Of a stretch of 64,000 nt of DNA, positions 1 through 64,000 are shown piece by piece. The notes below the pieces were generated by a model. The model was not told the origin of the DNA and did no database searches. It was given only the letters and a program-made list of their open reading frames with translations. The DNA comes from Pseudomonas baetica (GTDB taxonomy: Bacteria; Pseudomonadota; Gammaproteobacteria; Pseudomonadales; Pseudomonadaceae), in assembly GCF_002813455.1 (NCBI RefSeq), contig NZ_PHHE01000001.1, positions 3,275,001 to 3,339,000 on the forward strand, written 5' to 3'. A program made the translations under genes and the position numbers. The stretch's first letter is position 1. Each line of letters begins with the position of its first letter.

Positions 1-618
1 CGGTGCGCTCAGACCTTTCCAGCCTTTCTCCAGCACGAAGCCACGGATGTCGCCGGCATCGTCCTTGGCCCACACCACGAACACGTCGGCGATCGGGCTG
101 TTGGTGATCCACATCTTCGCGCCGGTCAGGCTGTAACCGCCGTCGACCTTGCGAGCACGGGTAATCATCGCGCCCGGGTCGGAACCGTGGTTCGGCTCGG
201 TCAGACCGAAGCAGCCGATCCATTCGCCGGACGCCAGCTTCGGCAGGTATTTCTGTTTCTGTGCTTCAGTGCCGAATTCGTTGATCGGCACCATCACCAG
301 CGAGGACTGCACGCTCATCATCGAGCGATAGCCGGAATCGACACGCTCCACTTCACGAGCGATCAAGCCGTAGCTGACATAGTTGAGGCCGCTGCCACCG
401 TACTGTTCAGGGATGGTCGCGCCCAACAGGCCGACTTCGCCCATCTCGCGGAAGATCGCCGGGTCAGTCTTCTCATGGCGGAAGGCTTCGAGGACACGCG
501 GTGCGAGGCTCTGTTGAGCGAACTGCTCGGCGGTGTCGCGGATCATGCGCTCTTCTTCAGTGAGCTGTTGATCCAGCAGCAGGGGATCGATCCAGTTGAA
601 GCTTGCTTTACCGCCCAT
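1..618 (-). CDS. gcdH: Glutaryl-CoA dehydrogenase, N-terminal part (cut by window edge)
   Basis: This is the first 206 codons of an acyl-CoA dehydrogenase; the C-terminus lies outside the window. The N-terminus reads [19 protein letters not shown], followed by the alpha-helical N-domain and the FAD/substrate-contacting middle-domain stretch [10 protein letters not shown] and [13 protein letters not shown]. Glutaryl-CoA dehydrogenase oxidatively decarboxylates glutaryl-CoA to crotonyl-CoA in lysine and tryptophan catabolism. The family assignment comes from the N-terminal sequence, and the divergent LysR regulator at 777 (GcdR-like) is the usual neighbour in pseudomonads. The ATG at 618-616 is preceded by GAGGACACACTC, which carries the ribosome binding site. 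The visible part shows no damage. A different short-chain acyl-CoA dehydrogenase is possible but less likely. Confidence 0.85.
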
Positions 619-776
619 GAGTGTGTCCTCGCAAATCGGGTGAATTAACGTGGCATTGATCCTAGGCCCGGTTCGCCGTCGCGGCAAACGAGGATTTCGC
701 ATTCTGTTGTGCTAATTTCTCACTCCGAAACGTCGCTGAATGCCTTTTACGCGGCGCATTAGTGAGGTTGACGTAC

Positions 777-1676
777 ATGCGCAGAAAGATCCCCAGCACC
801 ACAGCCCTGATCAGCTTCGAGGCTGCCGCTCGCCATGAGAGCTTTACCAAGGCCGCCGAAGAACTTTCCCTCACCCAAGGCGCCATTTGCCGACAGATCG
901 CCAGCCTTGAGGACTTCCTCGGCGTGGAACTGTTCCGACGCTCACGACGCGGCGTGAAGCTGACCGAAGCAGGACTTTCCTACAGCCGCCGAGTGGCAAC
1001 TCAACTCGATGCGGTTGAACGCGACACGCTCTCGGTAATGGGCCAGCAAGGCGCCAATGTGATCGAGTTGGCGGTGGTGCCGACGTTCGGTACGCAATGG
1101 CTACTGCCAAGGCTCAAGGATTTCCAGGTCAAGCACCCGGAAGTCACGGTCAACCTGACCAACCGCACTCGGCCGTTCCTGTTTGCCGACACCGACTTCG
1201 ACGCGGCGATCTACTTTGGCGACGCGGACTGGTCGGGTACCGAATCCCACAGGCTGATGGGCGAGAATCCGATGCCCGTGTGCAGTCCCGCCCTTCTCGG
1301 CAAGAAGATACAGCTGACAGCCGATGAGATTGCCGAGCTACCGCTTCTACAACAGACCACCCGCCCTTACGCCTGGCGTCAGTGGTTCAACTCGCAACAC
1401 CTGAACATCCCCCGCGACATGACAGGCCCACGCTACGAGCTATTCTCCATGCTCGCCCAAGCAGCCATGCACGACATGGGCATCGCACTGATTCCACCGT
1501 TCCTGATTCAGCGTGAGTTAGCCGAGAAGCGCCTGGTGATTGCCAACCCGCAGGCACTCTCCAGCATCAAGGCGTATTACCTGATGATTCCAGAGCGAAA
1601 GGTCGAATCGGCGTCCTTAAGGGCATTTCGCGACTGGCTGGTAAACCAGGCGCAGAGCTATAGCCTAGAAGGATAA
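777..1676 (+). CDS. gcdR: LysR-type regulator, GcdR-like activator of gcdH
   Basis: The product is a 299-aa LysR-family regulator. The winged HTH fills residues 1-62 (ALISFEAAARHESFTKAAEE, then QGAICRQIASLE). The remainder is the periplasmic-binding-protein-like effector domain (VVPTFGTQWLLPRL). The frame is open from a GTG at 762, but the ATG at 777 gives the standard LysR N-terminus MRRKIPSTTALISF and is preferred. It is divergent from gcdH across about 160 bp, the arrangement expected when a LysR protein controls its neighbour. By family knowledge it would respond to glutarate or a CoA ester, but no effector can be read from the sequence. The next gene (2111) is 434 bp away. Confidence 0.82.
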   Translation: MRRKIPSTTALISFEAAARHESFTKAAEELSLTQGAICRQIASLEDFLGVELFRRSRRGVKLTEAGLSYSRRVATQLDAVERDTLSVMGQQGANVIELAVVPTFGTQWLLPRLKDFQVKHPEVTVNLTNRTRPFLFADTDFDAAIYFGDADWSGTESHRLMGENPMPVCSPALLGKKIQLTADEIAELPLLQQTTRPYAWRQWFNSQHLNIPRDMTGPRYELFSMLAQAAMHDMGIALIPPFLIQRELAEKRLVIANPQALSSIKAYYLMIPERKVESASLRAFRDWLVNQAQSYSLEG

Positions 1677-2110
1677 AGGCCCAGAGCAATAGCTGACCTA
1701 GTAGTCAGCAAAGTAAAAGCACTACAGATATAAGTATTTGTCGCATATTCAACGACTGTATCCGAAAGTCGTACAGACGTCCCACAAGCGCCTGAAGACG
1801 TGGCTTTGCGCCTCAATCAACGACTCATTACGGCCTATTCACGTCGCCGATGAGAAATTTTTTCAAATTCAGCCAGAATCCTTACAAGGCACGGCCTACA
1901 AGGGATTCAACCGGCTATCTGCGACATTCGGTCACAGGATGACTTGTAGTTAATTTTCCGTCACCCGTCATAATCCCTTGAAGGGCATAAAGTTCGCCTG
2001 CAAAATGCCGCTCCCCGCCCTGATTTGGCGGGATCGTGCTGATCGGCCGCCCCAGTCGCACCATCCGCAGTGCCTGGGTTTACTCAATAAGATCACGCAG
2101 GAGATTTGAC
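1677..2110 (+). other. 434-bp intergenic region upstream of pntAA
   Basis: No credible gene is seen. A short TTG-started frame at 1738-1953 has no ribosome binding site and no recognisable content. The distal half presumably carries the pnt promoter. A GC-rich inverted repeat lies at about 2010-2033 (CCCCGCCCTGATTTGGCGGG), and CAGGAG at 2097-2102 is the Shine-Dalgarno of pntAA. Confidence 0.4.
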
Positions 2111-3232
2111 GTGCACATTGGTGTTCCTCTCGAAACCCAGACCGGTGAAACACGGGTTGCTGCAACCCCGGAAACCATTAAAAAGCTGATCAGCCAAGGT
2201 CATAAGGTCACTGTGCAAACCGGCGCCGGCGTCAAAGCCAGCGTTGTCGACAGTGCCTATGAAGCGGCAGGCGCAACCATTGGCAGTGCCAACGATGCGT
2301 TTGGCGCCGAGCTGATTCTCAAAGTGGTCGCCCCAAGCGATGCCGAACTGACGCTGATCAAGCGCGGCACGGTGCTGGTTGGCATGCTCAACCCATTCAA
2401 CAACGAAACCATCGCGAAAATGGCCGAATGCGGGATTACCGCGTTCGCCCTTGAAGCGGCGCCGCGCACCTCGCGGGCGCAGAGTCTCGATGTGTTGTCG
2501 TCGCAGGCGAACATTGCCGGCTATAAGTCGGTGCTGCTGGCCGCTCACTACTATCCGCGCTTCATGCCGATGCTGATGACCGCTGCGGGCACCGTGAAAG
2601 CGGCGCGCGTGCTGATTCTCGGCGCCGGTGTGGCCGGGTTGCAGGCGATTGCCACGGCGAAACGTCTGGGTGCAGTCATTGAAGCGTCTGACGTACGTCC
2701 GGCGGTGAAAGAGCAAATCGAATCCCTCGGCGCCAAGTTCGTCGACGTGCCGTACGAGACCGATGAAGAGCGCGAATGCGCGGTCGGTGTCGGTGGTTAC
2801 GCGCGACCAATGCCGGCGAGTTGGATGCAGCGTCAGGCCCAGGCGGTACACGAACGCGCCAAACAGGCCGACATTGTCATCACCACTGCACTGATTCCGG
2901 GCCGCAAGGCACCGACGCTGTTGAGCGCGGACACCGTGGCGCAGATGAAACCGGGTTCGGTGGTCATCGACCTCGCAGCGGCTCAGGGTGGCAACTGCCC
3001 GCTGACCGTGGCCGATCAGGTCGTGATCGAGAATGGCGTAACCATTTGCGGCCCGACCAATCTCGCCGGTGAAGTCGCCGCAGACGCTTCGGCGCTGTAC
3101 GCGCGCAACCTGCTGGACTTCCTGAAGCTGGTCTTCACTAAAGAAGGCCAGTTCGACGTCAACCTCGAAGACGACATCGTCGCCGCGTGCCTGATGTGCC
3201 GCGACGGCCAAGTCATCCGCAAAAACGCCTAA
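2111..3232 (+). CDS. pntAA: NAD(P) transhydrogenase subunit alpha part 1 (NAD-binding domain I)
   Basis: This 373-aa soluble subunit is the NAD(H)-binding domain I of the proton-translocating transhydrogenase, which uses the proton gradient to drive hydride transfer from NADH to NADP+. The N-terminus HIGVPLETQTGETRVA is typical of the alanine dehydrogenase/PntA family. A Rossmann GAGVAG motif is at residues 171-176. The start is the GTG at 2111, preceded by CAGGAG; the frame is open upstream, but that part lacks family similarity. It is the first gene of a three-gene operon (pntAA-pntAB-pntB) in the split-subunit arrangement, in which the membrane part of alpha is a separate gene. Confidence 0.95.
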   Translation: MHIGVPLETQTGETRVAATPETIKKLISQGHKVTVQTGAGVKASVVDSAYEAAGATIGSANDAFGAELILKVVAPSDAELTLIKRGTVLVGMLNPFNNETIAKMAECGITAFALEAAPRTSRAQSLDVLSSQANIAGYKSVLLAAHYYPRFMPMLMTAAGTVKAARVLILGAGVAGLQAIATAKRLGAVIEASDVRPAVKEQIESLGAKFVDVPYETDEERECAVGVGGYARPMPASWMQRQAQAVHERAKQADIVITTALIPGRKAPTLLSADTVAQMKPGSVVIDLAAAQGGNCPLTVADQVVIENGVTICGPTNLAGEVAADASALYARNLLDFLKLVFTKEGQFDVNLEDDIVAACLMCRDGQVIRKNA

Positions 3233-3247
3233 GCAGGGATTCAGACG

Positions 3248-3568
3248 ATGGAAGAGCTTATCTCCCCCGGTATCTACAACCTGATCATCTTCGTGCTGGC
3301 GATTTATGTCGGTTACCACGTGGTCTGGAACGTTACGCCTGCGCTGCACACCCCCTTGATGGCAGTGACCAACGCGATTTCCGCAATCGTGATCGTCGGC
3401 GCCATGCTGGCCGCTGCGCTGACCGTCACGCCGCTGGGCAAGACCATGGGCACCCTCGCCGTGGCGCTGGCCGCGGTCAACGTGTTCGGTGGCTTCCTGG
3501 TCACCCGCCGCATGCTTGAGATGTTCAAGAAGAAAGCCCCGAAAGTAAAAGAAGAGGCGCCGAAGTAA
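3248..3568 (+). CDS. pntAB: NAD(P) transhydrogenase subunit alpha part 2 (membrane)
   Basis: This 106-aa protein has three to four predicted transmembrane helices (residues about 10-30, 38-60 and 62-84) and a lysine-rich C-terminal tail ([13 protein letters not shown]). It corresponds to the membrane portion of PntA that is fused in enterobacteria and separate in pseudomonads. It starts 15 bp after pntAA and overlaps the pntB start by one base (TAATG), which implies translational coupling. Together with pntB it forms the proton channel of the inner-membrane transhydrogenase. Confidence 0.94.
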
Positions 3569-5001
3569 TGAGCATGAATCTCGTCACGACGCTCTACCTG
3601 ATCGCGTCGATCTGCTTCATCCAGGCCCTCAAAGGCCTGTCGCACCCGACCACTTCACGGCGCGGCAACCTGTTCGGCATGCTCGGCATGGCGCTGGCCA
3701 TCCTGACCACCGTCGGTCTCATCTATAAGTTGGGTGCAGAGCTGGCCACTGCCGGTATCGGTTACGTGATCGTCGGCCTGCTGATCGGCGGCACCGCCGG
3801 TTCGATCATGGCCAAGCGTGTTGAAATGACCAAAATGCCGGAACTGGTCGCCTTCATGCACAGCATGATCGGCCTGGCGGCGGTGTTCATCGCCATTGCT
3901 GCCGTGGTTGAGCCGCAGTCGCTGGGCATCGTCAAGCAACTGGGCGACGCGATCCCGGCGGGCAACCGTCTGGAACTGTTCCTCGGCGCGGCGATTGGTG
4001 CAATCACCTTCTCCGGTTCGGTGATCGCCTTCGGCAAACTGTCGGGCAAGTACAAGTTCCGCCTGTTCCAAGGCGCACCGGTACAGTTCGCCGGTCAGCA
4101 TAAGCTGAACGCAGTACTGGGTCTGGCCACATTGGCACTCGGCCTGACCTTCATGTTCACCGGCAACCTCACCGCGTTCGCGTTGATGCTGGCGCTGGCG
4201 TTCGTGATGGGCGTGCTGATCATCATCCCGATCGGCGGCGCCGATATGCCGGTGGTGGTATCGATGCTCAACAGCTACTCCGGCTGGGCGGCGGCAGGTA
4301 TTGGTTTTTCGCTGAACAACTCGATGCTGATCATCGCCGGTTCGCTGGTGGGTTCGAGCGGTGCGATCCTCTCGTACATCATGTGCAAGGCAATGAACCG
4401 TTCCTTCTTTAATGTACTGCTCGGCGGTTTCGGCAATACGGCGGATGCTGGCCCGGCCGGTGCGAAAGAAGCGCGTCCGGTGAAATCCGGCTCGGCTGAT
4501 GACGCGACCTTCCTGCTGACCAACGCCGACACCGTGATTATCGTGCCGGGCTACGGTCTGGCGGTGGCCCGTGCGCAGCATGCTCTGAAGGAGCTGACCG
4601 AGAAGCTGACTCACCGTGGCGTGACCGTGAAGTACGCGATCCACCCGGTGGCCGGCCGCATGCCTGGGCACATGAACGTGCTGCTCGCCGAGGCCGAAGT
4701 GCCTTACGACCAGGTGTTCGAGATGGAAGACATCAACTCCGAGTTCGGCCAGGCCGACGTGGTGCTGGTGCTGGGCGCGAACGACGTGGTCAACCCGGCC
4801 GCGAAGAACGATCCGAAATCGCCGATTGCCGGCATGCCGATTCTCGAAGCGTTCAAGGCCAAGACCATCATCGTCAACAAGCGCTCGATGGCCAGCGGCT
4901 ATGCCGGTCTGGACAACGAGCTGTTCTACCTGGACAAGACCATGATGGTGTTCGGTGACGCGAAGAAAGTCATCGAAGACATGGTCAAAGCGGTCGAGTA
5001 A
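3568..5001 (+). CDS. pntB: NAD(P) transhydrogenase subunit beta
   Basis: This 477-aa subunit has an N-terminal membrane domain of about eight or nine helices (residues 1-270). It is followed by the NADP(H)-binding domain III, which carries the VIIVPGYGLAVARAQH and HPVAGRMPGHMNVLLAEA signatures typical of PntB. The length is normal. Its ATG overlaps the TAA of pntAB. A strong terminator follows 18 bp after the stop, closing the operon. The protein completes the inner-membrane energy-linked transhydrogenase. Confidence 0.96.
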   Translation: MSMNLVTTLYLIASICFIQALKGLSHPTTSRRGNLFGMLGMALAILTTVGLIYKLGAELATAGIGYVIVGLLIGGTAGSIMAKRVEMTKMPELVAFMHSMIGLAAVFIAIAAVVEPQSLGIVKQLGDAIPAGNRLELFLGAAIGAITFSGSVIAFGKLSGKYKFRLFQGAPVQFAGQHKLNAVLGLATLALGLTFMFTGNLTAFALMLALAFVMGVLIIIPIGGADMPVVVSMLNSYSGWAAAGIGFSLNNSMLIIAGSLVGSSGAILSYIMCKAMNRSFFNVLLGGFGNTADAGPAGAKEARPVKSGSADDATFLLTNADTVIIVPGYGLAVARAQHALKELTEKLTHRGVTVKYAIHPVAGRMPGHMNVLLAEAEVPYDQVFEMEDINSEFGQADVVLVLGANDVVNPAAKNDPKSPIAGMPILEAFKAKTIIVNKRSMASGYAGLDNELFYLDKTMMVFGDAKKVIEDMVKAVE

Positions 5002-5019
5002 CTCGCCGCTGAAACACCG

Positions 5020-5047
5020 AACGCCCCGATTCGTCGGGGCGTTTTTG
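5020..5047 (+). terminator. Rho-independent terminator of the pnt operon
   Basis: The stem AACGCCCCGA/TCGGGGCGTT with a short loop is followed by a T-rich tail. It sits 18 bp after the pntB stop. Confidence 0.9.
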
Positions 5048-5215
5048 TTTGCGCAAACAGTCGGACAATATGCCGCGTTGTTGCATATCCGGTAACGATG
5101 TTTTACTTGAAACCCGCTAAATAGACGCCTTGTTTGCGACCTTGGTAGCGGGACAGGCGCCTGCCAAATTCACTAGACTGCGCATCCTGCTACTCGCTTC
5201 CCGAGATAATAATCC

Positions 5216-6709
5216 ATGTACCGTGACCGTATTCGCCTGCCTTCGTTGTTGGATAAAGTGATGAGCGCCGCCGACGCCGCTGCTCTGATTGAGGACGGCA
5301 TGACCGTCGGCATGAGCGGCTTTACCCGTGCCGGCGAAGCCAAAGCCGTACCCCACGCACTGGCCGAGCGGGCCAAGGTCACGCCGCTGAAGATCAGCCT
5401 GATGACCGGTGCGAGCCTGGGCAACGACCTCGACAAGCAACTGACCGAAGCCGGCGTGCTGTCGCGGCGCATGCCGTTCCAGGTCGACAGCACACTGCGC
5501 AAAGCAATCAACGCCGGCGAAGTGATGTTTATCGACCAACACCTGTCGGAAACCGTCGAGCAACTGCGCAACCAGCAACTGAAGCTGCCGGACATTGCGG
5601 TGATCGAAGCCGTGGCGATTACCGAACAGGGCCACATCGTGCCGACCACCTCGGTGGGCAATTCGGCGAGCTTCGCGATTTTCGCCAAGCAGGTGATCAT
5701 CGAGATCAACCTGGCGCACAACGCCAACCTCGAAGGCCTGCATGACATCTATATCCCGACCTATCGTCCGACGCGCACGCCGATCCCGCTGGTAAAAGTA
5801 GACGACCGCATCGGCAGCACCGCGATCCCGATCCCGCCGGAGAAGATCGTCGCCATTGTCATCACCCAGCAGGCGGATTCGCCGTCGACCGTATCGTCGC
5901 CGGATGTCGACACCAACGCCATCGCCGAACACCTGATCAATTTCTTCAAGCAGGAAGTCGACGCCGGGCGTATGACCAACAAACTCGGCCCATTGCAGGC
6001 CGGGATCGGCAACATCGCCAACGCAGTGATGTGTGGCCTGATCGACTCGCCTTTCGAAGACCTGACCATGTACTCCGAAGTGCTGCAGGACTCGACGTTC
6101 GATCTGATCGATGCCGGCAAGCTGAGCTTCGCCTCGGGCAGTTCGATCACCTTGTCCGAGCGGCGCAACAGCGATGTATTCGGCAATCTGGAGAAGTACA
6201 AGGACAAACTGGTGCTGCGTCCGCAGGAGATCTCCAACCACCCGGAAGTGGTGCGGCGCCTCGGGATCATCGGGATCAACACCGCGCTGGAGTTCGACAT
6301 CTACGGCAACGTCAACTCTACCCACGTCTGCGGCACGCGGATGATGAACGGCATCGGCGGCTCGGGCGACTTCGCGCGCAACGCGCATCTGGCGGTGTTC
6401 GTGACCAAGTCGATTGCCAAGGGTGGCGCGATTTCCAGCGTGGTGCCGATGGTCAGCCATGTCGACCACACCGAGCATGATGTCGACATTCTGGTGACTG
6501 AGGTGGGTCTGGCGGACTTGCGTGGTCTGGCGCCACGGGAGCGTGCGCGGGTGATCATCGATAATTGTGTACACCCGGACTATCGTCAGGCGTTGAATGA
6601 TTACTTCACCGCAGCCTGTGCAATCGGTGGCCACACTCCGCATATCCTGCGTGAAGCCTTGAGCTGGCACATCAACCTGGAAGAAACCGGGCGGATGCTG
6701 AAGGTGTAA
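5216..6709 (+). CDS. Acetyl-CoA hydrolase / succinyl-CoA:acetate CoA-transferase
   Basis: This 497-aa class I CoA-transferase has two homologous halves. The conserved glutamate of the family is visible in MYSEVLQDS (E288), the residue that forms the glutamyl-CoA thioester intermediate in this group. Glycine-rich CoA-site segments (GNSASFAIFAK, MMNGIGGSGDFARNA) are also present. It probably moves CoA between acetyl-CoA or propionyl-CoA and succinate, or hydrolyses acetyl-CoA; the sequence does not settle which. It is a single gene, upstream-isolated by the pnt terminator, with its ATG at 5216. The exact substrate and symbol (ScpC or AarC type) are left open. Confidence 0.88.
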   Translation: MYRDRIRLPSLLDKVMSAADAAALIEDGMTVGMSGFTRAGEAKAVPHALAERAKVTPLKISLMTGASLGNDLDKQLTEAGVLSRRMPFQVDSTLRKAINAGEVMFIDQHLSETVEQLRNQQLKLPDIAVIEAVAITEQGHIVPTTSVGNSASFAIFAKQVIIEINLAHNANLEGLHDIYIPTYRPTRTPIPLVKVDDRIGSTAIPIPPEKIVAIVITQQADSPSTVSSPDVDTNAIAEHLINFFKQEVDAGRMTNKLGPLQAGIGNIANAVMCGLIDSPFEDLTMYSEVLQDSTFDLIDAGKLSFASGSSITLSERRNSDVFGNLEKYKDKLVLRPQEISNHPEVVRRLGIIGINTALEFDIYGNVNSTHVCGTRMMNGIGGSGDFARNAHLAVFVTKSIAKGGAISSVVPMVSHVDHTEHDVDILVTEVGLADLRGLAPRERARVIIDNCVHPDYRQALNDYFTAACAIGGHTPHILREALSWHINLEETGRMLKV

Positions 6710-7030
6710 CTCGCACAGATATTCCGCTGGCGCAAACACAGTTTCGTCAGCGGGATGTTGCAACCCGCGCCAACTATCAAAAACTGTACTGCTGTACCGG
6801 TCTTTTCCTACCGTAAATACCTACCTATTCTTCCGAAATGAGCAAACACGCACTACTTAAGTGCGGACAGGTACAGTTCGCTCGATTTTGACCCATACAC
6901 CTCCTATAAACAGTTAACTGGTCACTCACAATACAGTTGAACTGTATCTAGAGAGACTTGGCAAACGAGAGGATCATGGGCACCAGTCAAACCACTACCT
7001 GATCCCGCCACAAGCGGAAGGATGTCAACC
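6710..7030. promoter_or_regulatory. Intergenic region with a cluster of GTACAGTT/AACTGTAC motifs
   Basis: The gap before the DUF1127 gene contains AACTGTAC at 6782-6789, a second CTGTACC at 6792-6798, GTACAGTT at 6871-6878, the palindrome CAGTTAACTG at 6911-6920, and an inverted pair ATACAGTT (6931-6938) with AACTGTAT (6940-6947). The 6871 and 6931 copies are exactly 60 bp apart. This is the layout of a multi-site operator. The motif resembles those bound by MocR/GntR-type regulators (family knowledge), but no regulator gene lies in the window. Confidence 0.55.
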
Positions 7031-7246
7031 ATGGAACGTACACTCAGTTCCGAACTGTTCTTCGAAGACAAAGCTGTAAACACCCAGGCTTCCCTGCCTC
7101 TGCGCGTTATCGCCAACCTGATGTTGTGGCAGCGCCGCATCTCCAGCCGCCACCAACTGGCCCGTCTGGATTCGCGCCTGCTGGCTGACGCCGGTATCAG
7201 CGAAGCTCAACGCTACGAAGAGCTGAGCAAGCCGTTCTGGCGCTAA
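7031..7246 (+). CDS. DUF1127 small protein
   Basis: This 71-aa arginine-rich protein carries the C-terminal DUF1127 signature (LWQRRISSRHQLARLDSRLLADAGISEAQRYEE, shown here only as its family pattern: a W-x-x-R-x-x-SR core followed by LLADIGI-like residues). Such proteins are often induced in stationary phase or by stress, and a few act as RNA- or protein-binding adaptors; the function here is unknown. The ATG at 7031 is chosen over the one at 7022 because GGAAGG at 7016-7021 is 9 bp from the former and abuts the latter. It is monocistronic, with a strong terminator 55 bp downstream and GTACAGTT motifs on both sides. Confidence 0.85.
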   Translation: MERTLSSELFFEDKAVNTQASLPLRVIANLMLWQRRISSRHQLARLDSRLLADAGISEAQRYEELSKPFWR

Positions 7247-7301
7247 GTAGCGTCGCTGGCTCTGGTCGTTAGAACCTCCGCCAGCAACCCGAATTGAATA
7301 A

Positions 7302-7337
7302 AACAAAACCCGTCGTGGGAAACCACGACGGGTTTTG
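7302..7337 (+). terminator. Terminator after the DUF1127 gene
   Basis: The perfect 14-bp stem AAAACCCGTCGTGG/CCACGACGGGTTTT has a GAAA loop. The A-tract before it and T-tract after it allow bidirectional use. Confidence 0.9.
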
Positions 7338-7582
7338 TCGTTCTGGATCCTTCAAAACAGCAGAATAGACGCTTCGAGATTGAAACAAGTACAGTTTTAG
7401 ATTTATTAATATACGCAGGTACAGTTAGAAGCGTTCAACAGGAGCCAGTATTCTGACCACTGGGCGAATTGCACATAGCAGCCTAATATCCATTCAGTAA
7501 GTGGCGAATGCTGTGCCGAAGGCGTCTGACTCCTCAGATACCGAGCCACCTCTCAAAACGGTTTATCCACAGGAGTTATCCC
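7338..7582 (+). promoter_or_regulatory. Leader of the DUF2388 operon with two phased GTACAGTT sites
   Basis: Two direct copies of GTACAGTT at 7389-7396 and 7419-7426 are exactly 30 bp apart (about three helical turns) and are separated by an AT-rich stretch (TTTAGATTTATTAATATACG). They match the motif upstream of the DUF1127 gene. The Shine-Dalgarno of the first DUF2388 gene is AGGAG at 7571-7575. Confidence 0.5.
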
Positions 7583-7900
7583 ATGTCCCGTCTTCGCCTG
7601 CTCAGCGCTGCCGCCCTGCTGGCCGTGGCTGCGAACGCCAGCGCCACCAGCTTCATCGTGACCACCGACGCTGTCGTCGGCGCCCTGAAATCCTCGTCCG
7701 ATGCCACTTCCGACGTTACTTCGTCCTTCCGTGACGACAAGATCGTCCTCGCGGCCCGCGATGACGCGGCCAGTTTTGTAGCCAGCGAAGGCGAGATCCG
7801 TGGCGTGAAACTGGAAAGCGCGCTCGATCACATCCGTCATCAAGCCCCACAGCTGCAAGCCACCGACGCACAGTTGGCTCAGGCCATTCTGACGATCTAA
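7583..7900 (+). CDS. DUF2388 exported protein, copy 1
   Basis: This 105-aa protein has a signal peptide (MSRLRLLSAAALLAVAANASA) and a DUF2388 domain. The domain is recognisable by the DDKIVLAARDDAASFVASEGEIRGVKLESAL stretch, given here only as a pattern: AxxDDAAxFVASxGExRGxxLESAL. The function is unknown. The start is the ATG at 7583, which has AGGAG 8 bp upstream; an in-frame earlier start lacks the signal peptide. It is the first of three tandem paralogs (7583, 8008, 8344) that run into the DUF4105 gene at 8661. A GC-rich hairpin (CGGGACAC/GTGTCCCG, about 7917-7938) lies between copy 1 and copy 2 and could attenuate or stabilise the message. Confidence 0.85.
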   Translation: MSRLRLLSAAALLAVAANASATSFIVTTDAVVGALKSSSDATSDVTSSFRDDKIVLAARDDAASFVASEGEIRGVKLESALDHIRHQAPQLQATDAQLAQAILTI

Positions 7901-8007
7901 GCGATCGCGGTATCGCGGGACACGCCGGTCGTGTCCCGATGTTTCGACGCTGGCTCTAGCCCGGGCATTGCGCTAGCCTTGCGGCTCGCTAACCGTTACC
8001 GAGTCTT

Positions 8008-8316
8008 ATGCGTTTTCTTCAAAATCTGCTGTTCCCTTGCGCATTGTTAATGGCCTGCTGGACGACGTCGGTCGATGCCTTCGATATGTCGACCCAGAAC
8101 ACCGTCGTCAGCGTTTGGGCGACCGGCATGGTGTCTTCCGCACCTTTCGACCGTAAACTGCTGCTGGCTGCTCACGACGATGCAGCGGTGTTCGTTGCCA
8201 GTGACGGAGAACTGCGAGGCGCTCGACTGGAATCCGCACTGCATTACCTGCGCAAAACCCGGCCGAAACTTCATGTAAGCGACCTTGAACTGGCACAGGC
8301 AATTCTCGTCCAATAG
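8008..8316 (+). CDS. DUF2388 exported protein, copy 2
   Basis: This 102-aa paralog of the preceding gene has a signal peptide (RFLQNLLFPCALLMACWTTS...VDA) and the same core (AAHDDAAVFVASDGELRGARLESAL). Its middle part is diverged, since the serine/threonine-rich segment is shorter. A Cys at residue 17 lies in the hydrophobic region without a convincing lipobox. The ribosome binding site is weak (GAG 5 bp upstream). It is followed 27 bp later by copy 3. The function is unknown. Confidence 0.8.
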   Translation: MRFLQNLLFPCALLMACWTTSVDAFDMSTQNTVVSVWATGMVSSAPFDRKLLLAAHDDAAVFVASDGELRGARLESALHYLRKTRPKLHVSDLELAQAILVQ

Positions 8317-8343
8317 TTATCCTTGTCCTTCCGGAGTCGTTCC

Positions 8344-8664
8344 ATGCGTAGCCCGCTGATTGCTGCCGCCCTTGGCCTGTTTTTGTTGGCCGATGTGGCC
8401 CAGGCGCACACCCTGGTCGCCACCAGTAACATCATCGTTCGTGCCTCCCAGCGCACCATCGATTTCACCTCCGATACCACCACCTCGATTCGCGACTCGA
8501 AAATCATCCGGGAAGCCCACGACGACGCCGCCAGTTTCGTCGCCAGCAACGGTGATATCCGTGGCGCACACCTGGAAGCCGCGCTCAACACCTTGCGCAC
8601 TCGCGTGCCGGAAGCGCGCGACGCCAGTGATCAGGTTCTCGCTGAAGCCATCCTCGCACTGTGA
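8344..8664 (+). CDS. DUF2388 exported protein, copy 3
   Basis: This 106-aa third paralog has a signal peptide ending in ADVAQA, a TSDTTTSIRDSKII segment close to copy 1, and the core AHDDAASFVASNGDIRGAHLEAAL. The ATG at 8344 has GGAG 8 bp upstream. Its TGA overlaps the GTG start of the next gene by four bases (GTGA), so the DUF4105 protein is translationally coupled to this copy. The function is unknown. Confidence 0.84.
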   Translation: MRSPLIAAALGLFLLADVAQAHTLVATSNIIVRASQRTIDFTSDTTTSIRDSKIIREAHDDAASFVASNGDIRGAHLEAALNTLRTRVPEARDASDQVLAEAILAL

Positions 8665-10622
8665 GGTCACTCGGCGCCTGGCTACTGGCCGGGACGTTGT
8701 TGCTGCTTGGCAACAGCGCCCACGCCGGCCTGCAATTACGGCTCAAGACTGACGGCCTGAGCCCAGCCCAACAACAGGCCAGCCAGGCGCTGATCGATGA
8801 AGCCATGCGCGCGCTGCCGCCGAGCTTCATCGAGCGGCTGGATCGGCGCATCGATGTCGGCTGGACCGACGACATGCCCGTCAATGCCTATGGCCAGGCC
8901 ACGCTGGTTGCCGAACTCGATCTGAACCGCAAACTGCTCGCCAGCCTCACCGACGGCAGCGCCGCCAAAGAGAAAACCAATCGCCCCCACGGCACTGTGC
9001 GTCAGGAACTGCTCGCCACCGTGCTGCACGAAATCACCCACATTTATGACCGCGCGCGCTTGTGGCCGAGTGCCGAACGCACGCTGATCCAGCGTTGCAC
9101 CCGGCGTTTCAATAGCGCCGGGCTGATCGGTATCCCCGATGAATGCCGTGGCCAGAACGGCCGCCGCTTTACCCTCAGCGATGACCCGCGTCTGCTCGAC
9201 CTTGCCGGTTGGCAGCAATACGTCGGCCGTCGTGGCGAACGCGAACAGCACAACCGGCAGATCGCCCGCAGCCCGGATTTGTACGAAATCTCCAGTCCAA
9301 AGGAGTTCGTCGCGGTCAACATGGAGTATTTCCTCCTCGACCCGAGCTATGCCTGCCGCCGTCCGGCGTTGTACCGCTACTACCAGGAACACTTCGGCTG
9401 GGCACCACCGGCCAAGGACACCTGCAGCAAGACCTTCGCCTTCCTCAATGCCGGTAACGACTTCGCCAAGCAGCCCTTGGGACAGGTCGACCCGGAACGG
9501 GTTTACGCCGTCGATTATCTGCTCGCCGAGGCCAATCAGAACTGGGTCAGCCGTTGGGGCCACAGCATGTTGCGGCTGGTGATCTGCGCACCCGGTCGGC
9601 CGCGTGGCCCGGATTGCCGGCTCGATCTGGATCAGCATCTGGTGCTGTCGTATCGCGCCTTCGTAGGCGATGTGCAGCTGTCGAGCTGGGACGGACTGGT
9701 CGGCAAGTACCCTTCACGATTGTTCGTCCTGCCATTGGCACAAGTCATCGACGAATACACCAAGACCGAACTGCGCAGCCTCGCTTCGGTACCGCTGAAT
9801 CTGTCACGCAACGAGATCGAAGGCGTGGTCGAACACGCCGCCGAGATGCACTGGAGCTACGACGGTAACTACTTCTTCCTGTCCAACAACTGCGCGGTAG
9901 AAGGCCTGAAACTGTTGCGCAGCGGCAGCAACAACGCGCAGCTCACCGGCCTGGACAGCATCATGCCCAACGGTTTGCTGGAAGTGCTCAAGGGCCGGGG
10001 CCTGGCCGACACCAGCGTGCTGGATGATCCCAAAGAGGCGCTGCGTCTGGGTTATCGCTTCGATTCGTTCCGTGATCGTTATCAGGCGATGTTCGATGTA
10101 CTGAAGAAGCAATTGCCGATCAAACAGAACAGTGTTGAGCAATGGCTTTCGTTGACTGCCGAGGAACGCCGCCCGTGGTTCGAACGTGCCGACCTGCGCA
10201 CCAGCGCCGCACTGCTGCTGTTGGAACAGGCGAGCTACCGGCGACAGTTGTTGCTCGCACAGGACGAGGTCAAGCAGCGTTACCTCGGCGCACGCGAACT
10301 GGAAAACGGCGGCATGGACAAAGCCAACGCGACCTTGCAGGAAATCCTCGCCAATAGCGGCTTCCTCAGTCGCCCGGCGGAATTGCTCGACTCCAAGGGT
10401 TACGGCTTGCCGCAACCGAGCGAATTCAGCCGCTTGGAAGCAGAAAGCAGCCAGCGGCAGAAAAAGCTCCTGGCCCTTTCCGGAGATCTGGACACCGAAG
10501 TGCGAAAGTTGCTGGAGCCCAAGCGTGCTGCCGAGATTGCGGCGAGCGAAGCCAACGTGAAACAGATTGGCGAGCATTTGCGCAAACTGCACAAGGCGTC
10601 TGGCGGACTGGAACTGCCATAA
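8661..10622 (+). CDS. DUF4105 / Lnb N-terminal-domain protein with HExxH motif
   Basis: This large exported protein has 653 aa and a signal peptide (residues 1-22). Residues 30-230 contain a zinc-metalloprotease-like HEITH at 123-127. A DUF4105 (Lnb N-terminal periplasmic) domain follows around residues 285-470 (SRWGHSMLRLVIC, then the FFLSNNCAVEGLKLL Cys-containing stretch). A helical, charged C-terminal region contains ERRPWFERADLR and a coiled-coil-like tail. Lnb-type domains occur in lipoprotein transacylases and related cysteine hydrolases, so this may be a bifunctional envelope enzyme. That is inference, since neither activity is proven by sequence. It starts at a GTG overlapping DUF2388 copy 3 and is the last gene of the operon. 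Confidence 0.8.
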   Translation: MRSLGAWLLAGTLLLLGNSAHAGLQLRLKTDGLSPAQQQASQALIDEAMRALPPSFIERLDRRIDVGWTDDMPVNAYGQATLVAELDLNRKLLASLTDGSAAKEKTNRPHGTVRQELLATVLHEITHIYDRARLWPSAERTLIQRCTRRFNSAGLIGIPDECRGQNGRRFTLSDDPRLLDLAGWQQYVGRRGEREQHNRQIARSPDLYEISSPKEFVAVNMEYFLLDPSYACRRPALYRYYQEHFGWAPPAKDTCSKTFAFLNAGNDFAKQPLGQVDPERVYAVDYLLAEANQNWVSRWGHSMLRLVICAPGRPRGPDCRLDLDQHLVLSYRAFVGDVQLSSWDGLVGKYPSRLFVLPLAQVIDEYTKTELRSLASVPLNLSRNEIEGVVEHAAEMHWSYDGNYFFLSNNCAVEGLKLLRSGSNNAQLTGLDSIMPNGLLEVLKGRGLADTSVLDDPKEALRLGYRFDSFRDRYQAMFDVLKKQLPIKQNSVEQWLSLTAEERRPWFERADLRTSAALLLLEQASYRRQLLLAQDEVKQRYLGARELENGGMDKANATLQEILANSGFLSRPAELLDSKGYGLPQPSEFSRLEAESSQRQKKLLALSGDLDTEVRKLLEPKRAAEIAASEANVKQIGEHLRKLHKASGGLELP

Positions 10623-10626
10623 AAGC

Positions 10627-10654
10627 GAAAGATCGCAGCCTGCGGCAGCTCCTA
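10627..10654 (+). repeat. REP sequence (GATCGCAGCCTGCGGCAGCTCCTA type), left arm
   Basis: This is the inverted copy of the REP at 12111-12139. The two arms formed one palindromic element before IS insertion. The last two bases (TA, 10653-10654) are the apparent core dinucleotide repeated at the right end of the IS (12091-12092). Confidence 0.85.
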
Positions 10655-10689
10655 TGTATGGACTCGCCCCCACTGTCTACCCGTTTTTT

Positions 10690-10924
10690 GAAAACTGTCG
10701 CCCCGTTGCATCTATGTATTAGGCCTATTCGTGGAAGCCGTCTTCGGCCTCTGGCCAAAATTGGAAGAGCTCGTGGCATGCCGATTACAGTCAGGCCTCG
10801 AAGGCCAGTAGGAGCTTAGGCATCAATCCACGCTGGTCTTACCTGGGGTCAATTTTTTTCAGCAAAGGGTCGGACAGTCAGTACCTCGGTGGCAGAACTC
10901 GGTCGCTCAGTGGCTTATCGTCGC
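10690..10924 (-). ncRNA. Candidate bridge RNA of the IS110-family element
   Basis: Read on the minus strand, two structured loops appear. The first (10823 to 10778) has a closing stem ATGCC/GGCAT. One internal-loop side is AGCTCCTAC (10816-10808), identical to the REP flank. Its apical hairpin is GGCC-TTCGA-GGCC. The other side is CTGTA (10790-10786), complementary to TACAG on the other flank. The second (10765 to 10712) has TCCAATT (10765-10759), identical to the right end of the IS. A hairpin with GCCG-AAGA-CGGC follows, and then ATACATAG (10719-10712), complementary to CTATGTAT at the left junction. This is the target-loop plus donor-loop plan known for IS110 bridge RNAs. RNA ends are approximate, and transcription is inferred. 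Confidence 0.7.
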
Positions 10925-12010
10925 TTACTGACCATTACCAGCATGACGACGATAAGACTGGTCATTCTGTAGAAGCACCCAGACGATTCGTAGGTTGCGG
11001 TTGGCTAACCTGATCGCAGCCTCCTTACGGCCCAGTCGGCTCATCCACCGCAACAAGCGGCGGTCATCGGGTTGCAGGGAATCAGGTCGCAGTTGTTGCA
11101 GGACCGAATGGGCTCCCTGGATCATCAAGCTGCGTAAATAAACATCACCTCGCTTGGTCATGTCGCCCAGCCGGACCGTCTGCCCGCTGCTGTGCTGGTC
11201 AGGCACCATGCCAAAGTACGCGGCAAACTTGCGGGCATTGGGAAACCGCTCAGGGTTGGTTTCCTTGGCCACCAGTGCCGTGGCAATGACTGGGCCAATG
11301 CCGCGCACGGTCATCAGTCGCCTCGCTGTCATGTCGGCGTTAGCGGCCACTTCCAGGCGGCCCGTCAACACGCCGATGCGCTCGCCCAAATGGCGCCACT
11401 CAGCCAACAGTTCGTCGATCAATTCACGCAGCAGGCCAGGCAGTGGCTGGGTCGCATCTTCCAGTACCCGCGGAATCTTCTGACTGATCGCAACATCGCC
11501 CTGCGCCAAGGCCACGCCGTGCTCGAGCAGCAGGCCGCGCATCTGATTGCTGACCGCCGTGCGTCGACGCACATAGCCCTGACGGGCGCGATGCAGCGCT
11601 TGCATTGCCAGCGCAGCAACGCTTTTGACCGGTACCGCGCAGATTTTTTCATCGCGACCAGCGCGCAGAATCGCCAGCGCATCGTTGCGATCATTTTTAG
11701 GCCCACTGCGGTGTGTGGTCACCAAACCGGCTGGAAGAATCCGCGCCAGATTACCTTTGTCTTGCAACTGCCGGGCCCAGGCTTGAGCTCCCGGACCGGT
11801 CTCCATCAAAACCACGACATGAGGCGGCAGCTGTTGGAGAAACTCATAAAACGCCTCACGCGACTTGATCCGCTGTTCATAGCGCACCTGGCCGAGGACA
11901 TCTTCACCAGCGACCTGAAAGACCTGTTTGGCCAGATCTACCGCCAAAGTTGTGCAGGCCGACAAATCGGAAGAAGACAGGGATTGATCATTCGAACTAT
12001 GATTTTTCAT
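10925..12010 (-). CDS. IS110-family transposase (DEDD recombinase)
   Basis: This intact 361-aa transposase has an N-terminal RuvC-like domain whose DEDD residues can be placed: D25 (TTLAVDLAKQ), E70 (VVVLMETGPG) and D107/D110 (GPKNDRNDA). A C-terminal Tnp domain contains the helix-hairpin-helix segment LMTVRGIGPVIATALVA and the serine region FGMVPDQHSSGQTVRLG. The start ATG overlaps a copy of the 12-bp terminal repeat (12009-12020), so protein binding there could affect translation or transcription. The long non-coding stretch lies downstream of the gene, as in the IS1111 group. Confidence 0.92.
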   Translation of the reverse strand: MKNHSSNDQSLSSSDLSACTTLAVDLAKQVFQVAGEDVLGQVRYEQRIKSREAFYEFLQQLPPHVVVLMETGPGAQAWARQLQDKGNLARILPAGLVTTHRSGPKNDRNDALAILRAGRDEKICAVPVKSVAALAMQALHRARQGYVRRRTAVSNQMRGLLLEHGVALAQGDVAISQKIPRVLEDATQPLPGLLRELIDELLAEWRHLGERIGVLTGRLEVAANADMTARRLMTVRGIGPVIATALVAKETNPERFPNARKFAAYFGMVPDQHSSGQTVRLGDMTKRGDVYLRSLMIQGAHSVLQQLRPDSLQPDDRRLLRWMSRLGRKEAAIRLANRNLRIVWVLLQNDQSYRRHAGNGQ

Positions 12011-12110
12011 GGACTCGCCCTCGCTGTCGATGGCTGTTTAGACTGCCACCGTGGCGCATTGACGCCTCGGCTTGGGCGAGTCCATCCAATTACAGAGGGA
12101 TCGAATTCCC

Positions 12111-12139
12111 TGTAGGAGCTGCCGCAGGCTGCGATCTTT
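12111..12139 (-). repeat. REP sequence, right arm (GTAGGAGCTGCCGCAGGCTG type)
   Basis: This is the inverted partner of 10627-10654. Together with the 12093-12110 palindromic spacer (CAGAGGGATCGAATTCCC) it is the original REP element into which the IS110-family element inserted. Confidence 0.85.
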
Positions 12140-12153
12140 TGACTGACTAACGA

Positions 12154-12609
12154 TTAATACAAAACCCCATCCAGAATTTCATAAACGATCCCGGTGCCCA
12201 CCGCGATCAGCACGATATCGCCACCAGCCCGGCGCCATTCATAACCCGGATAGACCGGCAAACGACCTAACGCACGACCATCCAGGCGCTCACCGTAATA
12301 ACCGTGCGGCAATGGCCGGCCACGCTCCAGGTGGATGCCCGGCGGCGGCGGCGCACCGCGCACGAAGTAGCCGTGGTTGTCGCGAATGGTCTGGCGCACC
12401 GGACCGAAGTCGCGAGGTGGCGGGCCGCCTCGGTGGTTGTTCGGCGGGCCACGGCGATCGTCACCGCGATGCTCCCCTTGGTTGTCGTAATGGCCCTGCT
12501 GCGGGCCGCCGCGGTCGTGATCATCGCGCTGATCGGCGCTGGCCAGCAGCGGAGTCGCGCTGATCATCAGCACACCCAATCCGGCCATCAGACGTTTCGG
12601 CATTTTCAT
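12154..12609 (-). CDS. RcnB/CigR-like exported small protein
   Basis: This 151-aa protein has a signal peptide (KMPKRLMAGLGVLMISATPLLASA), a low-complexity H/D/R/G/P-rich segment (residues 26-75), and a C-terminal RcnB-like domain (RGRPLPHGYYGERLDG, LPVYPGYEWRRAG, ending IVYEILDGVLY). Relatives include the nickel/cobalt homeostasis protein RcnB and the Salmonella anti-virulence protein CigR; the role here is unknown. The ATG at 12609 is chosen because GAGGAAAG lies just upstream; the earlier in-frame GTG at 12624 overlaps that site. It is transcribed away from the IS and sits convergent to nothing. Confidence 0.75.
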   Translation of the reverse strand: MKMPKRLMAGLGVLMISATPLLASADQRDDHDRGGPQQGHYDNQGEHRGDDRRGPPNNHRGGPPPRDFGPVRQTIRDNHGYFVRGAPPPPGIHLERGRPLPHGYYGERLDGRALGRLPVYPGYEWRRAGGDIVLIAVGTGIVYEILDGVLY

Positions 12610-12636
12610 TCGGTCTTTCCTCACAGCACTGACAGC

Positions 12637-12669
12637 AAAAAGGGCTTCAGAACGTAGTCCTGAAGCCCT
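12637..12669 (-). terminator. Terminator of trpBA
   Basis: In the minus direction, the AGGGCTTCAG/CTGAAGCCCT stem is followed by a run of T (AAAA at 12637-12640 on the plus strand). It lies about 60 bp past the trpA stop. Confidence 0.85.
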
Positions 12670-12731
12670 CGGTCTTGCTTGTTTAGTCTGTACCGTGAGG
12701 TGCTAATTCCTCTGTATCAGGAACTTTACCT

Positions 12732-13543
12732 TCAACTGACGCGGGCCTTACGCACGCCTTCGGACAGCGCCGAGCACAGGCTCAACACGCCATCGATGGC
12801 CTGATCCGGCGTGGTCGCGTTGGCGATGTGATCGATCAGCGCCGAACCCACCACCACACCGTCGGCAAGACGCGCAATGGCCGCCGCTTGCTCCGGGGTA
12901 CGGATACCGAAACCAATGCTGATCGGCAGATCGGTATGGCGGCGCAGACGGGTCACTGCCTCTTCGACGTGCTCCAGCGTTGCCGCACCGGCACCGGTCA
13001 CACCGGCCACGGACACGTAGTAAACAAATCCGGAACTGCCGTTGAGCACCTTCGGCAGACGTGCGTCGTCGGTGGTCGGCGTGGTCAGGCGGATGAAGTC
13101 CAGACCGGCAGCCTGGGCCGGGTCGCAGAGTTCTTCGTTGTGCTCTGGCGGCATGTCGACCACGATCAGACCATCGACGCCTGCCTCTTTGGCTTCAGCG
13201 ATGAAACGCTCAACGCCAAACTTGTGGATCGGGTTGAAGTAGCCCATCAGCACCAGCGGCGTATCGCTATTGTCTTCACGGAACTCGCGAACCATTTGCA
13301 GGGTTTTCGCCAGATTCTGCTTGGCACCCAGCGCACGGATATTGGCGAGTTGAATCGCCGGGCCGTCCGCCATCGGGTCGGTGAACGGCATGCCCAGTTC
13401 GATAACGTCGGCACCGGCCTTGGGCAAGCCCTTGAGGATCGCCAGCGAAGTGTCGTAATCCGGGTCACCGGCGGTGACGAAGGTCACCAGCGCGGCACGA
13501 TTTTGTTGTTTGAGTTCGGCAAATCGGGTTTGCAGGCGGCTCA

Positions 13544-13544
<1 letters not shown>
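12732..13544 (-). CDS. trpA: Tryptophan synthase alpha subunit
   Basis: This 270-aa TIM-barrel subunit cleaves indole-3-glycerol phosphate to indole and glyceraldehyde-3-phosphate and channels indole to TrpB. The family signature [15 protein letters not shown] appears as [16 protein letters not shown], with the catalytic Glu and Asp present (E in IELG, D in FTDP). The phosphate-binding loop is [13 protein letters not shown]. The start MSRLQTRF at 13544 shares one base with the trpB stop (TGATG-type overlap), so translation is coupled; a longer open frame upstream belongs to trpB on another frame. A terminator follows. Confidence 0.96.
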
Positions 13545-14890
<1,346 letters not shown>

Positions 14891-15808
14891 ATGAGCCACG
14901 ACCTTCCCCCGCTGAACGCCCTGCGCGCCTTCGAAGCCACGGCCCGGCTGAACAGCGTCAGTCAGGCCGCCGAACAGCTGCACGTCACCCATGGCGCAGT
15001 GAGTCGACAGCTCAAAGTGCTGGAAGAACACCTTGGTGTCAGCCTGTTCGTCAAGGATGGACGCGGCTTGAAACTCACAGATGCCGGCGTGCGTTTGCGC
15101 GATGCCAGCGGCGAAGCGTTTGACCGGTTGCGCAGCGTTTGTGCAGAGCTGACGCAAAGCACCGCCGATGCGCCGTTCGTGCTCGGTTGCTCCGGAAGTT
15201 TGCTGGCGCGCTGGTTTATTCCGCGACTGGGGCGCTTGAATGCCGATCTGCCGGACTTGCGTCTGCACCTCTCGGCGGGAGAAGGCGATCTCGATCCCAG
15301 ACGTCCGGGGCTGGATGCTCTCCTGCTGTTCGCCGAACCACCATGGCCGGCGGACATGCAGGTGTATGAACTGGCTGCGGAACGCATCGGCCCGGTGCTG
15401 AGCCCGCTGTTCAGCGGCTATCAACGCCTGCAAACGGCATCTGCCGAAGCCTTGCTCGATGAGCCGCTGCTGCACACGACGTCACGCCCGCAAGCCTGGC
15501 CGAGCTGGGCACAGCAAAACCACCTCGACACCAAGGCATTGAAGCTCGGACAAGGTTTTGAGCATTTGTATTATTTGCTGGAAGCGGCGGTTGCAGGTCT
15601 CGGCGTGGCCATCGCGCCGGAGCCGCTGGTTACCGAGGATTTGAAGGCCGGTCGCCTGGTTGCGCCGTGGGGCTTCTGTGAAACCCCGGCGCAACTGGCG
15701 TTGTGGCTACCCAAGCGCGCCGCGGACGGGCGCGCTCGGCAACTGGCGCAATGGCTCAAGCATGAGCTGCGCCAGAGCGATCACTCGCCGCGCTTGAACA
15801 GCAAGTAA
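14891..15808 (+). CDS. trpI: LysR-type activator of trpBA
   Basis: This 305-aa LysR regulator has an N-terminal HTH ([20 protein letters not shown], then [16 protein letters not shown]) and an effector domain with the segment [17 protein letters not shown]. In pseudomonads TrpI senses indoleglycerol phosphate and activates the divergent trpBA operon. The start ATG is at 14891. Its last 28 bp overlap, convergently, the end of the DUF883 gene on the minus strand. Confidence 0.93.
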
Positions 15809-16107
15809 GCCGCCAGCAGACCCAGTGCACCGACTGCCACACCGGCAGTCGTCCATGGGTGTTCCTGAGCATAATCGCGGGTGGCGATCCCGGTCTCACG
15901 GGTTTTCACTTTAACTTCTTCGTAAGCGTCGCTGAGCAGGTGGCGCGAATGTTTCAGCGCACTTTCAGCATTGCTTTTCAGCGCCTTGAGGGTCTTGCGC
16001 GACTCGTCGGAAGCATCGTCTTTCAGGCTTTCCAACGACTTGAGCAGACTCTCGATCTCCGCTTCCATGCTTTGCAATGAGGCTTTACGTAAAGAGGTGT
16101 TGGCCAT
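15781..16107 (-). CDS. DUF883 / ElaB-YqjD-like membrane-anchored protein
   Basis: This 108-aa protein has a long amphipathic, coiled-coil-like helix (residues about 5-75, rich in [23 protein letters not shown]) and one C-terminal membrane helix ([19 protein letters not shown]) ending in KRGE. This is the architecture of the ElaB/YqjD/DUF883 family, members of which are inner-membrane tail-anchored and ribosome-associated in stationary-phase E. coli. The ATG at 16107 has GGAGAG upstream (CAGGAGAGCCACC). It overlaps the trpI 3' end by 28 bp. Confidence 0.85.
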
Positions 16108-16263
16108 GGTGGCTCTCCTGCATTGGTGATGAGTGGCGTGTGTTGATTGGGACTTCAGCGGTTTGAGAAAGTGCAGAAAATCTGAACTTCGCTTGCGCAG
16201 CGGCGCCGAAATCAACAGTGCAATTCACTGCTAGTCTCAAATCCACACGCAAAGGAGATCGCC

Positions 16264-16479
16264 ATGAGTGACCATCACACGTACAAGAAAGTCGAGCTGG
16301 TCGGCTCGTCCCCAACCAGTATCGAAGACGCCATCAACAACGCGTTGGCCGAAGCCAACAAGAGCATCAAGCACCTGGAATGGTTTGAAGTGACCGAGAC
16401 CCGCGGCCACATCAAGGACGGTAAAGCGGCGCACTTTCAGGTAACGCTGAAGGTCGGGTTCCGGATTGCCAGCAGCTGA
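16264..16479 (+). CDS. Dodecin flavin-storage protein
   Basis: This 71-aa protein matches the dodecin family ([20 protein letters not shown], then [17 protein letters not shown]...[11 protein letters not shown]). Dodecins form hollow dodecamers that bind riboflavin/FMN or CoA, using the conserved Trp (W in LEWFEV) to stack the isoalloxazine. The start ATG follows AAAGGAGATCGCC. It is monocistronic, 156 bp from the divergent DUF883 gene. Confidence 0.93.
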
Positions 16480-16607
16480 GTTTAGTCTACGCTTCTGAAC
16501 TTGCGCGCTGGCCGAGTGCCATAGGAATGGCAAAGCGCTACAAGGTGGTCGCACCGAGTGAATGACTCGGTGCACGCCTCTTTTAATCCGACCAGGGAGT
16601 GCGACCG

Positions 16608-16832
16608 ATGAAGAATTTCATATTGGCAGTAGGTTTGTTGAGCCTTGCGGGTGGTGCGTTTGCTGCCGGCAAGCCTTGTGAAGAGCTGAAAAGCGAGATT
16701 GCGGCGAAGCTGGATGCCAAGGGCGTTTCCGGGTATTCGCTTGAGATTGTAGAGAAGGGCGCCGCGGCTGGCGGCGATGTCGTCGGCAGCTGTGAAGGTG
16801 GCACCAAAGAAATCGTCTACAAGCGCGGTTGA
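16608..16832 (+). CDS. DUF1161 exported small protein, copy 1
   Basis: This 74-aa protein has a signal peptide (KNFILAVGLLSLAGGAFA) and a DUF1161 domain. The domain has two conserved cysteines (CEELKSEI... and VGSCEGGTKEIVY) that probably form a disulfide in the periplasm. The function is unknown. The ATG at 16608 follows CAGGGAGTGCGACCG. A terminator follows at once. A second copy is at 18936. Confidence 0.87.
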   Translation: MKNFILAVGLLSLAGGAFAAGKPCEELKSEIAAKLDAKGVSGYSLEIVEKGAAAGGDVVGSCEGGTKEIVYKRG

Positions 16833-16847
16833 TCGTGCCTGAAATGC

Positions 16848-16877
16848 AAAAGCCGACGTGAATGCGTCGGCTTTTTT
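16848..16877 (+). terminator. Terminator after DUF1161 copy 1
   Basis: The stem AAAAGCCGAC/GTCGGCTTTT is followed by TTTTTT and lies 15 bp after the stop. Confidence 0.9.
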
Positions 16878-16896
16878 GTGGGCAACGTATTGCCAA

Positions 16897-16986
16897 TGTG
16901 GGAGCGGGCTTGCTCGCGAAGGGGGCGTGCCAGTCGACATTTTTTGTGCCTGACACCCCGCCTTCGCGAGCAAGCCCGCTCCCACA
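16897..16986. repeat. REP doublet (REPIN) with 42-bp spacer
   Basis: The TGTGGGAGCGGG... arm (16897-16920) and its inverse (16963-16986) face each other across exactly 42 bp. The spacer contains CAGTCGACAT and CTGACAC, shared with the elements at 38726, 42669 and 48453. It separates DUF1161 copy 1 from the convergent LLM gene. Confidence 0.9.
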
Positions 16987-17004
16987 AGGGATCTACGCAG
17001 AATT

Positions 17005-18006
17005 TCAGCCCTTCATGACTTGTGCCAGCAACTCGTACGAGTGCACACGATCAGCGTGTTCATACAAATCACTGGTGAAAATCAGCTCATCCGCCTGCGT
17101 CTGCTCAATCAGCACTTCAAGTTTCGCGCGGATTTTCGCCGGGCTGCCAACCATCGCCAGGCCAAGGAAATCACCCACCGCCTCACGCTCATGGGGCAAC
17201 CACAAGCCGTCCATGGTTTTTACCGGCGGACGTTGCACCAGGCTTTGCCCACGCATCAGCGCGAGGATTCGCTGGTACACCGAGGTCGCGAGGTAATCCG
17301 CTTGTTCATCGGTATCGGCCGCCACCAGCGGCACACCGAGCATCACATACGGCTTGTCCAGCACCGCCGACGGCTTGAAATGATTGCGGTAGACGCGAAT
17401 CGCCTCGTGCATGAAGCGCGGGGCGAAATGCGAGGCAAAGGCGTAGGGCAAACCGCGCTCACCGGCCAGTTGCGCACTGAACAGGCTGGAACCCAGTAAC
17501 CAGATCGGCACATGGGTGCCAGTGCCCGGCATCGCGATCACCCGTTGATCCGGGGTGCGCGGGCCAAGGAAGCGCGCCAGTTCGGCAACGTCTTCGGGGA
17601 AGTCGTCGGCACTGCCGGAACGCTCACGGCGCAGGGCACGGGCGGTCATTTGATCGGAACCCGGCGCACGGCCGAGACCGAGATCGATGCGCCCCGGATA
17701 CAGACTCTCAAGGGTGCCGAACTGCTCGGCGATCACCAGCGGCGCGTGGTTGGGCAGCATGACGCCGCCCGAACCGACGCGAATCGTCGATGTACCACCG
17801 GCCAGATAACCCAGCAGCACCGAGGTCGCGGAACTGGCGATGCCGTCCATATTGTGGTGTTCAGCCACCCAGAACCGCGTGTAGCCGAATTTTTCAACAT
17901 GCTGCGCCAGATCCAGGGAATTGCGCAGAGACTGTGCCGGGCTGCCGTTTTCTCGCACCGGAACCAGATCGAGGGTGGAAAATTTTACGTCCGAGAGTTG
18001 CTTCAT
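17005..18006 (-). CDS. LLM-class flavin-dependent oxidoreductase
   Basis: This 333-aa luciferase-like monooxygenase of the MsnO8/YhbW-like group has a TIM barrel starting [14 protein letters not shown]. Further family features are [20 protein letters not shown], the [20 protein letters not shown] loop and the [13 protein letters not shown] flavin/substrate region. It would use reduced FMN and oxygen; the substrate is unknown. The start ATG at 18006 lies at the base of a hairpin that pairs its Shine-Dalgarno (18008-18037). It is transcribed divergently from osmC-like 18247. Confidence 0.88.
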
Positions 18007-18040
18007 AAACCTGCTTCTCCGAGTGAGGAGGCAGGTTTTT
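18007..18040 (-). promoter_or_regulatory. Leader hairpin over the LLM gene start
   Basis: AACCTGC (18008-18014) pairs with GCAGGTT (18031-18037), and CTCC (18017-18020) pairs with GGAG (18027-18030). On the minus strand the stem ends two bases from the start codon and includes the purine-rich segment. It could control translation, or on the plus strand act as a weak terminator. Confidence 0.4.
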
Positions 18041-18246
18041 CTTGCGAACGAAAACCTGCCGAATCCATAAGCGTGTTTTGTGCAATGTGGGCATATACCC
18101 GAATTTCAATAGCACAGGCGAAATTTCCTACTAAAAAAGTCAACCATTCAGATGAGCTGAACTTTGTTCCGCCGTCTATCCTCAGAAGCCTTGCAAGCAA
18201 AACCACGACGGCGCGGCGTTCCGCGCCTGATCTTGAGGAGGCAGAC

Positions 18247-18678
18247 ATGGCTATCGTTAAGAAAGCATCCGCGCATTGGGCAGGTGATCTGAAAACCGGC
18301 ATCGGCTCGATCTCCACTGAAACCGGTGTCCTCAGAGAAGCCCCGTATGGCTTCAAGGCACGCTTCGAGGGCGGCAAGGGCACCAACCCTGAAGAACTGA
18401 TCGGCGCGGCCCATGCCGGCTGTTTCTCCATGGCGTTTTCGATGATTCTCGGCGATGCCGGCCTGAAAGCCGACAGCATCGACACCAACGCTGAAGTCAC
18501 CCTCGACCAGGTCGACGGAGGGTTTGCGATTACTGCGGTGAAGCTGATCCTCAAGGCGAAAATTCCGGGGGCGACTCAGGCGCAGTTTGAAGAACTGAGC
18601 AACAAGGCCAAGGAAGGGTGCCCGGTATCCAAGGTTCTGAATGCCAAGATCACCCTTGAGGCATCGTTGGTCAGCTGA
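18247..18678 (+). CDS. OsmC-family peroxiredoxin
   Basis: This 143-aa OsmC/Ohr-type thiol peroxidase has the two catalytic cysteines in AAHAGCFSMAFSMIL and KEGCPVSKVL. It detoxifies organic hydroperoxides and is commonly osmotically and stationary-phase induced. The ATG at 18247 is preceded by GAGGAGGCAGAC. The frame is open far upstream, but that part reads over the LLM gene antisense and its leader and has no family similarity. A REP pair follows the gene. Confidence 0.93.
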   Translation: MAIVKKASAHWAGDLKTGIGSISTETGVLREAPYGFKARFEGGKGTNPEELIGAAHAGCFSMAFSMILGDAGLKADSIDTNAEVTLDQVDGGFAITAVKLILKAKIPGATQAQFEELSNKAKEGCPVSKVLNAKITLEASLVS

Positions 18679-18718
18679 TTTTCCAAGGCGCGATTCAGGC
18701 GTTGGCAGCACCGACGCC

Positions 18719-18811
18719 TTCGCGAGCAGGCTCGCTCCCACATTCGATCTCCAGCGGACACATTTTCTGTGAACAACCGGGATTCCTTGTGGGAGCGAGC
18801 CTGCTCGCGAA
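18719..18811. repeat. REP pair, outward type, 45-bp spacer
   Basis: Arms TTCGCGAGCAGGCTCGCTCC (18719-18742) and the inverse (18788-18811) are in the opposite relative order to the REPIN at 16897. Confidence 0.85.
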
Positions 18812-18935
18812 AGCGGCCTCAAGCGATGAGCAGAACTTGTGAGCGAAGTCAGAACCTGCTCGGCGAAAGTGTGGTCGAATACATGACAGCAGCTTCAGCG
18901 CACACCCGTGCGCGCTGCCTCAAGGAGCTACATTG

Positions 18936-19175
18936 ATGAAACGTATTGGCTTGGCGATCCTCTGCAGTGCACTGGCCACATCAGTTCTCGCCGCCCCTAA
19001 AGACTGCGAAAAACTCAGGAAAGAGATCGAAATCAAGATCCAGGCTAAAGCCGTGCCGTCCTACACACTGGAAATCGTCACCAAGGAAGAAGCCGCGCAA
19101 CATGACATCGCCATGGTTGTCGGTTCTTGCGAGAACGGCAGTAAAGCAATCGTCTATCAAAAGAACAGCGACTGA
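18936..19175 (+). CDS. DUF1161 exported small protein, copy 2
   Basis: This 79-aa paralog of the 16608 gene has a signal peptide ending SVLAA, conserved CEKLRKEIE and VVGSCENGSKAIVY, and a few extra residues before the second Cys. AAGGAGC lies 9 bp before the ATG at 18936; the TTG at 18933 is less likely. It is convergent with the lipoprotein gene ending at 19182, with only 6 bp between the stops and no clear terminator. The function is unknown. Confidence 0.86.
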   Translation: MKRIGLAILCSALATSVLAAPKDCEKLRKEIEIKIQAKAVPSYTLEIVTKEEAAQHDIAMVVGSCENGSKAIVYQKNSD

Positions 19176-19181
19176 AATTGC

Positions 19182-19601
19182 TCAGGGCACGCAGTTGATC
19201 TGCCGTTCCTCGGCAACGATCTGCCCCTGGCCGTTTAGCAACCGGGCGCTTGGCGTAAAGGCCAATGACCGGGCTTCGAGCCGATAACGTTGCCCTGCCT
19301 CGAAATGATCGTAGCGCACTCTCATGTAACACAGCCGCTCCTGCGGATCGGTGTCCATGCCCTGACCACCGCCGAAGACTTCGAAATCAAAACGCACCGT
19401 CAGCTCATGGCTGCCCGGTGGGACCTGAAAAAATCGGCCATCCTGCAAGCGCATATTGTCCAGCCGTTCGGCCATCAGCACCTTGCCGCCGGGCGTGGGC
19501 ATGGCAAAGTCGACCCAGGCCTTGCCGGGGTCCGCCGCCGGCATCGGGCTCTGGCAACCGGCAACCACACTTGCAGCGAGCAACAGCGTCAATCTGCGCA
19601 T
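19182..19601 (-). CDS. PA0061/PA0062-type lipoprotein, copy 1
   Basis: This 139-aa predicted lipoprotein has signal MRRLTLLLAASVVAGC with a lipobox (VAGC). The conserved elements FQVPPGSHELTVRFDFEV and FEAGQRYRLEARSLAF suggest a small beta-rich domain. It is a paralog of the next gene upstream (19642-20064), and both lie on the minus strand with 40 bp between them, so they probably form one transcript. The function is unknown. The start ATG at 19601 is set by the signal peptide; the longer open frame has none. Confidence 0.8.
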   Translation of the reverse strand: MRRLTLLLAASVVAGCQSPMPAADPGKAWVDFAMPTPGGKVLMAERLDNMRLQDGRFFQVPPGSHELTVRFDFEVFGGGQGMDTDPQERLCYMRVRYDHFEAGQRYRLEARSLAFTPSARLLNGQGQIVAEERQINCVP

Positions 19602-19641
19602 GATCAATGTCCTTTGGATTGGACAACCAGCATAACGCCGT

Positions 19642-20064
19642 TCAGGTCTTCTGACAGCCTGCCGGCGTGCCCTGCCCCACGACCTTGCGCTGCTCGTCAT
19701 ACAGCTTGGCCCATGGGCGGAATCCGATACTGCCGGCCTGTAACTGATAGCGCTGACCCGCGTTGAAGTCCTTGAATTTGACGTTCAACTGGCAATCGCG
19801 CCATAGCGGTTCGGCAACCGGGCCGATGTTGGTCGCCTCCACCGGAAACTGATAACGCACCTTCAGCTCATGGCTGCCGGGCTGCACCTCGAAGTAACGT
19901 TTGTCGACGGCGGCCTGGCTGTCGACTTGCAGCGCTTGCAGCGCCGTGTCCTGTTGCCGGGCATCCAGATCGACCCAGGCTTGCGAAGGGTCGGGATCGG
20001 GCATTCCGAATCCGGCACAACCGGCCAGCGTCAGCAGGCTTCCTGTCAGTATCAACATGCGCAT
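19642..20064 (-). CDS. PA0061/PA0062-type lipoprotein, copy 2
   Basis: This 140-aa predicted lipoprotein has lipobox LTLAGC. The same PGSHELKVRYQFPV and FNAGQRYQLQAGSIGFRPW elements as its paralog at 19182 are present, and W-V-D-L after the N-terminal linker is shared (AWVDLDA vs AWVDFAM). It is the first gene of the pair and is divergent from the aminopeptidase at 20124 across about 60 bp. The function is unknown. Confidence 0.8.
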   Translation of the reverse strand: MRMLILTGSLLTLAGCAGFGMPDPDPSQAWVDLDARQQDTALQALQVDSQAAVDKRYFEVQPGSHELKVRYQFPVEATNIGPVAEPLWRDCQLNVKFKDFNAGQRYQLQAGSIGFRPWAKLYDEQRKVVGQGTPAGCQKT

Positions 20065-20123
20065 AGCGGAGCTCCAATGGGCGGGATAGTCTTGCGGGCA
20101 GACTTTCCAGGGGATTTCTTATT

Positions 20124-21200
20124 TTGATCAGGCCGCTTCCAAGCCATCGGTTACTTGATCGCGTTTTTCGGATTTTGTTTCCGGGTGTGATGCTTTTGTT
20201 GCTCAACGGTTGTGCAAGCCTCAGCTATTACAGCCAGTTGGCCAGTGGTCAGTTGCAGTTGCTGCGCGCGCGCGAGCCGGTAGCCGAGGTCATTGCCGAC
20301 CCGAGTCGCGACGCGAAACTGCGCACGCATCTGGCCCAGTCGCAAAAGGCCCGGGCCTTCGCCAGCGAGCAACTGCACCTGCCGGACAACCAGAGCTATC
20401 GCCTGTACGCGGACATTGGCCGGCCGTTTGTGGTGTGGAACGTATTCGCCACCCAAGAGTTTTCCCTGACCGCGCAAAACCATTGCTTCCCGATTGCCGG
20501 GTGCGTGGCTTATCGCGGCTACTACAGCCAGAGCGCGGCGCGGGGCGAAGCGGCGATTCAGCGGCTGCAAGGCTTGGACGTGTCGATGGGTGGCGTCGAG
20601 GCCTATTCGACGCTGGGCTGGTTCAACGACCCGATCCTCAATTCGATGATGGGCTGGGGCGACGAACGGTTAGCCACACTGATTTTCCATGAACTGGCCC
20701 ATCAACGCGTCTATGTGAAGGACGACACCGAGTTCAACGAGTCTTTCGCCACGTTTGTCGAGCAGGAAGGCACGCGGCAGTGGCGGGCGTTTCGCGGGTT
20801 GCCAGCGGACACTGATGCAAAGCTCAAACAGCGTGATCAATTCATTGCGTTGGTGCTGGATACGCGGTCACGTCTGGAAAAGCTCTATGCCCAGCCATTG
20901 CCGGTCGAGCAGATGCGCGAGCGCAAAGCGGAGGAGTTCGAGCGGTTTCGCCGGGATTATCGGTTGATGCGCGACAGCCAGTGGGCCGGGGACAAGCGTT
21001 ATGACGCTTGGGTCAATGCGCCGTTGAACAATGCGCGGCTGTTGCCGTTTGGGCTTTATGACCAGTGGGTGCCGGCGTTTGCGGCGTTGTTCCGGCAGGT
21101 CGGGGGGGATTGGCTGAGGTTTTATGCCGAGGTCGAGCGGTTGGGTGGGTTGCAGGTGGCTGAGCGTAAGGCGGCGCTCAAGGCATTGGCGCAATCCTGA
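20124..21200 (+). CDS. Lipoprotein zinc aminopeptidase (DUF-type M-family, HELAH)
   Basis: This 358-aa protein has a lipobox in FPGVMLLLLNGC and the zinc signature HELAHQRVYVKDD with a downstream glutamate (NESFATFVEQEG). That is the pattern of the putative aminopeptidase family (PF10023-like) common in proteobacteria. It is predicted to be anchored in the envelope. The start is taken as TTG at 20124 with AGGGGA about 10 bp upstream, because no ATG precedes the signal sequence. A REP pair follows it. The substrate is unknown. Confidence 0.8.
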   Translation: MIRPLPSHRLLDRVFRILFPGVMLLLLNGCASLSYYSQLASGQLQLLRAREPVAEVIADPSRDAKLRTHLAQSQKARAFASEQLHLPDNQSYRLYADIGRPFVVWNVFATQEFSLTAQNHCFPIAGCVAYRGYYSQSAARGEAAIQRLQGLDVSMGGVEAYSTLGWFNDPILNSMMGWGDERLATLIFHELAHQRVYVKDDTEFNESFATFVEQEGTRQWRAFRGLPADTDAKLKQRDQFIALVLDTRSRLEKLYAQPLPVEQMRERKAEEFERFRRDYRLMRDSQWAGDKRYDAWVNAPLNNARLLPFGLYDQWVPAFAALFRQVGGDWLRFYAEVERLGGLQVAERKAALKALAQS

Positions 21201-21224
21201 TTTTGCATTGGCTGGGCCGGCCCT

Positions 21225-21288
21225 TTCGCGAGCAAGCCCGCCCACAGGGGGAATGCATTCCAAATGTGGGAGCGGGCTTGCTCGCGAA
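21225..21288. repeat. REP pair, outward type, 18-bp spacer
   Basis: Arms TTCGCGAGCAAGCCCGCCC (21225-21246, two bases shorter) and the inverse (21265-21288) flank GGAATGCATTCC. The element lies between the convergent aminopeptidase and the HAD gene. Confidence 0.87.
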
Positions 21289-21972
21289 GGCGTACTGATC
21301 AGCGCCGCATAAATGCCTGATGCAACTCGGCCAGCGTTTCAAAGTGGAAGGCCGGCGCCTCGGCATTCAGCTCTTCAAAACTGCCAAATCCATACCCCAC
21401 TGCCGCCGCATCCAGCCCATTGCTGCGCGCGCCGATCAAGTCATGCTTACGATCGCCGATCATCAGCGTATTCGCCGGATCCAGCCCTTCCTCGGCCACC
21501 AGATGCGCAATCAGCTCCACCTTGTTGGTCCGCGTGCCATCCAGTTCACTGCCATAAATCACCTTGAAATGCCGGGCAAAGTCGAAGTGCCGGGCGATCT
21601 CGCGGGCGAACACCCACGGCTTGGACGTCGCGATATACAGCTGCCGCCCCTGGCCGCTGAGGGTTTCCAGCAACGGCGTGACACCGTCGAACACGCGGTT
21701 CTCATACAAGCCGGTGACCTTGAAGCGCTCGCGATAGAAATTCACCGCCTCCCACGCCTTGGCCTCGTCGAAGCCATAAAACTGCATGAACGCCTGCAGC
21801 AGCGGCGGGCCGATGAAGTGCTCAAGCCTGGTCAGGTCCGGCTCATCGATGCCGAGCTTACCCAAGGCGAACTGGATAGAACGGGTGATGCCCTCACGCG
21901 GGTCAGTCTGTAGTGGTCTAATGAAACCGGACACCCATTTAGGCGAGAATGCTCGCCAGATAGAGGTGTCTG

Positions 21973-23135
<1,163 letters not shown>

Positions 23136-23215
23136 CCACTACAGTCAGGGTGCCATCGAGGTCGAACAGTACGGTCTGGTAATGCATGAGAAATCCTGAG
23201 CAGGTGTAAGTCGAT

Positions 23216-23761
23216 TCAGAGCCGGTCGTAGCCTTCGGCAAGGTGCAGATCCTTGAGCTTCACGTAGTTCGCCGCGCTGTAGGTGAAAAAAGCGTTTTCC
23301 TTGTCGGTCAGCGCACGGATCTGCTTCACCGGGCTGCCGACATACAGAAAACCGCTTTCCAGGCGCTTGCCCGGTGGCACCAGGCTGCCGGCGCCGATGA
23401 TCACGTCGTCCTCAACCACCGCGCCGTCCATGACGATGCTGCCCATGCCGATCAGCACGCGACTGCCTACCGTGCAGCCGTGGAGCATGACTTTGTGGGC
23501 AATGGTCACGTCGTCGCCGATCAGCAACGGGAAGCCGTCCGGGTTGAACGGTCCGGCGTGGGTGATGTGCAACACGCAGCCGTCCTGCACGCTGGTGCGC
23601 GCACCGATGCGGATGCGGTGCATGTCGCCGCGGATGACGGTCAGCGGCCAGACGGAGCTGTCTTCGCCGATTTCGACGTCGCCGATCACCACCGCCGAGC
23701 CGTCGACAAATGCGCCTTGGCTCAACTGCGGGGTGTGATTCTGGTACTTGCGAAGGGACAC
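23216..23761 (-). CDS. Gamma-class carbonic anhydrase-like hexapeptide protein
   Basis: This 181-aa left-handed beta-helix protein has repeated hexapeptides (VVIGDVEIGEDSSVWP, VLIGMGSIVMDGAVVEDDVIIGAG). The metal-binding histidines typical of the gamma-CA/YrdA group are seen in VLHITHAG and IAHKVMLHGC. It may hydrate CO2, though many family members have unproven activity. The GTG at 23761 follows GAGAGAAATTATC and gives the family N-terminus SLRKYQNHTPQ. It is divergent from prlC across 89 bp. Confidence 0.88.
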   Translation of the reverse strand: MSLRKYQNHTPQLSQGAFVDGSAVVIGDVEIGEDSSVWPLTVIRGDMHRIRIGARTSVQDGCVLHITHAGPFNPDGFPLLIGDDVTIAHKVMLHGCTVGSRVLIGMGSIVMDGAVVEDDVIIGAGSLVPPGKRLESGFLYVGSPVKQIRALTDKENAFFTYSAANYVKLKDLHLAEGYDRL

Positions 23762-23850
23762 GATAATTTCTCTCTCTGTCGCCGATAGCTGCGGTCGATG
23801 CCGATTGTAATTAAGATGGGGCAATGTTTCTTCCAGCCAAGGTGCCAACC

Positions 23851-25902
23851 GTGAGCGTGAACAACCCTCTTCTGCAGTCCTACGACCTGCCGCCGTTCTC
23901 CACGATCCGTGCCGAACACGTGCTGCCAGCCATCGAAACGATCCTGGCCGACAACCGCGCCGCCATCGCTGAAATCCTCAAGAGCCAAGGCCAGAACCCT
24001 ACCTGGGCCGGCCTGGTGCTGGCGATGGACGAACTCAATGATCGCCTCGGGGCGGCCTGGAGCCCGGTCAGCCACCTCAACGCCGTGTGCAACAGCGCCG
24101 AACTGCGCGAAGCCTACGAGTCGTGCCTGCCAGCCCTGAGCGCCTACTCCACCGAGATGGGCCAGAACCGCGAACTGTTCCAGGCGTATGAAGCCTTGGC
24201 CAACAGCCCGCAAGCCGCCGGTTTCGACGTGGCGCAGAAAACCATTCTGGAACACGCCCTGCGCGATTTCCGCCTGTCGGGTATCGACCTGCCAGAAGCC
24301 GAACAGAAACGCTACGCCGAAGTGCAAAGCAAGCTGTCCGAGCTGGGCAGCCGCTTCTCCAACCAACTGCTCGACGCCACCCAGGCCTGGACCAAGCACG
24401 TCACCGACGAAGCCGCCCTCGCCGGCCTGACTGATTCGGCCAAGGCGCAAATGGCTGCCGCTGCACAGGCCAAAGGCCTTGATGGCTGGCTGATCAGCCT
24501 GGAATTCCCAAGCTACTACGCGGTGATGACCTACGCCCAGGACCGTGCGTTGCGCGAAGAAGTCTACGCCGCCTACTGCACCCGCGCCTCGGATCAAGGC
24601 CCGAATGCCGGCCAGAACGACAACACCCCGGTGATGGAAGAGATCCTCGACTTGCGTCAGGAGCTGGCCAAGCTGTTGGGTTTTGCCAGCTTCGCCGAGC
24701 TGAGCCTGGCGACCAAAATGGCCGAGTCCAGCGATCAGGTGCTGAGCTTCCTGCGTGATCTGGCCAAGCGCAGCAAACCGTTCGCCGCGCAGGATCTGCA
24801 ACAGCTGCGTGCCTACGCCGCCGAACAGGGCTGCGCCGATCTGCAAAGCTGGGACAGCGGTTTCTACGGCGAAAAGCTGCGTGAGCAACGCTACAGCGTC
24901 GCTCAGGAAACCCTGCGCGCCTACTTCCCGATCGACAAAGTGCTGGGCGGTCTGTTCGCTATCGTTCAACGCCTGTACGGCATCGAGATCGCCGAGCAGA
25001 AAGGCTTCGACACCTGGCACCCGGACGTGCGCCTGTTCGAAATCAAGGAAAACGGCCAGCACGTCGGCCGCTTCTTCTTCGACCTGTATGCCCGCGCCAA
25101 CAAGCGTGGCGGTGCCTGGATGGACGGCGCCCGCGATCGTCGTCGCACTGCTGACGGCGTGCTGCAAAGCCCGGTGGCCAACCTGGTGTGTAACTTCACC
25201 CCGGCGGACAGCGGCAAGCCTGCGCTGCTGACCCACGATGAGGTCACCACCCTGTTCCACGAATTCGGCCATGGCCTGCATCACCTGCTGACCCGCGTTG
25301 ATCATGCCGGCGTTTCGGGCATCAACGGCGTGGCGTGGGACGCCGTCGAGCTGCCGAGCCAGTTCATGGAAAACTGGTGCTGGGAGCCGGAAGGCCTGGC
25401 GCTGATTTCCGGCCACTACGAAACCGGTGAGCCGCTGCCACAGGATCTGCTGGAAAAAATGCTCGCGGCGAAGAACTTCCAGTCCGGCCTGATGATGGTG
25501 CGGCAGCTGGAGTTCTCGCTGTTCGACTTCGAACTGCACGCCACTCATGGCGACGGCCGCAGCGTGTTGCAGGTGCTGGAAGGCGTACGTGACGAGGTGT
25601 CGGTGATGCGTCCACCGGCCTACAACCGCTTCCCCAACAGCTTCGCGCACATCTTCGCCGGCGGTTATGCGGCGGGCTACTACAGCTACAAGTGGGCTGA
25701 AGTGCTGTCGGCCGATGCCTTCTCGAAATTCGAAGAAGACGGCGTGCTCAACGCTGAAACCGGTCGCGCGTTCCGCGAAGCGATTCTGGCTCGCGGCGGG
25801 TCGCAGGCGCCGATGGTGCTGTTCGTCGACTTCCGTGGTCGCGAGCCATCGATTGACGCACTCTTGCGCCACAGCGGCCTGAGTGAGGACGCGGCAGCAT
25901 GA
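23851..25902 (+). CDS. prlC: Oligopeptidase A
   Basis: This 683-aa M3-family zinc metallopeptidase has HEFGH at residues 470-474 and the third ligand Glu in the downstream segment GVAWDAVELPSQFMENW. It degrades signal peptides and other oligopeptides in the cytoplasm. The start GTG at 23851 gives MSVNNPLLQSYDLPPF; an upstream in-frame ATG (23824) is less likely. Its stop overlaps the yheV ATG (ATGA), so the two are co-translated. A second M3 gene follows at 26302. Confidence 0.95.
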   Translation: MSVNNPLLQSYDLPPFSTIRAEHVLPAIETILADNRAAIAEILKSQGQNPTWAGLVLAMDELNDRLGAAWSPVSHLNAVCNSAELREAYESCLPALSAYSTEMGQNRELFQAYEALANSPQAAGFDVAQKTILEHALRDFRLSGIDLPEAEQKRYAEVQSKLSELGSRFSNQLLDATQAWTKHVTDEAALAGLTDSAKAQMAAAAQAKGLDGWLISLEFPSYYAVMTYAQDRALREEVYAAYCTRASDQGPNAGQNDNTPVMEEILDLRQELAKLLGFASFAELSLATKMAESSDQVLSFLRDLAKRSKPFAAQDLQQLRAYAAEQGCADLQSWDSGFYGEKLREQRYSVAQETLRAYFPIDKVLGGLFAIVQRLYGIEIAEQKGFDTWHPDVRLFEIKENGQHVGRFFFDLYARANKRGGAWMDGARDRRRTADGVLQSPVANLVCNFTPADSGKPALLTHDEVTTLFHEFGHGLHHLLTRVDHAGVSGINGVAWDAVELPSQFMENWCWEPEGLALISGHYETGEPLPQDLLEKMLAAKNFQSGLMMVRQLEFSLFDFELHATHGDGRSVLQVLEGVRDEVSVMRPPAYNRFPNSFAHIFAGGYAAGYYSYKWAEVLSADAFSKFEEDGVLNAETGRAFREAILARGGSQAPMVLFVDFRGREPSIDALLRHSGLSEDAAA

Positions 25903-26189
25903 GCGAGGCGCCTGTGATTACCAAAAAACGCTTTATCGCCGGGGCGGTCTGCCCGGCGTGCAGCGAGCCGGACAAGTTGATGATGTGGAACGAGGACAGC
26001 GTGCCGCACCGCGAATGCGTGGCGTGCGGTTACTCCGACACACTCAACGAGCAAGGGCTGTCAGTACCCAAAGAGCTGGGCACGCGGGTCAACACCAGCG
26101 CGCTCAAGCCGCCCGCGGACAAGAAAGTCCAGGCGGTGCAGTTCTTCCCGAACCCGAAGCTTGCGAAAAAGCCCGACGAGCAACACTGA
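25899..26189 (+). CDS. yheV: YheV-family zinc-ribbon protein
   Basis: This 96-aa protein has four cysteines in CPACSE and CVACGYSD, a zinc ribbon, followed by a basic tail. YheV-like proteins usually lie beside prlC, as here, with an ATGA overlap. The role is unknown; an effect on peptidase activity or nucleic-acid binding is speculation. A long hairpin follows the stop. Confidence 0.9.
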   Translation: MSEAPVITKKRFIAGAVCPACSEPDKLMMWNEDSVPHRECVACGYSDTLNEQGLSVPKELGTRVNTSALKPPADKKVQAVQFFPNPKLAKKPDEQH

Positions 26190-26195
26190 GCCACC

Positions 26196-26233
26196 ACCAC
26201 CTTCCACGGATAACCCGTGGAAGGTGGTATCTA
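26196..26233 (+). terminator. Hairpin terminator after yheV
   Basis: The 14-bp stem ACCACCTTCCACGG/CCGTGGAAGGTGGT is followed by a moderately T-rich tail (ATCTATTT). Confidence 0.65.
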
Positions 26234-26301
26234 TTTACCGCCTTCTCCGCGCGCTTCCTGCCTAGTCTGGATGTTTCAGCCAGACGTCAAGGAAGACGCC
26301 C

Positions 26302-28338
26302 ATGCCCCTCTCCAATCCTCTGTTGCACCCCTGGGACTTGCCGCCTTGGTCTGCCGTGCGCGCCGAACACCTGATGCCCGCCATCACTGCGATCATTGCC
26401 GCCAATCGGCAAGCCATCGGCGAGATCGTTGACCATCAGACAGCGCTCCCCGGCTGGGATGATCTGGTATTGGCAGTCGATGACACCGACGCCCGCCTTG
26501 ACGAGGCCATGGGCATCGTCGAGGTCTTGGCCACGGTAAACCACGATAGCCACTGGACACTCGCCATCGAGGGCTGCAACGAGGCAGCGAGCGATTATCG
26601 TCTGTGGAAATCCACCCACCTGGGACTGTTTCGCGCCTATCAGACTCTGCAACAGAGTGCGCTTGCCCGCAGTTTCGACCCTGCCCGCAAATTTGCCCTG
26701 AGCAAGGTGCTGCGCAAGTTTCAGCTGTCCGGCATCGCACTTGCGTCGCAAGGCCAGGAAACACTGGCGCGACTCAATGACGAAATCGACCGGCTCGAAA
26801 CGTTGTTTCTCAATAACCTCGACCGCGCCAATAGCCGATGGCGCAAACACATTGACGATGTTGCGCTGCTTGAGGGACTGCCACAGGCGATACAGGATCA
26901 TCTGGCCCGGCTGGCCAAGGACGCCGGGCTTGGCGGATGGTTGCTGCCACTGGACCACAACACCTATCACCAGGTCATGACGTACGCGGAACATCGGCCA
27001 CTGCGCGAAGAATACTTCCATGCGTATTCCACCCGAGCCTCCGACCAAGGCCCTCATGCAGGACTGTTCGATAACGGCCCGGTACTGGCCTCGTTACTGG
27101 CGCTGCGTCAGCAGAAAGCCGAGCTCCTCGGCTATGCCGATTTTGCCCAGTTACGTCTGGCCATGGAGTCATCCCAATCGACTTTGCATATCAATGCTTT
27201 TTTACGCCAGCAGTTGGCCCTGACGCGCCCTGCGCTCGTGCAGGAAAGGCAAGCACTCGAGGCCTTTGCACAGGCGCTAGGCGCGCCTGAAACCAAAGCC
27301 TGGGATCAGGATTTTCTCGCGCAGAAATGGCGTGATTCGCACTTCAGCGGGGCATTGAAGGGGCTGCGCGATTACTTCCCACTGGAGGGTACCCTGCACC
27401 GGCTCTGTCTGTTCAGCGAGCGCATGTTTGGCATTCAGCTCGTCGAACAGAAGACGCTCAGCTATTGGCACGCACATGTGCGCCTGTTCGAGGTCAGGGA
27501 AAATGGACAGGCGCTCGGCCACCTGTATATCGATCCGTATAAGCGCCCGGGACTGGCCGACTTTGCCGGAACAGGTTCACTGCGCCATCGACGGGTAAAT
27601 GCCGAAGGTCGAGTGACACTGCCGATCGCCTTGCTCAATGGCAACTTCACACCACCCACCGACAGCATCCCCTGTTTGTTGTCGCATATTGATCTGCGTG
27701 TACTGTTTCATGAGTTCGGTCATTGTCTGCAGCACATCCTGACGCGTTCGCCCCACCACATCCTGTCCGGCATTTCACAGATGGGCCGTGAATCCGCCGA
27801 GTTTGCCGGGCAGTTTTTCGAACGGTGGTGCCTGTCGAAGGCGTTTCTCTTGTGGCTGGCTGCGCATCACCAGACAGGCGAGCGCTTGAGTGAAACGCGC
27901 GTCGAACTCGCCTTGGCCGCCATTCAAACCCAGACCAGCCAAGCGACTGCATTACTGCAGATGGGCGCATTGCTCGACTTCGAGCTGCATCGCTGTCATG
28001 GCGATGGCCGCAGCGTGCAACAGGTGTTTACCGATGTGCAGCGCGAAGCCATGCAATTGCAGCTGCCCGCGTATTGTCGATTCGCCAACGGTTTTGACTA
28101 CCTGGTGACCGGTTATGAAGCCTTGGTTTACGCCTACCTGTGGTCCGGCAAGCTGGCAGCGCAAGCGTTCAAGCGGTTTGAGCAGCAGTGGGTTTTCAAT
28201 CCGGCCACTGGCCGGGCGTTTCGCGAAACGTTCTTTTCACCGGGGGACCCGGGTTCGTTGCTGACGGCAGTACAACGCTTTCTGGGGCGCCGGGGCGATG
28301 AGCTGTTCAGCACGCCATCACCCGAAAACACCCATTGA
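26302..28338 (+). CDS. Second M3-family oligopeptidase (PrlC paralog)
   Basis: This 678-aa paralog of PrlC is collinear with it; HEFGH again falls at residues 470-474. N-terminal similarity is direct (NPLLHPWDLPPWSAVRAEHL vs NPLLQSYDLPPFSTIRAEHV). The zinc Glu region reads GRESAEFAGQFFERWC. Compared with PrlC, the region around the active site differs (HCLQHILTRSPHH vs HGLHHLLTRVDHA). This suggests a different substrate range rather than decay, since the frame is intact. It has its own leader after the yheV hairpin, with GGAAGACGCC upstream of the ATG. Confidence 0.9.
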   Translation: MPLSNPLLHPWDLPPWSAVRAEHLMPAITAIIAANRQAIGEIVDHQTALPGWDDLVLAVDDTDARLDEAMGIVEVLATVNHDSHWTLAIEGCNEAASDYRLWKSTHLGLFRAYQTLQQSALARSFDPARKFALSKVLRKFQLSGIALASQGQETLARLNDEIDRLETLFLNNLDRANSRWRKHIDDVALLEGLPQAIQDHLARLAKDAGLGGWLLPLDHNTYHQVMTYAEHRPLREEYFHAYSTRASDQGPHAGLFDNGPVLASLLALRQQKAELLGYADFAQLRLAMESSQSTLHINAFLRQQLALTRPALVQERQALEAFAQALGAPETKAWDQDFLAQKWRDSHFSGALKGLRDYFPLEGTLHRLCLFSERMFGIQLVEQKTLSYWHAHVRLFEVRENGQALGHLYIDPYKRPGLADFAGTGSLRHRRVNAEGRVTLPIALLNGNFTPPTDSIPCLLSHIDLRVLFHEFGHCLQHILTRSPHHILSGISQMGRESAEFAGQFFERWCLSKAFLLWLAAHHQTGERLSETRVELALAAIQTQTSQATALLQMGALLDFELHRCHGDGRSVQQVFTDVQREAMQLQLPAYCRFANGFDYLVTGYEALVYAYLWSGKLAAQAFKRFEQQWVFNPATGRAFRETFFSPGDPGSLLTAVQRFLGRRGDELFSTPSPENTH

Positions 28339-28347
28339 TCGGCATCA

Positions 28348-28989
28348 TCACTTGAGATTGACCGTCTGGAACCAGCTCTTCATCGAGCAGGTCGCGAACG
28401 CGCTGGTGCTGCAATCACCGTTAGCCAGCGCGGTACGCAACTTGTCGACATCGGCCTGCATCATGTAGCGAACGCCCTCCTTGAAGTGGCCACTTTCGCC
28501 GAAACCGCCCTGAGTCATTTCATTCAGGGCATCCTCTTTGCTCCAACCCTGAACCACCACGCGGTACATCGCCGCCATCAGGCCGGTGCGATCAGAGCCG
28601 TGCTTGCAATGCATCAACACCGGGCCATTGGCCTCGGCGCTCTGGATGGCGCGCAAGGTCTTGAGCACGTCGCTGTCGTCGACGTGGTTGGTGCGATAAG
28701 GCAGTTGCAGCTGATTGATCCCCGGCTCGGACAACCAGTTGCTGTCGGCTTCCGGCAGAAAGTTAATCACCGTGGTCACTTTTAGATTGTTCAGCAACGG
28801 TACCGCTCCGCCATCAGGCAATGCGCTGCGATAAAGGGTCGGTGACATCTGGAACAGGTTGTATTGCACTTCGACCGGTTGTGCCCACTCGGCGGGACGG
28901 GACGCCGTGTCAGCAGCCTCGGCCGGGATCAGGTACAGCAGAGCCACAAGCGACAAACACAAGGCAGGAAAAAAACGCACTCGGGACAT
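28348..28989 (-). CDS. Periplasmic dual-specificity/tyrosine phosphatase, TpbA-like
   Basis: This 213-aa protein has a signal peptide (RFFPALCLSLVALLYLIPAEAA), the phosphatase P-loop HCKHGSDRTG (C-x5-R), and the general-acid Asp probably in NHVDDSDV. The layout matches TpbA of P. aeruginosa, which dephosphorylates the diguanylate cyclase TpbB and so links the periplasm to c-di-GMP and biofilm. Whether a TpbB partner exists is not visible here. It is divergent from the gluconate dehydrogenase genes by 302 bp, and its 3' end lies 10 bp from the convergent peptidase gene. Confidence 0.85.
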   Translation of the reverse strand: MSRVRFFPALCLSLVALLYLIPAEAADTASRPAEWAQPVEVQYNLFQMSPTLYRSALPDGGAVPLLNNLKVTTVINFLPEADSNWLSEPGINQLQLPYRTNHVDDSDVLKTLRAIQSAEANGPVLMHCKHGSDRTGLMAAMYRVVVQGWSKEDALNEMTQGGFGESGHFKEGVRYMMQADVDKLRTALANGDCSTSAFATCSMKSWFQTVNLK

Positions 28990-29291
28990 GCTGGGTAGAC
29001 CGTGTCGGGATTTTTTGAGAACTGCAGCTTCAATGTTTGCCGGTCAAAGCCCTGTGAGCGGCCTGTCAAAGATTTGTGAATGAGCACCCATCTCCCGATG
29101 AGCTGGTCAGAAATCTGGGGTTTTTTCGGTTTTATCGATTCATCACGATGCTTAGCCTGCTACCATTTGTCACATCATGTTGCAGGCGTGTCCCCCTTCC
29201 CCGGGTCATCCCGGCCACGCCGCAACGAAAAATCCTCAAGCCGTTCGCAGAAACGGTTGACCCCCTTGATGCCTGATGAGGTGCACCCCCC
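28990..29291 (+). other. 302-bp intergenic region before the gluconate dehydrogenase operon
   Basis: This region must hold two divergent promoters. No gene, repeat or clear operator was seen. Short T-rich tracts are present (GGGGTTTTTTCGGTTTTAT at about 29117). Confidence 0.4.
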
Positions 29292-30038
29292 ATGTCTGAT
29301 GCAGATCGAGACAACCCGCGGCGTGAGTTTTTGCGCAAATCCCTGACCCTGATTCCGGTGGTCACCCTGGCCGGCACCAGCCTGGGCAGCAGCGTGCTGC
29401 AAGCGGCGCCGGAAGCGGCACCGGTCAAGCCTGCCGCGCAACCGGCTCGCGCCGACGCAGGCGTGTATCAGCCGAGCTATTTCACCGCCGAAGAATGGGC
29501 ATTCATCAATGCGGCCGTGGCGCAATTGATCCCGAATGATGCCCAAGGCCCGGGTGCACTTGAGGCCGGGGTACCGGAATACATCGACCGTCAGATGAAT
29601 ACGCCATACGCCGCCGGTGCCCTTTGGTACATGCAAGGCCCGTTCAACGCCGACGCCGCACCGGAGATGGGTTGGCAGAGCAAACTGGTGCCAAAAGAGA
29701 TCTATCGCCTGGGCATCGCCGCCACGGATCAGTGGGCAAAAGCTCTCAACGGTAAAACATTTGCCGAGCAAGACAGCGCTACCCGAGACGATTTGCTCAA
29801 GCAACTCGAAGCTGGAAAACCGCAATTCGATAGCGTCCCGGCGAAGATTTTCTTCAACCTGCTGCTGCAAAACACCAAGGAAGGGTTCTTCTGCGACCCG
29901 ATCCATGGCGGCAACAAAGGCATGGTTGGCTGGACCATGATCGGTTTCCCCGGCGCCCGCGCCGATTTCATGGATTGGGTGGAACGCAACGAGCAATACC
30001 CCTTCCAGGCAGTTTCGATTCGCGGCGAGAGGGCTTAA
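29292..30038 (+). CDS. Gluconate 2-dehydrogenase, gamma (small) subunit
   Basis: This 248-aa subunit has a twin-arginine signal (RREFLRKSLTLIPVV) and the gluconate 2-dehydrogenase subunit 3 domain (FFTAEEWAFINAAVAQLIP-like, here YFTAEEWAFINAAV). The complex oxidises gluconate to 2-ketogluconate on the periplasmic side and passes electrons to ubiquinone through the cytochrome subunit. The Tat signal on this subunit probably exports the flavoprotein by hitchhiking. The first ATG is at 29292, and the next gene starts 3 bp after the stop. Confidence 0.92.
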   Translation: MSDADRDNPRREFLRKSLTLIPVVTLAGTSLGSSVLQAAPEAAPVKPAAQPARADAGVYQPSYFTAEEWAFINAAVAQLIPNDAQGPGALEAGVPEYIDRQMNTPYAAGALWYMQGPFNADAAPEMGWQSKLVPKEIYRLGIAATDQWAKALNGKTFAEQDSATRDDLLKQLEAGKPQFDSVPAKIFFNLLLQNTKEGFFCDPIHGGNKGMVGWTMIGFPGARADFMDWVERNEQYPFQAVSIRGERA

Positions 30039-30041
30039 GGC

Positions 30042-31826
30042 ATGGCAACGGTAATGAAGAAGGTTGACGCGGTCATCGTCGGTTTCGGCTGGACTGGCGC
30101 GATCATGGCCAAGGAACTGACCGAGGCGGGCCTTAACGTGCTGGCGCTGGAGCGCGGGCCGATGCAGGACACGTATCCCGACGGCAACTATCCACAGGTG
30201 ATCGACGAACTCACCTACAGCGTGCGCAAAAAACTCTTTCAGGACATTTCCAAAGAAACCGTCACCATCCGCCACAGCGTCAACGACATCGCCCTGCCGA
30301 ACCGCCAGTTGGGCGCGTTCCTGCCGGGCAACGGCGTCGGCGGCGCGGGGCTGCACTGGTCGGGCGTGCACTTTCGCGTCGACCCGATCGAGCTGCACAT
30401 GCGTAGCCACTACGAAGAACGCTACGGCAAAAGCTTCATCCCCAAAGACATGACCATCCAGGACTTCGGCGTCAGCTATGAAGAGCTGGAGCCGTTTTTC
30501 GATTACGCCGAAAAAGTCTTCGGTACCTCGGGCCAGGCCTGGACGGTGAAAGGTCAACTGGTCGGTCAGGGCAAGGGTGGCAACCCCTACGCACCGGATC
30601 GTTCGAACCACTTCCCGCTGGAAGCGCAGAAAAACACCGTTTCCGCACAGCTATTCGGCAAAGCGGCTACAGAAGTCGGTTACAAACCCTACAACCTGCC
30701 TTCGGCGAATACCTCGGGGCCGTACACCAACCCCTACGGCGCGCAGATGGGCCCGTGCAACTTCTGCGGCTTTTGCAGCGGTTACGTTTGCTACATGTAT
30801 TCCAAGGCCTCGCCGAACGTGAACATTCTGCCAGCGCTCAAGCCTCTGCCGAACTTCGAGTTGCGGCCCAACTCGCATGTACTGCGGGTCAACCTCGACA
30901 GCACGAAAACCAAAGCCACCGGCGTGACGTACATCGACGGCCAGGGTCGCGAGATCGAGCAGCCGGCGGATCTGGTGATTCTCGGCGCCTTCCAGTTGCA
31001 CAACGTGCGGCTGATGCTGCTGTCCGGGATCGGCAAGCCCTATGACCCGATCAGCGGCGAAGGCGTCGTCGGGCGCAACTTCGCCTACCAGAACATGGCG
31101 ACCATCAAGGCGTTCTTCGACAAGGACACCCACACCAACAACTTCATCGGTGCCGGCGGCAACGGTGTGGCGCTGGATGACTTCAACGCCGACAACTTCG
31201 ACCATGGCCCGCACGGCTTCGTCGGTGGGTCGCCGATGTGGGTCAACCAGGCCGGCAGCCGCCCGATCGCCGGCACCTCCAACCCACCGGGCACGCCGGC
31301 CTGGGGCAGTGCGTGGAAACGTGCGACCGCCGATTACTACACCCATCAAGTGTCGATGGACGCCCACGGCGCGCATCAATCCTACCGAGGCAACTACCTC
31401 GATCTCGATCCGGTGTACCGCGATGCCTACGGCCTGCCGCTGCTGCGGATGACCTTCGACTGGCAGGAAAACGACATCAAGATGAACCGCTTCATGGTCG
31501 AGAAAATGGGCAAGGTCGCTGAAGCGATGGGCCCGAAAGCCATTGCGGTGATCGGCAAGAAAGTCGGCGATCACTTCAACAGCGCGTCCTACCAGACCAC
31601 CCACCTCAACGGTGGCGCGATCATGGGCACCGACCCGAAAACCAGCGCCCTGAACCGTTACTTGCAGAGCTGGGACGTGCATAACGTGTTCGTGCCAGGG
31701 GCTTCGGCGTTCCCGCAAGGTCTGGGTTACAACCCGACCGGGCTGGTGGCCGCGCTGACCTACTGGTCGGCGAAAGCGATCCGCGAGCAATACCTGAAAA
31801 ACCCCGGCCCGTTGGTTCAGGCTTAA
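30042..31826 (+). CDS. Gluconate 2-dehydrogenase flavoprotein (GMC oxidoreductase)
   Basis: This 594-aa flavoprotein begins with the FAD-binding Rossmann segment VDAVIVGFGWTGAIMAKELT. GMC features include NGVGGAGLHWSG and the C-terminal substrate/FAD region FNSASYQTTHLNGG...NVFVPGASAFPQGLGYNPT, where the catalytic His pair is expected. A CNFCGFCSGYVCY segment is typical of this dehydrogenase subfamily. It has no export signal of its own, in keeping with co-export with the Tat subunit. It lies between the gamma and cytochrome c genes with 3-12 bp gaps. Confidence 0.93.
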   Translation: MATVMKKVDAVIVGFGWTGAIMAKELTEAGLNVLALERGPMQDTYPDGNYPQVIDELTYSVRKKLFQDISKETVTIRHSVNDIALPNRQLGAFLPGNGVGGAGLHWSGVHFRVDPIELHMRSHYEERYGKSFIPKDMTIQDFGVSYEELEPFFDYAEKVFGTSGQAWTVKGQLVGQGKGGNPYAPDRSNHFPLEAQKNTVSAQLFGKAATEVGYKPYNLPSANTSGPYTNPYGAQMGPCNFCGFCSGYVCYMYSKASPNVNILPALKPLPNFELRPNSHVLRVNLDSTKTKATGVTYIDGQGREIEQPADLVILGAFQLHNVRLMLLSGIGKPYDPISGEGVVGRNFAYQNMATIKAFFDKDTHTNNFIGAGGNGVALDDFNADNFDHGPHGFVGGSPMWVNQAGSRPIAGTSNPPGTPAWGSAWKRATADYYTHQVSMDAHGAHQSYRGNYLDLDPVYRDAYGLPLLRMTFDWQENDIKMNRFMVEKMGKVAEAMGPKAIAVIGKKVGDHFNSASYQTTHLNGGAIMGTDPKTSALNRYLQSWDVHNVFVPGASAFPQGLGYNPTGLVAALTYWSAKAIREQYLKNPGPLVQA

Positions 31827-31838
31827 GGAGCGATGACC

Positions 31839-33140
31839 ATGAAGAACCTTGTTATCGCGACCCTGGCCCTGCTCGGCAGCGCCTCCATTCATGCCGCCGA
31901 CGTTGATCAAGCGTTGATCAAACAGGGCGAATACCTCGCCCGTGCCGGCGACTGCGTGGCTTGCCACACGGCCAAAAACGGCAAGCCGTTCGCCGGTGGC
32001 CTGCCAATGGAAACGCCGATCGGCACGATCTACTCGACCAACATCACCCCGGATAAAACCGGTGTCGGTGATTACAGCTTCGAAGATTTCGACCAGGCCG
32101 TCCGACATGGCGTCGCCAAAAACGGCAGTACCTTGTACCCGGCGATGCCGTATCCGTCCTACGCCCGTGTCAGCGAAACCGACATGCAAGCGCTGTACGC
32201 GTATTTCATGCACGGCGTTGAACCGGTGGCGCAAGAGAACAAGGCCAGCGACATTCCCTGGCCGTTGAGCATGCGCTGGCCGCTGATGGGCTGGCGCTGG
32301 ATGTTTGCGCCAAAGGTCGAGGACTACAAAGCCGCGTCGCAAGACGCCGTTATTGATCGTGGCGCCTATCTGGTCGAAGGCCTCGGCCATTGCGGCGCCT
32401 GCCACACGCCGCGCGCCCTGACCATGCAGGAAAAATCCCTGAGCGCGGCGGACGGCAAAAACTTCCTGGCCGGCAGCGCGCCGCTGGAAGGCTGGATCGC
32501 CAAAAACCTGCGCGGCGACCACAAGGATGGCCTCGGCAGCTGGAGCGAAGAGCAACTGGTGCAATTCCTCAAAACCGGCCGCAGTGATCGCAGCGCGGTG
32601 TTCGGTGGCATGAGCGATGTGGTCACCCACAGCATGCAATACATGACCGACGCCGACCTGACCGCCATTGCCCGCTACCTCAAGTCGTTGCCAGCGACTG
32701 ATCCGAACGATCAGCCGCATCAGTACGACGAGAAAGCTGCCAAGGCCCTGTGGAACGGTGACGACAGCCAACGCGGCGCATCGGTTTACATCGATAACTG
32801 CGCGGCGTGCCACCGCACCGACGGCCACGGCTATACCCGGGTATTCCCGGCATTGGCGGGTAATCCGGTGCTGCAATCGGACGACCCGACTTCGCTCATC
32901 CACATTGTGCTCAAGGGCGGAACATTGCCGGCCACGCACGCGGCACCATCGACCTTCACCATGCCGGGTTTCGCCTGGCGTCTGTCGGATCAGGAAGTCG
33001 CGGACGTGGTGAGCTTCATCCGTGGCAGTTGGGGCAACAAAGGGGCGCCGGTCAGCGCTGACGAGGTCAGTCGTTTGCGCACCAGCGATATGACGACCAC
33101 CTCGACAGATGACCTGGGCCAGCTAACCCACAGCAATTAA
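31839..33140 (+). CDS. Gluconate 2-dehydrogenase tri-heme cytochrome c subunit
   Basis: The protein has a signal peptide (KNLVIATLALLGSASIHA) and three CxxCH heme sites: CVACH at residues 39-43, CGACH at 185-189 and CAACH at 321-325. It is the membrane-linked electron-transfer subunit to quinone. The ATG at 31839 is preferred over 31833 because GGAG at 31827-31830 lies 8 bp before the former and 2 bp before the latter. The operon ends in the terminator at 33143, into whose T-tract the ISL3 element has inserted. Confidence 0.92.
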   Translation: MKNLVIATLALLGSASIHAADVDQALIKQGEYLARAGDCVACHTAKNGKPFAGGLPMETPIGTIYSTNITPDKTGVGDYSFEDFDQAVRHGVAKNGSTLYPAMPYPSYARVSETDMQALYAYFMHGVEPVAQENKASDIPWPLSMRWPLMGWRWMFAPKVEDYKAASQDAVIDRGAYLVEGLGHCGACHTPRALTMQEKSLSAADGKNFLAGSAPLEGWIAKNLRGDHKDGLGSWSEEQLVQFLKTGRSDRSAVFGGMSDVVTHSMQYMTDADLTAIARYLKSLPATDPNDQPHQYDEKAAKALWNGDDSQRGASVYIDNCAACHRTDGHGYTRVFPALAGNPVLQSDDPTSLIHIVLKGGTLPATHAAPSTFTMPGFAWRLSDQEVADVVSFIRGSWGNKGAPVSADEVSRLRTSDMTTTSTDDLGQLTHSN

Positions 33141-33142
33141 AC

Positions 33143-33183
33143 AAAAAGCCCTGTGCGCATTCATGCACACAGGGCTTTTTTTT
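33143..33183. terminator. Bidirectional terminator, IS-interrupted at its T-tract
   Basis: AAAAAGCCCTGTG pairs with CACAGGGCTTTTT and ends in eight T at 33176-33183. The same eight T recur after the IS at 34492-34499 as its target duplication. Confidence 0.9.
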
Positions 33184-34491
33184 GGTTCTTCACGGAATCC
33201 CGGGAAACACAGAAACAAGAACGCCGATTTGATTGATGATGTTCGTGCGAGCAAACACATCTAACAAACCGGCGTTCTTATGCGCGATATTAATACTTTC
33301 CTTCCTTTTTGGGAGGGCTTTTCTGTCGTCACGATCAAGCCTGATGGTGATGCCCTCCAGATCGATCTTACACCCCACGCCACCCGATTCCCTTCCTGTG
33401 GTGGGTGCCAAAAACCCTGTTCAACCACGCATGAGTATTGCCAGCGAGTCATTCGTGATTTACCCATTCTCGGTCGCGCAGTACGCCTGAGCGTTTTGCT
33501 CCGACGCGTTGGTTGCCGCGACTGTGGCAAACGCATGGAGGCCGTCAGTTGGCTGGATCGCTATGCCCGTATGACACGGCGTCTGGCAGAGGCGGTCATT
33601 CAAGCCTGTGAACGCCTTCCCACGTTGCACGTAGCGCAGATGTTTGGGCTGCATTGGGAGACCGTTCGGGTGCTGGAGCGTCGAGCCTTGCAAGCAGCAT
33701 TGAGCGTTTTGCCAAAGGCGCAACCGCGACGTTTGGTGATGGACGAGTTCGCATTGTTCAAAGGTCATCGTTATGCCAGCGTTGTTCTGGATGCGGATAC
33801 GCGACGGGTGCTGTGGATCGGCGAAGGCCGCAGCCGGGCGGCGGTCAGGCCATTTTTCGAAGAGCTGGGGCCAGAGGGGTGCGCCCGAATCGAAGCGGTG
33901 GCAATGGACATGAACACCGCTTTTGATCTGGAGGTTCGTCAGCACTGCCCAAAAGCGCGAGTGGTCTACGATCTTTTCCATGTGGTGGCCAAATATGGCC
34001 GAGAGGTGATTGATCGGGTTCGCGTCGACGAAGCCAATCGACTGCGTCACGACAAGCCGGCCCGAAAGGTCATCAAGCAAGCGCGTTGGCTGCTCCTGCG
34101 CAACCCGCAGAACCTGAAAACACCGGAGCAACAGGTCCGCTTGGAGGATTTGCTGGCGGCCAACCAAGCGTTGATGACGGTCTACTTGATGAAAGCTGAA
34201 CTCAAAACGCTCTGGACGCCAAGTACCGCCTGGGGCTGGAGATCAGCCTGGAAGCAATGGCTGCGCCACGCTGATGAAAGCGCGATACCGGCTCTGATCC
34301 TGTTCGCCAAACGGCTAAAGGGTTATTGGCGGGGAATCGTCAGCCGGGTTCGCTGGCCGATGCACACGGGGCAGTTGGAAGGCATAAACAATCGAATAAA
34401 GGTTATCAAACGGATGGCGTACGGTTACCGGGATAGCGAATTCTTTTTCATGAAAATCAAGAGCGTCTTTCCCGGTAATCCGTGAAGAACC
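33184..34491 (+). mobile_element. ISL3-family element, 1308 bp, intact
   Basis: The 24-bp terminal repeats begin GGTTCTTCACGGA at the left and end TCCGTGAAGAACC at the right, with about three mismatches inside. The 8-bp target duplication is TTTTTTTT. One transposase gene covers most of the element. Confidence 0.93.
33280..34485 (+). CDS. ISL3-family transposase
   Basis: This 401-aa transposase has an N-terminal zinc-binding region (CGGCQKPC and CRDCGKRM) and an HTH segment (VAQMFGLHWETVRVLERRAL). The DDE domain has Asp in VMDEFALFKGH, Asp in VAMDMNTAFDLEV and Glu near the C-terminus in GQLEGINNRIKVIKR. It appears full length. The C-terminus FPGNP reads into the terminal repeat. The ATG is at 33280 in the left part of the element. 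Confidence 0.93.
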   Translation: MRDINTFLPFWEGFSVVTIKPDGDALQIDLTPHATRFPSCGGCQKPCSTTHEYCQRVIRDLPILGRAVRLSVLLRRVGCRDCGKRMEAVSWLDRYARMTRRLAEAVIQACERLPTLHVAQMFGLHWETVRVLERRALQAALSVLPKAQPRRLVMDEFALFKGHRYASVVLDADTRRVLWIGEGRSRAAVRPFFEELGPEGCARIEAVAMDMNTAFDLEVRQHCPKARVVYDLFHVVAKYGREVIDRVRVDEANRLRHDKPARKVIKQARWLLLRNPQNLKTPEQQVRLEDLLAANQALMTVYLMKAELKTLWTPSTAWGWRSAWKQWLRHADESAIPALILFAKRLKGYWRGIVSRVRWPMHTGQLEGINNRIKVIKRMAYGYRDSEFFFMKIKSVFPGNP

Positions 34492-34530
34492 TTTTTTTTA
34501 CGCTACAACCAATACAGCGTTTAATCCCTA

Positions 34531-34833
34531 TTACGGATTCATGATATTTACATAGGCCTTGGCCAGTGCCAGCAACTTGGCCTTGTCATTTGCATCAATA
34601 TCACCGTCACCATCGATATCCTTTACATTACGCACATCGAAAGTTTCACCCGCGTCGTAAGATGCGGCAATGATGATCTGCGAATCCAGCAGGGACTCGC
34701 TCGGCACTGCGTTCTGCGCATCCCAGCCAGACTGTTTCAGCGCAAACTGCATGGACACCAGGACTTCATTCGGATCAACCGGAGTCGGCCCAAGTTTCTG
34801 CAGAAAGATGCCACGTTGATTAAAGTTCGACAC
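34531..34833 (-). CDS. Orphan small protein with EF-hand/dockerin-like calcium loop
   Basis: This 100-aa protein of unknown function carries a perfect 12-residue loop D72-I-D-G-D-G-D-I-D-A-N-D83 with ligands at positions 1, 3, 5, 7 and 12. An LLALAKAYV helix follows. This is one half of a dockerin-type I or EF-hand unit. There is no signal peptide. The start is GTG at 34833 with AAGGAA 7 bp upstream; an ATG two bases further is out of frame. The base composition is more AT-rich than its neighbours. It is convergent with the gluconate operon, from which the ISL3 element now separates it. Confidence 0.7.
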   Translation of the reverse strand: MSNFNQRGIFLQKLGPTPVDPNEVLVSMQFALKQSGWDAQNAVPSESLLDSQIIIAASYDAGETFDVRNVKDIDGDGDIDANDKAKLLALAKAYVNIMNP

Positions 34834-35023
34834 ATTTAATTCCTTTTAAATATTGAATAGCAGAATGACAACAAGGCGAATACTAACGACATCGCAAGTT
34901 GCACTGCTACTTGAAAGGTGTGTCTCCGGATTGCGATAAACATAGTTCAATCAATAAACCGGAGGAGCTGTTTCCATACCCGAGTCGCCGAACGGCACTG
35001 GCTGTTTCCTCGCACCAGCGATA

Positions 35024-35039
35024 CTGTATATACATACAG
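35024..35039 (+). promoter_or_regulatory. LexA (SOS) box before the radical SAM gene
   Basis: CTGTATATACATACAG is a perfect CTGT-N8-ACAG operator, 18 bp before the ATG at 35057. It overlaps the likely -10/start region and should give LexA repression. Confidence 0.85.
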
Positions 35040-35056
35040 ACGTCAGGACATATCCG

Positions 35057-36115
35057 ATGCACACGCCCTTGCCACCTCGCGGACGCGGCACCGCGACCAA
35101 CCCGCACAACCGTTTCGCACCGAACCGTTCGGTGGCCGAGGACGACGGCTGGTATCAGGAGGTGCCCGAAACCCAAGGCACCGAAGTGATGATTGAAACG
35201 GCGAAAACCATCATCACCCGCAACACTTCGCCGGATCTGCCGTTCGACCGCTCGATCAATCCCTATCGCGGCTGCGAGCATGGCTGCATTTATTGCTACG
35301 CGCGGCCCAGCCACGCCTATTGGGACATGTCGCCGGGGCTCGATTTTGAAACGAAGTTGATCGCCAAGACCAATGCTGCGCAGGTACTGGAAGAACAGCT
35401 GAGCAAACGCGGCTATCAATGCGCGCCGATCAATCTGGGCTCCAATACCGATCCGTATCAGCCGATCGAGCGCGAACACAAAATCACCCGCCAGACCCTC
35501 GAAGTGCTGCTGCGTTATCGGCATCCGGTAACCATCGTCACCAAAGGCTCGCTGATCCTGCGTGATCTCGACCTGCTGACCGAACTGGCGCAGCAACGGC
35601 TGGTGGCGGTGATGATCAGCCTGACCACGCTGGACGATGAACTGAAGCGAATCCTCGAACCGCGCGCTGCGGCGCCCAAGGCGCGATTACGGGCCATTCG
35701 GGTCATGCGCGAAGCCGGGATTCGCGTAGGTGTGCTGTGTTCGCCGATGATTCCGATGATCAACGACAGCGAAATCGAAAGCCTGCTCACCGAGGCTCAC
35801 GCCGCTGGCGCGCAGAGTGCTGCGTACATGATGTTGCGCCTGCCGCTGGAAGTCGCGCCATTGTTCGAAGAGTGGCTGCAGGCGCACTATCCACAACGGG
35901 CGGCGCATGTGCTGAGCCTGATTCGCCAGAGCCGGGGCGGCGAACTCTACGACAGCCGTTTCGGCGCACGGATGCGTGGCGAAGGGCCGTTCGCCGACTT
36001 GCTCGCGCAACGCTTTGCCAAGGCCATTAAACGTCTTGGTTTAAATCATCGCGAGAGCTACAACCTCGATTGCACAGCCTTCTGTCCGCCGGGTCGCCAG
36101 ATGTCGTTGATTTAG
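35057..36115 (+). CDS. SOS-regulated radical SAM protein (PA0069 family)
   Basis: This 352-aa radical SAM enzyme has its 4Fe-4S cysteines at C73, C77 and C80 (CEHGCIYC). A TIM-barrel-like core follows (INLGSNTDPYQPIER, IVTKGSLILRDLDLL). It is related to the SplB (spore photoproduct lyase)-type branch used as a repair enzyme in other bacteria. The actual substrate is unknown. The LexA box just upstream and SOS induction of P. aeruginosa PA0069 (established knowledge) suggest a DNA-damage role. The extra C-terminal Cys in CTAFCPPGRQ is conserved-looking and may matter for function. It is monocistronic. Confidence 0.85.
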   Translation: MHTPLPPRGRGTATNPHNRFAPNRSVAEDDGWYQEVPETQGTEVMIETAKTIITRNTSPDLPFDRSINPYRGCEHGCIYCYARPSHAYWDMSPGLDFETKLIAKTNAAQVLEEQLSKRGYQCAPINLGSNTDPYQPIEREHKITRQTLEVLLRYRHPVTIVTKGSLILRDLDLLTELAQQRLVAVMISLTTLDDELKRILEPRAAAPKARLRAIRVMREAGIRVGVLCSPMIPMINDSEIESLLTEAHAAGAQSAAYMMLRLPLEVAPLFEEWLQAHYPQRAAHVLSLIRQSRGGELYDSRFGARMRGEGPFADLLAQRFAKAIKRLGLNHRESYNLDCTAFCPPGRQMSLI

Positions 36116-36353
36116 CGACAATTGGCCTATGGTTGTGAGGTTGGAACCCTTCCGTCGAAACACCTCAGTCACGTTTTTTGTGACCTGGAACACACGTTCT
36201 AGAGCGCTTGATTCAGTTTGAGTTAAGTTTCGGCGGCTACCTTGTTCATCGAGTGACTGACGGGACGGGATGACCCGGATGTTTAAACAGCCACTGGCTT
36301 CATACCGGAATACCGGGGCAATGACCCCCTGAATCCGCCTAAGAGGATGAATC
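36116..36353 (+). other. Leader of the carbonic anhydrase - SulP operon
   Basis: This 238-bp region contains a small inverted repeat GTCAC/GTGAC around 36170-36184. No gene or clear operator is seen. AAGAGGATGAATC lies just before the ATG at 36354. Confidence 0.35.
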
Positions 36354-37082
36354 ATGAGTGACAAGGATAAACAGCCGTTGGCTGCGTCGGCGCAAGCCCT
36401 TGTGGCGGAATCCGCCGATGCAGCGCTGCGACAGATCGTAGACGGCTTTTTGCATTTTCATCATGAGGTCTTCCCGCAGCAGGAAGAACTCTTCAAGAAA
36501 CTCGCCACGGCCCAGTCGCCAAAAGCGATGTTCATCACCTGCGCCGACTCGCGCATCGTCCCCGAACTGATCACCCAGAGCTCGCCTGGCGATTTGTTCG
36601 TGACCCGAAATGTCGGCAACGTTGTACCGCCTTACGGCCAGATGAACGGCGGCGTTTCCACCGCCATCGAATATGCGGTGCTGGCGCTCGGCGTGCAGCA
36701 CATCATCATCTGCGGCCACTCGGATTGCGGCGCCATGCGCGCGGTGCTCAACCCCGACAGCCTGGAAAAAATGCCGACGGTCAAAGCCTGGTTGCGCCAC
36801 GCCGAAGTGGCAAAAACCATGGTGCATGAAAACTGTAACTGCGCCGACGAAAAAGAAAGCATGCCGGTCCTCACCGAGGAAAACGTCATCGCCCAATTGC
36901 AGCACTTGCGTACCCATCCTTCGGTAGCCTCACGCATGGCGAACGGTCATCTGTTCATCCATGGCTGGGTCTACAACATCGAAACCAGCGAAATCAAAGC
37001 TTACGACGCGGATCAGGGACGCTTCCTGCCGCTCGACGGCAGCCATCCGATTCCGGTGGCGACGCCCAAAGCGCGCTTCTAA
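36354..37082 (+). CDS. Beta-class carbonic anhydrase
   Basis: This 242-aa zinc enzyme has the ligands Cys in ITCADSR and His/Cys in CGHSDCGAMRAV, together with the Asp-Arg dyad. It interconverts CO2 and bicarbonate in the cytoplasm. A SulP-family transporter gene follows 90 bp later; the pair suggests bicarbonate uptake or export coupled to the anhydrase, as is common in pseudomonads. The start ATG has AAGAGGATG upstream. Its length is normal for this group. Confidence 0.93.
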   Translation: MSDKDKQPLAASAQALVAESADAALRQIVDGFLHFHHEVFPQQEELFKKLATAQSPKAMFITCADSRIVPELITQSSPGDLFVTRNVGNVVPPYGQMNGGVSTAIEYAVLALGVQHIIICGHSDCGAMRAVLNPDSLEKMPTVKAWLRHAEVAKTMVHENCNCADEKESMPVLTEENVIAQLQHLRTHPSVASRMANGHLFIHGWVYNIETSEIKAYDADQGRFLPLDGSHPIPVATPKARF

Positions 37083-37172
37083 ATCTTCCTAACAATCTGT
37101 GTGGTTTGACGCCGGCCGCTGTTTCAGCGGCCCGGCCTCGCCACGCCTGAAGAAAGCTTCGGGAGAGTCATC

Positions 37173-38699
37173 ATGCGTGCTGCTCAATTAAAAGCGGTGT
37201 TGCCACGGGAGCTGCTCGCTTCGGTGGTGGTGTTTCTGGTCGCTCTGCCACTGTGCATGGGTATTGCGATTGCCTCGGGATTACCGCCGGCCAAAGGTCT
37301 GATCACCGGGATCATCGGTGGTCTGGTCGTGGGTTGGCTGGCAGGTTCGCCGTTGCAGGTCAGCGGGCCGGCGGCGGGTCTGGCGGTGTTGGTCTTTGAG
37401 CTGGTGCGCCAGCACGGTATCGAGATGCTCGGGCCGATCCTGTTGCTCGCCGGTTTTCTGCAATTGGTGGCCGGGCGCTTGAAGCTCGGTTGCTGGTTTC
37501 GGGTCACAGCGCCAGCGGTGGTCTACGGCATGCTCGCCGGGATCGGCGTGTTGATCGTGCTGTCACAAATCCATGTGATGCTCGACGCCTCACCAAAGCC
37601 CTCGGGGCTGGATAACCTCACAGCATTCCCCGGCGCGGTGTCGCAGGCCTTGCCGTCGTTTGGCTGGCAGGCCGGTCTGCTCGGGCTGGCGACCATTGCG
37701 GTGATGTGGCTGTGGGAAAAATTTCGTCCGCATTCACTGCGCTTCGTTCCCGGTGCATTGCTGGGTGTGGGTCTGGCGACGGGTGCCAGTCTGCTGCTGG
37801 CGTTGCAGGTAAAACGCGTTGAGGTGCCGGCCAATCTGGCGGAAGCCATCGACTGGCTGAAACCTGCGGATCTGCTCAGTCTGGCGGATCCGACGCTGCT
37901 GATCGCTGCGTTTGCCGTGGCGTTTATCGCCAGCGCCGAAACCCTGTTGTCGGCAGCGGCGGTCGATCGCATGCATAACGGCGTGCGCTCGGACTTCGAC
38001 CGTGAATTGTCGGCACAAGGCGTCGGCAACATGCTCTGCGGTCTGCTCGGTGCGTTACCGATGACCGGGGTGATCGTGCGCAGTTCGGCTAACGTCCAGG
38101 CCGGTGCGACCACGCGTTATTCGACAATCTTCCATGGCCTGTGGCTGCTGGCGTTCGTGCTGTTGCTGTCGAGCGTGCTGCAAAGCATTCCGGTGGCGAG
38201 TCTGGCGGGGGTACTGGTGTATACCGGTTTCAAACTGGTGGATCTCAAGGCGTTTCGCGGGCTGGGACGTTATGGGCGGATGCCGATGTTCACTTACGCA
38301 GCGACAGCGCTGGCGATCATCTTCACCGACCTGCTTACCGGCGTGTTGATCGGCTTCGGCCTGACCTTGCTGAAACTGGCGTTCAAGGCTTCGCGCTTGA
38401 AGATCAGCTTGATCGACCTGCCGCAGGACGGCGAGATGGAGTTGCGTCTGGTGGGTGCAGCGACGTTCCTCAAAGTGCCAGCACTGACCCAGGTGTTGAA
38501 CACAATTCCAGCGGGTACGACGGTGCATGTGCCGCTCAATAACCTGAGCTACATCGATCATTCGTGTCTGGAGTTGCTGGAAGAGTGGGGCCGGGCGAAT
38601 GCGGCCAAGGGCTCTAAGCTGTTGATTGAGTCGCGAGGGTTGAAGCGCAGGCTTGAAGGGCGGATTCGGACTACCACAGGTATCGGCGCGGCCGGTTAA
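37173..38699 (+). CDS. SulP-family anion transporter with STAS domain
   Basis: This 508-aa protein has about 11-12 membrane helices. The SulP signature is near the N-terminus (ITGIIGGLVVGWLAGSPLQVSGPAAGLAVL), and the C-terminal STAS domain contains TVHVPLNNLSYIDHSCLELLEEWG. Located next to a beta carbonic anhydrase, it is more likely a bicarbonate transporter than a sulfate permease; that is inference. The ATG at 37173 follows GGGAGAGTCATC. A REPIN follows its stop. Confidence 0.9.
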   Translation: MRAAQLKAVLPRELLASVVVFLVALPLCMGIAIASGLPPAKGLITGIIGGLVVGWLAGSPLQVSGPAAGLAVLVFELVRQHGIEMLGPILLLAGFLQLVAGRLKLGCWFRVTAPAVVYGMLAGIGVLIVLSQIHVMLDASPKPSGLDNLTAFPGAVSQALPSFGWQAGLLGLATIAVMWLWEKFRPHSLRFVPGALLGVGLATGASLLLALQVKRVEVPANLAEAIDWLKPADLLSLADPTLLIAAFAVAFIASAETLLSAAAVDRMHNGVRSDFDRELSAQGVGNMLCGLLGALPMTGVIVRSSANVQAGATTRYSTIFHGLWLLAFVLLLSSVLQSIPVASLAGVLVYTGFKLVDLKAFRGLGRYGRMPMFTYAATALAIIFTDLLTGVLIGFGLTLLKLAFKASRLKISLIDLPQDGEMELRLVGAATFLKVPALTQVLNTIPAGTTVHVPLNNLSYIDHSCLELLEEWGRANAAKGSKLLIESRGLKRRLEGRIRTTTGIGAAG

Positions 38700-38725
38700 A
38701 TCTCCCCGCCTGAACACAAACCCTT

Positions 38726-38813
38726 AGGGAGGGGGCTTGCTTCCGAAAGCGGTGGATCAGTCGACATGGTTAGTGACTGACACATCGCCTTCGGGAGCAA
38801 GCCCCCTCCCACA
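38726..38813. repeat. REP doublet (REPIN), 42-bp spacer
   Basis: Arms 38726-38747 (AGGGAGGGGGCTTGCTTCCG) and 38790-38813 are separated by 42 bp with CAGTCGACAT and GACTGACAC, as in the 16897 element. It lies between convergent sulP and the 38838 gene. Confidence 0.85.
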
Positions 38814-38837
38814 TTGGCATTTGCGCACGCCTTTAAA

Positions 38838-39488
38838 TCAGGCGGCGGGCTGATCCAGCTCCAGGCCCACACCCAATCGGCGGCCCATACACGGCCAGCG
38901 CTTCCACGCGGCGCCGGTGTCGGGGCTGCTGAGTTTTTCGCGGTAAGCCTCTACCGACTCCAGCGCAAAACTCTCGTCGTTGAGCATCTCGTCGATGGCG
39001 TGATGCACCGCTTCGTCCAGTTGGTTGGCAAATTCCTCACCGATCAATTGGTGAGCAATCAGATTGGCGACCGTCATGTCAAAGGGGATCAGTGGCTGGC
39101 CGAAATGCTTGATGTACAGGTCGTTGACCTCTTCGACAAAACGGTGCGCCAGATAGGCTTCGTCCAGCAGGCTGTCCAGGCCAACGTGCCCGGCCATGAT
39201 TGCCGGCGGCTGGAGGAAATACTGCTCGGCGATTTTCAGCACCGGTTTGATCTGCGATTCGATTCCCGCTTCCCTGGCGACTTCATTGGCTGCATCCAGC
39301 AGGTCTGGCACTTCATCGATGTAGGCGGCGACAAAACGCGTCAGCACGCCTTGGGCGTCGGCTTCCGGCAACTGGATCGCCGGATGTAAATGAGGCAGCT
39401 TGCTTTCCAGCTGACGGGTCAGCAGGCCGGTGTCTTTCTCGTGTTGTTGGGCTGTTTGGATCTGCTCGCGCAATGCGGCGGTGTTCAT
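38838..39488 (-). CDS. Conserved hypothetical protein (PA0104-type) near coxB
   Basis: This 216-aa acidic, mostly helical protein has no signal peptide, membrane segment or recognised motif. It contains an EEFANQLDEAVHHAIDEML stretch typical of a helical bundle. The start MNTAALREQIQ at 39488 is set by GGAG upstream (CCTGGAGTTTTC); a longer frame exists but has no ribosome binding site. It is divergent from the cox operon. The function is unknown. Confidence 0.75.
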   Translation of the reverse strand: MNTAALREQIQTAQQHEKDTGLLTRQLESKLPHLHPAIQLPEADAQGVLTRFVAAYIDEVPDLLDAANEVAREAGIESQIKPVLKIAEQYFLQPPAIMAGHVGLDSLLDEAYLAHRFVEEVNDLYIKHFGQPLIPFDMTVANLIAHQLIGEEFANQLDEAVHHAIDEMLNDESFALESVEAYREKLSSPDTGAAWKRWPCMGRRLGVGLELDQPAA

Positions 39489-39858
39489 GAAAACTCCAGG
39501 AAACAAGGCAATGAAATAGGGAAGACATAAGTTAGCTGGCTTACGAAAAATGCTAAGACGCATTTGTCATAATTATTTCATCCTTGATGCGCCTGCGTTA
39601 TATCGGTTTGCCACCACTCGTCTGCATCCTTCTCCATTCGTGCCCTTGAACGCAAGTCTCGGCTGTTTCAGTTCATTTACGTGTGCACATTGCAATTCTC
39701 AGTCGCTGTCTATACTCGCCATTGAATGGAGTTAGCTGATGACGCCCGACTGCCCAAGCAGCAAGGCCCGGCGATTCAAGTTCGTAGTCTGATGCAGCCG
39801 CTCCCTTGCCGAAGGCGTTGCGCCTACGGGATAACAAGAACGATAAGGGGAACCCGCA
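39489..39858 (+). other. 370-bp region upstream of coxB
   Basis: This region holds the divergent promoters of the PA0104-type gene and the cox operon. A GC-rich inverted repeat (CCGAAGGCGTTGCGCCT) lies at about 39808-39824. The Shine-Dalgarno AAGGGG of coxB is at 39845-39850. No gene was seen. Confidence 0.4.
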
Positions 39859-40986
39859 ATGATGCGACATCCACACGTCTGGATGGGCCTCCTGTTGTGG
39901 TCGATTTTCAGCCAGGCCAATGCGGCCTGGACTGTGAATATGGCGCCTGGAGCGACTGAAATCAGTCACGCAGTATTCGACCTGCACATGACCATTTTCT
40001 GGATCTGTGTGGTAATCGGGATCATCGTCTTCGGCGCCATGTTCTGGTCGATGATGGTGCACCGCCGCTCTACCGGGCAGGTCGCCGCAAAATTCCACGA
40101 AAGTACCACCGTCGAAATTCTCTGGACCATTGTGCCGTTCCTGATCCTGGTGGCGATGGCCGTGCCGGCGACCGCCACCCTGATCAAGATGTACGACACC
40201 AGTGAGCCGGATATCGATATCCAGATCACCGGTTATCAGTGGAAGTGGCACTACAAATACCTGGGCCAGGACGTTGAGTTCTTCAGCAACCTGGCCACGC
40301 CCGCCGAGCAGATCCACAACAAGGAAGCCAAAGGCGAGCATTACCTGCTTGAGGTCGACAAGCCGTTGGTGCTGCCGACCGGGGCCAAGGTGCGCTTTCT
40401 CGTGACCTCCGCCGACGTCATCCACTCGTGGTGGGTGCCGGCGTTTGCGGTCAAGCGCGACGCGATTCCGGGTTTCGTCAACGAAGCCTGGACCCGCGTC
40501 GACAAGCCGGGCATCTACCGTGGCCAGTGCGCCGAACTGTGCGGCAAGGATCACGGGTTCATGCCGATCGTGGTCGAGGTCAAGGAAAAGGCCGACTACG
40601 AAACATGGCTCGCCGAGCGCAAGGCCGAAGCTGCGCAGCTCAAAGAGCTGACCAGCAAGGAATGGACCCTCGATGAGCTTAAAGAGCGCGGCGACAAGGT
40701 CTATCACACCACTTGTGTCGCGTGTCACCAAGCCGAAGGCCAAGGCCTGCCGCCAATGTTCCCGGCACTAAAAGGCTCGAAAATCGCCACCGGGCCGATC
40801 AAGGATCACCTGAGCATCGTCTTCCACGGCAAGCCCGGCACCGCCATGGCGGCGTTCGGCAAACAGTTGTCGGAAGTCGATATTGCAGCGGTCGTGACCT
40901 ATGAACGTAACGCCTGGGGCAACAACAAGGGCGACATGGTCACGCCGAAAGAAGTGCTGGAGCTGAAACAGGCGGAAAGCAAATGA
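39859..40986 (+). CDS. coxB: Cytochrome c oxidase subunit II with fused cytochrome c (caa3 type)
   Basis: This 375-aa subunit has a signal peptide, two membrane helices and the CuA domain with C224-x3-C228 (CAELCGKDHGFM). A C-terminal cytochrome c domain has its heme site CVACH at 286-290 and an axial Met probably in GLPPMFPAL. This fusion defines a caa3-type oxidase. CuA receives electrons from the fused cytochrome c and passes them to heme a. It is followed 82 bp later by coxA. Confidence 0.97.
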   Translation: MMRHPHVWMGLLLWSIFSQANAAWTVNMAPGATEISHAVFDLHMTIFWICVVIGIIVFGAMFWSMMVHRRSTGQVAAKFHESTTVEILWTIVPFLILVAMAVPATATLIKMYDTSEPDIDIQITGYQWKWHYKYLGQDVEFFSNLATPAEQIHNKEAKGEHYLLEVDKPLVLPTGAKVRFLVTSADVIHSWWVPAFAVKRDAIPGFVNEAWTRVDKPGIYRGQCAELCGKDHGFMPIVVEVKEKADYETWLAERKAEAAQLKELTSKEWTLDELKERGDKVYHTTCVACHQAEGQGLPPMFPALKGSKIATGPIKDHLSIVFHGKPGTAMAAFGKQLSEVDIAAVVTYERNAWGNNKGDMVTPKEVLELKQAESK

Positions 40987-41068
40987 GCCGGTCTATTGCG
41001 TACTTCGTGAACCAGTCGGGGCTCTGTGCCCCGGCCTGCCCAGCCCACTCACTTGAAGGAGACCGGCC

Positions 41069-42655
41069 ATGAGCGCTGTCATCGATGACCACGGTCACGC
41101 CGACCACGCCCACGGCCCCGCCAAAGGCCTGATGCGCTGGGTGCTGACCACCAACCACAAGGACATCGGCACGCTGTACCTGTGGTTTGCGTTCTGCATG
41201 TTCCTGCTTGGCGGCTCGTTCGCCATGGTGATCCGCGCCGAGTTGTTCCAGCCCGGATTGCAGATCGTCGAGCCGGCGTTCTTCAACCAGATGACCACCA
41301 TGCACGGTCTGGTGATGGTCTTCGGTGCGGTGATGCCGGCGTTCGTCGGCCTCGCCAACTGGATGATCCCGCTGATGATCGGCGCGCCTGACATGGCCCT
41401 GCCGCGCATGAACAACTTCAGTTTCTGGCTGCTGCCGGCGGCGTTCCTGCTGCTGGTCTCGACCCTGTTCAGCCCCGGTGGCGGGCCGAATTTCGGCTGG
41501 ACGTTCTACGCGCCGCTGTCGACGACCTACGCGCCGGAAAGCGTGACGTTCTTCATCTTCGCCATCCACTTGATGGGGATCAGCTCCATCATGGGCGCGA
41601 TCAACGTGGTCGCGACCATCCTCAACCTGCGCGCGCCCGGCATGACGTTGATGAAAATGCCGCTGTTTGTCTGGACCTGGCTGATCACAGCGTTCCTGCT
41701 GATCGCGGTGATGCCAGTACTGGCCGGGTGCGTGACGATGATGCTGATGGACATCCACTTCGGCACCAGTTTCTTCAGTGCCGCCGGTGGCGGTGACCCG
41801 GTGTTGTTCCAGCATGTGTTCTGGTTCTTCGGCCACCCTGAGGTGTACATCATGATCCTGCCGGCGTTCGGCGCCGTCAGCTCGATCATCCCGACGTTCT
41901 CGCGCAAACCGCTGTTCGGCTACACCTCGATGGTCTACGCCACCGCGAGTATTGCGTTCCTGTCGTTCATTGTCTGGGCGCACCACATGTTTGTGGTCGG
42001 CATTCCGTTGGTGGGCGAGCTGTTTTTCATGTACGCCACGCTACTGATCGCGGTGCCGACCGGAGTGAAGGTGTTCAACTGGGCGAGCACCATGTGGCAA
42101 GGCTCGCTGACCTTCGAAACGCCGATGCTGTTTGCCGTGGCGTTCGTGATCCTGTTCTCCATTGGCGGGTTCTCCGGGCTGATGCTGGCCATCGCCCCGG
42201 CGGACTTCCAGTATCAGGACACCTACTTCGTGGTCGCGCACTTCCACTATGTGCTGGTGCCGGGGGCAATCTTCGGGATCTTCGCCTCGGCCTATTACTG
42301 GCTGCCGAAATGGACCGGGCACATGTACGACGAAACCCTCGGCAAGCTGCATTTCTGGTTGTCATTCATCGGGATGAACATGGCCTTCTTCCCTATGCAC
42401 TTCGTGGGTCTTGCGGGGATGCCGCGGCGGATTCCGGACTACAACCTGCAATTCGCCGACTTCAACATGGTCTCCTCGATCGGCGCGTTCATGTTCGGCG
42501 CCACGCAGATCTTCTTCCTGTTCATCGTGATCAAGACCATTCGCGGCGGGCCGCCAGCACCGGCCAAACCGTGGGATGGCGCCGAAGGTCTGGAGTGGAG
42601 CGTGCCGTCGCCGGCGCCGTATCACACCTTCACTACGCCGCCGGAAGTGAAATGA
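41069..42655 (+). CDS. coxA: Cytochrome c oxidase subunit I
   Basis: This 528-aa subunit of 12 helices holds heme a, heme a3 and CuB. The CuB/cross-link segment WFFGHPEVYIMILPAFG and the K- and D-channel regions are intact. The N-terminus contains a His-rich patch (DDHGHADHAHG). Start ATG 41069 follows AAGGAG. A REPIN lies between it and ctaG. Confidence 0.97.
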   Translation: MSAVIDDHGHADHAHGPAKGLMRWVLTTNHKDIGTLYLWFAFCMFLLGGSFAMVIRAELFQPGLQIVEPAFFNQMTTMHGLVMVFGAVMPAFVGLANWMIPLMIGAPDMALPRMNNFSFWLLPAAFLLLVSTLFSPGGGPNFGWTFYAPLSTTYAPESVTFFIFAIHLMGISSIMGAINVVATILNLRAPGMTLMKMPLFVWTWLITAFLLIAVMPVLAGCVTMMLMDIHFGTSFFSAAGGGDPVLFQHVFWFFGHPEVYIMILPAFGAVSSIIPTFSRKPLFGYTSMVYATASIAFLSFIVWAHHMFVVGIPLVGELFFMYATLLIAVPTGVKVFNWASTMWQGSLTFETPMLFAVAFVILFSIGGFSGLMLAIAPADFQYQDTYFVVAHFHYVLVPGAIFGIFASAYYWLPKWTGHMYDETLGKLHFWLSFIGMNMAFFPMHFVGLAGMPRRIPDYNLQFADFNMVSSIGAFMFGATQIFFLFIVIKTIRGGPPAPAKPWDGAEGLEWSVPSPAPYHTFTTPPEVK

Positions 42656-42668
42656 AACGCCTTGCTTC

Positions 42669-42758
42669 TGTGGGAGGGGGCTTGCTCCCGAATGCCATTT
42701 ATCATTCAACAGATAAGTTGACTGACCCGACGCATTCGCGAGCAAGCCCGCTCCCACA
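42669..42758. repeat. REP doublet (REPIN), 42-bp spacer, inside the cox cluster
   Basis: Arms 42669-42692 (TGTGGGAGGGGGCTTGCTCC) and 42735-42758 enclose a 42-bp spacer with a diverged but alignable ATTCAACA...GACTGAC core. It lies between coxA and ctaG and could trim coxA mRNA or uncouple the two genes. Confidence 0.87.
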
Positions 42759-42784
42759 GGGGTTCTCGGTTGAGGGATGGAACC

Positions 42785-43336
42785 ATGGCTGACTCGATCT
42801 CGCTGAAGAAACTGGTCACCCGCCTGCTCGCCGTGGTGGTGGCGATGTTTGTCTTCGGGTTTGCCCTGGTGCCGATCTACGACGTGATGTGCAAAGCCTT
42901 CGGCATCAACGGCAAGACCGGTGGGCAGTACGAGGGCGAGCAGGTGGTCGACACCTCGCGGCAGGTGCGCGTGCAGTTTTTGTCGACCAACACCGCCGAC
43001 ATGCCGTGGGACTTCTACCCCAAACACGACGAGCTGACCGCCAACCCCGGCGCCGTCAACGAGATGATCTTCATTGCGCGCAACCCCACCGACAAACCGA
43101 TGAGTGCGCAAGCCGTGCCGAGCATCGCGCCAAGCAACGCGGCGGCGTATTTCCACAAGACCGAATGCTTTTGCTTTACCCAGCAGGTGCTGCAGCCCGG
43201 TCAGCAGATCGAGATGCCGGTGCGCTTCATTGTTGACCGTGACATGCCCAAGGATGTGAAGCACCTGACGCTGTCCTACACGCTGTTCGATATCACCGCC
43301 CGACATCCACCGGTGGCTGTAAACACTGGCGGTTGA
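42785..43336 (+). CDS. ctaG: Cytochrome c oxidase assembly protein CtaG (Cox11)
   Basis: This 183-aa membrane-anchored copper chaperone delivers Cu to CuB in subunit I. It has an N-terminal helix (LLAVVVAMFVFGFALVPIYD), a periplasmic beta domain with Cu-binding FCFTQ (ECFCFTQQVLQPGQQ), and the conserved FYPKHDELTAN region. ATG 42785 lies a few bases after GAGGGATGG; an earlier in-frame ATG at 42770 is not supported by family length. Confidence 0.95.
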   Translation: MADSISLKKLVTRLLAVVVAMFVFGFALVPIYDVMCKAFGINGKTGGQYEGEQVVDTSRQVRVQFLSTNTADMPWDFYPKHDELTANPGAVNEMIFIARNPTDKPMSAQAVPSIAPSNAAAYFHKTECFCFTQQVLQPGQQIEMPVRFIVDRDMPKDVKHLTLSYTLFDITARHPPVAVNTGG

Positions 43337-43361
43337 GCGTGCCCGATAAGGAGAACAATAA

Positions 43362-44249
43362 ATGGCAACTCATGAGCACTATTACGTTCCGGCCCAGAGC
43401 AAGTGGCCGATCATCGCCACGATCGGGATGTTGGTCACCGTGTACGGCCTGGCCGTCTGGTTCAACGATCTGAAGGCAGCGCGCCCGGAATCCCACGGCC
43501 CGCTGATCTTTTTCATCGGTGGCTTGCTGGTGGCGTACATGCTGTTCGGCTGGTTCGGCACAGTGATCAAGGAAAGTCGTGCCGGACTTTACAGCGCGCA
43601 GCTTGATCGTTCGTTCCGCTGGGGCATGAGCTGGTTCATCTTTTCCGAGGTGATGTTCTTCGTCGCCTTCTTCGGTGCGCTGTTTTACGTGCGGCACATC
43701 TCCGGCCCGGCGCTGGGTGGCGAAGGTGCGAAAGGCCTCGCTCACATGCTCTGGCCAAACTTTCAGTTCACCTGGCCGTTGCTGCAAACGCCGGACCCGA
43801 AACTGTTCCCGCCGGCCAAGGACGTCATCAGCCCGTGGGGCCTGCCGCTGATCAACACGATTCTGCTGGTCAGCTCCAGCGTGACCATCACCATTGCCCA
43901 CCATGCCTTGAAGAAGGGCCATCGCGGCGCGCTGAAAATCTGGCTGGCGATCACCGTGCTGCTGGGCTGCGCGTTCCTTGGTTTTCAGGCTGAAGAATAT
44001 ATCCACGCCTACCAAGAACTGGGGCTGACCCTCGGCTCGGGTATCTACGGCGCGACGTTCTTCATGCTCACCGGTTTCCACGGCGCCCACGTAACCATCG
44101 GCACGATCATTCTGTTTGTGATGCTGATGCGCATCATGAGGGGTCACTTCGACAACGAACACCAGTTCGGCTTCGAAGCGGCGAGCTGGTATTGGCACTT
44201 CGTCGACGTGGTGTGGATCGGCTTGTTCATCTTCGTTTACGTGCTCTGA
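43362..44249 (+). CDS. coxC: Cytochrome c oxidase subunit III
   Basis: This 295-aa subunit has seven membrane helices with family segments SWFIFSEVMFFVAFFGALFYVR (shown only in part: FSEVMFFVAFF) and FHGAHVTIGTIILF. The C-terminus is ASWYWHFVDVVWIGLFIFVYV. It stabilises the catalytic core of the oxidase. AAGGAGAAC lies upstream of its ATG, 25 bp after ctaG. Confidence 0.96.
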   Translation: MATHEHYYVPAQSKWPIIATIGMLVTVYGLAVWFNDLKAARPESHGPLIFFIGGLLVAYMLFGWFGTVIKESRAGLYSAQLDRSFRWGMSWFIFSEVMFFVAFFGALFYVRHISGPALGGEGAKGLAHMLWPNFQFTWPLLQTPDPKLFPPAKDVISPWGLPLINTILLVSSSVTITIAHHALKKGHRGALKIWLAITVLLGCAFLGFQAEEYIHAYQELGLTLGSGIYGATFFMLTGFHGAHVTIGTIILFVMLMRIMRGHFDNEHQFGFEAASWYWHFVDVVWIGLFIFVYVL

Positions 44250-44252
44250 GCA

Positions 44253-44456
44253 CTACCAAGGCGCATGCGACACCAGTTGGCCGCTGTAGAAGCCCCAGGC
44301 GATCAAGCCGACCGTGGCAGCGGCCAATGCCACCCGAACACTCAAGGCGATGACCAGACGATTGGAGCTGCTGTCGTCCTTGACCAGGAAAAACAGGCCG
44401 CTGAACAGGCTGATCACCGTGGCAATCAGCAGCAGGACGATGGCTGCTTTGAGCAT
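44253..44456 (-). CDS. Twin-transmembrane small protein (DUF2909-like), opposite strand in the cox cluster
   Basis: This 67-aa protein has two helices (KAAIVLLLIATVISLFSGLFF and VALAAATVGLIAWGFY) joined by a short loop with DDSSSN. It is transcribed against the operon between coxC and the SURF1 gene. Such twin-TM proteins are regularly found at this place in pseudomonad cox clusters. A role in oxidase assembly is possible but unproven. GGAG lies upstream of the ATG on the minus strand (CCCCCGGAGTCTTCCC). Confidence 0.82.
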   Translation of the reverse strand: MLKAAIVLLLIATVISLFSGLFFLVKDDSSSNRLVIALSVRVALAAATVGLIAWGFYSGQLVSHAPW

Positions 44457-44526
44457 GGGAAGACTCCGGGGGACAGGCGATGCACTTGAGTATAGCGATC
44501 GCGATGCCTGACTTTATGGCGATGCC

Positions 44527-45267
44527 ATGAAGCACTTTCGCCCGGGCGTCATACCGACCGTGGTCGTGGCTCTGTTGCTGCCGCTGCTGGTGTCGCTGGG
44601 TTTCTGGCAATTGGGCCGTGGCGCGGAGAAAACCGCGCTGCTTGCCAGTTACGCCGAGCGTCGCGCCGCCGAACCGATGGCCAGCACAGAGCTGGCGAAT
44701 AGCGCTGATCCGGCCTATCGCCGCGTGCATCTGCACGGTCAGTTCGACGCGGCCCACAGCCTGCTGCTCGACAACAGCCAGCGCAACGGCAAGGTCGGCG
44801 TCGAGTTGCTGCAACCCTTTCAGGATCAACGCACCGGCCTGTGGCTGCTGGTCAATCGCGGCTGGCTGCCGTGGCCGGACCGGCGCGTGCCGCCGCAATT
44901 CACCACACCCCCGGAGGCGCTGAATATCGACGCCTGGGTCTACATCGCCCCCGGCGCGACCTTCCAGCTGCACGCCGACCCGGTCAGCAATACCTGGCCG
45001 CAAACCATCACTGCCGTCGAGCCCGCCAAGCTGTGGAAAACTCTCGAACGCGACGGCTTCGCCTACGAATTACGCGCCGAATCCGGCCCGGCCAGCTATC
45101 AGGCTGACTGGCCGGTGGTGGCGATGGGGCCGGAAAAACACCTCGGTTACGCCGTGCAGTGGTTCGCCATGACCATCGCTCTGCTCGGTCTCTACCTCTA
45201 CTTAGGCTGGCACAACGCAAAGGAGAAACACCATGGGAACGGCCATGAATCCACCCAGCATGTCTGA
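44527..45267 (+). CDS. SURF1-family oxidase assembly protein
   Basis: This 246-aa inner-membrane protein has two flanking helices (PTVVVALLLPLLVSLGFWQL near the N-terminus and FAMTIALLGLYLYLGW near the C-terminus). The intermembrane loop carries the SURF1 signatures GFWQLGRGAEK and LLLVNRGWLPWP (LWLLVNRGWLPW). SURF1 proteins bind heme A and help its insertion into subunit I. Its 3' end overlaps the next gene by 35 bp. Confidence 0.92.
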   Translation: MKHFRPGVIPTVVVALLLPLLVSLGFWQLGRGAEKTALLASYAERRAAEPMASTELANSADPAYRRVHLHGQFDAAHSLLLDNSQRNGKVGVELLQPFQDQRTGLWLLVNRGWLPWPDRRVPPQFTTPPEALNIDAWVYIAPGATFQLHADPVSNTWPQTITAVEPAKLWKTLERDGFAYELRAESGPASYQADWPVVAMGPEKHLGYAVQWFAMTIALLGLYLYLGWHNAKEKHHGNGHESTQHV

Positions 45268-45826
45268 AACCAAACCTGCCGCCAGCCGTCGTCGCGGACG
45301 TCTTCAGTTGCTGCTGATTGTGCTCGGCGTGGTCGGCCCGATGATCCTCGCCACCGGCATGTACAAATTGCAGTTCTGGGTGCCGGAGGGTCGCAGCTAT
45401 CACGGCGAACTGATCGGCAACGGCCAGACCCGCGCCGACCTCGGCGTGCAGGCGAATGAACAGCGCTGGCAGATGTTGGTGACCGCACCGAAGGATTGCG
45501 CCGTGGATTGCCAGCAGTTGGTGTATCTGGCGCGGCAGATCCAGATCGGCCTCGGCCGTGAAGCCGGGCGCGCCAGCCACGCCCTCGCCGCCGCACAACC
45601 GCTGACCAGCGATTACGACGCCAAACTCACCCGCGAATACCCACAGTTGCAACGCTATCCGCTGGACGCCGCAGTGTTCAGCAAGACCACGGGCGACAAG
45701 GCCACGCCGCAACTGTGGATCATCGACCCCCACGGCAACCTCGTGCTGCGTTACGAGCCGAATGTAAAGGGCAAGGATCTGCTCAACGACCTGCGCCACC
45801 TGTTGAAACTGTCGAACATCGGATAA
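45233..45826 (+). CDS. Membrane-anchored SCO/thioredoxin-like protein in the cox cluster
   Basis: This 197-aa protein has one N-terminal helix (LQLLLIVLGVVGPMILATGMY). The periplasmic domain has a C89-x3-C93 pair (APKDCAVDCQQL), and near the end is DPHGNLVLRYEPN. The CX3C spacing and the following H-G-N-L segment resemble SCO copper chaperones (compare CPDIC and VDHSGNLAV in the SCO gene at 47800). The sequence is otherwise diverged. It is translated from its own AAGGAG (45219-45224) inside the SURF1 3' end. A copper or thiol role in oxidase assembly is inferred. Confidence 0.75.
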   Translation: MGTAMNPPSMSETKPAASRRRGRLQLLLIVLGVVGPMILATGMYKLQFWVPEGRSYHGELIGNGQTRADLGVQANEQRWQMLVTAPKDCAVDCQQLVYLARQIQIGLGREAGRASHALAAAQPLTSDYDAKLTREYPQLQRYPLDAAVFSKTTGDKATPQLWIIDPHGNLVLRYEPNVKGKDLLNDLRHLLKLSNIG

Positions 45827-45836
45827 GGGCATCGTC

Positions 45837-46916
45837 ATGGCCAAACCTGGATTTCGCCTCGCGCTGTTTGCCACCCTGCTGGCGCTGATTGTCGTGCTGC
45901 TCGGCGCCTACACGCGCCTGACTCACGCAGGCTTAGGCTGTCCGGACTGGCCGGGCTGCTACGGGTTTATCAGCGTGCCGAAAAGCGAAGCCCAACTGGC
46001 CCATGCCGAACTGCACTTCCCCGACGCACCAGTGGAAGCGCACAAGGGCTGGAACGAAATGATCCACCGCTACTTCGCCGGCACCCTCGGCCTGCTCATT
46101 TCGGTATTGGCCGGGCGCGCGTGGGTCAATCGTCGCCATCCCGGGCTACCGTTGAAACTGCCGCTGTTTCTGCTGGCGGTGGTGTTCGCCCAAGCGGCGT
46201 TCGGCATGTGGACGGTGACGCTCAAGCTCTGGCCGCAAGTGGTCACCGGGCATTTGCTCGGCGGTTTTGCGACGTTGAGTCTGCTGTTTCTGCTGACGTT
46301 GAGATTGTCTGGAGTGCTGCCGGCGCTGACCGTGCCCAAGCGTCTGCAATATTGGGCGACCGCCGGTTTGTTGCTGGTGATCGGTCAGATTGCGCTGGGC
46401 GGCTGGGTCAGTTCCAACTACGCAGCGGTGGCCTGCATCGATTTCCCCACCTGCCACGGCCAATGGTTGCCGCCCGCCGATTTCGCCAACGGCTTTCACC
46501 TGACCCAACACATCGGCCCGAATTATCTGGGTGGACAACTCGACAGCGATGCGCGCACGGCGATTCACCTGACCCACCGCATCGGCGCATTGCTGGTGAC
46601 GCTGGTGCTGCTTGGTCTGGCCTGGCAATTGAAAGTGGTCGGCATGACCCGATTGGCCGGGTTGGTGCTGATCGCCCTCGGCGCACAAATCAGCCTCGGC
46701 ATCAGCAACGTTATTTTCCATCTGCCACTGCCAGTGGCCGTGGCGCACAACGCCGGCGGTGCAGCGCTGTTGCTGACCCTGGTGCTGGTCAATTATCACG
46801 CGCGCACCAGTCTGGTCCGGGTCAGACAACCGGTGCTCGCGCGCTGGCGCTTCAGCCCACGTAAACACTCGGCCGCGCCCATCACAATAAAAGGAGAAAC
46901 GCCGTGGCGATTCTGA
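45837..46916 (+). CDS. ctaA: Heme A synthase (CtaA/COX15)
   Basis: This 359-aa protein with eight helices converts heme O to heme A by oxidising the C8 methyl. Conserved His residues lie in [44 protein letters not shown] and [13 protein letters not shown]. The twin-Cys loop [12 protein letters not shown] is present. Its last 13 bp overlap the start of cyoE, with the AAGGAG of cyoE inside the ctaA coding sequence. Confidence 0.95.
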
Positions 46917-47803
46917 TTGGTGAACGTCCCACTCAGGCAATCTGGCGTGATTATCTGGAACTGACCAAACCGAAAGTCGTGGTGCTGATGCTGATCACTT
47001 CGCTGGTCGGCATGTTCCTCGCGACCCGCGCCGGGGTGCCGTGGACGGTGCTGGTGTTTGGCAACCTGGGTATCGCGCTGTGTGCCGGAGGTGCGGCGGC
47101 GGTCAATCATGTGGTGGATCGGCGCATTGATGCAGTGATGGCGCGCACGCATAAACGGCCATTGGCCGAGGGCCGGGTTTCGCCCGCCGCCGCGTTGACC
47201 TTCGCGCTGGTGCTGGCGCTGCTCGGTCAGGCGTTGCTGCTGACCTTCACCAATCCGCTGACCGCGTGGCTGACCCTCGCCTCCTTGCTCGGCTACGCGG
47301 TGATCTACACCGGTTTCCTCAAGCGCGCGACGCCGCAGAACATCGTCATTGGCGGTCTGGCCGGCGCCGCGCCGCCGCTGCTCGGCTGGACCGCCGCCAC
47401 TGGCCATGTCAGCGCCGAACCGTTGCTGCTGGTGCTGATCATCTTCGCCTGGACGCCGCCGCACTTCTGGGCGCTGGCGATTCATCGCAAAGAGGAATAC
47501 GCCAAGGCCGACATCCCGATGCTGCCGGTCACCCACGGCGAGCACTACACCAAGGTGCATATTCTGCTGTACACCTTCGCGCTGCTGGCGGTGAGTCTGC
47601 TGCCTTATGTGATCCACATGAGCGGCGTGCTTTATCTGGTTTGCGCGCTGGCTCTGGGCGCAAGGTTTCTGCAATGGGCCGTGGTGCTGTACCGTGGCAC
47701 TCGGCCGCACGCGGCGATCAACACGTTCAAGTACTCTATCTGGTACTTGTTTGTGCTGTTCATCGCCCTGCTCGTAGACCACTACTTACTGTTGAACCTA
47801 TGA
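46904..47803 (+). CDS. cyoE: Protoheme IX farnesyltransferase (heme O synthase)
   Basis: This 299-aa UbiA-family prenyltransferase has the two Asp-rich motifs [19 protein letters not shown] (N-x-x-x-D-x-x-x-D) and [19 protein letters not shown]. It farnesylates heme b to heme O, the substrate of CtaA. Start GTG 46904 with AAGGAG 8 bp upstream. It overlaps ctaA by 13 bp and the SCO gene by 4 bp (ATGA), so the three are translationally coupled. Confidence 0.95.
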
Positions 47804-48435
47804 CTCGAACCCAGAAAACCGTCTTCATCCTCGTCGCCGTGATCGCGCTGATCCTGGGGCTTACCGTCAACAAGGTGCTGAGCGGCAAGGGCCAGGGCGA
47901 CCCGACCGCGCTGATCGACGCCGGCATTATTCTGCTGCCGCAGAGCCGCACCCTGCCAAACGTGACGATGACCGATCAGGACGGCAAACCGGTCGCCATC
48001 GACGAGTTGAAGGGCAAGTGGAGCCTGCTGTTTTTCGGCTACACCTTCTGCCCGGACATCTGCCCGACCACCCTTGCCCAGCTACGTCAGATCAAAAGCG
48101 AACTGCCCAAAGACGCTGTGGATAAGTTGCAGATCGTGCTGGTCAGCGTTGACCCGAACCGCGATAACCCGAAGCAGTTGAAGCAGTATCTGGGCTACTT
48201 CGATCCGCAGTTCATCGGTCTCACGCCGAGTTCGATCGAAGCGCTGCAAAAGGTCGCCAACGCGGTGAGCATTCCGTTTATTCCGGCCGATACCAGCAAG
48301 CCGAATTACACGGTTGATCACAGTGGCAATCTGGCGGTGATCGGGCCGGACGGGACGCAGCGTGGGTTTATTCGGGCGCCGCTGAACAACGCCAAACTGG
48401 TGGCGCAGCTGCCGGTGATGCTTAACCGCAAGTAA
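47800..48435 (+). CDS. SCO1/SenC copper chaperone for CuA
   Basis: This 211-aa protein has an N-terminal helix and a thioredoxin fold. Copper ligands are C84 and C88 ([14 protein letters not shown]) and H174 ([13 protein letters not shown]). It matures the CuA site of subunit II. It is the last gene of the caa3 cluster; a REPIN and a bidirectional terminator follow. Confidence 0.95.
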
Positions 48436-48452
48436 AACCAACACGGTCCCCC

Positions 48453-48542
48453 TGTGGGAGCGAGCCTGCTCGCGAAAAGGCCGGCACATTCAACATCTGC
48501 ATCGACTGACACACCGCATTCGCGAGCAAGCCCGCTCCCACA
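48453..48542. repeat. REP doublet (REPIN), 42-bp spacer
   Basis: Arms 48453-48476 (TGTGGGAGCGAGCCTGCTCG) and 48519-48542 enclose a 42-bp spacer containing CATTCAACAT and GACTGACAC. It lies between the convergent SCO and metQ genes. Confidence 0.88.
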
Positions 48543-48555
48543 GGGACACAGGCAC

Positions 48556-48586
48556 AAAAAAGGGGGCGCTCATGGCGCCCCCTTTT
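48556..48586. terminator. Bidirectional terminator between the SCO gene and metQ
   Basis: Stem AGGGGGCGC/GCGCCCCCT has an A-tract before and a T-tract after, so it works for both converging genes. Confidence 0.88.
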
Positions 48587-48603
48587 CATTGCAGCAATCT
48601 GGA

Positions 48604-49374
48604 TCAGAACGCCGGCAACACCGCACCCTTGTACTTCTCGGTAATGAATTTCTTCACTTCCGGGCTGTGCAGGGCAGCGGCCAGTTTCTTCATCGCGTCG
48701 CTGTCCTTGTTGTCCGCACGGGACACGAGGATGTTCACGTACGGCGAATCATTACCTTCGATCACCAGCGCATCCTTGGACGGATCAAGCTTGGCTTCCA
48801 GCGCGTAGTTGGTGTTGATCAGCGCCAGATCGACCTGGGTCAGCACGCGCGGGATGGTCGCGGCTTCCAGTTCACGGATTTTCAGGTCTTTCGGGTTCTG
48901 CGCGATGTCTTTGAGGGTCGACAGGATGTTGGTCGGATCCTTCAAAGTAATCACGCCAGCCTTGGCCAGCAGCAACAGCGCACGGCCGCCGTTGGTGGCG
49001 TCGTTCGGGATTACCACGTTGGCGCCGCTTGGCAGGTCTTTCAGATCCTTGATCTTGCTCGAATAGGCGCCCAGTGGCTCCAGATGCACGCCCGTCACGG
49101 CCACCAGGCTGGTGCCCTTGGCCTTGTTGAACTCATCGAGGTACGGCTGGTGCTGGAAGAAGTTGGCGTCCAGACGTTTTTCGGCGACCTGTACGTTCGG
49201 CTGAATGTAGTCAGTGAAGACCTTGACCTTCAGATCCACGCCTTCTTTGGCCAGGGCCGGCTTCACGAATTCGAGGATTTCCGCGTGCGGCACCGGGCTG
49301 GCGGCAACGGTCAGGGTTTCTGCGTGGGCCGAGAATGCCGCAACGGCAGCGAAAGCAGCGATCAGTTTTTTCAT
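48604..49374 (-). CDS. metQ: D-methionine-binding lipoprotein-like periplasmic protein
   Basis: This 256-aa NlpA/MetQ-family solute-binding protein has a signal peptide (KKLIAAFAAVAAFSAHA) with no lipobox cysteine, so it seems to be a soluble periplasmic protein. Family segments are NFFQHQPYLDEFNKAKG and VVIPNDATNGGRALLLL. It feeds methionine to the MetI/MetN ABC importer encoded just upstream. The 76-bp gap to metI has no obvious terminator, so they should form one operon (metN-metI-metQ). Confidence 0.92.
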   Translation of the reverse strand: MKKLIAAFAAVAAFSAHAETLTVAASPVPHAEILEFVKPALAKEGVDLKVKVFTDYIQPNVQVAEKRLDANFFQHQPYLDEFNKAKGTSLVAVTGVHLEPLGAYSSKIKDLKDLPSGANVVIPNDATNGGRALLLLAKAGVITLKDPTNILSTLKDIAQNPKDLKIRELEAATIPRVLTQVDLALINTNYALEAKLDPSKDALVIEGNDSPYVNILVSRADNKDSDAMKKLAAALHSPEVKKFITEKYKGAVLPAF

Positions 49375-49450
49375 TCAGCTAACTCCTTTTGAGGCGCCCG
49401 TCTGGCGCCTGCCAGCGAATGGCCGGCTCATTTCTTGATGGTCAGACCGG

Positions 49451-50125
49451 TTATTTGCGCGAGAAGTGCACAACCAGTCTGTCACCTACCATTTGCAGCA
49501 CTTGTACCAGAATCAACAGCAGCACCACGGTGACGATCATCACGTCAGTCTGGAAACGCTGGTAGCCGAAGCGAATCGCCAGGTCACCCAGGCCACCGGC
49601 GCCGACCACACCGGCCATCGCCGTGTAGGAAACCAGAGTAATCGCCGTCACCGTAATCGCCGCGAAGATGCCCGGACGGGCCTCAGGCAGCAAAGCGTTC
49701 ATGATGATCTGCCGGGTGGTCGCGCCCATCGACTGGGTCGCTTCAATGATGCCGCGATCGACTTCACGCAGCGCGGTTTCCACCAGACGCGCGAAGAACG
49801 GCGTGGCACCCACCACCAGCGGCGGAATCGCACCGGCCACGCCCAGCGACGTGCCGGTGATCAGCACGGTGAACGGGATCATCACGATCAACAGAATGAT
49901 AAACGGCAGCGAACGCAGAATGTTCACTGCCAGCGACATGAACGCGTAGAGGCCACGGTTTTCCAGCAACTGACGCGGGCTGCAAAGGAACAGCAGCACG
50001 CCAAGCGGCAGGCCCAGCAGCACGGTGAACAGCAGCGAACCGCCGAGCATCAGCATGGTGTCGCCAGTCGCCAGCCAGATTTCAAACCAGTCGATGTTTT
50101 CGAAGAACGTCTTGAGCAGTTCCAT
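49451..50125 (-). CDS. metI: Methionine ABC transporter permease
   Basis: This 224-aa permease has about five helices and the EAA loop (TALREVDRGIIEATQSMGAT). The start overlaps the metN stop by one base. It forms the transmembrane channel of the methionine importer. Confidence 0.94.
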   Translation of the reverse strand: MELLKTFFENIDWFEIWLATGDTMLMLGGSLLFTVLLGLPLGVLLFLCSPRQLLENRGLYAFMSLAVNILRSLPFIILLIVMIPFTVLITGTSLGVAGAIPPLVVGATPFFARLVETALREVDRGIIEATQSMGATTRQIIMNALLPEARPGIFAAITVTAITLVSYTAMAGVVGAGGLGDLAIRFGYQRFQTDVMIVTVVLLLILVQVLQMVGDRLVVHFSRK

Positions 50126-51132
50126 TAACGGAGCACCTCCATGTGAACGTCAGCGGCGGTGAAGCGGGCAAACGCCGCTTCCATGTCGCCACCGGTGACG
50201 GCGAGGGTCAATTGCCCGTACGGAATGTCTTTGATGCGGTCGATGCGGCCGGCAAGGATGCTGTAGTCGACGCCGGTTTCCCGGGCAACGGTGCCAAGCA
50301 GTGGCGCGTAGGTCGCTTCGCCCTGGAAAGTCAGACGCACGATACGACCCGGCACATGAGCAAAGTCATCACGCTGTTCGCCTTCGTCGATTTGCTCGCT
50401 TTCCTGGACGAAGCGCTTGGTGGTCGGGTGCTGCGGATGCAGGAACACATCGGCCACCGAGCCTTGCTCGACGATCACGCCGGCATCCATCACACCCACC
50501 TGATCGCACACGCGACGGATCACATCCATCTCGTGGGTGATCAGGACGATGGTCAGTTTCAGCTCACGGTTGATCTCGGCCAACAGTTGCAGGACCGACG
50601 CGGTGGTCTGCGGGTCGAGGGCGCTGGTGGCTTCGTCGCACAGCAGAATCTTTGGCTTGGTCGCCAGGGCGCGGGCAATACCGACGCGCTGCTTCTGGCC
50701 GCCGGACAACTGCGCCGGATATTTTTTGGCGTGGTCAGACAAACCGACCCGCGCCAGCAACTCGGCGACGCGCTTGTCGATTTCGCTGCTCGACAGTTCG
50801 CCGGCCAGGGTCAGCGGCAACGCAACGTTGTCGGCAACGGTCTTGGACGCGAGCAGGTTGAAGTGCTGGAAGATCATCCCGACTTGCTGGCGGAAACGGC
50901 GCAGGCCGTTGGCGTCCAGCGCGGTGACTTCTTCGCCGTCGACGATGATCTTGCCGCCACTGGATTCTTCCAGGCGATTGATCAGACGCAGCAGGGTACT
51001 TTTTCCCGCACCGGAATGGCCGATCAGGCCGAAAACCTGACCGTTCTCGATCGTGAGACTGGTCGGGTGCAGGGCGGGGATGTCCTTACCGGCGACGCGG
51101 TAAGTTTTGTGGACGTTTTGAAACTCGATCAC
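50125..51132 (-). CDS. metN: Methionine ABC transporter ATP-binding protein
   Basis: This 335-aa ATPase has Walker [10 protein letters not shown], signature [15 protein letters not shown], Walker [14 protein letters not shown] and the H-loop ITHEMDV. The C-terminal NIL/ACT-like domain (residues about 260-335) is the methionine-sensing regulatory domain of MetN. It is the first gene of metN-metI-metQ. No SAM-responsive riboswitch-like structure was recognised in the 259-bp leader. Confidence 0.95.
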
Positions 51133-51391
51133 GTAGCGAACCTTGTGGGGCGCGTTAGAAAAGGATCAGCGGTTAGCCGGGCGCGCATTTTAGCCTGTCC
51201 GTATAGAGGTTCTTAGCATTTATTTCTCAATTAACCTTCGATTTGGCAATAACAAGATCAAAGGTCATAAAAAAGGAACGCCCGTTCCTGCTCATCGGTC
51301 ACTAGTTAAGCGACTTGAAACCCTGGGTAACCGTGCCCGGAAACGCTCAAGAGTCCCCGTTGAAAGGGGTCAAACGAGGAGTTTACGTCTG

Positions 51392-53533
51392 ATGAGTACC
51401 AAAAAACCTGCCTCCGGCAAAAGTGAACTGGCTGGAACCGACACCCCGGACCGCGCCAACACCAACGCCAAACTCGACAGTCTGGAGAAATTTCGCTCCG
51501 ACGCCACCGGCCAGGCCCTGCGCACCAATCAGGGGGTAAAAATCGCCGATAACCAGAATACCCTCAAGGCCGGCCCCCGCGGGCCGTCGTTGCTGGAAGA
51601 CTTCATCATGCGTGAAAAAATCACGCACTTTGACCATGAGCGCATTCCGGAGCGCATCGTCCACGCCCGCGGCACCGGGGCTCACGGCTTCTTTCAGGCC
51701 TACGAGAATCATGCCGCGCTGACCAAGGCCGGTTTCCTACAGGATCCGGGGAAAAAGACGCCAGTGTTCGTGCGTTTTTCCACCGTACAGGGGCCGCGCG
51801 GCTCCGGTGACACCGTGCGTGACGTGCGCGGTTTTGCCGTGAAGTTCTTCACCGACGAGGGCAACTTCGACCTGGTCGGCAACAACATGCCGGTGTTTTT
51901 CATTCAGGACGCGATCAAGTTCCCTGACTTCGTCCACGCGGTAAAACCTGAACCGCACAACGAAATCCCTACCGGCGGCTCGGCTCACGACACCTTCTGG
52001 GACTTCGTATCGCTGGTGCCGGAGTCGGCGCACATGGTCATCTGGGCGATGTCCGACCGGGCGATCCCGAAAAGCCTGCGCAGCATGCAGGGCTTTGGCG
52101 TGCACACCTTCCGGCTGGTCAACGCCGAAGGCAAATCGCGCTTCGTCAAATTCCACTGGCGCCCTACAGCCGGCACTTGCTCGCTGGTGTGGGACGAGGC
52201 GCAGAAACTCGCCGGTAAAGACACCGACTACCACCGTCGCGACCTTTGGGAATCGATCGAGATGGGCGACTACCCGGAATGGGAACTGGGCGTGCAGATC
52301 ATCGAAGAGGAAAACGAGCACGACTTCGAGTTCGACATCCTCGACCCGACCAAGCTGATCCCCGAAGAAATCGTGCCGATCACGCCGCTGGGTAAAATGA
52401 CCCTCAACCGCAACCCGGACAATTTCTTTGCCGAGACCGAGCAAGTTGCGTTTTGCCCGGGCCACATCGTGCCGGGCATCGACTTCTCCAATGACCCGCT
52501 GCTGCAAGGTCGGCTGTTTTCCTACACCGACACGCAGATCAGCCGACTCGGTGGACCGAATTTTCATGAGCTGCCAATCAACCGCCCGGTGGCGCCGTTC
52601 CATAACGGCCAGCGTGATGCTCAGCACCGCACAGTGATCGACAAGGGACGCGCGTCTTACGAGCCAAACTCGATCGATGGCGGCTGGCCGAAAGAAACCC
52701 CGCCTGCCGCGCAGGATGGCGGTTTCGAGACCTATCCGGAGCGTATCGACGCCGCCAAGATCCGCCAGCGCAGCGAGTCGTTCAGCGACCACTTCTCCCA
52801 GGCGCGCCTGTTCTTCAACAGCATGAGTGCGCATGAGAAGGAACACATCATTGCCGCCTACAGCTTTGAGTTGGGCAAGGTTGAGCGTGAGTTCATCCGC
52901 GCGCGGGAAGTGAATGAAATTCTGGCCAATATCGACCTGGAACTGGCCAAGCGTGTGGCGGCCAATCTGGGGCTGCCTGCGCCGACCAAAGGCACGGTCG
53001 AGGTGCGAAAAACATCGTTCGACCACTCGCCTTCACTCAGCCAGGCGAATCTGCTGCCGGAAAATATCAAGACGCGCAAAGTGGCCATTCTTGCTGCCAA
53101 CGGCGTCGATGGTGCAGCGATTGATGCGATGAAGAAGGCATTGGCCGCTGAAGGTGCACACGCCAAGTTGCTGGGGCCGACTTCAGCGCCAGTGAAGACT
53201 GCCGATGGCAAAAGCCTGCCGGTGGATGCATCGATGGAAGGTATGCCTTCAGTGATTTTCGATGCGGTGTTCGTGCCGGGTGGCGCGGCGTCGATCAAAG
53301 CGTTGAGCGGTGAGGGCGTGGCGCTGCATTACGTGCTGGAGGCCTATAAGCATCTGAAGGCGGTTGCCTTGCACGGCGAAGCCAAGCAGTTGCTGGATGT
53401 GCTGAAGCTGGAGACGGATGCCGGGTTGCTCGAGGGTAAGGATATCGGGGCGTTGACCAAGCCGTTCTTTGCCGCAATCGGGCAGCATCGGGTTTGGGCT
53501 CGGGAGCCTAAGGCGAAAGCCATTCCGGCCTAA
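51392..53533 (+). CDS. katE: Catalase HPII (large-subunit, clade 2)
   Basis: This 713-aa large catalase has catalytic His in [13 protein letters not shown], catalytic Asn in the [12 protein letters not shown] segment and the heme-ligand Tyr in [17 protein letters not shown]-terminal flavodoxin/class I glutaminase-like domain (residues about 560-713, [15 protein letters not shown]) is typical of HPII-type enzymes. It removes H2O2, usually under RpoS control. ATG 51392 has GAGGAG upstream (AAACGAGGAGTTTACG). It is monocistronic, with a REP pair after it. Confidence 0.96.
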
Positions 53534-53560
53534 ACGTTATTTGCTGACTGACAGGACGCC

Positions 53561-53653
53561 TTCGCGAGCAAGCCCGCTCCCACTCTGGATCTGCGTCGAA
53601 CACAACATTTGTGGGCACAGCAGATCAAGGGTGGGGGCGGGCTTGCTCGCGAA
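53561..53653. repeat. REP pair, outward type, 46-bp spacer
   Basis: Arms 53561-53583 and 53630-53653 follow katE. The second arm ends 4 bp from the stop codon of the convergent lipoprotein gene. Confidence 0.85.
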
Positions 53654-53657
53654 GCTT

Positions 53658-54371
53658 TTAGGGTTTTTGCGGACTTAGAACCATCTGCGCCGGCACCGTG
53701 CGCAAAATCTGCTTCTCGATCTTCAGATCAAAATCCGGATTCAATTTCTTCACCCGCTTGGTCAGCAACGTCGCCAACCAAGGGTAATCGTTGGTGCGGG
53801 GCGCCTGAATGCTCACCGCGCACTCGTAATTCACCACATCAGCGGCGATCGCGTCGAGTTGCCGGCGAAGTTTGCGGCTATCGGTGATGTTCAGCGCCAC
53901 GGTGGTGCTTTCGGCGGTCGGATCGATCACCTTGGCTTTTGGCTTGGCTTCCGCGGCCAGCAATGCGGCTTCGGCCTTTTCCAGCTCGGCCTTGCGCGCT
54001 TCGGTGATGGCGCCATTGACGCCACCAGTCAGCGCCGGGGCCTTGGGCATCAGCGCACGGGCACGGCTCAACGCTGTGGCAGCAGCGTTTACATCACCCT
54101 TCTGCAGGACAATCTGGCTGCGGCGCAGATACGCCTCGGCCAATTGTCGCTGGTATTGCTCAAGGGATTGATCGTTGGGCGTTTCGGCCTGCAAAGCGGC
54201 CAACTGGTCTTCGGCTGTGGCCAGTTCGCTGCTGGCCAGGTTTTGCTCCAGCTGTGCGATGGCCGTAGCCCGCGCATCGGGGATCTGGGCCACCGGCGGC
54301 GTGCTTTGGCAGGCGCCCAGCAGCACGGAAAATGCGACAAGGAGCAGATAACGGGAGGCGAACGGCTTCAT
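53658..54371 (-). CDS. Lipoprotein with coiled-coil/TPR-like middle (PA5502-type)
   Basis: This 237-aa predicted lipoprotein (VAFSVLLGAC lipobox) has an alpha-helical segment at residues 35-115 (QLEQNLASSELATAEDQLAAL, AEAYLRRSQIVLQKGDVNAA) resembling a TPR pair. A lysine/alanine-rich linker and a C-terminal domain of unknown fold (LRRQLDAIAADVVNYECAV) follow. It lies 37 bp upstream-adjacent to znuB on the same strand, but no zinc link is evident. The function is unknown. Confidence 0.8.
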   Translation of the reverse strand: MKPFASRYLLLVAFSVLLGACQSTPPVAQIPDARATAIAQLEQNLASSELATAEDQLAALQAETPNDQSLEQYQRQLAEAYLRRSQIVLQKGDVNAAATALSRARALMPKAPALTGGVNGAITEARKAELEKAEAALLAAEAKPKAKVIDPTAESTTVALNITDSRKLRRQLDAIAADVVNYECAVSIQAPRTNDYPWLATLLTKRVKKLNPDFDLKIEKQILRTVPAQMVLSPQKP

Positions 54372-54408
54372 TCCTGCGACTCTCTAATTGCGCAAAAAGC
54401 GAGCAAGT

Positions 54409-55197
54409 CTACACCCCTCGACGGGGCAGAACAAAACTCAGCAGAAACAGTGCGGCCGCCGTTACAACAATTGACGGGCCGGCCGGGGTGTCCTTGAACC
54501 ACGACAGCGCCAGGCCGCCACACACGGCGAGCATGCCCAGCAGGCTCGCGCCCAGTGCCATCTGCTCCGGCGAACGGGCGTGACGCTGTGCCGCAGCCGC
54601 CGGGATGATCAACAGCGAGGTAATCAGCAACACACCGACGATTTTCATCGCCACCGCGATCACCACCGCAATCAACAACATCAGAGCCATACGCAGGCCA
54701 GCCACCGGCAGGCCTTCGACTTTGGCCAACTCTTCATGCACGGTGATCGCCAGCAGCGGTCGCCACAGCGTCACCAGCAATACCAGCACTGCCGCGCTAC
54801 CGCCAAGGATCCACGCCAGATCAGTCGGGCTGATCGCCAGCAGGTCGCCGAACAGATAGGCCATCAGGTCGATCCGCACTTCATGCATGAAGCTTAGTAC
54901 CACCAACCCGAGAGAGAGCGTGCTCGGTGCGAGAATTCCCAAAAGCGTGTCGGACGCCAGTGGTTGGCGCTGTTGCAGGGTCACCAGCAACACCGCCAGC
55001 AGCAGACAGCCGACCGTCACCGCGACCGTCGGGCTGACATCCAGCAAAAAGCCCAACGCCACGCCGAGCAATGCGGCGTGGGACAAGGTATCGCCGAAAT
55101 AGGCCATGCGCCGCCAGACCACAAACGATCCGAGCGGCCCTGCAACGATCGCCAACGCCAGACCTGCAAGCAGGGCATACAACAGAAAATCAGCCAT
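54409..55197 (-). CDS. znuB: Zinc ABC transporter permease
   Basis: This 262-aa ABC-3 family permease has about eight helices. It begins [23 protein letters not shown], with conserved [15 protein letters not shown]. Start ATG 55197 overlaps the znuC end by 8 bp; a longer frame is open upstream but reads znuC out of frame. It forms the channel of the high-affinity ZnuABC importer. Confidence 0.95.
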
Positions 55198-55975
55198 GCT
55201 TGCAGCTATCTCCATGAACGTGGGGTTGGCCGGAAACCGGGCCTTTGACCACTGAACCGTGCAGGTCATGGGCGTGGTCGTGATGGTGGTGATAAATCGC
55301 CAGGCTCTGCGCGTTCTTGCCGAACAACTCGACAAACGCCGGATCGCCGCTGACCTGCTCGGGATGCCCGGAGCAGCAAACGTGGCGGTTGAGGCACACC
55401 ACCTGGTCGGTGGTGCTCATCACCAGATGCAGATCGTGAGAAACCATCAACACACCGCAGCCGTGGCGGTCGCGCAGACGGGTGATCAGGCTATACAACT
55501 CGGCTTGGCCGGCCACGTCGACACCTTGTACCGGCTCGTCGAGCACCAGCAGTTCCGGTTCACGCAGCAACGCCCGGGCCAGCAGCACGCGCTGCATTTC
55601 ACCACCGGAAACGCTTTGCACCGGGCTTTCGATGACCTGTTCGGCGCCGACTTCCTTGAGCGCAGCCAATGCGCGCGGGCGATCAACACCCGGCACCAGC
55701 CGCAGGAAGCGCAGCACCGACAGCGGCAAAGTCGGATCGACGTGGAGTTTTTGCGGCATGTAGCCCACGCGCAGTTTCGGCTTGCGCCAGACACTGCCGC
55801 TGTCCGGCTTCAACAGCCCGAGCACGGCGCGCACCAACGTGGTCTTGCCAGCGCCGTTGGGGCCGATCAGGGTGACGATTTGTCCCGGCTCGACGCTCAG
55901 CTCGATGTTGTCCAGCACGGTCTGCCCGGCAAACGTGACGGCGACTTGCTCCAGACGGATCAGCGCGTTGCTCAT
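55190..55975 (-). CDS. znuC: Zinc ABC transporter ATPase
   Basis: This 261-aa ATPase has Walker [10 protein letters not shown], signature [16 protein letters not shown], Walker [13 protein letters not shown] and a His-rich C-terminus ([13 protein letters not shown]) typical of zinc-handling proteins. Start [11 protein letters not shown] at 55975 shares one base with the zur stop. It is in the zur-znuC-znuB operon. Confidence 0.95.
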
Positions 55976-56457
55976 CAAGCCCCCTGGCAACCGGAGCACA
56001 GGCCGACCACTTCGACGGTCTGCGCCTCGACGATAAAACCGACATCCTTGGCGCTGTTAATGATCGCGTCGCTGATCACTTTTTGCTCAAGTTCGATGGC
56101 GGCGTGGCAATCGCGGCAGATCAGGAACTGGCCCTGATGCGAATGTTCCGGGTGCACGCAGCCGACGAAGGCATTGAGTGAGGAGATGCGGTGCACCAAG
56201 CCGTTTTCCAAAAGGAAATCCAGCGCCCGGTAAACGGTCGGCGGCGCGGCGCGGCGGCCGTCCTGCTCGCTGAGCACGGCGAGGATGTCGTAGGCGCCCA
56301 GCGGCTTGTGGCTCTGCCACACCAGCTCCAGCACCCGGCGGCGCAACGCGGTCAGGCGCAAGCCTTTCTGCGCGCACAAGGTATCGGCCTCGGACAATGC
56401 GCTGTGCACGCAATGAGAGTGGTCGTGGGGACGGCTGGCAATCGGTGTAATAGGCAT
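55975..56457 (-). CDS. zur: Zinc uptake regulator Zur (Fur family)
   Basis: This 160-aa Fur-family repressor has an N-terminal His-rich patch (HDHSHCVHS) and winged helix ([27 protein letters not shown]). The metal sites include [19 protein letters not shown] and a C-terminal CSGCQ. With zinc bound it should repress znuA and the zur-znuCB operon, both starting from the 57-bp divergent region. The first gene of the operon, it starts at ATG 56457. Confidence 0.93.
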
Positions 56458-56479
56458 GGGCGGCGACGAGTTTTGATAG

Positions 56480-56502
56480 AGACGTTATTATGTTACCCGT
56501 TC
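56480..56502. promoter_or_regulatory. Putative Zur box in the znuA/zur divergent region
   Basis: GACGTTATTATGTTACCCGT (56481-56500) is AT-rich with imperfect dyad symmetry around GTTAT-n3-GTTAC, similar to known Zur boxes. The position between two zinc genes supports it; the match to consensus is only moderate. Confidence 0.45.
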
Positions 56503-56523
56503 TCGCCTCCTTGAGTGGTCATC

Positions 56524-57444
56524 GTGTCCCGACTTTTTTCTGTTTTTGTGGCTTTTGTCGCCAGTTTCCTGCTGATCGGTTCGGCTCAGGCCGAGGTCAA
56601 AGTCCTCACCAGCATCAAACCGTTGCAGCTGATTGCAGCAGCCGTGCAGGACGGCGTGGCGATCCCCGAAGTGCTGCTGCCGCCGGGTGCCTCACCGCAT
56701 AACTACGCGCTGCGTCCATCCGACGTACGGAAGGTGCAAGCGGTGGATCTGCTCTACTGGATCGGCCCGGACATGGAAGGTTTCCTGCCGCGCGTGCTGA
56801 ACGGTCGTACGCTGCCGAGCGTCGCCGTGCAGGATCTGCCGGGGATGAAACTGCGTCATTTCGCTGAAGACAGTCATTCCCATGCAGAAGAGGCCGACGA
56901 TCATGACCACGATCACCGCCCGGGCACGCTGGATGCGCATTTGTGGCTAACGCCGGTCAACGCGCGGGTCATTGCCGACAAAATGGCCGCTGACCTGAGT
57001 GCGGCTGATCCGGCGAATGCTGAACGTTATCAAAGCAACGCCAAGGCATTCGACGAGCGTCTGGATGCGTTGGACCTGCGCTTGAAGAAACGACTGGCCA
57101 GCGTTGAAGGCAAACCCTACTTCGTGTTTCACGAGGCGTTCGATTACTTCGAAGAGGCTTACGGCCTGAAGCACACCGGCGTATTCAGCGTTGCCGCAGA
57201 AGTGCAACCGGGCGCGCAGCACGTGGCGGCGATGCGCAAGCGTTTGCAGGAAGTGGGTAAGACTTGCGTGTTCAGCGAACCGCCATTGCGGCCGCGCCTG
57301 GCGGAAACGCTGGTGGCTGGCTTGCCGGTGAAACTGGCGGAGCTGGATGCACTGGGCGGCTACACCCCGGCGACTGCTCAGGGCTACGAGCAGGTTTTGG
57401 AAAAATTGGGCAATGATCTGGCCGGTTGCCTGGAATCTCTTTAA
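56524..57444 (+). CDS. znuA: Zinc ABC transporter periplasmic binding protein
   Basis: This 306-aa protein has a signal peptide (SRLFSVFVAFVASFLLIGSAQA) and the zinc-site His residues of the ZnuA/cluster 9 family (ASPHNYALRPSD, DAHLWLTPVNA, FVFHEAFDYFE). A charged His/Asp-rich loop (SHSHAEEADDHDHDHRP) serves zinc capture. The GTG at 56524 is chosen to give this signal peptide; a frame-matched GTG at 56515 is the alternative. It is divergent from zur, and a REP pair follows. Confidence 0.94.
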   Translation: MSRLFSVFVAFVASFLLIGSAQAEVKVLTSIKPLQLIAAAVQDGVAIPEVLLPPGASPHNYALRPSDVRKVQAVDLLYWIGPDMEGFLPRVLNGRTLPSVAVQDLPGMKLRHFAEDSHSHAEEADDHDHDHRPGTLDAHLWLTPVNARVIADKMAADLSAADPANAERYQSNAKAFDERLDALDLRLKKRLASVEGKPYFVFHEAFDYFEEAYGLKHTGVFSVAAEVQPGAQHVAAMRKRLQEVGKTCVFSEPPLRPRLAETLVAGLPVKLAELDALGGYTPATAQGYEQVLEKLGNDLAGCLESL

Positions 57445-57466
57445 CCCCGGCATCGGCGTCGACCCA

Positions 57467-57529
57467 TTCGCGAGCAAGCCCGCTCCCACATTGGATTTAA
57501 ACCAATGTGGGAGCGGGCTTGCTCGCGAA
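57467..57529. repeat. REP pair, outward type, 15-bp spacer
   Basis: Arms 57467-57490 and 57506-57529 surround ATTGGATTTAAACCAAT, giving an almost perfect long palindrome between znuA and the convergent thrB. It ends 5 bp before the thrB stop. Confidence 0.88.
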
Positions 57530-57534
57530 GCTTT

Positions 57535-58488
57535 TTAAAGGGCAAAAGGCAACGGTGTACTGACCTGCTGCCGTTGCGCCAACCGCTGCTCGAACTCCTG
57601 CGGATCGTGAATCAACACATCCTGCCCGGCAAACTGCTCAGCCGCGATCAACCGCGACAGCCAGAAGCGCACACACGCCACGCGCAGCATGGTCGGCCAC
57701 AACTCTGCTTCTGCCGCCGAGAACGGACGCAGCGCCGCATAGGCACCGAGGAATGCACGCGCCCGCGGGCCATCGATCAAGCCGTCATCGTCCGAACACC
57801 AATCGTTCAGGGCAATCGCCACGTCATACAGCATCGGTCCCGAGCAGGCGTTGTAGAAGTCGATCAGCCCGGTCAGGTGCGTACCTTCAAACATCGCGTT
57901 GTCACGGAACAGGTCGGCGTGAATATTCGCCCGTGGCAGCGCGAGAATTTTCTCTTTCTGCTCTGTGATTTCATCCAGCGCCTTTCGCAGCAGTGCACGC
58001 GGCTCATCGCTCAGGTGCGAGAGAAACTCCGTGCCCTCCTCCAGCATCCAGTCCAGGCCACGATCGGTCTTGCGTTTGATCATGCGCTCGCCCTGGGTCG
58101 CCAGGTGCAGATGTGCCTGCAACTCACCGACCTGCGCGCAATGCTGAGCATTGGCGACCTTGATGTGCTTGCCAGACAGACGCGGTTGCAGCAGCGCCGG
58201 CTTGCCTTTGAGTTCACGCAACGCCACGCCGTCAGTGGTACGCAATGCGTAAGGCACCGGCAGATCGGCTTCGTGGAGGACGTCGAGCAGGTCGATGAAA
58301 AACGGCATCTCCTGCACCGGGCCGCGCTCAACCAGGGTCAGGACGAATTCGCCCTGCTCCAGGCTGATAAAGAAGTTGGTGTTTTCGCTGCCGGCGGCGA
58401 TCCCCTGGAAATCAAGCAGGCGGCCGAGCCCGTAGGGGGCGAGAAAGGTTTCCAGCTCGGGCCGAGCCAGGGGGGTGAACACAGACAT
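57535..58488 (-). CDS. thrB: Homoserine kinase (APH-fold type)
   Basis: This 317-aa kinase of the aminoglycoside-phosphotransferase fold (the non-GHMP ThrB found in pseudomonads) has a catalytic loop NIHADLFRDNAMF and a Mg-binding GLIDFYNAC. The N-terminus is TPLARPELETFLAPYGLG. It phosphorylates homoserine in threonine synthesis. It is monocistronic on the minus strand and follows the DUF2782 gene by 60 bp. Confidence 0.93.
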   Translation of the reverse strand: MSVFTPLARPELETFLAPYGLGRLLDFQGIAAGSENTNFFISLEQGEFVLTLVERGPVQEMPFFIDLLDVLHEADLPVPYALRTTDGVALRELKGKPALLQPRLSGKHIKVANAQHCAQVGELQAHLHLATQGERMIKRKTDRGLDWMLEEGTEFLSHLSDEPRALLRKALDEITEQKEKILALPRANIHADLFRDNAMFEGTHLTGLIDFYNACSGPMLYDVAIALNDWCSDDDGLIDGPRARAFLGAYAALRPFSAAEAELWPTMLRVACVRFWLSRLIAAEQFAGQDVLIHDPQEFEQRLAQRQQVSTPLPFAL

Positions 58489-58548
58489 GGTTAAAAACTG
58501 CTCAGTTCGGGCGCCGCTATCAAAGCGGCGCCGATTAAAATTAAGAGA

Positions 58549-58839
58549 CTACTTCCATTCGAAAATCTTCCACGACGGAATCAGCATATCCGGCTGATCC
58601 GAACGGATGAAATTTGCATCCGTCCCGTCGGCACGCACCAGAAAATAAGGCGGGGCGCCCTTTACCGTGACCTTGATCGCATACAGGAAACCGTTTTGCC
58701 GGTACTCCTGAATGGTCTTGTCGCCTTCCGTGCGAATGGTAACTTCCGGATCCGCTGACGGCGCATCATCCGCCGCCATCGCGACCAGGGGTGAGGCAGC
58801 AATCAGACCGACCAGCAGCAAGCGATTTAACGTACGCAT
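58549..58839 (-). CDS. DUF2782 exported protein
   Basis: This 96-aa protein has a signal peptide (RTLNRLLLVGLIAASPLVAMA) and the DUF2782 pattern (PEVTIRTEGDKTIQEYRQNG, IKVTVKGAPPYFLVRADG, ending SWKIFEW). It is usually found between polA and thrB in pseudomonads, as here. The function is unknown. It is divergent from polA by 74 bp. Confidence 0.9.
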   Translation of the reverse strand: MRTLNRLLLVGLIAASPLVAMAADDAPSADPEVTIRTEGDKTIQEYRQNGFLYAIKVTVKGAPPYFLVRADGTDANFIRSDQPDMLIPSWKIFEWK

Positions 58840-58913
58840 GATAACCTTGTCCCTTTGTCGTCAACGGTCCCGCTATTCTAGCGCCGGGCCCGCCGAAAAG
58901 GTTGATTCTGCTC

Positions 58914-61718
58914 ATGAGCCAAGCCCCCCTCGTCCTGGTGGACGGTTCGTCTTACCTGTACCGCGCTTTCCACGCCCTGCCTCCTTTGACCACGTCCAAA
59001 GGCCTGCCAACCGGTGCGGTCAAGGGCGTGCTGAACATGCTCAAGAGTCTGCGCAAGCAGTACCCGGACAGCCCGTTCGCCGTGGTGTTCGACGCCAAGG
59101 GCGGGACATTTCGCGATGAGATGTACGCCGAATACAAGGCCAACCGCCCGAGCATGCCCGACGACATGCGCGTGCAGATCGAACCGCTGCACCAGAGCGT
59201 GATCGCCCTCGGCTTCCCGCTCTTGTGCGTGGAAGGCGTCGAGGCTGACGACGTGATCGGCACTCTGGCGCGCAGCAGCGCAGCGGCGGATCGCCCGGTG
59301 ATCATCTCCACGGGCGACAAGGACATGGCGCAACTGGTCGACGGCCACATTACCTTGGTCAACACCATGTCCGGTAGCTCGATGGACGTGGAGGGCGTGA
59401 AGGAGAAATTCGGCGTCGCTCCGGAGCAGATCATCGATTATCTGGCGCTGATGGGCGACTCTTCCGACAACATTCCAGGCGTTCCGGGTATCGGCCCGAA
59501 GACCGCGTCCGGCCTGCTGGTCGGCGTCAACGGCGGCCTCACCGAGCTGTACGCGAATCTCGACATCGTCCCGACCCTGCCGATTCGCGGCGCCAAGACC
59601 CTGCCGGCCAAGCTCGAAGAACACAAGGAGATGGCGTTCCTCTCCTATCAACTGGCGACCATCAAGGTCGACGTGCCGCTGGACGTCGAGCTCGACGATC
59701 TGCAAATGGGCGCGGAAGACCCGGCCAAGCTCTACGAGCTGTACTCCCTGCTCGAATTCAAAAGCTGGATCAACGATCTGGATCGCGACGCCAAACGTCT
59801 GGAACTGAGCGCTGCCGCCACGCCTGAACCCGCAGGCGACCTGTTCAGCGCGCCGGAAGCCCAAGCGCCAGCCGCCCCCGCTGAAGCCGCCTATGAAACC
59901 ATCCTCGATCAGGCGCGGTTCGACGTCTGGCTGGAAAAACTGAACAACGCCAAGCTGTTCGCCTTCGACACCGAAACCACCGGCATCGACGCGCAACAGG
60001 CGCAACTGGTCGGCCTGTCGTTCGCCGTGCAGGCCAACGAAGCGGCGTATATCCCGCTGACCCACTCTTACATCGGCGTGCCTGAGCAACTGGATCGCGA
60101 TACCGTGCTGCGCGCACTGAAACCGATTCTGGAAGACCCGACCAAACTCAAGGTCGGCCAGCATGCCAAGTTTGACATGAACATCCTGGCCAACTGCGCC
60201 ATTGGTGGCGACCAGAACGAAGGCATCACCGTGCGCGGCATCGCCTTCGACACGATGCTTGAGTCCTACGTGCTCAACTCCACCGCCACCCGTCACGACA
60301 TGGACAGCCTCGCGCAGAAGTACCTGGATCACACCACCGTGAGCTTCCAGGACATCGCCGGCAAAGGTGCCAAGCAGCTGACTTTCGACCAGATTGCCTT
60401 GGAGCAGGCCGGGCCGTATGCCGCCGAAGACGCCGACATCACCCTGCGTCTGCACCAGACCCTGTTCGAAAAACTCAGCGCGATCCCGAGCCTGGCCAGC
60501 GTGCTGACCGACATCGAAATCCCGCTGGTACCGGTGCTCGCGCGCATCGAGCGCCAAGGCGCCTTCGTCGATGCCGAGTTGCTCGGTATCCAGAGCATCG
60601 AGCTGGGCAACAAGATGGTCGCGCTGGAGCGCGAAGCGTTCGAGATCGCCGGGGAAGAATTCAACCTTGGCTCACCCAAGCAGCTCGGCGTGATTCTCTA
60701 CGAGAAACTCGGCCTGCCGGTTTTGAAAAAAACCGCCAAGGGCCAACCGTCCACCGCTGAAGAAGTCTTGGCGAAACTGGCCGAAGATGATCACCGCTTG
60801 CCGAAAGTGCTGATGGAGCACCGTTCGATGAGCAAGCTGAAAAGCACTTACACCGATCGCCTGCCGGAGCAGATCAACCCGCGAACCGGGCGTATCCACA
60901 CGTCTTACCATCAGGCGGTGGCATCCACCGGGCGCTTGTCCTCCAGCGATCCGAACCTGCAGAACATTCCGGTACGCACCGCTGAAGGCCGGCGCATCCG
61001 TCAGGCGTTCGTTGCGCCAAAAGGCTACAAACTGCTGGCGGCGGACTATTCGCAGATCGAACTGCGGATCATGGCGCACCTGTCCAAGGACGAAGGCTTG
61101 ATGAACGCCTTCCGCAATAACCTCGACGTCCACACTGCCACCGCTGCCGAAGTGTTCAAGGTCGAACTCAACGAAGTGACTTCCGACCAGCGCCGTGGCG
61201 CCAAGGCGATCAACTTCGGCCTGATCTACGGCATGGGCGCGCAGAAGCTGGGCAAGGACATTGGCGTCGACACCAAGACCGCGAAGGCCTACATCGATAC
61301 TTACTTCGCCCGTTACCCAGGCGTTCGCGAGTACATGGATCGCACCCGTGCGCAGGCGGCAGACCAAGGTTACGTGGAAACGTTTTTCGGGCGTCGCCTG
61401 TACCTGCCGGAAATCAACTCGAACAAGCCGCAGGAGCGCGCCGCCGCCGAACGCACGGCGATCAACGCGCCGATGCAGGGAACGGCCGCGGACATCATCA
61501 AGAAAGCCATGGTGGCGGTGGACAACTGGCTCGCGACTTCCGGGCTGGACGCCAAAGTCATTCTGCAGGTACACGATGAACTGGTACTGGAGGTTCGCGA
61601 GGATCTGGTCGAGCAGGTCAGCAGCGAGATTCGTCTGCACATGAGCGAAGCGGCGAAGCTGGATGTGCCGTTGCTGGTCGAAGTGGGTGTGGGCAACAAT
61701 TGGGATGAGGCTCACTGA
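58914..61718 (+). CDS. polA: DNA polymerase I
   Basis: This 934-aa polymerase contains all three domains. The 5' nuclease spans residues 1-300 ([16 protein letters not shown]). An active-looking 3'-5' exonuclease ([11 protein letters not shown] with the D/E metal ligands) follows. The Klenow polymerase has motif A ([17 protein letters not shown]), motif B ([16 protein letters not shown]) and motif C (VHDELVLEV). ATG 58914 gives [16 protein letters not shown]; the frame is open to 58902 but that start is weaker. The sRNA gene for an ErsA homolog lies after it. Confidence 0.98.
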
Positions 61719-61737
61719 GCCATTTGACGATGGTCTT

Positions 61738-61761
61738 GCCGCGACACAACGTCGCGGCAGC
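61738..61761 (+). other. GC-rich hairpin after polA
   Basis: TGCCGCGAC and GTCGCGGCA pair around ACAAC. There is no T-tract, so it is more likely an mRNA 3'-end stabiliser than a full terminator. Confidence 0.45.
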
Positions 61762-61825
61762 GCCGGTAAACCTGCTTATTTCGAAAAGCGCTTGGGACTA
61801 TTCCAAAGCTTTTTGAAAAAAATCT

Positions 61826-61853
61826 GAACTAATCTGGCAGACCACTACTCAGA
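61826..61853 (+). promoter_or_regulatory. AlgU (sigma-22/RpoE-type) promoter of the sRNA
   Basis: A GAACTA -35 element (61826-61831) lies 17 bp from TCAGA (61849-61853), close to the AlgU consensus GAACTT-N16/17-TCTGA. The predicted start is near 61860. Confidence 0.6.
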
Positions 61854-61859
61854 GTTACT

Positions 61860-61990
61860 GAATGGCTGGTGAAGCCCTTCGATGCTCCTATGTTGTGTTA
61901 AGTGTTGGCAGATATCTGAACCCCGCCCTAGCGGTTCGGAACTTAAACCCCGGAATTTCTCCCTCCCCAATGAAATCCGGGGCTTTTTTT
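61860..61990 (+). ncRNA. ersA: ErsA-like Hfq-dependent small RNA
   Basis: The locus lies between polA and engB, the place of ErsA in P. aeruginosa (and of Spot 42 in E. coli). From the AlgU-type promoter to the T-run the transcript would be about 131 nt, close to the known ErsA length. The terminator stem AAACCCCGGAATTTC/GAAATCCGGGG holds a loop rich in C (TCCCTCCCCAAT), suited to pair with Shine-Dalgarno regions. Family knowledge: ErsA is sigma-22 dependent and represses algC; that target is assumed, not shown. Confidence 0.78.
61945..61990 (+). terminator. Intrinsic terminator of the ErsA-like sRNA
   Basis: A perfect CCCCGGA(A)TTTC/GAAATCCGGGG-type stem, with a C-rich loop, is followed by TTTTTTT. 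Confidence 0.85.
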
Positions 61991-62127
61991 GCCCAAAACT
62001 TGTCTGTAGCGCGTTCATGCTGCGTTGAAAGATCAGCTCAAATGCTCATTTAGGTCCCCTAAACTCCGCTTTTCACCGCCCTTTCGCCTTGCCTGAACAC
62101 ACTACAAACAAATTTCCATATCCCGAC

Positions 62128-62772
62128 TTACTCGGCTGCCGCCTCGGCGCCTTTGTCTGCCAGTTCCATCCAGCCGGCCAGTACAGTGTAGGCCTCTTCC
62201 AGGCCCATGCGTTTCGGCGCCGAAAACAGCTGGATCGTCACAAGATCGCCCCAACCTTTGCGAATTTCCGACTGCACCTTGAGCAGCGTGTTCTTGGCTG
62301 CGCCATAAGTCAGCTTGTCGGCCTTGGTCAGCAGAATGTGCATCGGCATACCGGCGGCAACGGCCCAGTCGAGCATCAGCAGGTCGAAGTCGGTCATTGG
62401 ATGACGGATGTCCATCATCAGAATCAAACCCTTCAAACTCTCACGGCCACCGAGGTAAGCCTCAAGGTGACGCTGCCAGTGCATCTTCAGCGGGATCGGT
62501 ACTTTTGCATAACCGTAGCCCGGCAGGTCGACCAGACGCCGATCATCGTCTAGCTTGAAGAAGTTCAACAGCTGTGTGCGACCCGGGGTTTTCGAGGTGC
62601 GCGCCAGGCTGGCGTGAGTCAGGGTGTTCAGGGCGCTGGATTTGCCGGCGTTGGAACGCCCGGCAAACGCCACTTCGAAGCCTTCGTCGTCAGGGCATTG
62701 ATCGACTTTGGCGGCACTGAGCATGAACGTGGACTGTTGGCACAGGCCGAGGATGGGATTCTTGAGTTGCAT
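62128..62772 (-). CDS. engB: Ribosome biogenesis GTP-binding protein EngB (YihA/YsxC)
   Basis: This 214-aa TrmE-Era-EngA-like GTPase has G1 [13 protein letters not shown]2/G3 [11 protein letters not shown] and [11 protein letters not shown], and G4 TKADK. It helps assemble the 50S subunit. The start [10 protein letters not shown] at 62772 matches the family N-terminus; the longer open frame upstream overlaps the divergent promoter and cytochrome gene leader. Confidence 0.95.
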
Positions 62773-62887
62773 GGGATTTCCGATGTGGGCGGCGCCGGGA
62801 TTGGGCGCGGAACGCGGTGTCGCTTCCGTTTCAGTGACGCCAGTATATAATGCCGCAGATTTTGTGTGTGCTTTGTCCCAGCGTAGG

Positions 62888-63247
62888 ATGAAGTACACGA
62901 GAGCGACGGACCTTGATTGCGCATTAGAACGCAGAACGCTCTCAACCCTGAAAAGGTCGTTTCAATGGCTGCTGGCTGCCGGACTCTTGATGCCGCTTTA
63001 CAGCGCACAGGCTACACAGGATCCGGAAGCCGTGTACAACCGTGTTTGTAGTGCCTGTCATTCCGGCCAACTGCCCTTGGCGCCCAAAAGAGGCGATCAG
63101 GCAGCCTGGACGCCGAGGTTGGCGAAAGGTATGGAGACGCTGGTGCAACACGTGACCCAGGGTTTCAAGGCGATGCCGCCGCGTGGTTTGTGCATGGACT
63201 GCAGTGCCGAGGATTACCAGGCCATCATCCTTTGGATGAGCGAGTAA
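62888..63247 (+). CDS. Cytochrome c5-like monoheme protein
   Basis: This protein of about 119 aa has a hydrophobic signal region ([19 protein letters not shown]), heme site CSACH (RVCSACHSG) and axial Met in [13 protein letters not shown]. The two extra cysteines (LCMDC) form the disulfide typical of c5-type cytochromes. It transfers electrons to terminal oxidases in the periplasm. The N-terminus is uncertain: the ATG at 62888 gives a long pre-signal extension, and a start nearer KRSFQWL is possible if a non-ATG codon is used. The gene pairs with cytochrome c4, 45 bp later. Confidence 0.85.
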
Positions 63248-63292
63248 ACCCGGTCCATAACTCTTAACCCTTAGCCGTAGTTGGATTAGCTG

Positions 63293-63904
63293 ATGAACAA
63301 ATTGATCGTGAGTCTGCTGTTGACCGTGGGAATCTCAGGTTTCGCCCATGCTGCAGGTGATGCCGCAGCAGGCCAGGCAAAAGTCGCCGTTTGCGGAGCC
63401 TGCCATGGCCCGGACGGCAACAGCATGGCGCCAAACTTTCCAAAACTGGCCGGCCAGGGTGAACGCTACCTGACCAAGCAACTGCACGACATCAAGTCGG
63501 GCAAACGTGTCGTTCTGGAAATGACCGGCCTGCTGACCAACCTGAGCGATCAGGATCTGGCCGACATGGCCGCGTACTTCGCCAGCCAGAAAGGCTCCGT
63601 TGGCGCAGCCGATCCCAAGCTCGTCGCGCGCGGCGAAGCGCTGTTCCGAGGCGGCAATCTGGCCAAGGGCCTGCCCGCCTGCACCGGTTGCCATTCGCCG
63701 AACGGTGCCGGTAACGCCGCTGCCGGCTTCCCGCATCTGGGTGGCCAACACGCCTCGTACATCGCCAAGCAGTTGACCGACTTCCGCAAGGAAGAAGGCG
63801 GTCGCACCAACGACGGCGACACCATGACCATGCAGACCATCGCCAAGCGCCTGAGCGACGAAGATATCGCCGCGGTCTCCAGCTACATTCAAGGCCTGCA
63901 CTAA
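63293..63904 (+). CDS. Diheme cytochrome c4
   Basis: This 203-aa periplasmic protein has a signal peptide (NKLIVSLLLTVGISGFAHA) and two similar heme domains. The sites are CGACHGPDGNSM and CTGCHSPNGAGN, each with an axial Met (NSMAPNFPKLAGQ-type, and DTMTMQTIAKRLS for the second). It passes electrons to cbb3/caa3-type oxidases. It is likely cotranscribed with the c5 gene, in the usual polA-engB-c5-c4 order of pseudomonads. ATG 63293 follows the leader TAGCTG. Confidence 0.95.
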   Translation: MNKLIVSLLLTVGISGFAHAAGDAAAGQAKVAVCGACHGPDGNSMAPNFPKLAGQGERYLTKQLHDIKSGKRVVLEMTGLLTNLSDQDLADMAAYFASQKGSVGAADPKLVARGEALFRGGNLAKGLPACTGCHSPNGAGNAAAGFPHLGGQHASYIAKQLTDFRKEEGGRTNDGDTMTMQTIAKRLSDEDIAAVSSYIQGLH

Positions 63905-64000
63905 GACCGACGGATCGAGCGTGGCGCGCGCGGTAAAGCGCCGACAATGTTAACGCTCGATTAATCCGTCGCAGCAAGTATAAAAAGGGTGGCTTTGGCC

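Follow-up and report, generated by a model that had tools for sequence, protein, structure and literature searches.

How does an insertion sequence (IS) come to occupy the same site, in the same orientation, every time it enters a genome? The question is raised by a copy in the stretch of Pseudomonas baetica DNA analysed here (the window: 64,000 nucleotides, positions 3,275,001-3,339,000 of a 6.90-Mb single-contig genome). That genome harbours nine near-identical copies of the element, and all of them (9/9) lie at one type of site and in one orientation, without target duplication. Taking the sequence comparisons together, we estimate at roughly 0.93 the probability that this is an IS1111-group element moving as an RNA-guided recombinase, with a guide of the kind called bridge RNA or seekRNA.

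According to the mechanism that we propose, the region downstream of the transposase gene (tnp) would be transcribed as a two-loop RNA. The first loop would base-pair with the two strands of the REP edge TG-TA-GGAGCT, and the second would do so with those of ATACA-TA-ATTGGA, the IS ends as they would be joined in a circular form of the element. The DEDD/serine recombinase would bind this RNA, join the two DNAs at the TA that they share and exchange strands there, so that the IS would enter in one orientation only and leave the site unduplicated.

Element and insertion site

The IS spans 10655-12092 on the minus strand (1,438 bp with one TA core counted; 10653-12090 is an equally valid placement). 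Its non-coding DNA amounts to 270 bp downstream of tnp versus 82 bp upstream, which is the layout of the IS1111 group and bears out the initial annotation, where an IS1111-like arrangement with the RNA region downstream of the transposase had been proposed. The ends also follow the rule of this group. Perfect 12-bp subterminal inverted repeats, ATGGACTCGCCC at the right end in tnp orientation (10658-10669, plus strand) and GGGCGAGTCCAT at the left end (12074-12085, plus strand), are prolonged by extensions of 3 nt (ACA, 10655-10657) and 7 nt (TAATTGG, 12086-12092), respectively; in IS1111 elements, the subterminal repeats usually measure 11-13 bp, and extensions of 7 nt on the left and 3 nt on the right are described (PMC11187229). 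The element does not belong to the IS110 group proper (IS621-type), in which the RNA precedes the gene and inverted repeats are very short; here the RNA region is downstream of the gene and the repeats are 12 bp long.

The IS is found at the edge of a REP (10631-10654, plus strand) whose inverted partner lies at 12111-12136 (plus strand). Both were delineated from the sequence and from the orthologous place in another genome, G036, where the REP pair is uninterrupted. This empty site indicates that the IS entered at the REP edge, with no duplication beyond TA. The right flank (tnp orientation) has the edge TAGGAGCTGC in 9/9 own-genome copies, and TG precedes the TA core. When flanks were read by eye, an inverted partner REP was present close upstream in six of these copies (L001-L006). 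Inside the IS, the nine copies differ at a single position, 10834, where the RNA strand has an A in the window copy only; this position lies beyond the outer stem of the target loop, at a distance of two bases.

The tnp gene (12010-10925, minus strand) codes for a DEDD transposase/recombinase of 361 aa, with the Pfam domains DEDD_Tnp_IS110 and Transposase_20 (3.4e-23 and 1.3e-10) and a match to the NCBIfam model NF033542 for IS110 family RNA-guided transposases (1.6e-82). Against the Protein Data Bank, a seven-sequence profile of the transposase matches ISCro4 and IS621 across the C-terminal domain. D25, E70, D107, D110 and S275 are invariant in the seven sequences and, judging from the alignment, Ser275 would be the counterpart of the catalytic serine of IS621. 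The same protein (10925-12010, minus strand) also gives a weak match, under the cut-off, to the NCBIfam model of TIGR-Tas endonuclease (4.4e-7). Transposase relatives numbered 412 at E up to 1e-90; the names of the best 120 say transposase or IS110 family, and no IS name appears among those listed.

Predicted two-loop RNA

The sequence and conserved structure of the downstream non-coding region (10655-10924, minus strand) predict an RNA with two loops. The initial annotation had placed on this strand a loop directed at the REP target and another directed at the ends of the element itself, and all the motifs that it named were found. The target loop (10778-10823, minus strand), delimited like the donor loop from motif positions and an RNAalifold consensus, is closed by the stem ATGCC (10823-10819)/GGCAT (10782-10778) and comprises AGCTCCTAC (10816-10808), the hairpin GGCC-TTCGA-GGCC (10806-10794) and CTGTA (10790-10786). 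Target guide 1, AGCTCCTA (10809-10816, minus strand), assigned by covariation, is the complement of TA+GGAGCT in the right flank (tnp orientation). Target guide 2 is TGTA (10786-10789, minus strand), followed by AT (10785-10784), to which its match with the IS left end would give a role. As for the donor loop (10712-10765, minus strand), its guides were assigned by comparison of end strings: guide 1, TCCAATT (10759-10765, minus strand), is the complement of AATTGGA at the IS left end, and guide 2, ATACATAG (10719-10712, minus strand), is the same as the IS right end ATACA+TA, with the G of the target in addition. The identity of TCCAATT with an IS end, as first annotated, holds, with the end located at 12085-12091 of the plus strand and not at 12084-12090. 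Both guide pairs do meet at the TA core, as the initial annotation had it.

We shuffled the 235-nt region 10924-10690 20,000 times with dinucleotides preserved and searched for chance matches. AGCTCCTA, TCCAATT and ATACATA arose in 0.4%, 0.7% and 0.4% of the shuffles, respectively, and TGTA alone, a common string, in 32%. The target pair occurred in order in 0.02%, and the donor pair in order in 0/20,000.

The single-sequence fold of the window RNA region is not stabler than those of shuffles (z -0.25 and z -0.70), and the support for an RNA structure is therefore comparative. Among 20 aligned relatives, window copy included, 97.7% of the cells are paired in the two-loop structure compared with 94.4% after shuffling, and 11 pairs show two-sided changes versus 4.6 in shuffles, relatedness being left in these controls and the structure being derived from the same 20-sequence alignment on which it was scored. 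Sliding the structure along the alignment makes the paired cells drop to 45.9% or less. Covariation of the stems was found at the outer stem of the target loop (CGTGG 10832-10828/CCACG 10776-10772; loop and stem together 10772-10832, minus strand), with compensatory changes at three of its five pairs among the 20 relatives. In the closing stem ATGCC/GGCAT, the one named in the initial annotation, the four counted pairs are without variation, and covariation is thus uninformative about it.

No Rfam family matched this RNA, either in a permissive search of 8000-15000 or in a search of the whole window at gathering score, in which the sole match was the ErsA/Pseudomon-1 small RNA at 61882-61998 (plus strand). 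We also built a covariance model, R1, from the near group and searched it in 50 loci (43 distant IS1111 loci and seven others). At E up to 1 it matched 21 of the 43 distant IS1111 loci, in every case on the plus strand downstream of tnp, with 17 of the 21 matches at E below 0.05 and four above; the remaining 22 distant loci and all seven others (0/7) gave no match.

Target guides and insertion sites

Relatives were collected from genomes of the genus (12/199 matched at 1e-60 and 14/398 at 1e-90, own genome included and with overlap between the sets), from genomes of the family (4/298 with a match at 1e-110, own genome included) and from named genomes, for which the best 80 of 354 loci were taken. 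Once repeats were removed, 93 of 116 loci were kept; dropping 10 without a usable RNA or right flank left 83 rows. Genome G264 had 12 matches and G275 had 13, nine of which were parsed in each.

Complemented, guide 1 is identical at 8/8 positions to TA and the six right-flank bases in 77/83 rows, far above permuted pairings, or in 76 of 82 distinct copies, L014 being the same copy as L007. The rows that fall short are L038 (guide GCTGCTA at TAGGAGCT), L056, L166, L169, L178 and L179; the last matches at 5/8 and the other five at 7/8. Copies at unrelated sites with an unchanged loop 1, the pattern that the initial annotation regarded as contrary to its reading, are not what these rows show. The match has a sharp end, since position 9 fits the flank in 5/83 rows, less than a quarter. 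For 18 guide groups, positions 3-8 gave 107/108 matches (78.4 on average and 98 at most in 20,000 permutations), and for the first copy of each of eight distinct guide types 48/48 (permuted mean 29.5, maximum 46 in 20,000), figures that overstate independence because the copies are related by descent.

The left flank was compared in 81 rows. G(-1) matches in 81/81 and is invariant, hence provides no test, and T(-2) matches in 66/81 (permuted mean 60.2). For C(-3), the count of 33/81 is close to what permutation yields (mean 32.7), so that the left-flank guide initially read as CTGTA is reduced to TGTA. Outside the core, the bottom-strand match thus comprises only TG, of which only T(-2) varies. 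The top-strand target match precedes the bottom-strand match, which is the order in IS1111 seekRNAs or bridge RNAs.

Site variants were counted in seven genomes as exact matches on both strands (10-mers for the T and CT variants, 9-mers for the rest). GTAGGAGCTG, GTAGCAGCTG, GTAGGAGCC and GTAGGAGCG number 222, 19, 34 and 41 in G000, whose copies are at GGAGCT (9/9), 937, 192, 27 and 953 in G129, with copies at GCAGCT (6/6), and 9, 8, 291 and 717 in G182, with copies at GGAGCC (5/5). The counts of GTAGGAGCTG, GTAGGAGCC and GTAGGAGCG are 14, 141 and 90 in G012 (7/7 copies at GGAGCC), 62, 193 and 92 in G570 (3/3 at GGAGCC), 5, 38 and 309 in G139 (5/6 at GGAGCG, the sixth at GGAACG) and 5, 671 and 487 in G104 (3/3 at GGAGCG). 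The GGAGCC and GGAGCG repeats are, in the strict sense, putative REPs. Copies follow the guide in each of the seven genomes, and sites of the guide class abound in all, numbering at least 141. We also considered that the element might track the commonest site variant. This rule fails in three of the seven genomes (G129, G182 and G104), in which another variant is commoner, and abundance alone therefore cannot explain the sites.

The G129 element has a transposase 96% identical and one guide base changed, and 6/6 copies are at TAGCAGCT, TAGGAGCTG being about five times commoner than TAGCAGCT in that genome. If GTAGCAGCTG and GTAGGAGCTG were equally open to insertion, 6/6 would arise by chance about twice in 100,000.

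The sites of one lineage lie outside REPs. With the guide CGCTCTTA, all nine parsed copies of the 12 found in G264 are in a non-REP interspersed repeat, at the edge GCTGTAAGAGCGAAACC in eight copies and at a close variant in one; the guide match is 8/8 in eight and 7/8 in one. The commonest listed edge of this repeat is GCCGTAAGGGCG, at which 0/9 copies are found. At up to two mismatches, G264-type sites number none in G000 or G129 and three in G139. In G264 itself, the same tolerance gives 41 forward and 42 reverse edge sites genome-wide. Five stretches of the repeat that were read (e.g. L222-L226) have inverted edges approximately 620-670 bp apart.

Donor guides, element ends and possible handshake bases

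The comparison of end strings covered 77 elements, 36 near and 41 distant (35-41% identity). Ends were obtained for 52/65 rows of the distant set, of which 40 passed a first filter and 41 a slightly wider one. For a few distant elements the assigned ends are probably wrong by one or two bases, and some of the misses may be due to this.

In 72/77 elements, the string of their own right end recurs in the RNA region, a count made without permutation. By class, the string was found in 45/45 ATACAT, 17/17 ATATAC, 4/4 CTATAC, 2/2 TATACG, 2/3 ATATAT, 1/1 ACGGAT, 1/1 ACACAT, 0/2 TATATT, 0/1 ATACAG and 0/1 ATAAGA elements. Off-class strings also occur, namely TATACG in all ATATAC and CTATAC elements, where it is the same stretch displaced by one base, ACACAT in 4/17 ATATAC elements, and single cases. 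The own left-end string is present in the RNA region of 55/77 elements (19.1 on average and 31 at most in 2,000 permutations). Five of the 55 matches, which all belong to the TAATTAC class, correspond to GTAAT of the target loop, and removing this class gives 50/71. Within the near group, the left-end guide changes together with the IS end in G104 (TAATCGG with CCGAT) and L069 (TAATCAG with CTGAT). It misfits its own end at one to three positions in the classes TAATTAC, TAATTGA and TAATTGT, and partly in L071 and G469. With these exceptions, the donor loop matches the IS ends, which is a feature of IS1111 seekRNAs or bridge RNAs.

Once strands have been exchanged in IS621, core-adjacent bases of each loop pair with the other of the two DNAs (PMC11208158). 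Here, TA in the 3' guide of the target loop is followed by AT in 83/83 rows, the parsing pattern having required TA-AT at the cost of 0 rows, and the IS left end is TAAT in 81/81. The donor loop reads ATACA-TA-G in 82/83 rows, L071 being different. It is possible that the 3' guide of each loop carries such handshake bases, as in IS621; the bases concerned are nearly invariant. The first target base past the core is G in 74/83 rows, and the other nine, all from G264, have A yet keep the G guide, which counts against a strict handshake rule.

Predicted control of transposase expression

Joining the ends of the IS in a circle would place TAGACA (10674-10679, minus strand) 17 nt before CATAAT (10656-10655 joined to 12092-12089). 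We predict a junction promoter there, by analogy with ISEc11, from which its function is taken (PMC11187229); junction promoters are known in the IS1111 group (PMC11187229). By our own count, TAGACA, TTGACA or TTGAAT is present at a spacing of 16-18 nt in 70/81 rows.

A third copy of the inverted repeat (12009-12020, plus strand) overlaps the tnp start codon; in the mRNA leader, its predicted pairing partner is the left repeat. The predicted hairpin (12009-12085, minus strand) has a free energy of -44.4 kcal/mol (z -6.9). Pairing of the left and third repeats is predicted in 16/16 folded representatives, window copy included, and reaches the start codon in 15 of them, L033 being the exception. 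Judging from these folds, the leader hairpin likely acts as a translation lock. ISPpu9 has a comparable structured 5' leader (PMC8450116). Among 20 of 30 titles listed in the literature for IS1111, subterminal inverted repeat and start codon, none mentions a leader hairpin, which does not prove that such a hairpin has never been published.

Alternative explanations

The target loop might be the only guide, in the seekRNA sense, with the protein recognising the IS ends through the subterminal repeats and the donor matches being incidental. The seekRNA paper describes target matches in RNAs of 70-100 nt (PMC11187229), and our data contain a nearly invariant right inverted repeat and a left-end guide that is mismatched in some groups. 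We nevertheless find this explanation unlikely: the right-end string of the RNA tracks the IS end across the ATACA, ATATA, CTATA, ACGGA and ACACA classes, and the left-end count is above all 2,000 permutations. Much less credible still is direct reading of the REP by the transposase, as a sequence or a hairpin, the guide match then being a by-product of shared ancestry. REPs are palindromic and are targeted by several IS, some of them outside the group (PMC1525189), as such a reading would allow; however, it is at odds with two observations: transposases that are 96% identical occupy different REP variants according to one guide base, and one lineage with a corresponding guide occupies a repeat that is not a REP.

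As for the RNA, its main role could be to regulate transposase expression rather than to guide, as proposed for Ssr9 of ISPpu9. The latter element has a sense small RNA downstream of tnp in addition to its leader (PMC8450116), and the window element also has a strong leader hairpin. Regulation leaves the match and the covariation with external target DNA unexplained, and we consider it highly improbable as the main function. A recombinase guided by an RNA with target and donor loops remains the explanation that we prefer.

Comparison with known systems

The initial annotation regarded an IS1111 layout directed at a REP palindrome as new, and here it was superseded by published work on ISPa11 of P. 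aeruginosa (PMC11187229). The ISPa11 transposase was purified with RNA mapping downstream of tnp, and the 96-nt peak form of this RNA matches both strands of the P. aeruginosa REP target (PMC11187229). In the same study, the RNA was shown for four members of the IS1111 group, the REP-targeting ISPa11 among them, and natural reprogramming was shown as well. Bridge RNAs have been predicted in 93.0% of IS1111 elements, mostly at the right end and with base-pairing loops (PMC11208160), and by 2006 such elements had been reported to target REPs (PMC1525189). In light of these papers, the element adds a member to a described kind of system. It shares with ISPa11 the IS1111 layout, the downstream RNA, the top-strand match before the bottom-strand match and the REP target (PMC11187229). 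ISPa11 is nevertheless another element, compared by its description, and target matches are reported for it, whereas donor matches are examined here.

IS621 of E. coli is similar in having target and donor loops around a shared core, a REP target and a homologous C-terminal domain; it differs by the location of its RNA upstream of the gene, as in the IS110 group, and by the reversed order of the strand matches (PMC11187229, PMC11208160). ISPpu9 and ISPpu10 of P. putida also insert in REPs (PMC1525189). ISPpu9 was assigned to the IS110/IS492 family (PMC8450116), and it differs, from its description, in having an AG repeat at the insertion site and the antisense Asr9 (PMC8450116).

We are inclined to think that one and the same IS1111 lineage alters a base or a few bases of its guide upon host change, each time towards a repeat class plentiful in the host (GGAGCT, GCAGCT, GGAGCC, GGAGCG or non-REP), thereby forming a natural co-evolution series, and that its 3' guides may also carry handshake bases. 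If so, the co-evolution of a guide RNA with host repeats could be read as a series from genomes alone. In any case, the lineage amounts to a natural experiment, in which recombinases as much as 96% identical, with guides differing by one base, occupy correspondingly different sites despite hundreds of available near-matches. Such a series bears on the strictness of natural targeting and on how these elements switch targets. Covariation of the donor loop across distant IS1111 elements, for its part, favours for this group a bridge RNA with two loops rather than a guide for the target alone. Published cases of natural target-guide reprogramming are ISEc11 and ISXne4 of the same group (PMC11187229); what distinguishes the present case from those descriptions is the occurrence of eight guide types in one lineage, including a one-base change at 96%-identical transposases.
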